Shown piece by piece: positions 1-20,906 of a stretch of DNA of 20,906 bases. Position 1 is the first letter of the stretch; each line of letters starts with the position of its first letter. This DNA is from a virus. The stretch is from positions 1-20,906 of the IMG/VR virus record IMGVR_UViG_3300010938_000148; one strand, given 5' to 3'. Made by a program: the position numbers and the translations under genes. The notes beneath the pieces are model-generated. The model was not told the origin of the DNA and ran no database searches. It saw only the letters and a list, made by a program, of their open reading frames with translations.

Positions 1-504
1 TGGACCGCGCCGGCGCTCACCGGAGCACCGCGGCCGCCATTGCAGGGGCGGCCGTATTCATCGGATCGCCAATAGGCGATGACTGCGCCGCGTTTGCGTG
101 CAGCGGCAAGCCGATTGCGCAAGGTGCGCGGCCAACGGCCGGCGAATGCGTCGATCGCCGCCGTCCAGTAGTCGTGGGAGCCTTCGTAGCCCGTTCCGGC
201 GTCACCCAAGACACGGCCATAGACCGTACCGTGGCCGTAGCCGTAGCCGTCGCCAGCGGTACGGTCTATGCCGTACTCGGTCCCTCCATCGCCCGGAAAA
301 CATCCATAGGCGGTGCCTCCGCCTCTTCCGTCTCCGCTGGTGCTTCCCGGCCAGTTTGTGGCAGATATACACCTCGCCCAGGCCGCAGCCGCAGTCGTAG
401 CCGTGATCGCCGCCGCAGCCGCAGCCGCAGCCGGAGCCGGAGCCGGAGCCGGAGCCGTAGTCCGATCCGTATGCATCTCCTGCGCCGCTCTCTAGACGCG
501 CCAT
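1..504 (-). CDS. Gly/Tyr-rich protein, probably frame-disrupted, runs off the left edge
   Basis: I do not recognise a family. Starting at ATG 504 (GGGAG eight bases upstream), one frame gives a Gly/Ser/Cys/Tyr-rich chain with (GS)n and (GC)n runs, then turns at about 350 into an Arg-rich tail that ends near 202. From about 350 the next frame (+1) carries on with the same Gly/Tyr-rich character (GDGYGYGHGTVYG) and then a more ordinary segment (HDYWTAAIDAFAGRWPRTL) that stays open to base 1. This composition match suggests one gene with a +1 shift around 345-352, by mutation, assembly error or recoding. An alternative is that the second frame is used throughout, from the ATG in GGAGATGCAT, giving an Ala/Pro-rich start. 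The start overlaps the end of the upstream gene by 13 bases. The protein's end lies outside the window. Confidence 0.5.
415..456. repeat. Hexanucleotide tandem repeat, seven units
   Basis: Three copies of gcagcc (415-432) are followed by four copies of ggagcc (433-456) on the plus strand. Read on the minus strand they encode the Gly-Ser and Gly-Cys dipeptides of the Gly-rich protein. The six-base unit preserves frame when it expands or contracts, so it does not by itself explain the frame switch just downstream. Confidence 0.85.
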
Positions 505-776
505 GGCGCGGTCTCCCATCGTTTGGCCGCCTCGGGCGAGACCTCGCTGATGCTGGTTACGTTTCTCAGGTGCAGCACCGGAACCGCCGGACCGATGCGG
601 CAGGAGGCGCTTGGGCCGGATGCCGCAAGACCAAACACGCCGCGGATGTCGGCGGTCCAGTCTACGGCGTTGCGGGCGCGCTCCAGCACGATGGTGTCGC
701 GACCGATATCGACTGCTTCATTCGTGTAGCCGAAGAACACGCCGCGGTGCAGCGTGGTGACCATTACCGGTTTCAT
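492..776 (-). CDS. DUF6948-like small phage protein
   Basis: A 94-residue protein with a good ribosome binding site (AAAGGAG) before ATG 776. The sequence is beta-rich with TTLHRGVFFGYTNE near the start, then IVLERARNAVDW, GVFGLAASGP, and a closing VSPEAAKRWETAPW. From memory, this series (HRGVF-G, L-AR---W, LA--GP, T/S-EA---W) matches the DUF6948 family, which occurs widely in phages and has no established function. There is no signal peptide or membrane segment. It sits in the leftward early-type operon, 15 bases after the previous gene, and its last bases overlap the start of the Gly-rich gene. The role is unknown; a modulator of host or phage proteins would be a guess. Confidence 0.72.
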   Translation of the reverse strand: MKPVMVTTLHRGVFFGYTNEAVDIGRDTIVLERARNAVDWTADIRGVFGLAASGPSASCRIGPAVPVLHLRNVTSISEVSPEAAKRWETAPWRV

Positions 777-791
777 GCCTGCTCTCCTTTC

Positions 792-1208
792 TCACTTTTC
801 AAGGTCGTGGACCGCCGCCGCGCTCTCGAGTGCTGACAGATCATCGGAGCGCAGCTCCCATCCGCAGGAGCAAACGGCGCGATGAAAGACGTCAGTAAAA
901 AACGAAACCTGATGGAACGCCGCGCCGGCGGCGTGATCGGACCGCCGCTTGTCAATTCCGTCCAGTATATCCTGAAAATCCATATTGGCCAGCCGCTTGT
1001 CTATTCCGTCCAATATTTCGTGGAAATCTCTCTCCTCCACGTCGGGAGGCACTGGGCGACCCTGCTCCTTGCGGGCTTTCCAGTCCGAGAGCGCGCGCTC
1101 CCACGACGTGCGCCTATTGCGCAGGAAGTCGCCGCGACTGTGGACCGGCAGTGTGGTCAGGCACTCGTCCAGTCCGGTCAGATACCAATCCGAATATGGG
1201 ATTTTCAT
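792..1208 (-). CDS. Hypothetical protein with a CSCGW motif and a 16-residue tandem duplication
   Basis: A 138-residue protein starting at ATG 1208, chosen because GGAG lies eight bases upstream and ATGA overlaps the stop of the preceding gene. A longer reading to 1286 has no such support. The N-terminus is MKIPYSDWYLTGL. A 16-residue unit is present twice in a row in the middle (DFHEILDGIDKRLANM, then DFQDILDGIDKRRSDH). The C-terminus has FHRAVCSCGWELRSDD followed by an Ala-rich helix ending in VHDLEK. A C-x-C-G-W segment followed by an Ala-rich helix and His is common in small phage proteins and may bind a metal. No function can be assigned. Confidence 0.7.
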   Translation of the reverse strand: MKIPYSDWYLTGLDECLTTLPVHSRGDFLRNRRTSWERALSDWKARKEQGRPVPPDVEERDFHEILDGIDKRLANMDFQDILDGIDKRRSDHAAGAAFHQVSFFTDVFHRAVCSCGWELRSDDLSALESAAAVHDLEK

Positions 1209-1606
1209 TGTTGTTTCTCCGCATTCCGTGGCGGGCCGCTCACAGCGCCCGGATCGATCCCGCGTGACCGCGCGTAAGTGTGCCATGCTTCTGACACTAT
1301 CTGGTTATAATTTCTCCATGCGTCGGCCACCTCACTGCTATATTGCGCCTGTGCGGCGGACACGGTCCGCAGATATTCGCTCCACTTGTCGCCGGGATTT
1401 TCATCTCCATCCTGGGATTTTGATCCCACCGTGCTGACCCTGAAAACGAGAAAGGCTCCGTCTACCTGCTCGGGATCAATTTCGTTCGGCCATTTTTTGA
1501 ACGCTGTCAGAAGCGCAGACAGTTTGCTGCGCGCCTCCACGATCCCCAGCATGCGAGGTTCGGACCTGCCAGATGCGTCCGTGCGATGCACCGCCCAATC
1601 AGCCAT
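1205..1606 (-). CDS. Hypothetical early-region protein
   Basis: A 133-residue protein starting at ATG 1606, with GGAGAAGAAAC upstream. I do not recognise it. It has an N-terminal part with MLGIVEARSKLSALLTAFK, a middle part with VDGAFLVFRVSTVGSK, and a C-terminal, predicted helical region rich in Trp, Tyr and Ala (WSEYLRTVSAAQAQYSSEV, then WRNYNQIVSEAWHTYARS). There is no signal peptide or membrane segment. It is co-directional with its neighbours and overlaps the next gene by four bases, so it is very likely translated from the same leftward transcript. It lies directly downstream of the clamp-like gene, but nothing in it points to replication. Confidence 0.68.
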   Translation of the reverse strand: MADWAVHRTDASGRSEPRMLGIVEARSKLSALLTAFKKWPNEIDPEQVDGAFLVFRVSTVGSKSQDGDENPGDKWSEYLRTVSAAQAQYSSEVADAWRNYNQIVSEAWHTYARSRGIDPGAVSGPPRNAEKQQ

Positions 1607-1626
1607 GTTGTTTCTTCTCCGCCGTG

Positions 1627-2352
1627 CTACGACAGCGATATCAGCTCTTCCGCCATCAGGTCAGCGCCGTGCGTGACCGTGAGCCGGAGCGCCCGCGCCG
1701 ACAGCTCGGCGACGACTTCGTTATTGCTGGATTTTCCGCGCTCTATGGCGCGCAACGCCCCGGCAAGATACGCCGGATTGATGGAGAGCGCTTTTTCCGC
1801 CCCGTCGCCTTCTATCACATTGGCCACGTACGCCCTAATCTTCAGGTTGGCTTCTGCGTCCTCAGCCGTAATGTGCGCATCGGCGCCTCGGCAATCGATC
1901 CTGATTGACTCGAGGCCCGCGCGCTCAAAAGCGCTCACGGCGCGCAGGAGCGGTTCGAGGCCAACTATACGCCCAAGCCGCACTGAGCCCCGCAGCGTCT
2001 CCCGTGCGGCTCGCCAGACATCGGGATATGAGATGCCGTCGGCTAAAGGCAGGGACAGCGCGCCGTTGCGCGCCCTGCGATAGTCGTCCACGTCAGCGAC
2101 GGTTACGGGCCCGTAGAATGCCGGCCCCTCTGTGACGTGGAATACCCATCGAGACACCCGATGGCCATCGGTGGCCGTGACGTAGCCACCGCTGTAAGAC
2201 CGATCCACGTGGTAGACGTAGAGCCACCGCTGCATCTTCCTCTGGGCCGGCCCGGGCAGCGCGTGCTTGGCCAGGTCTACAGCGGCGAGGAACTCTCGCA
2301 CATCGACGTCGGCGATGGTCAATCGCGGGATATAGATCGAAGTATCGGTCAT
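1627..2352 (-). CDS. Sliding-clamp-like protein (DnaN domains II-III equivalent)
   Basis: A 241-residue protein resembling the bacterial DNA polymerase III beta clamp, the ring that tethers the polymerase to DNA. Residues 18-30 (VREFLAAVDLAKH) resemble the start of DnaN domain II. Residues 60-67 (ATDGHRVS) match the hallmark ATDGHRL segment of that domain. INPAYLAGALRAIERG (about 188 onward) matches the domain III strand-helix element that in DnaN reads FN--YL-D-L-AL. Normal DnaN is about 366 residues in three domains and forms a dimer. This protein is about the size of domains II plus III alone and appears to lack domain I. No clear ribosome binding site precedes ATG 2352, six bases after the previous gene, so translational coupling is likely. 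The family call is fairly firm; function as a clamp is inferred. Confidence 0.72.
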   Translation of the reverse strand: MTDTSIYIPRLTIADVDVREFLAAVDLAKHALPGPAQRKMQRWLYVYHVDRSYSGGYVTATDGHRVSRWVFHVTEGPAFYGPVTVADVDDYRRARNGALSLPLADGISYPDVWRAARETLRGSVRLGRIVGLEPLLRAVSAFERAGLESIRIDCRGADAHITAEDAEANLKIRAYVANVIEGDGAEKALSINPAYLAGALRAIERGKSSNNEVVAELSARALRLTVTHGADLMAEELISLS

Positions 2353-2357
2353 GGCTG

Positions 2358-2588
2358 TTAGTCTTGATCTGCCGCGCGCGCGGCCTCATCGTCGGTGGCT
2401 GGCCGCATGGCCGCAAAATGGCACCACCCCTTGGTGGTCCAACGGATGTCTCTACGGGTCACCGTCCAGTAGTGTCCGTTTGGTCCGCCGCCACCGCTGA
2501 TACGAGGAAAATAATACGTCACGCCGACCTGATAGCCACGGTCTGACGGCCCGCGGATCAGCTGATAGACATACTCTTCCCACGCCAT
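2358..2588 (-). CDS. Hypothetical protein, first gene of the leftward operon
   Basis: A 76-residue protein with a strong ribosome binding site (AAAGGAGGG, then ATG 2588). It is rich in aromatic residues and Gly: MAWEEYVYQLIRGPSDRGYQ, then a strand-like VTYYFPRISGGGGPNGHYW, TVTRRDIRWTTKGW, and an acidic Ala-rich tail. I do not recognise a family. The aromatic, beta-rich composition suggests a compact domain that could bind nucleic acid or protein, but this is only inference. It is the first gene after a plausible leftward promoter (2617-2644), so it should be expressed early and strongly. Confidence 0.68.
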   Translation of the reverse strand: MAWEEYVYQLIRGPSDRGYQVGVTYYFPRISGGGGPNGHYWTVTRRDIRWTTKGWCHFAAMRPATDDEAARAADQD

Positions 2589-2616
2589 GGTACCCTCCTT
2601 TCTGTTGCCGCCACCA

Positions 2617-2644
2617 ATTAAATCACAGTCTAGGCCGGAGTCAA
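2617..2644 (-). promoter_or_regulatory. Leftward sigma70-type promoter
   Basis: On the minus strand TTGACT (2644-2639) is followed after 16 bases by TTTAAT (2622-2617). These match TTGACA and TATAAT at five of six positions each. The start codon at 2588 lies about 30 bases beyond the -10 element. It would drive the leftward operon 2588 to 1. Confidence 0.65.
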
Positions 2645-2665
2645 GCTTTGGTTTACATGCGCCAA

Positions 2666-2699
2666 ATCACAAATTGTTACGACTGTAACACTCCGCGAT
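2666..2699. promoter_or_regulatory. 34-bp palindromic operator, copy 1
   Basis: The core is TGTTAC GACT GTAACA (2675-2690), a perfect 6-bp inverted repeat around four bases. Outer arms ATCAC (2666-2670) and GCGAT (2695-2699) extend the symmetry with one mismatch. The same 34-bp layout recurs at 5247-5280. Copy 1 lies between the leftward operon and the Cro-like gene, upstream of both. A TTTACA at 2652-2657 sits almost exactly where TTGACA sits in the second copy, so a weaker rightward promoter may overlap it. The likely ligand is the Cro-like protein encoded just downstream (inference). Confidence 0.7.
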
Positions 2700-2748
2700 C
2701 ATCCGTGATCGAGCCGCATCATTGACACGCACCAACTAGGCGGCATAC

Positions 2749-3138
2749 ATGCCACGCATGGACCAAGCAAAAAAAACAAAGCGGCGGATCATAAGGCGAA
2801 GCCCAATCATGCGCGCCATCGTGCGCAGGCGCGGCCTCCCCGCCGAAATCGCGCGCCAGGCAGGACTCGTTCGCGAAACCGTTGCGCGATGGCAATGGGT
2901 GCCAGAGGACTACACGGAGATCGTCTCTCGCATCACAGGTTTGCCGATCGAAACAATCGCCGGCGAACGCGAAAGAATCATGCGGCAACGGTGGGCTATA
3001 CCTCTCAGAGAGGTCACGCCTTCTGCCCGAGATCAGCGTCCAGCCAGTGAGCGATGGATCAAGCGGCGAGCGAGACAGGAGGAGCGCGCCAAGGTTGAAT
3101 ACCTAGCCTTGATTGGAGGAGGGAATGAGAATCAGTGA
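2749..3138 (+). CDS. Cro/YdaS-like helix-turn-helix DNA-binding protein
   Basis: A 129-residue basic protein. Residues about 18-57 look like a compact Cro- or YdaS-type helix-turn-helix: a helix MRAIVRRRGLPAEIARQAGL, the turn and recognition helix VRETVARWQW, then VPEDYTEIVSRITGLPIETI. That last part matches the V-P-----I---TG-----I ending typical of the family. The C-terminal half is Arg- and Glu-rich (ERWIKRRARQEERAK) and probably helical. The start may be ATG 2749 (AGG eight bases upstream) or ATG 2758. It sits next to a palindromic operator that also occurs before the late operon. The family role would be transcription control of lytic versus other genes; whether this one represses or activates is not visible. 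Confidence 0.72.
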   Translation: MPRMDQAKKTKRRIIRRSPIMRAIVRRRGLPAEIARQAGLVRETVARWQWVPEDYTEIVSRITGLPIETIAGERERIMRQRWAIPLREVTPSARDQRPASERWIKRRARQEERAKVEYLALIGGGNENQ

Positions 3139-3343
3139 GTTTTGCGTGGAAATTGCCCGGAAGATCGGGCGGTTCTTCTATCGAGTTCTTATTGTCGTTT
3201 TGCTCGCAATCGCCATTCCGCTAAACATCCTTGGGATCATATCATTGATATTCGGAGAATTTTTCATTGGTGGCGAAACCATCCTCGAGCTTGGGCGGGG
3301 CAAGTTCCACTACGGCCACGTCGGCTATTACGACGGGCACTGA
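3125..3343 (+). CDS. Small single-span membrane protein
   Basis: A 72-residue protein. ATG 3125 is preferred over TTG 3113 because GGAGGAGGG lies directly before it. The start overlaps the end of the Cro-like gene by 14 bases, so the two are co-translated. The N-terminus is short and basic (CVEIARKIGRFFYR). A hydrophobic segment at residues 21-43 (VLIVVLLAIAIPLNILGIIS and on) is followed by a polar, Gly-, His- and Tyr-rich tail. It is probably inserted in the inner membrane. Possible roles are superinfection exclusion, holin-like function or membrane anchoring; the sequence does not separate these. Its position beside the repressor resembles where phages keep exclusion genes. Confidence 0.68.
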   Translation: MRISEFCVEIARKIGRFFYRVLIVVLLAIAIPLNILGIISLIFGEFFIGGETILELGRGKFHYGHVGYYDGH

Positions 3344-3429
3344 TCAGGCTACCGGCCTGGAAGTCTCTTTCGGTTAGGTTTTTTGTCTTCCTGATTATCT
3401 GTATTGGCTGATACTCAATCTGACATTCA

Positions 3430-3625
3430 GTGCTACGTCGAATTGTCGACGTAGAACGTGTCCTGGGCGCTCTTGGCTTCCTGCGCCTTGAACCGCTTCT
3501 TCATGGTTTTCAGGTCGTGGCGCAGCCACGCGCAGCACACGCCGGCGGGAGAGACCGTGAGGCCGCGCTTGCCTTCACCCGGTTCTTCAATACCGGCTTG
3601 GGGAACAGGACACCGTCTGTTGGCT
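3430..3625 (-). pseudogene. Decayed IS481-type transposase fragment with an internal deletion
   Basis: The minus strand encodes a short recognisable stretch: GLTVSPAGVCCAWLRHDLKT, then MKKRFKAQEAKSAQDTFYVD, and a stop three residues later. From memory, IS481-family transposases have VSPSGVR-VWLRHDLET--KRLKALEAK-AQ in the helical linker and, dozens of residues later, QDTFYVGT at the start of the DDE catalytic core. Here the two are joined directly at AQDTFY, so the intervening part is deleted. The rest of the core, with its catalytic acids, is missing and replaced by a short palindrome. The upstream part also loses the family frame. It is not functional. It records past residence in, or exchange with, a bacterial chromosome or plasmid. 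Confidence 0.65.
3433..3454. repeat. Perfect 9-bp inverted repeat at the end of the transposase remnant
   Basis: CTACGTCGA (3433-3441), the loop ATTG, and TCGACGTAG (3446-3454) form a perfect hairpin. It lies exactly where similarity to the transposase core stops and it contains the stop codon of the broken frame. It looks like a rearrangement junction. No run of T follows on either strand, so it is a poor terminator. Confidence 0.75.
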
Positions 3626-3826
3626 AATGCAGATTATCTTCGCTCGGTTAGCCGATGCTGGCTTTCCGCGATGGAGGATCAGGGGTTCTGTTGTGCGGTG
3701 CGACACAGGTCCGTGAGGACAGACTTCCCACCAAAGCCCAACCGGTTAGCCCGTTACAGAACGATCGGCACGCTCTTCGTGTAGTCCGCCGGAGCGCGTA
3801 TCTCTCGTCCGTGCTTTCTTGAGGCC

Positions 3827-3851
3827 GCACCCTTCGTGAGGGTGCGTCTTT
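3827..3851 (+). terminator. Rho-independent terminator-like hairpin
   Basis: GCACCCT (3827-3833), loop TCGTG, AGGGTGC (3839-3845), then GTCTTTTA. A 7-bp GC-rich stem followed by a T run fits intrinsic termination on the plus strand. It could end the transcript of the Cro-like and membrane genes, about 480 bases upstream, shielding the origin-like region from transcription. Confidence 0.65.
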
Positions 3852-3858
3852 TATGCAC

Positions 3859-3914
3859 GCGCGGAATGGAACCCGCGCGAAATAACTAGAGGTTTCGCGC
3901 GGTTCCATCCGCGC
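3859..3914. repeat. Long inverted repeat 1 of the origin-like region
   Basis: The left arm at 3859-3882 and the right arm at 3893-3914 are complementary over about 22 bp with two single-base gaps, around a 10-base loop (taactagagg). The arms contain GCGCGG, TGGAAC and CGCGCGAAA and their complements. It is large enough to extrude as a cruciform or form a stable hairpin in single-stranded DNA. Confidence 0.8.
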
Positions 3915-3920
3915 TATCCT

Positions 3921-3968
3921 AGGCCCTATCCCGGGAGCAAAACCATCCCGTTTACTGGGATAGGGCCT
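3921..3968. repeat. Long inverted repeat 2 of the origin-like region
   Basis: AGGCCCTATCCC (3921-3932) and GGGATAGGGCCT (3957-3968) are perfect 12-bp arms around a 24-base loop. The loop can itself pair GGGA with TCCC. It begins six bases after inverted repeat 1. There is no T run, so a terminator role is unlikely. Confidence 0.82.
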
Positions 3969-3974
3969 CTTGCT

Positions 3975-4019
3975 CTTTCGTCTCGGGGCTTTCGTTTCAC
4001 TTCAGCCCCTCGTCGAAAG
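3975..4019. repeat. Compound inverted repeat 3 of the origin-like region
   Basis: Nested arms: CTTTCG (3975-3980) with CGAAAG (4014-4019) outside, and GGGGCT (3985-3990) with AGCCCC (4004-4009) inside, each perfect and separated by four unpaired bases on both sides. It follows inverted repeat 2 by six bases, making a run of three hairpins within about 160 bp. Confidence 0.75.
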
Positions 4020-4218
4020 AACGAGGACGCGCGCGCGAAGCGCGATTCGCATTGTTTTTCACGAGAGTCAAGAGGGAAAATTATTTTTTTTGTAACTCGT
4101 TGAGTTTGTTGGGCTTTTTTGGGTGGTGGAACGGATTCCTACGGCTTTTTTGCGGTTTTTTTGGGGCTTTTTCTTGGCATTTGCCGATGGGTTAAGAAAC
4201 TATAAGCATCGATTCGCC

Positions 4219-4249
4219 CGTGGACAACCTGTGGAAAACCTGTGGATAA
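4219..4249 (+). promoter_or_regulatory. Three DnaA boxes in exact 11-bp steps
   Basis: CGTGGACAA (4219-4227), TGTGGAAAA (4230-4238) and TGTGGATAA (4241-4249) all point the same way and start exactly 11 bases apart. The third is a perfect DnaA box (TTATCCACA on the other strand). The second has one change and the first has two. Same-face head-to-tail boxes suit cooperative loading of DnaA. The six bases CTGTGG at 4240-4245 also pair with CCACAG at 4251-4256. Confidence 0.7.
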
Positions 4250-4330
4250 CCCACAGCCTCCGGCCGTGATGCCGACCATAATCTGCGATGACGGCGGCAC
4301 GAAATGATCCGGCGGCGTCAGATGTCCGGC

Positions 4331-4350
4331 AGGGCGGCGAGTACCGCCCT
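4331..4350. terminator. Hairpin at the end of the short leftward operon
   Basis: AGGGCGG (4331-4337), loop CGAGTA, CCGCCCT (4344-4350) is a perfect 7-bp GC-rich stem, 12 bases past the stop of the last leftward gene (4362). No T run follows on the minus strand, so it would act as a factor-dependent stop or as an RNA 3' end stabiliser. Confidence 0.4.
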
Positions 4351-4361
4351 GTCGCGACTGG

Positions 4362-4688
4362 TCAGGTAGAGCTCAGGATGAGCAGCAGATTACCCCCTAT
4401 GCCGATGGGGGGGGGCACGCCGCTGCTTTCTTGCACAACGCGGGGGTATCCCGGCCAGTCCGCGGACAGCACCTGCTGCGCGATATCACGCCACGCCTCG
4501 GCCTCGGTGGTGGCGGCAGAATATATCGTGGTGTCCACCATCCCGCCGGAACCCCCGCCGGCGTTGCGCGAGAACCGCGTCACGTAGAGCCGCCAGCCTC
4601 CCCGATACTCGCGGCGCAGCGCGTAGTCGCGTCCGTCGTAGAGCAGGATCGCGTCTGCTGCGTCCTCAGCGGACAGACCTCGGATCAT
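4362..4688 (-). CDS. Hypothetical protein, last gene of the short leftward operon
   Basis: A 108-residue protein starting at ATG 4688 (GGCGG seven bases upstream), overlapping the end of the previous gene by 23 bases. A longer reading to 4775 lacks a ribosome binding site. I do not recognise it. It begins MIRGLSAEDAADAILLYDG, continues with YALRREYRGGWRLYVTRFS, a Gly-rich loop, then TTEAEAWRDIAQQVLSADWP. It has a predicted alpha/beta mix and no membrane segment. The C-terminal segment is read through a run of nine C on the coding strand (4407-4415), so its last residues are sensitive to sequencing error or slippage. Confidence 0.62.
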   Translation of the reverse strand: MIRGLSAEDAADAILLYDGRDYALRREYRGGWRLYVTRFSRNAGGGSGGMVDTTIYSAATTEAEAWRDIAQQVLSADWPGYPRVVQESSGVPPPIGIGGNLLLILSST

Positions 4689-4902
4689 CGGTGAGCCGCC
4701 AGGGATTAAAATTGAGCAGGTTTTCACTGGGTTTCTCCTTTTGGCTGACCTTGGCGAGAAAATCGCGGTAGGCAAGCTCCACCTCGTGCAGATAGATGGC
4801 GTGGTACAGCGCTTCCATCTTTGGGGACATATCGCACCGAAGGCAGTATCGTCGCCACGCCTCTACGCGGCGTCGATCGAAGCGGTCGAATTCGTTGTCC
4901 AT
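4666..4902 (-). CDS. Hypothetical Arg/Tyr-rich protein
   Basis: A 78-residue protein with a textbook ribosome binding site (AAAGGAG, seven bases before ATG 4902). It starts MDNEFDRFDRRRVEAWRRYC and continues with a helical MEALYHAIYLHEVELAYRDF. It contains two Cys (YCLRC) but no second Cys pair, so a zinc site is unlikely. I do not recognise a family. Its leader and first codons are near-copies of those of the next gene upstream (start 5142), pointing to a duplicated expression cassette. The body of the protein is not obviously similar to that neighbour. Confidence 0.65.
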   Translation of the reverse strand: MDNEFDRFDRRRVEAWRRYCLRCDMSPKMEALYHAIYLHEVELAYRDFLAKVSQKEKPSENLLNFNPWRLTDDPRSVR

Positions 4903-4950
4903 GGTTTTCTCCTTTCAGGTTGTGGCGGGCATCCGCCCGCCCACACTACA
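4900..4950 (-). repeat. Duplicated hairpin plus ribosome-binding-site leader, copy A
   Basis: It contains, on the plus strand, a start codon (CAT), TTTTCTCCTTTC (the ribosome binding site reversed), GGTTG, and a hairpin GGCGG GCAT CCGCC (4924-4937). The same order and spacing occur at 5140-5190. The hairpin lies just ahead of the ribosome binding site on the transcript and after the stop of the upstream gene at 4951. It could be an RNA processing or stability element. Confidence 0.65.
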
Positions 4951-5142
4951 CTACGCGCCGGGATTTTCACGGCGGCGCAGCGCCTCGGTCACTATGTCCT
5001 CCGCGTAATATCGCGGCACGCCGTGGCAGCGATAGAGCCTGAACCCGGCCACGGTGTAGCCGGGGTTCTTTTTCGCTTCGCGGTAGTAGTATTTGTCTTC
5101 GCGGAACCAGCGCTCAACGATTTGAATGAGATTTTCGTCCAT
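4951..5142 (-). CDS. Hypothetical small basic protein
   Basis: A 63-residue protein with a strong ribosome binding site (AAAGGAG, then ATG 5142). It starts MDENLIQIVERWFREDKYYY and continues with KKNPGYTVAGFRLYRCHGVP and YYAEDIVTEALRRRENPGA. It has a helix, a short beta part and a final helix. I do not recognise it. It is the first gene after the probable leftward promoter at 5197-5225, so it should be the most strongly expressed of the three. A role in early host takeover is typical for such phage genes but cannot be shown here. Confidence 0.65.
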   Translation of the reverse strand: MDENLIQIVERWFREDKYYYREAKKNPGYTVAGFRLYRCHGVPRYYAEDIVTEALRRRENPGA

Positions 5143-5190
5143 TGCTTTTCTCCTTTCCGGTTGGGCGGGCGTCCGCCCGTCCGTCCTACA
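5140..5190 (-). repeat. Duplicated hairpin plus ribosome-binding-site leader, copy B
   Basis: It has the same arrangement as copy A at 4900-4950, with the hairpin GGGCGG GCGT CCGCCC at 5163-5178. Both copies have the same 4-base loop apart from one change, and the genes they serve both begin Met-Asp with Asn/Glu next. Confidence 0.65.
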
Positions 5191-5196
5191 CTGCGT

Positions 5197-5225
5197 AGTA
5201 GATCACGGATCGCGCACCGCGTCAA
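5197..5225 (-). promoter_or_regulatory. Leftward promoter of the short operon
   Basis: On the minus strand TTGACG (5225-5220) is followed after 17 bases by TCTACT (5202-5197), matching the sigma70 consensus at five and four of six positions. Its -35 lies only eight bases from the -35 of the rightward promoter, so the two are back to back. Confidence 0.5.
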
Positions 5226-5233
5226 CCCTTTAT

Positions 5234-5264
5234 TTGACACCTCGCGATCACAAATTGTTACAAT
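5234..5264 (+). promoter_or_regulatory. Rightward late-operon promoter overlapped by an operator
   Basis: TTGACA (5234-5239, perfect) and TACAAT (5259-5264, five of six) are 19 bases apart, slightly longer than ideal. Long spacers often make a promoter weak unless assisted. The operator at 5247-5280 covers the spacer, the -10 and the probable start point, so a bound protein would block it. It would drive the late genes from 5524 rightward. Confidence 0.6.
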
Positions 5265-5280
5265 TGTAATACTTCGTGAT
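5247..5280. promoter_or_regulatory. 34-bp palindromic operator, copy 2
   Basis: ATCAC (5247-5251) and GTGAT (5276-5280) are perfect outer arms. TGTTAC AATT GTAATA (5256-5271) is the core with one mismatch. It shares the first 15 bases, ATCACAAATTGTTAC, exactly with copy 1 at 2666, and most of the rest. Two copies about 2.6 kb apart, each at a divergent promoter region, are what a phage repressor regulon looks like. Confidence 0.75.
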
Positions 5281-5296
5281 TTTGGGGCCTTGCGGC

Positions 5297-5329
5297 CAAC
5301 GGTTGTCTCGCGCCAAAACACAACCGTTG
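5297..5329 (+). repeat. 10-bp inverted repeat in the late-operon leader
   Basis: CAACGGTTGT (5297-5306) and ACAACCGTTG (5320-5329) are perfect arms around a 13-base loop. It lies 33 bases after the -10 element and almost 200 bases before the first late gene, so it would form a stable hairpin in the 5' leader. No T run follows, so simple termination is unlikely; antitermination or leader stability is possible. The rest of the leader to 5523 shows no gene I can support. Confidence 0.65.
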
Positions 5330-5523
5330 CGCGACCGAACCCAAGGTTGTGCTCGATCGCGTCCTAGTTGTGTTAGGAACGAGCATAGGAATTTGTTCTA
5401 ATTGCGACTGCGACGCAATTGCAGCGCTCGCGCGCGCGAAAAGCGTCGAGGACGTGGGGCAATGCCCGCGCGTCCCCCGACCACCCCTCTTTCCCACCCC
5501 CAAAAAAAATTGTATGGTCCGGC

Positions 5524-7095
5524 ATGCTGTTTCCGGAAGATGTTGGTGAAGCGGAATCTCGCCGTCCCATGTGGGTCTGGCGGGATGAGGATTTGGCTGC
5601 GCTGCGCGCCGAGAGATTGACACCCGCCCTGCGCGGTGATATGGTGCCTCCGTCACCTCGGATGTCGGGAACTGGGGAGCCGGCGCGCGGTGTTTCTCTC
5701 CTTTCCACCGCATCATCCTCCGCCGGCTCCCGTTTTTCCGCAAAGGGCGGCGCTTCCGCCGCTCCGGCCGATTCTGCGCCCATTGCCTCCGTAGTTTCGT
5801 CAGTTCAGGCCGATCGGGCCGTTCCGTCTTCTGCGCCCGGCAAGGCCGCTTCGGCATCTGCCGCTTCTGTTCCTTCCGCCCCTCCCGCGACTCCGGAGAC
5901 GAAGATTCTCGAAGTGGTGAGCGGGGATACGTTCAAGGCTCTCGTCGGCGGCAAGGAAGTGACGGTGAGGATCGCCGGGGTGGATGCTCCGCGGTGGTGG
6001 TGGTTCGGCGGGAAGCGGGCCAAGGAGAATCTTGAGAGCCTTTTGCGGCGCGCGCCGATTGAGGTCTATCCTGTCGGCGTAGCCGACGGCAAAATGATCG
6101 CCGACGTCATGGTGGGCGACGTGGATGCATCGAGATGGATGGCCATGCGCGGCGACACCCCATGGGGGCCTGCTCCGCAGGGATGGCCGAACCCGCGCGA
6201 GTTCAGAAGAATTTGGAATTCGCTTGGCGCGGACGATCGGCGCAAATGGATGGGCGTTCTCGCGGGAAGGCAGAAGATCGCGCTCTCGCGCGTGAATGGA
6301 GCCCAGGACAAGGACGAGGAGAACCGCTGGTCGTTTGAAGCAGGCCGGTTCTTGAGAGAGGTGGTAACCCCGCAGAAGGAAAAGAATGAGGAGAAGAAGG
6401 AATTGCGGCTTGTGCGCCGCCCCGACAGAAGCGAAGTGCGGGCCTGGTTCTTCAGCCTCCATCCAAAAGAACGCGATTGGTTCCTGACCGCAAGGGACGC
6501 AGAAAAGACGTATCTTGAGAGCATTGGAAAACTGAAGGATGAAGAAAGAAAGAAGGCGAACAGCGAAAAACGCTCCCTCTTTGCAGGCAGATCGTACAAC
6601 GAATTCAAGGCGGACCTGAACGCCTTCATCGACGCAACCACCAGGCGATTCCGCCAGTACAGGCCCAACCGCGAGGTCATCGAGATCGTCAAGGACGTCT
6701 TCAGACGCGAGGGAATGTCCGATAATGGAATTGCGGGAGTCCTCCACAATATCCGCGATGAGAGCAATTTCAATCCGGCGCTGCGCGTCCCCGACCAGCC
6801 GAATTGGCGCGGAGAGGCGCGCTACGCCCATGGGCTCTTCCAGGAGGGAGGCGCGGAGTGGCTCAAATTCCACCGCTGGCTTGCCGGCCGCGACTGGCGC
6901 GACGCCTCCCTCCAGAGCGAATTCGTTGCAAAAAATATCAAGCAGAACTATCCTCACGTGTGGAACGCCATGAGAACGGCGAAAACGCCGGAGGACGCCG
7001 CCATCGCATTTCTAGCCGGTTACCTAAGGCCGCTCGCACAACACATGCGAAGGCGCGCATACAGGATCAGAAAATACGGAGTCGGAAAATGGTGA
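5524..7095 (+). CDS. SNase-like domain fused to phage tail lysozyme
   Basis: About 523 residues from ATG 5524; the start is uncertain, since no clear ribosome binding site precedes 5524, 5569 or TTG 5419. The N-terminal 120 residues are a Ser/Ala/Pro-rich linker. Residues about 125-200 resemble the staphylococcal-nuclease OB fold: ILEVVSGDTFKAL, then VTVRIAGVDAPRW, and GKMIADVMVGDVDASRWM. A charged, helical middle follows. Residues about 385-505 resemble the phage tail lysozyme family: GMSDNGIAGVLHNIRDESNF with the likely catalytic Glu in RDESNF, then YAHGLFQEGG and KTPEDAAIAFLAGYLRP. It would cut peptidoglycan at infection or release. The nuclease-type domain lacks the usual catalytic Glu after the D-x-P motif and the second Arg, so it is probably a binding module. 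Confidence 0.75.
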   Translation: MLFPEDVGEAESRRPMWVWRDEDLAALRAERLTPALRGDMVPPSPRMSGTGEPARGVSLLSTASSSAGSRFSAKGGASAAPADSAPIASVVSSVQADRAVPSSAPGKAASASAASVPSAPPATPETKILEVVSGDTFKALVGGKEVTVRIAGVDAPRWWWFGGKRAKENLESLLRRAPIEVYPVGVADGKMIADVMVGDVDASRWMAMRGDTPWGPAPQGWPNPREFRRIWNSLGADDRRKWMGVLAGRQKIALSRVNGAQDKDEENRWSFEAGRFLREVVTPQKEKNEEKKELRLVRRPDRSEVRAWFFSLHPKERDWFLTARDAEKTYLESIGKLKDEERKKANSEKRSLFAGRSYNEFKADLNAFIDATTRRFRQYRPNREVIEIVKDVFRREGMSDNGIAGVLHNIRDESNFNPALRVPDQPNWRGEARYAHGLFQEGGAEWLKFHRWLAGRDWRDASLQSEFVAKNIKQNYPHVWNAMRTAKTPEDAAIAFLAGYLRPLAQHMRRRAYRIRKYGVGKW

Positions 7096-7304
7096 TCATC
7101 GAGATAGGCCACAAATCGGGAGTCAGCGCCCCCCTGCGCCGCCCGTCGAAGAAAAGGCTCGCGGCAAGAATCGCCTCTCTTGCACGCATGCTCAAGTCGA
7201 AGCCGAAGGGCCTCCGCAAGGTGGCGAAGGAACCGCAGGAAAAGAAACCGCTTTCGCAGTTCCGCGTCGAAATCAAGACCCTCGGAGGAAGATATGAGGA
7301 GTGA
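7089..7304 (+). CDS. Small Lys/Arg-rich protein
   Basis: A 71-residue very basic protein starting at ATG 7089 (GGAGTCGG upstream), overlapping the stop of the lysozyme gene by seven bases. It has MVIIEIGHKSGVSAPLRR, a helical KKRLAARIASLARMLKSKPK and a mixed-charge tail. I do not recognise it. The size and charge suggest binding to nucleic acid or to an acidic partner. The next gene encodes a strongly acidic protein, so the two could form a pair, which is only an inference from charge and adjacency. Confidence 0.65.
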   Translation: MVIIEIGHKSGVSAPLRRPSKKRLAARIASLARMLKSKPKGLRKVAKEPQEKKPLSQFRVEIKTLGGRYEE

Positions 7305-7683
7305 GGAGTTTCGTTCCGAGCGCGATGATAGGGGAATCATCCCGCCGAAAGAGACGGAGAACCGGGAGCCCGTCACCGACGAGGACTGGGAACTGTTCGA
7401 GGAGGCTCTTTCTCCCGAGGACCGCAAAACCCTCGAAAGAATCATTGATGAGGTGGAGTCGGGCAAAATCGACCCGGAGGAATACAGGCTGTTGTTTGAT
7501 GACATCTACGCAAGAACGCTGATCCGGTGGCGCGAGATCATCCGCGAAAGGAAGAAAATAAGGCTCAACGAAAACGATCAGGAAGAGGAAGGCGGAGGCG
7601 AGGAAAGCACCGAAAATACCGGCGGCGGGGAGAAAAAGCCGTTTCTCAGGCCTCTGTTCCGGGGAGATCGTGCAGGCGCATGA
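7294..7683 (+). CDS. Acidic hypothetical protein
   Basis: A 129-residue protein starting at ATG 7294 (GGAGGAAGAT directly upstream), overlapping the previous gene by 11 bases. It is highly acidic: VTDEDWELFEEALSPEDRKT, then LERIIDEVESGKIDPEEYRL, followed by a more basic helix WREIIRERKKIRL and a Glu/Gly-rich disordered tail. It is predicted to be all helical. I do not recognise a family. Its place between the lysozyme and packaging genes would allow a role as small terminase or head-assembly factor, but no DNA-binding motif typical of a small terminase is visible. Confidence 0.65.
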   Translation: MRSEEFRSERDDRGIIPPKETENREPVTDEDWELFEEALSPEDRKTLERIIDEVESGKIDPEEYRLLFDDIYARTLIRWREIIRERKKIRLNENDQEEEGGGEESTENTGGGEKKPFLRPLFRGDRAGA

Positions 7684-8764
7684 ACTTGTGTCAGAATTCC
7701 TTCCGGACGCATCCATGACGGAATTTTCCGCGCCATCTTTTCGCTTCATTGATCTGTTCGCCGGGATCGGGGGAATGAGACGGAGTTTTGAGTCGATTGG
7801 CGGCAAGTGCGTTTTCACGTGCGAGTGGGATCGCCATTGCCAGCAGACCCTACGCGCAAACTTTCCCGACGATGAACACTGCATCGCAGGTGACATCCGG
7901 CAGGTACAGGAATCGGAAATCCCTGAACATGATTTTCTGTTGGCAGGATTCCCATGCCAGCCGTTTTCGATCGCAGGAGTTTCAAAAAAGAATGCCCTCA
8001 AACGTCCACACGGATTTGCGTGCGAGGCGCAGGGCACTCTCTTCTTTGACGTGGCCCGGATGATCCGTCATCACCGTCCGCGCGCCTTCGTATTGGAAAA
8101 CGTCAGGAATCTCATAAGACACGATCGAGGTCGTACCTTCCGGGTCATTCATGAAGTGCTGACCTGCGAGCTCGGTTACCATGTTCATTGGAAGGTCATC
8201 GATGCAAGGTCCTGGGTGCCCCAGCGCCGTGAGCGCATCATCATCGCTGGCTTTCGTGATCGGACGAATTTCTCGTTCGATTCGATGAACATTCCTGATC
8301 CGTTGAAGGGACCCAGGCTGGCCTCGATACTCCACCTCGAGAATGGATCGGAGAAGTCTGAAAAACCGTATACCTCCGGGCGCCAAGCCGTCGTATCGGA
8401 CAGGTACACGCTTTCAAATCACCTTTGGAAATACCTGAAAGGGTATGCCGAGAAGCATCGAGAAAAAGGAAACGGGTTTGGGTACGGGCTGTTCGGGCCT
8501 GACGATGTGGCAAGGACTCTGTCAGCCAGGTACTTCAAGGACGGCTCTGAGATTCTGATCCGGCAGCAGGGCAGGCCACCGCGGAGGCTTACTCCGAGAA
8601 AATGTGCGCGGCTGATGGGATTTGACGCTCCCGGCGCTCCGTCTTTCCGGATTCCGGTGTCGGACACGCAGGCATACAGGCAGTTCGGCAACGCCGTGGT
8701 GGTCCCGATGATGACTGCAATTGCCAGGCATATGGAGCCGCACCTCAAGGCGGCCGTCGCATGA
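7670..8764 (+). CDS. DNA (cytosine-5)-methyltransferase, Dcm-like
   Basis: A 364-residue C5-cytosine methyltransferase, which transfers a methyl group from S-adenosylmethionine to cytosine in DNA. All conserved motifs are present in order: I FIDLFAGIGG (26-35, cofactor), IV GFPCQPFS with catalytic Cys96, VI VLENVRNL with Glu143, VIII PQRRERIIIAGF, the target-recognition region, IX RRLTPRKCARLMGF, X YRQFGNAVVVPM. The target region has LWKYLKGYAEKHREKGNGFG and TLSARYFKDGSEILI, which closely resemble E. coli Dcm, suggesting CCWGG as target (inference). GTG 7670 (GGGGAG upstream) is taken as start; ATG 7715 is an alternative. No restriction enzyme is nearby. The likely job is to shield phage DNA from host cleavage at packaging time. 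Confidence 0.92.
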   Translation: MQAHELVSEFLPDASMTEFSAPSFRFIDLFAGIGGMRRSFESIGGKCVFTCEWDRHCQQTLRANFPDDEHCIAGDIRQVQESEIPEHDFLLAGFPCQPFSIAGVSKKNALKRPHGFACEAQGTLFFDVARMIRHHRPRAFVLENVRNLIRHDRGRTFRVIHEVLTCELGYHVHWKVIDARSWVPQRRERIIIAGFRDRTNFSFDSMNIPDPLKGPRLASILHLENGSEKSEKPYTSGRQAVVSDRYTLSNHLWKYLKGYAEKHREKGNGFGYGLFGPDDVARTLSARYFKDGSEILIRQQGRPPRRLTPRKCARLMGFDAPGAPSFRIPVSDTQAYRQFGNAVVVPMMTAIARHMEPHLKAAVA

Positions 8765-8964
8765 ACTGGCGCACGGGACAGATTCATCTCTTCGAGCGCG
8801 CCGGAAGAAGCGGGCGGAAAGGCAATGACGTCTACGATCGTCTTCTGAAGGAGAAGGAGGAGCGCGAGATGGCAATGCTTGAGGCAGACCTTACCGCAAG
8901 ACTCATGGGGGATCCACCCCCGGGATACTCGGCCCTCGATAAATCATGCCGGTCAAAACCCTAG
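8761..8964 (+). CDS. Small hypothetical protein before the terminase
   Basis: A 67-residue protein whose ATG overlaps the methyltransferase stop (ATGA), so it is probably translated by re-initiation. It has a basic N-terminus (FERAGRSGRKGNDVYDRL) and a charged helix (LKEKEEREMAMLEADLTARL). It overlaps the terminase start by 19 bases and ends in TAG. Its position immediately before the large terminase is where the small terminase normally lies, but it is shorter than known small terminases and no helix-turn-helix is clear. I leave the function open. Confidence 0.6.
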   Translation: MNWRTGQIHLFERAGRSGRKGNDVYDRLLKEKEEREMAMLEADLTARLMGDPPPGYSALDKSCRSKP

Positions 8965-10769
8965 AGCCGTTCCCGCGCGAACGATTCCTGCAGTTCTGCT
9001 CGCACCTGAAGATCCTCACCAAGGACTTCGGGACCGTGCCGTTCAGGCTGCTCGGATCGCAGCAATACATCCTCGACGAAATCTGCCGCGGCATGGACGA
9101 CGGCATCGCTTCGTTCATGGTGCTCAAATCCCGCCAGCTCGGATCGTCCACCTTCTTCCTCGCCCTCGATCTGTTCTGGGCCTTCAACTATCCCGGAATC
9201 TCCGGAGCCATCATCACGCACACGGAGCAGTTGCGCGACCAGTTCAAGAATATGATGGAAATCTATCGCGCCAACCTGCCGTCCGGATACAAGGTCACCG
9301 CACGTCGCGACAACCGCAACCTGCTCGCCTTCGCCAATGGCTCGGTCCTGCAGTATTTCGTGGCGGGAACCAAGGAGTCGTCCAAGGGGTTTCTCGGAAC
9401 CGGATCGGCGCTCAACTTCCTACACAAGTCCGAGGAGTCCGCCTATGGCTCTCCGGAGGACCTGAAAAACCTTCAGGCCGCATTGTCCACCAGATACCCG
9501 CACAGGCTCTACATCACCGAGACCACCGCGCGCGGATTCAACCATTTCTCCGACTCGTGGGAAGCCGCGCTCAACTCACAGATGACGCGAACGATCTTCG
9601 TCGGATGGTGGCGCAACGAACTGTTCCGGTTCGAGCGCGACTCGATCGAGTTTTCCGCCTACTGGCCGGAGAACGAAAAACCGAACGCGCTCGAAAGAAG
9701 ACGGATCAGGGACGTCGAGGAGCGCTACGGGTTCTCCGTCCAGCCCGAGCAACTGGCATGGTACCGCTCCGTGCTCAACGAGCCGCCGTACAACGGCGAC
9801 CAGTCCAAAATGGACGCTGACTTCCCGTGGACGCCGGACGACGCATTCGTCTCCACCGGATCGCAGTTCTTTACAAATCAGTCCATCACAGACCAGATGC
9901 GCCGCGCTCGCAAACAACCGATGCTGTTCTACAAGTACGAGTTCGGATACGACTGGCGCGACACTAGGCTCGTCCCGTCCTCGCCGGCGCGCGGAGATCT
10001 GCGCATCTGGGAGGAAGCGCACCCGCTCGGCCGCTACGTAGTTTCGTGCGATCCCGCCTACGGATCGTCGGACGATGCCGACCGGACGGCAATAACCGTC
10101 ATACGATGCTACGCCGACCGCGCCGTGCAGGTCGCGGAATATGCCTCAAGCATCACATCAACGCACCAGTGCGCGTGGATTCTCGCGCATCTATGCGGAT
10201 ACTACCGCAACTGCCATCTCATCATGGAGATTCAAGGGCCGGGACAGGCGGTCGATGGCGAGCTCAACAAGCTGCGCGCCGAACTATCCGGAATGTTCAT
10301 GCCAGGTCAGACAGAACTTCGCAATTGCCTCGACGGCATGAGAATATTCCTGTACAGGCGCGGCGACCATTTAAGCGGAAGCGTGCTCAAGCAGTTCAAA
10401 ACCTCGCGCGAGATCAAGCTTCGCATGATGAACAGGCTCAAGGACTCCATCGAGCTCGATCGCCTGATCGTAAATTCACAGAACTGCCTCGAGGAGTGCA
10501 AGACCATCGTCTACGAGGACGGGGCCGTATGCGCGGAGCGCGGAAAGAAGGACGATCGCGTGATTGCGCTCGGCATGGCGAACTTCGCATGGCTCGAGTG
10601 GGAGCAGCCGCGGCTTCGGCAGCAGGGGATGACCATGCTGCGCGCCCAGGAAATGCAGGAAAGAGGCTTGAACCAGATGCCGAGCCGCATGGTCATCGAC
10701 TATCTCGAACGCGCCGGCATCACCAAATCGGACAAGGTGATTCCTCTTGCGCGTCCCTTTGCTCGATGA
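8946..10769 (+). CDS. terL: Terminase large subunit
   Basis: A 607-residue packaging motor and nuclease that pumps DNA into the prohead and cuts it. The N-terminal ATPase has the Walker A variant LKSRQLGSST (residues 60-69), of the K-x-RQ-G-ST type used by many phage terminases. A Walker B-like segment ALNFLHKSEE (155-164) has Ser-Glu in place of the usual Asp-Glu. The C-terminal RNase H-like nuclease has acidic residues in SCDPAYG (Asp369), the following DADRTAITVI strand, and LIMEIQGPGQ (Glu428). The length is somewhat longer than the usual 450-600. ATG 8946 lacks a strong ribosome binding site and is probably coupled to the upstream overlapping gene. It is followed by the portal after two small genes. 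Confidence 0.9.
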   Translation: MPVKTLEPFPRERFLQFCSHLKILTKDFGTVPFRLLGSQQYILDEICRGMDDGIASFMVLKSRQLGSSTFFLALDLFWAFNYPGISGAIITHTEQLRDQFKNMMEIYRANLPSGYKVTARRDNRNLLAFANGSVLQYFVAGTKESSKGFLGTGSALNFLHKSEESAYGSPEDLKNLQAALSTRYPHRLYITETTARGFNHFSDSWEAALNSQMTRTIFVGWWRNELFRFERDSIEFSAYWPENEKPNALERRRIRDVEERYGFSVQPEQLAWYRSVLNEPPYNGDQSKMDADFPWTPDDAFVSTGSQFFTNQSITDQMRRARKQPMLFYKYEFGYDWRDTRLVPSSPARGDLRIWEEAHPLGRYVVSCDPAYGSSDDADRTAITVIRCYADRAVQVAEYASSITSTHQCAWILAHLCGYYRNCHLIMEIQGPGQAVDGELNKLRAELSGMFMPGQTELRNCLDGMRIFLYRRGDHLSGSVLKQFKTSREIKLRMMNRLKDSIELDRLIVNSQNCLEECKTIVYEDGAVCAERGKKDDRVIALGMANFAWLEWEQPRLRQQGMTMLRAQEMQERGLNQMPSRMVIDYLERAGITKSDKVIPLARPFAR

Positions 10770-11139
10770 TGATGCGATCAGACGCCGTCTTGCGGAGCTC
10801 AAATCCCGCAAGGGGTACTAGCCCGCCATCGTCCGGCTCTCCGGCATAAGCCGCCACAGAGCGGCCAAAGTCCTGAGAGGAGAAATCAGAATAACCCCAT
10901 ATATGAGGGAGAAATTCTCAAGAGCCTTCCACCTGCTCGATTCCGGAAAGGTGGAGCTGGTTCCCCGAAAAGAGAAAAGGAAAGGCCCCGCGCGCGTCGT
11001 GGCGACGCTTTCGACCGGCCTGCCCAAGATTGAAATGCTCGCGCCGATGCGCTATGCGCAATTCATCGCAAGGAGAATTCTCCATGGTCGTCCGCACCTA
11101 CAGATGCCGCCGCTGCCGGCACGAAGACGACTACCATGA
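10747..11139 (+). pseudogene. Helix-turn-helix reading frame interrupted by one TAG
   Basis: From TTG 10747 (AAGGTGA six bases upstream) one frame reads LDDDAIRRRLAELKSRKGY, then TAG at 10819-10821, then continues in the same frame PAIVRLSGISRHRAAKVLRG, EIRITPYMREKFSRAF, and so on to 11139. Without the stop it is a coherent Cro/C1-type helix-turn-helix protein of about 130 residues: SGISRHRAAKVLRGEI would be the turn and recognition helix. No good start codon lies between the TAG and the middle of this domain; ATG 10903 would cut it. Other genes here, including the capsid gene, end in TAG, so the code is not reassigned. Explanations are a nonsense mutation, a sequencing error, or readthrough. 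A short C-terminal-only product from 10903 is also possible. Confidence 0.5.
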
Positions 11140-11518
11140 GGACAACCCCTCGTGCTCCAAATGCGGCGGAGCCGAAATGCAGTGGATCCCCAAGGGAGGC
11201 CGTCCGCTCAAGGTGCTGCGCAGGTACGACGCCATCTTTCGATCGCTTGCGGACACCTATGGGCTGAGCAACATGAGAACGGCACGCGAGGGCGAAGCCG
11301 TCATCCCGCCGCCGCCGGAAGGAAGGACGGCGGGAACCTGGTCGCCCTCGCCGGGCGTAGAACTCCCCATCGCTCTCGGAGCCTGCACGGCGGTTGATGC
11401 AAAACAGGTCGCGCCCCTGGTCGGATCCATGACGCCTGAAAGGCAGCCAAGGCTCCCGCATATCTCCGAGCGCACCATCATCGACGCCCGCTATACGAGG
11501 GACGGCAGGGAAACATGA
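11084..11518 (+). CDS. Zinc-ribbon protein between terminase and portal
   Basis: A 144-residue protein starting at ATG 11084 (AAGGAG eight bases upstream). The N-terminus is a zinc ribbon: YRCRRCRHEDDYHEDNPSCS and KCGG give C-x2-C-x13-C-x2-C, like the FmdB-type ribbons. After residue about 45 there is LKVLRRYDAIFRSLADTYGL, which is predicted helical, then a Pro/Gly-rich stretch and a C-terminal RTIIDARYTRDGRET. It may bind a protein or DNA partner during head assembly. It overlaps the portal start by four bases (ATGA), so they are coupled. The zinc site is visible; the role is inferred. Confidence 0.75.
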   Translation: MVVRTYRCRRCRHEDDYHEDNPSCSKCGGAEMQWIPKGGRPLKVLRRYDAIFRSLADTYGLSNMRTAREGEAVIPPPPEGRTAGTWSPSPGVELPIALGACTAVDAKQVAPLVGSMTPERQPRLPHISERTIIDARYTRDGRET

Positions 11519-13182
11519 TCATCCCGAAGCAGAAACGAGACCTCGAGCGGTTCCTGAAATTCGTCGCCGACACATGCTGGCAGTCGCGCGAGGAGCGCAT
11601 GCGGCTCTATTCGCGCAGGAGAAAATATTTCCTGTACGGCTCCGCGTCAGGTACCGCCGCGCACAACCGCATCAACTCGCACCTCGATCTCGTGTCCTCA
11701 TTTCTTTATTCGCCGGATCACGCGAGATACGCAATCGACCCTGACGACGACAATGACGCCGTCGTGGAGCAGACCGCAGCCCTTGCCAAGTACTGGAACA
11801 CGACGTTCCGCGATTCGGACCTTGCGTATCTCTACGGTGAGGCGCTGCTGTGGTCCCTGGTCTACGACACGATGTTCCTCAAGCTCGGATGGAACGACGC
11901 GCGCGGAGAACTGTTCGGCGTCATCGTTCCGCCGTCGGCAATCGGAGTGTACGACGAGACGCGTCCGGGGCTGTCCAACCAGTCCGCATTCGTCCATTCC
12001 TACGGAATCGACTTCGACGAGGCGGTCCAGCGTCTCTATCGCGCAGGGCTCGCCTCGGAACTCAAACGTCTTTCCGTGAAGGAGAGGGAGGAAGAGGAGC
12101 CGTCCTCGATCCACGAGATCGTCGTCAGCGGCGCATGGGGCGCGTCGATCACCGATAATGTCCAGGGCGTCGTCAACGTGCAGGCGGAGCCCACGCCGTC
12201 CTACCAGGCACCGCTCGGGGTGCCCCAATGCAGGTGGCACGAAATCTACGTCTGGGACGACGAATACAACGATTATGCGATATTCACGATGCTGGATCCC
12301 GACATCGTGCTGTCCGACTCCCGCGAGACGATCGAGATCATCTCCCGCGTCTCCGGCAGCGAAAAGAAGGGATCTAACATATTCCTGCCGGGCGACCATC
12401 CGTTCGTGCCGGTCCAGCCGTATGGAATCTACGACTACTTCTGGGGCGCCGCACACATCGAAAAGCTCATCCCGCTCCAGAACTGGATGGAGAAGCGCAT
12501 TTCCGAGATCAAGATGCTGCTCGCCCGCCAGGTCAATCCCGCGAAATTCGGATCGGGCATCATGGGGCTCGCCGACGAAGTGATGGCGGCGATGGAGGGG
12601 CCGGGAGGATGGGCGTTCGAACAGGTGCCCGGATCGAGAATCGACGAGCTCAAGCCGGACATCCCGCAGGACCTGTTCGCGGAGCTCAAAGAGATCAACT
12701 CCATGTTCCTCGAGGCGTCGGGCTTGACCCAGACCCTGATGGGTCACGGCGAGGAAGGCGTGCGGGGATCGTCGCACGCAAGGAAACTCGCAATCACGGG
12801 ATCGGGGCGCATCCGAAAAGTAGCGGTGGGACTTGAGCCGTCGCTTGCCAAGCTCGGAGAGATTGCGATTAAGCTAATCGCAAAAAACTCCGAGGAAAGA
12901 CTGCGCGCCGCAAACATGAAGTTCGTGCCTGCGCAGATCGGAACGGAGTTTCACATCCGCATTTCAGGACACTCGCATTCGCCCCTGTTCCGCGACGAAA
13001 CCAGGGACGAAGCCATCGTCATGCTCAAGGCCCGCGCGATCGACCAGGAGGCCCTCATCGACATACTCAACCCACCCAACGCCGCCGATCTCAAGAGGCG
13101 GCTGCGCAAGAACCAACAGGTGCAGCTTGCCATGGCCAGAGAGGCCGCCGCGCGGGGGGCCAAGCTGAAGATTGCCTCTTGA
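11515..13182 (+). CDS. Portal protein
   Basis: A 555-residue protein at the standard portal position, directly after the terminase module and before the scaffold and capsid genes. The portal forms the ring at one head vertex through which DNA enters and leaves. The sequence shows RMRLYSRRRKYFLYGSASGT near the N-terminus, AHNRINSHLDLVSSFLYSPD, the acidic AIDPDDDNDAV, an alpha/beta wing with LLWSLVYDTMFLKLGWND, and HIEKLIPLQNWMEKRISEIK typical of the portal stem and clip region. The C-terminal 60 residues are Ala/Arg-rich and helical, fitting a barrel or crown. The length agrees with podovirus-type portals (500-700). The start has AGGGA upstream. The family call rests on position and general pattern, with no single diagnostic motif. 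Confidence 0.83.
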   Translation: MIIPKQKRDLERFLKFVADTCWQSREERMRLYSRRRKYFLYGSASGTAAHNRINSHLDLVSSFLYSPDHARYAIDPDDDNDAVVEQTAALAKYWNTTFRDSDLAYLYGEALLWSLVYDTMFLKLGWNDARGELFGVIVPPSAIGVYDETRPGLSNQSAFVHSYGIDFDEAVQRLYRAGLASELKRLSVKEREEEEPSSIHEIVVSGAWGASITDNVQGVVNVQAEPTPSYQAPLGVPQCRWHEIYVWDDEYNDYAIFTMLDPDIVLSDSRETIEIISRVSGSEKKGSNIFLPGDHPFVPVQPYGIYDYFWGAAHIEKLIPLQNWMEKRISEIKMLLARQVNPAKFGSGIMGLADEVMAAMEGPGGWAFEQVPGSRIDELKPDIPQDLFAELKEINSMFLEASGLTQTLMGHGEEGVRGSSHARKLAITGSGRIRKVAVGLEPSLAKLGEIAIKLIAKNSEERLRAANMKFVPAQIGTEFHIRISGHSHSPLFRDETRDEAIVMLKARAIDQEALIDILNPPNAADLKRRLRKNQQVQLAMAREAAARGAKLKIAS

Positions 13183-13211
13183 AGTATTTGCGCAGCAGGA
13201 GCAAAAAACGA

Positions 13212-13256
13212 AAAGGCCGGTATGTTCCGGCATCCCGAGTGGGCGGACGGGCCTTT
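13212..13256. repeat. Hairpin upstream of the Arg-rich mini-ORF
   Basis: AAAGGCC (13212-13218) pairs with GGCCTTT (13250-13256), enclosing a smaller GCCGG/CCGGC hairpin. It starts 30 bases after the portal stop. It may reduce readthrough of the transcript or protect RNA ends; no T run follows. Confidence 0.6.
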
Positions 13257-13278
13257 CCGCCCATGTACGGAGGCCATC

Positions 13279-13320
13279 ATGGCACGCAGACGGCGTGGAC
13301 GGCGCGCTCGCCGCAAGTAA
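13279..13320 (+). CDS. Arg-rich 13-residue mini-ORF
   Basis: MARRRRGRRARRK followed by TAA. Eight of 13 residues are Arg. GGAGG stands five bases before the ATG, a better ribosome binding site than those of most genes around it. It lies between two strong hairpins, after the portal and before the proline-rich head protein. If made, it would bind nucleic acid or acidic proteins, for example during packaging or scaffold assembly. A longer overlapping frame (ATG 13263 to 13394) has no ribosome binding site and odd composition. Such a short ORF can arise by chance; the ribosome binding site and position make it worth keeping. Confidence 0.4.
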   Translation: MARRRRGRRARRK

Positions 13321-13325
13321 CAAGA

Positions 13326-13369
13326 CGGCGGCAAGGCGGCTTTGAAAGGACCTGCTTGCCTTGCCGCCG
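13326..13369. repeat. Perfect 12-bp inverted repeat after the mini-ORF
   Basis: CGGCGGCAAGGC (13326-13337) and GCCTTGCCGCCG (13358-13369) are perfect arms around a 20-base loop. It begins five bases after the mini-ORF stop and ends 21 bases before the next gene. It lacks a T run. It could attenuate transcription between the portal and scaffold genes, adjusting their ratio, or stabilise the RNA. Confidence 0.75.
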
Positions 13370-13390
13370 CTTCAACCATACCATAAGACC

Positions 13391-13819
13391 ATGAATCCAA
13401 TGGATCCAATGGAAGGCACCGGAGCGGCAGCTCCGCCGACGGCAGGCCCGCCGCCGCCGCCGCCGCTGCCGAAGAATCCGGCAGGCGGCCCCGCCGGGGC
13501 GGGAGGCTCTCCCGTGCTGTCTCCCGGCGCAGGACGCGGAAACCAGGAAGCAGCCCGCGCCCAGGTCAAGATGATGCTGGAGGGAATGAGAATCCTCCAG
13601 ATGTCGTTCGATGTCTATTCGGACGAATATAACGCGCTTGCCGAAGCCATCCGCTCACTGCGCTCGACCTTCGGCAAGAAATCCAAGGAAATCGTGCCCG
13701 CGGCCATTCTCCAGATGGCCATGACGAAGAACCCGTTTGCGGCGGCTCCTCCAGCAGGCATTCAAGGCGGGCGACCTCCCCGACCCGCAGCCGCCGCTCT
13801 AACCCCAGGAGGATTATGA
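13391..13819 (+). CDS. Proline-rich head-region protein
   Basis: A 142-residue protein from ATG 13391 (weak ribosome binding site; ATG 13400 also possible). The first 60 residues are Pro/Gly/Ala-rich and disordered. The middle is helical: QVKMMLEGMRILQMSFDVYS, EYNALAEAIRSLRSTFGKKS, EIVPAAILQMAMTK. The tail is Pro/Ala/Gly-rich again. Proteins of this kind, a disordered N-terminus with one helical bundle, are common between portal and scaffold genes in podovirus-like phages and are of unknown function. It might help scaffold or portal assembly. The stop overlaps the start of the next gene. Confidence 0.68.
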   Translation: MNPMDPMEGTGAAAPPTAGPPPPPPLPKNPAGGPAGAGGSPVLSPGAGRGNQEAARAQVKMMLEGMRILQMSFDVYSDEYNALAEAIRSLRSTFGKKSKEIVPAAILQMAMTKNPFAAAPPAGIQGGRPPRPAAAALTPGGL

Positions 13820-14007
13820 TGGAGTACCTCAAGCCGAAAGTGCCGCAGGCCAAGCCCGATAACGTCAAGCGCGTCTCCGGCCAATTCGTGAACGTCGATT
13901 CATACCCGGACATCGGCGGATTCAAATCCTCCAACAAGTGGCCCAAGGCCAATCCGTCGCTCGCCCTCGAGAAAGGGCCGAGCGCGAAGAAGGGCAAGCC
14001 GGTATGA
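13816..14007 (+). CDS. Small basic head-region protein
   Basis: A 63-residue protein with a strong ribosome binding site (AGGAGG) before ATG 13816; ATG 13819 is an alternative. It starts MMEYLKPKVPQAKPDNVKRV, then SGQFVNVDSYPDIGGFKSSN, and ends in a Lys-rich tail (EKGPSAKKGKPV). It is small, basic and probably extended. I do not recognise a family. It overlaps both neighbours by four bases, so it is translated together with the scaffold candidate. Confidence 0.65.
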   Translation: MMEYLKPKVPQAKPDNVKRVSGQFVNVDSYPDIGGFKSSNKWPKANPSLALEKGPSAKKGKPV

Positions 14008-14519
14008 TCACGGACGAAACCAGAAAGAAGCTCGGCGATCTTTTACTCAAGCTGCGGTCGAACCCGAAGACGGCCAAGACCGTGGCCTCGGCAATCCGCG
14101 AAATCGACCCGTCAATCAGATTCCCTGATCTCGAGGCCGACAGCCTCAAGGAGTACGTGGACTCAAAATTCCGCGAGGCCGAGGAGCAGAAGGAGCGCGA
14201 GGCCATCCAGAACAGGCTTGAGGAGCAAAGACGCAAAGTCATGGAGAGCTTCGGAAGCGACCCGAAGGTGCAGAAGAAGCACATCGAGGGCGTCGAAAAG
14301 ATCATGAAAAAATACAACCTGTTCGACTACGAGGCCGCAGCAAAGCTCTATGCGGCCGATAATCCGCCCCCGCCGCCAAAACCGGAATATCCGCTCCCCT
14401 CGAACTGGAAGGCCCCGGACGAAAAGAAGCTGTTCGAAAACCTTCTGGGCTATGAACGCGATCTTGCCATGCGGGCGATCGACGAGCTTGCCTCCGCTCG
14501 CAAGGCAAGGTCCCACTAA
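14004..14519 (+). CDS. Probable scaffolding protein
   Basis: A 171-residue highly charged, mostly helical protein immediately before the capsid gene, which is the usual place of the scaffold. It has KLGDLLLKLRSNPKTAKTVA at the N-terminus, a long coiled-coil-like stretch (KFREAEEQKEREAIQNRLEE), KHIEGVEKIMKKYNLFDYEA, a Pro-rich hinge, then LGYERDLAMRAIDELASARK. The scaffold guides capsid assembly and leaves before or during packaging. It is shorter than the P22 scaffold (about 300 residues), but scaffolds vary greatly. There is no protease motif. The assignment rests on position and composition only. Confidence 0.6.
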   Translation: MITDETRKKLGDLLLKLRSNPKTAKTVASAIREIDPSIRFPDLEADSLKEYVDSKFREAEEQKEREAIQNRLEEQRRKVMESFGSDPKVQKKHIEGVEKIMKKYNLFDYEAAAKLYAADNPPPPPKPEYPLPSNWKAPDEKKLFENLLGYERDLAMRAIDELASARKARSH

Positions 14520-14531
14520 TGGAGTAGAACC

Positions 14532-15536
14532 GTGCCTGTCTTTGGAACCGGAATAGTCCCCGATCAGGGACCCATCGCCAATGAACTTACGGCCGTCACG
14601 CGGCGCGCATACGCATCGCACGTGTACGTCCAGATCTACTCGTCGTCGCCGCTGGTCGCGGCGCTTCTCAACAACGCCCAGACCATGTCCGGCGGCATCA
14701 GTCCGATCACCGTTCCGGTCCAGGGCGTTCCGATGACCACAATCCAGACGATCGGATACGACGGCACGTTCAACCAGCCGGGCGTCACTCCGGGACTCAC
14801 CACCGCAGCGTTCAACCCGGCCGCGTATCTTGCCGCGATTCCGTTCCCGGGCATGGAAGGACTGGTGCAGCTCAACTACGCCATCGTCCCGATCATCGAA
14901 GCCCGCATGAACGACTGCGCAAACCAGTACAGGGAGCGGTTCTCATACGATTTCTATCAGAACACAACGGACAACAAATCGGTCATCGGTCTTGCCGGAG
15001 CCGTGGACGACGGAACGTACATGGACTCCTACGGAGGAATTTCGCGCTCCAGCAATCCATGGTGGAAGTCGCAGTACGTCAACAATTCCCCGGCGGTCGC
15101 CCCGACCCGCGACCTCATCAATCAATATCTTCTGCAGCAGCAGAAGGCCAACGAATTGCCAAAGCTCGGCCTATGCGGGGCGGGAACCTGGGGCAAGCTT
15201 GCGGCCGATTTCACGTCGCTTGAGCGCTACAACATCACTCCGACCTCGGATTTCGGAACCGGGGCCGTGGGCTCGAAATTCCGCGCGATCGAGATTGCGG
15301 GCGTTCCCATCTACATGGATCCCCGCTGTCCGGAAGGAACGCTGTATCTGATCAACCCGGACTACATTACCCTGTACATCCACGAGGCCGCTGCGTTCCG
15401 CGTGCTGCCGTTCGAATCCAGATTCCCGGTGGGCCAACTCGGATACATCAGCGGAGTGCTTACCGTGCTGCAACTCGTCGACGTCAAGCCCTCGGCCCAC
15501 ATGAAGGTCATGGGCCTGACGTATCTGTCGATCTAG
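14532..15536 (+). CDS. Major capsid protein
   Basis: A 334-residue protein from GTG 14532 (GGAG eight bases upstream). It forms the icosahedral shell. The N-terminus has NELTAVTRRAYASHVYVQIY and SPLVAALLNNAQTMSGG. The middle has YAIVPIIEARMNDCANQYRE, resembling the spine helix of HK97-fold coats. The C-terminus has IAGVPIYMDPRCPEGTLYLI and FESRFPVGQLGYISGVLTVL, typical of phage coat proteins in which a receding strand names the bound site (GVPIYMD). The size and position after a scaffold candidate agree. No propeptide or protease is visible. It ends in TAG 15534-15536, showing TAG is a real stop in this genome. The HK97 fold is inferred. Confidence 0.82.
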   Translation: MPVFGTGIVPDQGPIANELTAVTRRAYASHVYVQIYSSSPLVAALLNNAQTMSGGISPITVPVQGVPMTTIQTIGYDGTFNQPGVTPGLTTAAFNPAAYLAAIPFPGMEGLVQLNYAIVPIIEARMNDCANQYRERFSYDFYQNTTDNKSVIGLAGAVDDGTYMDSYGGISRSSNPWWKSQYVNNSPAVAPTRDLINQYLLQQQKANELPKLGLCGAGTWGKLAADFTSLERYNITPTSDFGTGAVGSKFRAIEIAGVPIYMDPRCPEGTLYLINPDYITLYIHEAAAFRVLPFESRFPVGQLGYISGVLTVLQLVDVKPSAHMKVMGLTYLSI

Positions 15537-15546
15537 GGGGTCGAAC

Positions 15547-16719
15547 ATGCGTTTCGGCGGAGCCTATCCTTTCTCCAATCCGGCCTTTCCGGTCCATCTC
15601 TTTTCCGGGCACACATACAGCCTGCCTCCGGGAAGCTACATCGTCGATCTCGGCCGCGTCAGTGTGCTTCAGACGTTCGACGACAAGGCGTACACATGGC
15701 GCACGGTGGGCAGACCCCAGCAGAAGGTTTTCGTCAACTCGGACGGATACAACTACCGGCTGGTCAATCTCTCCGGCGTGGTGACTGGCGTTAAGATCAC
15801 CAACCAGGGCTCCGGAGCCGCCAATGGCATCGGGCCGTCCGAGACCGGGGTTACCGTCTCGTTCGGCTCGGCGCCGAGCAGCGGTCGCGCCGCCTCGGCC
15901 TACGCCGTGGTCGGCGGCTCCATCAACACGACCGTCAGCGTGACCAGCGCGGGTTCGGGCTACCTCGTGCCGCCTCTGATCCTGTTCGATCCTCCTCCGC
16001 GCGGCGGAGTCTCGGCAACCGCTTATGCGGTCTTGTCCGGCACCGGCATCGGTTCCATCGTGGTTACGAACCCGGGTGCCGGATACAAGACCGCGCCAAA
16101 TGCCTACGTCATCCCGCAGTTCGGATCGTATGCGGGAGCGGACGGGCCCGGGGTCACCGCCCCCGGAACCTATCCCGCCCTCTCGGTGAAGGGACCCGCG
16201 CAGTTCGCACAGGGCAACAACGTCGGCGCAGGTTCAGGGGCGGTTCTGACCGTCAATCCCACCCTGACAAATTCTGGCAAGGTGACCGCGATCGTAATGA
16301 CGGACTACGGCTCGAACTATACGAGCGTTCCGACCGTGACCATCTCCGGCGCGGGCTCCGCCGCCGGAACCGCGATCATGTCGTTCTCGGTCACATCGCT
16401 TTCCGTCGCCGACGGCGGCGGAGCCGTGTCGGTCGCTCCGCTGTGGGTCAGCGCGCTGGGCAGCGGATCGGGAGGTCTGCTTCAGGCTCACGATGGAAAC
16501 AACAGCTATTTCCTGCCGCGCGCCGCGCGTGGAGGAACCAGCATCTCATCCGGCGCGGTCGATGGAGCCAACATTGAAGATCCCGGATTCGGTCTGCAGG
16601 GCATCCCGGAAATCGGGGTCATTCCGTCGGGCGGCACCATCTGGACCTCCATTCCGGACCTGACGGCGTCCTGCGGCGGGATCGCCGACACATGCATCCT
16701 GCAGCCGACGGTAAGCTGA
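15547..16719 (+). CDS. Gly-rich beta-repeat virion protein, likely capsid decoration or connector
   Basis: A 390-residue protein directly after the capsid gene, starting at ATG 15547 (GGGGGTCG upstream). The N-terminal 75 residues are beta-rich (MRFGGAYPFSNPAFPVHLFS, SYIVDLGRVSVLQTFDDKAY). Residues about 80-280 carry repeats of the type V-T-x2-G-x-G-Y-x3-P-x-V, for example SVTSAGSGYLVPPLILFD, VTNPGAGYKTAPNAYVI, MTDYGSNYTSVPTVTISG. The C-terminus is Gly-rich. The same repeat appears in two other nearby genes. There is no signal peptide. Its position suggests a head-decorating or head-completion protein; this is inferred. Confidence 0.65.
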   Translation: MRFGGAYPFSNPAFPVHLFSGHTYSLPPGSYIVDLGRVSVLQTFDDKAYTWRTVGRPQQKVFVNSDGYNYRLVNLSGVVTGVKITNQGSGAANGIGPSETGVTVSFGSAPSSGRAASAYAVVGGSINTTVSVTSAGSGYLVPPLILFDPPPRGGVSATAYAVLSGTGIGSIVVTNPGAGYKTAPNAYVIPQFGSYAGADGPGVTAPGTYPALSVKGPAQFAQGNNVGAGSGAVLTVNPTLTNSGKVTAIVMTDYGSNYTSVPTVTISGAGSAAGTAIMSFSVTSLSVADGGGAVSVAPLWVSALGSGSGGLLQAHDGNNSYFLPRAARGGTSISSGAVDGANIEDPGFGLQGIPEIGVIPSGGTIWTSIPDLTASCGGIADTCILQPTVS

Positions 16720-17094
16720 ATGGAAAACGAAATGAGCATCCCGGACGGCAAGCCCATCGTGCAGGTGCGGATCACAAACCGCAACCCGTTTACAATCCGC
16801 GATCATCATAACGGCATTCAGTACGTGTTCCCCGGGTCGAACGATCCGAAGAACCCGTCCAGACCCGTGCAGTGCGCGCCGGAGGTGGCCGCGCACATCT
16901 TCGGTTGGCGGCAGTGGCCCGGCTCGCAGGACGAGCAGATCGAGGCCATGATCAGGTATTGCGCCATCCGGCACGGATGGAACCAGCCGAGGCTCCAGGA
17001 GGAAGGAAAGGACAGGGAATACTTCGACAACATCGAAATCGTCCCGGTCAGGCTCAAGCTGGTCGAGGACAGCGAGGAACGCAGGAAGGCATGA
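16720..17094 (+). CDS. Head-completion region hypothetical protein
   Basis: A 124-residue protein whose ATG 16720 directly follows the previous stop; ATG 16732 is an alternative. It has PIVQVRITNRNPFTIRDHHN, YVFPGSNDPKNPSRPVQCAP, EVAAHIFGWRQWPGSQDEQI, then MIRYCAIRHGWNQP and a Glu/Arg tail. I do not recognise a family, though the beta-rich start and its position between capsid and adaptor suggest a minor structural or completion protein. Its stop overlaps the run into the next start (ATGATGTG), suggesting coupled translation. Confidence 0.68.
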   Translation: MENEMSIPDGKPIVQVRITNRNPFTIRDHHNGIQYVFPGSNDPKNPSRPVQCAPEVAAHIFGWRQWPGSQDEQIEAMIRYCAIRHGWNQPRLQEEGKDREYFDNIEIVPVRLKLVEDSEERRKA

Positions 17095-17095
17095 T

Positions 17096-17968
17096 GTGCT
17101 CCTCTCCGAATACATCGCCCAGGTTCGCGGTCTGATCCATGACTCCGACGGAACGGACTGGACCGATACGGAAATCGTTTCCCATATCAACAGCGCACGC
17201 ACGACTGTTGCGCTCGACACCCATTGCGTGCGCAATCTCAAGGCTGTCTACTGCATTGCCGATCAGGAAACCTATCCGCTGTCCGGCGGGATCGGCGCGG
17301 TCACGGTAACGGCCGGCGGCTCTGGCTACACCTCCGCACCGACCGTATCTTTTTCCGGGGGCTCTCCGAGCACACCGGCCGCCGCGACCGCGACCGTCTC
17401 CGGCGGATCGGTAACCTCGGTGACGATGACTTCGTGGGGATCGGGATATTCGAGCACGCCTGCGGTGACGTTCTCGGGAGGCGGCGGGTCGGGGGCTCAG
17501 GCCACGGCTACCGCGCTGCTCAACGTCCTTGACCTGTTCTCGGTGACGATCAACTGGTCCAACCTGCGCTCGACCCTCGATTGGCACCCGTTCAATGCCT
17601 TCCAGGCGTTCTGCCGCTCGAATCCGATGCTCCGCAGCGTTCCGGCGGCCTGGTCGGGATACATCGAGCAGAATCTCATCTATCTGTTTCCCATCCCGGA
17701 CACATCCTACAGGATGGAATGGGATATCGTGACGTTGCCTTCTCCCCTGTCGTCGGGCTCCGACTCCGACGGCGAGATCAAACAGCCATATGCCGACGCG
17801 GTTCAGTACTATGCCGCGTTTCTGGCGTTGATGAAGATGCAGCAGTTCGATCAGGCCAACGTGCTGCGCAACCTCTACCGTCACCGGATACGGCAGATCC
17901 AGAGCACCAAGCAGACGGTTCGCCTGATGTCTGCGTACTCGACCTATCTCCCGCGCTTCGTCAGGTAG
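17096..17968 (+). CDS. gp4-like head-tail adaptor with an inserted beta-repeat
   Basis: A 290-residue protein from GTG 17096 (AGGAAGG upstream). The two ends match the podovirus gp4-like adaptor that seats on the portal and connects the tail: LSEYIAQVRGLIHDSDGTDW, DTEIVSHINSARTTVALDTH, IADQETYPL, and later VLDLFSVTINWSNLR, PAAWSGYIEQNLIYLFPIPD, PYADAVQYYAAFLALMKMQQ. Between residues about 64 and 140 there is an inserted Gly-rich segment with two repeats, VTAGGSGYTSAPTVSFSGG and MTSWGSGYSSTPAVTFSGG. The insertion falls between YPLSGG and the strand that begins LLNVLDLFSV, a likely surface loop. A plain gp4-like protein is about 170-210 residues, which fits 290 minus the insert. Confidence 0.78.
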   Translation: MLLSEYIAQVRGLIHDSDGTDWTDTEIVSHINSARTTVALDTHCVRNLKAVYCIADQETYPLSGGIGAVTVTAGGSGYTSAPTVSFSGGSPSTPAAATATVSGGSVTSVTMTSWGSGYSSTPAVTFSGGGGSGAQATATALLNVLDLFSVTINWSNLRSTLDWHPFNAFQAFCRSNPMLRSVPAAWSGYIEQNLIYLFPIPDTSYRMEWDIVTLPSPLSSGSDSDGEIKQPYADAVQYYAAFLALMKMQQFDQANVLRNLYRHRIRQIQSTKQTVRLMSAYSTYLPRFVR

Positions 17969-17972
17969 GACG

Positions 17973-20012
17973 ATGCCACGGCCAAGGCAACCCCTGCCTC
18001 TCCGCCAGGATCGGGAATTGGCGATCCGCGCCGATCAGCAGATGGAGCGCAAACGCTTCATCCATTTCGGTGAATGGGAGACGATGGACACCGAGCCAGC
18101 GCGAACCGCTCTGTCCCCGAAACGTCTTGCGTGGGCCGAGAATGTCTTGATCGTTGCGCCCAATGATCTGCGCGTGGTTCCCGGACCCGGCGAAACACTT
18201 GCGACGATCGCCGGAGAGACGATCACTTCGGCGTTCTACGCATCCTTCAATGACGCCGACTACATCGTCTGCTTCACGCAGTCCGGCAAGGGATACACTG
18301 TCAAAACCTCGGACGGATCGATCACAAATTTTGCCGGCGCGGGAACATTCAGCGCCAATCCGGATGTGGCGCAATGGCAATCGGAAAGAATCCTGATTGC
18401 CGATCCGACGGCGGGCTACTGCACCTATGACGGAAGTCTGTTTGTCAAGGAGGGCATGGTGTCTCCCAACATCAGCGTCACGAGCGGAGGCGAGGGATAT
18501 TCGAGCGCGCCGACCGTGACCATCTCCGGCGGATCCGGCGCGGGCGCGACGGCGGTGGCGGAGATCGAGAACGGCAGCGTGGTGCGCGTAAAGTTGACAA
18601 ACGCCGGATCGGGATACGCCTTCGACGACATTCTCAAGGTGTCGTTCTCAGGCGGCAATCCGTCGCCCGGAGGCGTGCTCTCTGTCACCGTTCTCGACGG
18701 AGGGCACGACTACAGGACGGCTCCGACCGTAACCATCAGTGCGCCCGCGGGCGGCGGAACCACGGCCACCGCAACAGCCCAGGTAACCCTCGGGCGCGTT
18801 GTTTCGATCACGGTCACCAACATGGGGACCGGATACAAGGAGACGCCGACGATCACCATCACGCCGGCGGGAGCCGACATCAATGCGGGAGGAGCGGTCG
18901 CGGTGGCCGTCATGTCCACGGTTGCGTCCGCAACGGCGCGCATCTGGCCGTTTACGCTCAAGCCCAGGACGCTTGCCGTATATCAGGGGCGCGTGTGGTA
19001 CGCATCCGGCCGGGAGCTACGGTACACGGGGCTTACCGGGTACGACGACGTTGACAGTGCGAACGCCGCCGGAACGACGATACTTTCGGACGCCGATGTC
19101 GTGCATGAAATCGTGAAGCTGTCCTCCGCCAACAACTTTCTCTATATCGTCTGCGACAAGTCGATCAAGCAGATCGGAAGCATCTCGGTCTCGAACTCGA
19201 TCACCCAGTTCACGATTACGTCGCTGTCGTCCGACCAGGGAACCACGCACGGGCGCTCCGTGCGATCCTTCAACCGGCTCCTGATGCTGGCGAACGGCAC
19301 GGGGATATTTGCGCTGTTCGGCGCTTCCGTCGAGAAGATATCCCAGCCGATGAGCGGAATATTCGAAAAAATAGACCTGTCCCAGCCGATCGTCGCCGAC
19401 GTGTTCGATTTCTACGGACGGCACGTCCTGCTCGTGCTCGTCAGATATGACGACCCCAGCGCCGGATCGCGCCCCCTGCTGCTCGCCTATTACGATCGCA
19501 GATGGTCCGTGATCTCGCAGGGTTCCATGTCGATCATCGTCACCGCCCAGATCGAGGCGGGGAACAGGATATACGCGATTTCCGGCGGGACGATTTCCCG
19601 CATCCTCGCCGACGAGGACGCGGCGGTTAATGTCACAGTAAAGACATCGCTGTGGCACAACAACGAGCCGGTGCTAAACAAGCGCGCGATACGGCTCGGC
19701 ATCGGCCAGACATCGTCGGAAACCAATCTCATCTCCGTCTCCGTCGATTCGGAGGGTAGTTCGTCCATTCTGTCCATTACGGGAAGCAACAGGGTAGTAT
19801 GGATCAACGGCCTTGGGGACGACGTGCAGTGGCGGAGCTTAAGCGGCGATCTCTTTTTCACCGTGGCGGGATACGCCTATGCCGACGCATCCGTGGTTCA
19901 GAGCGGGATATTCCTTGGGATTACGGTCTCGGGGAGTTTGAGGAAATACCGGCTCAACAACCTAAGCCTTGAGTACGTTCACGGAGCTTTGTTCAAATCG
20001 CGCAACGTGTAG
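17973..20012 (+). CDS. P22 gp10-like tail protein with an inserted beta-repeat
   Basis: A 679-residue protein from ATG 17973 (AGGTAGGAC upstream). Residues about 50-160 (LAWAENVLIVAPNDLRVVPG, ADYIVCFTQSGKGYTV, DVAQWQSERILIADPTAGYC) and 325-600 (WPFTLKPRTLAVYQGRVWYA, EIVKLSSANNFLYIVCDKSI, SLSSDQGTTHGRSVRSF) resemble P22 gp10, the tail hub that closes the head and stabilises packaged DNA; a beta-propeller is likely. Residues about 163-320 are a four-repeat insert: GEGYSSAPTVTISGG, GSGYAFDDILKVSFSGG, GHDYRTAPTVTIS, GTGYKETPTITITP. P22 gp10 itself is about 470 residues, so the insert accounts for much of the extra length. It follows the adaptor by four bases. It ends in TAG. Confidence 0.7.
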   Translation: MPRPRQPLPLRQDRELAIRADQQMERKRFIHFGEWETMDTEPARTALSPKRLAWAENVLIVAPNDLRVVPGPGETLATIAGETITSAFYASFNDADYIVCFTQSGKGYTVKTSDGSITNFAGAGTFSANPDVAQWQSERILIADPTAGYCTYDGSLFVKEGMVSPNISVTSGGEGYSSAPTVTISGGSGAGATAVAEIENGSVVRVKLTNAGSGYAFDDILKVSFSGGNPSPGGVLSVTVLDGGHDYRTAPTVTISAPAGGGTTATATAQVTLGRVVSITVTNMGTGYKETPTITITPAGADINAGGAVAVAVMSTVASATARIWPFTLKPRTLAVYQGRVWYASGRELRYTGLTGYDDVDSANAAGTTILSDADVVHEIVKLSSANNFLYIVCDKSIKQIGSISVSNSITQFTITSLSSDQGTTHGRSVRSFNRLLMLANGTGIFALFGASVEKISQPMSGIFEKIDLSQPIVADVFDFYGRHVLLVLVRYDDPSAGSRPLLLAYYDRRWSVISQGSMSIIVTAQIEAGNRIYAISGGTISRILADEDAAVNVTVKTSLWHNNEPVLNKRAIRLGIGQTSSETNLISVSVDSEGSSSILSITGSNRVVWINGLGDDVQWRSLSGDLFFTVAGYAYADASVVQSGIFLGITVSGSLRKYRLNNLSLEYVHGALFKSRNV

Positions 20013-20016
20013 GGAC

Positions 20017-20358
20017 ATGTCGCTGTTCGAGCATAAGGAATTTATTCCCGGAGATGCCGCGGGGTTCGGGCTGTGGAGGCTCGAGCACCATTACGAGCAC
20101 GCCCGCCTGCTCGCCAGAGCTCGAGAGCTTAAATCCGTGGCAATTCCGGAATACGATCTTCTGTCGTGGGACGACGATGAGGATCGCATCAGGGCATGGA
20201 TGCTCGCCCACAACGACATCCACGCGGATCTCAAGGATGCCGTCGGGCTCAAGGGGACGGATCTTTCGCGCGTTGATTGGCAAAATCCGCTGGAAGTATC
20301 AATCTGGCTGGACAATCATGCGAAGGAGCATACGATCCTGGAGAGGATATTCACATGA
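20017..20358 (+). CDS. Hypothetical protein of the tail module
   Basis: A 113-residue protein from ATG 20017 (AGGGAC just upstream), four bases after the tail gene. It has LFEHKEFIPGDAAGFGLWRL, EHHYEHARLLARARELKSVA, IPEYDLLSWDDDEDRIRAWM and LAHNDIHADLKDAVGLKGTD, with FLEVSIWLD-like hydrophobics (VSIWLDNHAKEHTILERIF) at the end. It is predicted to be helical with many His residues. I do not recognise it. Its position between tail hub and the acetyltransferase-like gene is shared by small tail-module proteins in other podovirus-like phages. It overlaps the next gene by four bases (ATGA). Confidence 0.7.
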   Translation: MSLFEHKEFIPGDAAGFGLWRLEHHYEHARLLARARELKSVAIPEYDLLSWDDDEDRIRAWMLAHNDIHADLKDAVGLKGTDLSRVDWQNPLEVSIWLDNHAKEHTILERIFT

Positions 20359-20876
20359 TCGACTTTGTGCGATTGTCCACCGAGGATTTCGGCAGATACA
20401 GAGAATTGATGGAGCAGCACTCCGAGGAAACCATGGATGCCCCGCTTCACCCCAATCTCGAATTGTATCGGGCGCTTGAACGCAAGGGCGCTCTGTATCT
20501 TCTCGGAGCGGAGGAAGGCGGAAGGCCCGTAGGGTATTTCTCGGCGTTCGTCTTCCGGGATCCGCATCACGGATTCGTCCACGCGATCGACGATTTCTAT
20601 TTCCTGGCGCCGGAATACAGGAATTTCCGCAACGCCTCGGCCATGATCCGCCATGCCGAAAGGGATCTGGAGGCAAAAGGATGCATCTTCGCCGTTCTTC
20701 GGTCGCCGCGGCGTCGTGACATCGGCCCCTTCCTGAGAAGGCTGGGATATGTCCCTCTTGAAACGTCGTACATCAGGAGACTCGATCGGCGTGCTTCAAG
20801 CGTCAGGCTGCCGGACACCGAAGATCTCATGAACCACGTTCTGAACGATCCAGGAGAAACGCCATGGGTTTCGTAG
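20355..20876 (+). CDS. GNAT-family acetyltransferase-like protein
   Basis: A 173-residue protein. The pattern fits the GNAT acetyl-CoA transferase fold: HPNLELYRALERKGALYLLG and RPVGYFSAFVFRDPHHGF as early strands, then IDDFYFLAPEYRNFRNASAM (strand 4 and the acetyl-CoA-binding loop, here R-N-F-R-N-A in place of R-x-x-G-x-G/A), IRHAERDLEAKGCIFAVLRS and LRRLGYVPLETSYIRRL at the end. The first Gly of the loop is replaced, so activity may be altered. Many phages carry a GNAT-like gene in the connector or tail region; its substrate there is generally unknown. The start overlaps the upstream stop (ATGA). Confidence 0.8.
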   Translation: MIDFVRLSTEDFGRYRELMEQHSEETMDAPLHPNLELYRALERKGALYLLGAEEGGRPVGYFSAFVFRDPHHGFVHAIDDFYFLAPEYRNFRNASAMIRHAERDLEAKGCIFAVLRSPRRRDIGPFLRRLGYVPLETSYIRRLDRRASSVRLPDTEDLMNHVLNDPGETPWVS

Positions 20877-20906
20877 CTCCGGTAATTTCCATATTCGAGA
20901 CCGTGG
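20864..20906 (+). CDS. Start of the next tail-module gene (partial)
   Basis: ATG 20864 has AGGAG eight bases upstream and overlaps the end of the previous gene by 13 bases. Fourteen residues are visible, MGFVAPVISIFETV, open to the right edge. The hydrophobic start is like the beginning of small tail or ejection proteins, but too little is present to assign it. Confidence 0.6.
   Translation, partial: MGFVAPVISIFETV

Follow-up and report, generated by a model that had tools for sequence, protein, structure and literature searches.

The non-coding DNA at positions 4055-4249 is best read, as a single explanation, as a DnaA-dependent replication origin of a phage, an assignment that we hold with moderate confidence and that is drawn from the arrangement of its sites. 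The window, that is, the whole stretch of DNA that was analysed, is an entire IMG/VR record of 20,906 bp, classed as linear and hence probably a fragment. Several observations favour an origin: three tandem DnaA-type boxes that are absent from shuffled sequences are directly adjoined by phased T-tracts and the least stable 150 bp that the window contains; converging genes enclose the site in some 950 bp of non-coding DNA, with a clamp-like gene nearby; and hairpins, AT-rich DNA and tandem DnaA boxes follow one another in this order in Microvirus mar31 as well, independently. The original prediction had placed three long tandem hairpins, phased T-tracts and DnaA boxes at 3859-4256, and all of these were confirmed, with correct coordinates. 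It had also recognized the architecture of a DnaA origin; our computations bear out the order of the parts and the polarity of the boxes and lend no support to the function itself.

The three boxes are on the minus strand, in one orientation and at an exact spacing of 11 bp. Box 3 (4241-4249) is a perfect TTATCCACA, box 2 (4230-4238, TTTTCCACA) has one mismatch to it, and the weak box 1 (4219-4227, TTGTCCACG), nearest the AT-rich side, has two. The sites at 4219, 4230 and 4241 are thus all within the two mismatches to TTATCCACA, usually in tandem, by which such boxes are recognized. The tandem pattern was matched once, with no mismatches, versus no match in 100 shuffles with three mismatches allowed, and TGTGGAWAA occurs in the window at the two strong boxes and nowhere else (0.11 expected). 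The weak duplex lies on the 3′ side of TTATCCACA. In E. coli oriC the boxes have this same polarity toward the weak duplex. The basal unwinding system, where the weak duplex is also 3′ of the box, shares it as well (PMC8287927). DnaA-trios were sought by the published rule, which asks for three or more NAN triplets (3′-GAT-5′ by preference) no further than 16 bp from a box. A set of four, 9 bp away from box 1, formally conforms to it, as do 10-16% of random positions; the consensus GAT is absent beside box 1, and no clear trios are seen there.

The AT-rich, weak duplex expected of a DnaA-type origin is found 3′ of the boxes, at 4055-4204. By nearest-neighbour energy over all 20.9 kb, no other 150 bp of the window is so weakly paired, and this stretch is a candidate unwinding element. 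Six runs of at least five T (4055-4172) are centred at 4057, 4087.5, 4117.5, 4148.5, 4159 and 4170, a spacing of 30.5, 30, 31, 10.5 and 11 bp that corresponds to a phase of about 10.25 bp (R = 0.96, p = 0.003 versus random placement). Phased A/T-tracts bend DNA and are common at origins and at promoters. A weak sigma-70-like leftward promoter, TTGTCC-17-TATAGT (4199-4227, minus strand), does overlap box 1, which contains its -35 element. The boxes could act on this promoter, or by titration of host DnaA, and in this way link the timing of the phage, or a structured RNA that it makes, to the host cell cycle. Such a regulatory role would suit the strong folding of the neighbouring hairpin block on both strands, and phages of Alphaproteobacteria are known to exploit CtrA, a regulator of the host cell cycle (PMC9437464). 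However, that survey detected no skew of DnaA sites in phages, the promoter match is at chance level (one found, 1.0 expected), and 150 bp of weak, bent DNA next door would be unnecessary for a promoter. We regard regulation by DnaA as rather improbable.

The hairpin block extends over 3826-4050 and is probably a part separate from 4055-4249. It opens with H0 (3826-3846, plus strand), a terminator-like hairpin, CGCACCC-TTC..-GGGTGCG followed by TCTTTTAT, located 3′ of the rightward genes. H1 (3859-3914) is a long inverted repeat, GCGCGGA(A)TGGAACC(C)GCGCGAAA ... TTTCGCGCGGTTCCATCCGCGC, with a stem of 22-23 bp, two bulges and -41 kcal/mol as RNA. H2 (3921-3968, AGGCCCTATCCC ... GGGATAGGGCCT) has perfect 12 bp arms and -29 kcal/mol as RNA, H3 (3969-4025, CTCTTTCG..GGGGCT ... 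AGCCCC..CGAAAGA) has -25 kcal/mol as RNA, and H4 (4029-4050, plus strand) is a short GC hairpin followed by ATTGTTTTTC, again terminator-like. The three long hairpins had been described as six bases apart, which is right for H1 and H2, whereas H2 and H3 abut. Folding of 3820-4060 yields -127 kcal/mol (z = -8.96 on the plus strand and -8.56 on the minus strand; 0/200 shuffles as stable), making it the top structure outlier of the window, to which nothing else in the window comes close. H0 and H4, which flank H1-H3, have T-rich tails on the plus strand, giving a U-tract after a GC stem; this is absent from H1, on either side, and from H3, and H2 has only CTTGCTCTTT. The H2 palindrome occurs exactly in two large viral contigs (L149, 6466-6493; L150, 6350-6377), where it is intergenic and forms the stem of a terminator hairpin followed by TTTTT.

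Because of the T-rich tails of H0 and H4 and the use of the H2 palindrome as a terminator stem elsewhere, the simplest reading of the block would be termination or structured RNA, although H1 and H3 are devoid of U-tracts. A part for the hairpins in primer synthesis, as originally suggested, was unsupported; to read them as terminators or as RNA fits equally well or better. Priming is nevertheless central to one alternative, an RNA-primed or RNA-controlled origin of the ColE1 RNA II or non-RepA mycobacterial prophage type, in which a rightward stem-loop transcript would prime in the G/T-rich region. Tandem stem-loops are indeed followed by a G- and T-rich non-template strand, and RNA-based prophage origins exist (PMC7157519), but the T-rich tails of H0 and H4 should halt such a transcript and the known prophage cases adjoin parABS, which was not found among the genes tested in the window. 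Moreover, the Rfam scan gave nothing at gathering score, RNAI included; its sub-threshold matches were to eukaryotic miRNA and snoRNA models and were taken as chance. We consider an RNA origin very unlikely. The non-RepA mycobacterial prophage origins (RedRock, Alma, LadyBird) resemble the element in being non-coding regions with a possible structured RNA, and differ from it in the parABS just mentioned; they are not described with DnaA boxes, and DnaA goes unmentioned (PMC7157519).

Gene calls were made from open reading frames and GC3, without a trained gene finder. The left part of the window contains minus-strand genes, among them the clamp candidate (1627-2352), and a rightward HTH-like regulator candidate (2749-3138, plus strand) that is transcribed toward the element; the latter has a homologue of 30% identity (G006/L019) and no Pfam match. 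From the right, a small ORF with coding-like GC3 (4362-4775, minus strand) converges on the gap, which spans 3411-4362. Further right, genes for a protein with a lysozyme domain (5419-7095) and for a C5 DNA methylase (7670-8764) precede the structural module that makes up the right part of the window. This module includes TerL (8946-10769), portal-like (11515-13182) and capsid-like (14532-15536) genes, whose aligned counterparts in Manatee Spring phages carry the annotations portal and major capsid protein, a SU10-type adaptor (17096-17968) and a tail-type protein (17973-20012). At its right end is a GNAT-family acetyltransferase gene (20277-20876, plus strand). A tRNA search of the window returned none.

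The protein encoded at 1627-2352 (minus strand) is a weak candidate for a DNA-polymerase sliding clamp-like protein. PHROG E values are about 1e-3 (window protein) and 6e-3 (its counterpart in the phage L007), the Pfam value is 0.23, and the predicted structure is of very low confidence (pLDDT 37). This 241 aa protein is 71% identical to the product of L007 10001-10708, a phage with otherwise different structural genes, and parts of window DNA 1-774 are also 76-79% identical in the L007 comparison. Taken together, the two similarities suggest module exchange.

The left end of the gap is occupied by an IS481-family transposase remnant with an internal deletion (3433-3633, minus strand), whose edge is the palindrome GTGCTACGTCGA-ATTG-TCGACGTAGAAC at 3430-3457. 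It is most similar to transposases of Alphaproteobacteria and Betaproteobacteria, affinities that hint at a proteobacterial host, and its presence fits an accumulation of debris in the gap. It is conceivable, then, that the gap holds nothing but terminators and foreign debris between converging operons, the hairpins stopping transcription and the T-tracts and boxes being host-derived leftovers. The convergence of genes from both sides, the terminator-like H0 and H4, the terminator role of the H2 palindrome in L149 and L150 and the IS481 remnant would all agree with this, as would the corresponding segment of the relative G006, where a terminator-like element, GC hairpin plus T-run, lies between converging ORFs without boxes. 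On the other hand, an in-phase box triplet, phased tracts and the weakest duplex are unlikely to be found together as leftovers, H1 and H3 lack the U-tracts of terminators, and the exact box array was found in none of the viral contigs and none of the genome contigs (84,980 species genomes). We consider debris and insulation alone an unlikely explanation, if one to be taken seriously.

Searches for relatives of the gap gave little. Blastn of 3400-4700 found no phage, and among plasmids only the IS481 remnant; no homologous gap was present in the viral-contig relatives identified by TerL, clamp, major capsid protein, regulator or the 4362-4775 ORF, and a TerL search of genome contigs found none. 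At the DNA level the gap is not bridged by any one relative, which could mean that the contig joins two unrelated pieces within it. However, G006 keeps the order and orientation of the regulator (30% identity), a replication-side ORF and the TerL module, and we give an assembly artefact almost no credence. G006 has no box array. L007, which appears to encode an SSB-like protein, has no array like that of the window, only a pair of ATATCCACA copies, 21 bp from each other, upstream of its clamp gene. This absence in both relatives counts against an origin, as does the IS debris in the gap.

GC skew also speaks against an origin. The turn predicted at this site, a typical if not strictly defining trait of DnaA-dependent origins, is absent, the cumulative skew showing a small local rise at about 3-4.5 kb and its main maximum at about 9 kb, in a test weakened by transcription and by the missing half of the genome. 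Neither is the phage-plasmid lifestyle that had been proposed upheld by the genes tested in the window, among which there is no Rep, ParA/B or partition gene. In the phage-plasmid P1 oriR and in iteron plasmid origins (RK2, pSC101), host DnaA boxes adjoin an AT-rich unwinding region (PMC4980987), as do the boxes of the window; in contrast to these origins, neither iterons nor a gene for a Rep initiator or for partition was seen in the fragment. The P1-type combination of Rep initiator, iterons and parABS was not found among the ORFs tested, the rest of the genome being missing.

The closest parallels to the putative origin are of two kinds. With the oriC core and basal unwinding system of bacteria (B. 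subtilis, E. coli), it shares tandem same-strand boxes, weak AT-rich DNA 3′ of TTATCCACA and the geometry of a spacer plus AT-rich DNA. It differs from them in having only three boxes, no clear DnaA-trios and tandem hairpins beside it, and in lying in a phage contig. With the intergenic regions of Microvirus mar31 and other gut Microviridae, it shares hairpins (z = -8.5 in mar31), AT-rich DNA and tandem TGTGGAAAAC boxes in the same order. Nevertheless, mar31 is a small ssDNA phage of unrelated sequence with about 12 boxes, and its origin function would be equally putative.

Tandem boxes turned out to be widespread. TGTGGAWAAC repeated with 0-3 bp between copies occurs in at least 120 IMG/VR contigs, where a uniform-base estimate of chance gives about 1, and in named phages too, so that the original prediction was overstated in calling the use of DnaA by a phage less usual. 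A match in Streptomyces phage ZL12 (E = 9) was discarded, being internal to a CDS. Arthrobacter phage EvePickles has three TGTGGA-type boxes (L153, 1497-1560) at the extreme right end of its linear genome, just after the last gene, an HNH endonuclease. Tandem boxes are not in themselves a sufficient mark of an origin, because the predicted unwinding side is the AT-richer one in just 36/80 IMG/VR loci; as a general rule over these loci, the idea that the AT-rich side of tandem boxes marks origins failed.

In mar31 (MZ089777; L152, 495-930), hairpins, an AT-rich stretch and about 12 head-to-tail ACCTGTGGAAA units are located between the capsid and pilot genes. Trio-like repeats lie 4-5 bp from tandem DnaA boxes in bajarodmic virus 309 (PQ006418; TATAATAATAATAATAA, L155, 578-640), with a strong hairpin just before, and in Microviridae sp. 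MG945484 (TAGTAATAGTAATAGTAG, L156, 616-646). These two gut microviruses, which are ssDNA phages, would seem to carry the layout of a bacterial unwinding system. A full-text literature search for DnaA boxes together with Microviridae found no paper.

For the element at 4055-4249, we infer that the three boxes, set on one strand at intervals of one helical turn, would be bound by host DnaA and that a DnaA filament would grow leftward from box 1 onto the adjoining T-tract DNA, intrinsically bent and weakly paired. This DNA would be melted, leading to helicase loading and initiation, and the phage's own clamp-like protein would possibly join elongation. The hairpin block (3826-4050) would be a terminator stack or structured RNA that insulates the origin from the rightward transcription of the regulator operon, an explanation favoured by the T-rich tails of H0 and H4 and by the terminator stem that the H2 palindrome forms in other contigs. 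The more specific proposal of a tailed phage with a self-contained mimic of oriC, a shield of tandem hairpins and host DnaA in place of an initiator protein of its own is, in our judgement, doubtful.

If the origin works, the phage borrows the initiator of the host chromosome, and its replication would be tied to the control of host DnaA. It would also constitute a compact natural origin in which to define the minimal parts of DnaA-driven unwinding. Furthermore, the many phage contigs with tandem boxes and the trio-like microviral sites suggest that the use of DnaA by phages may be commoner than assumed.
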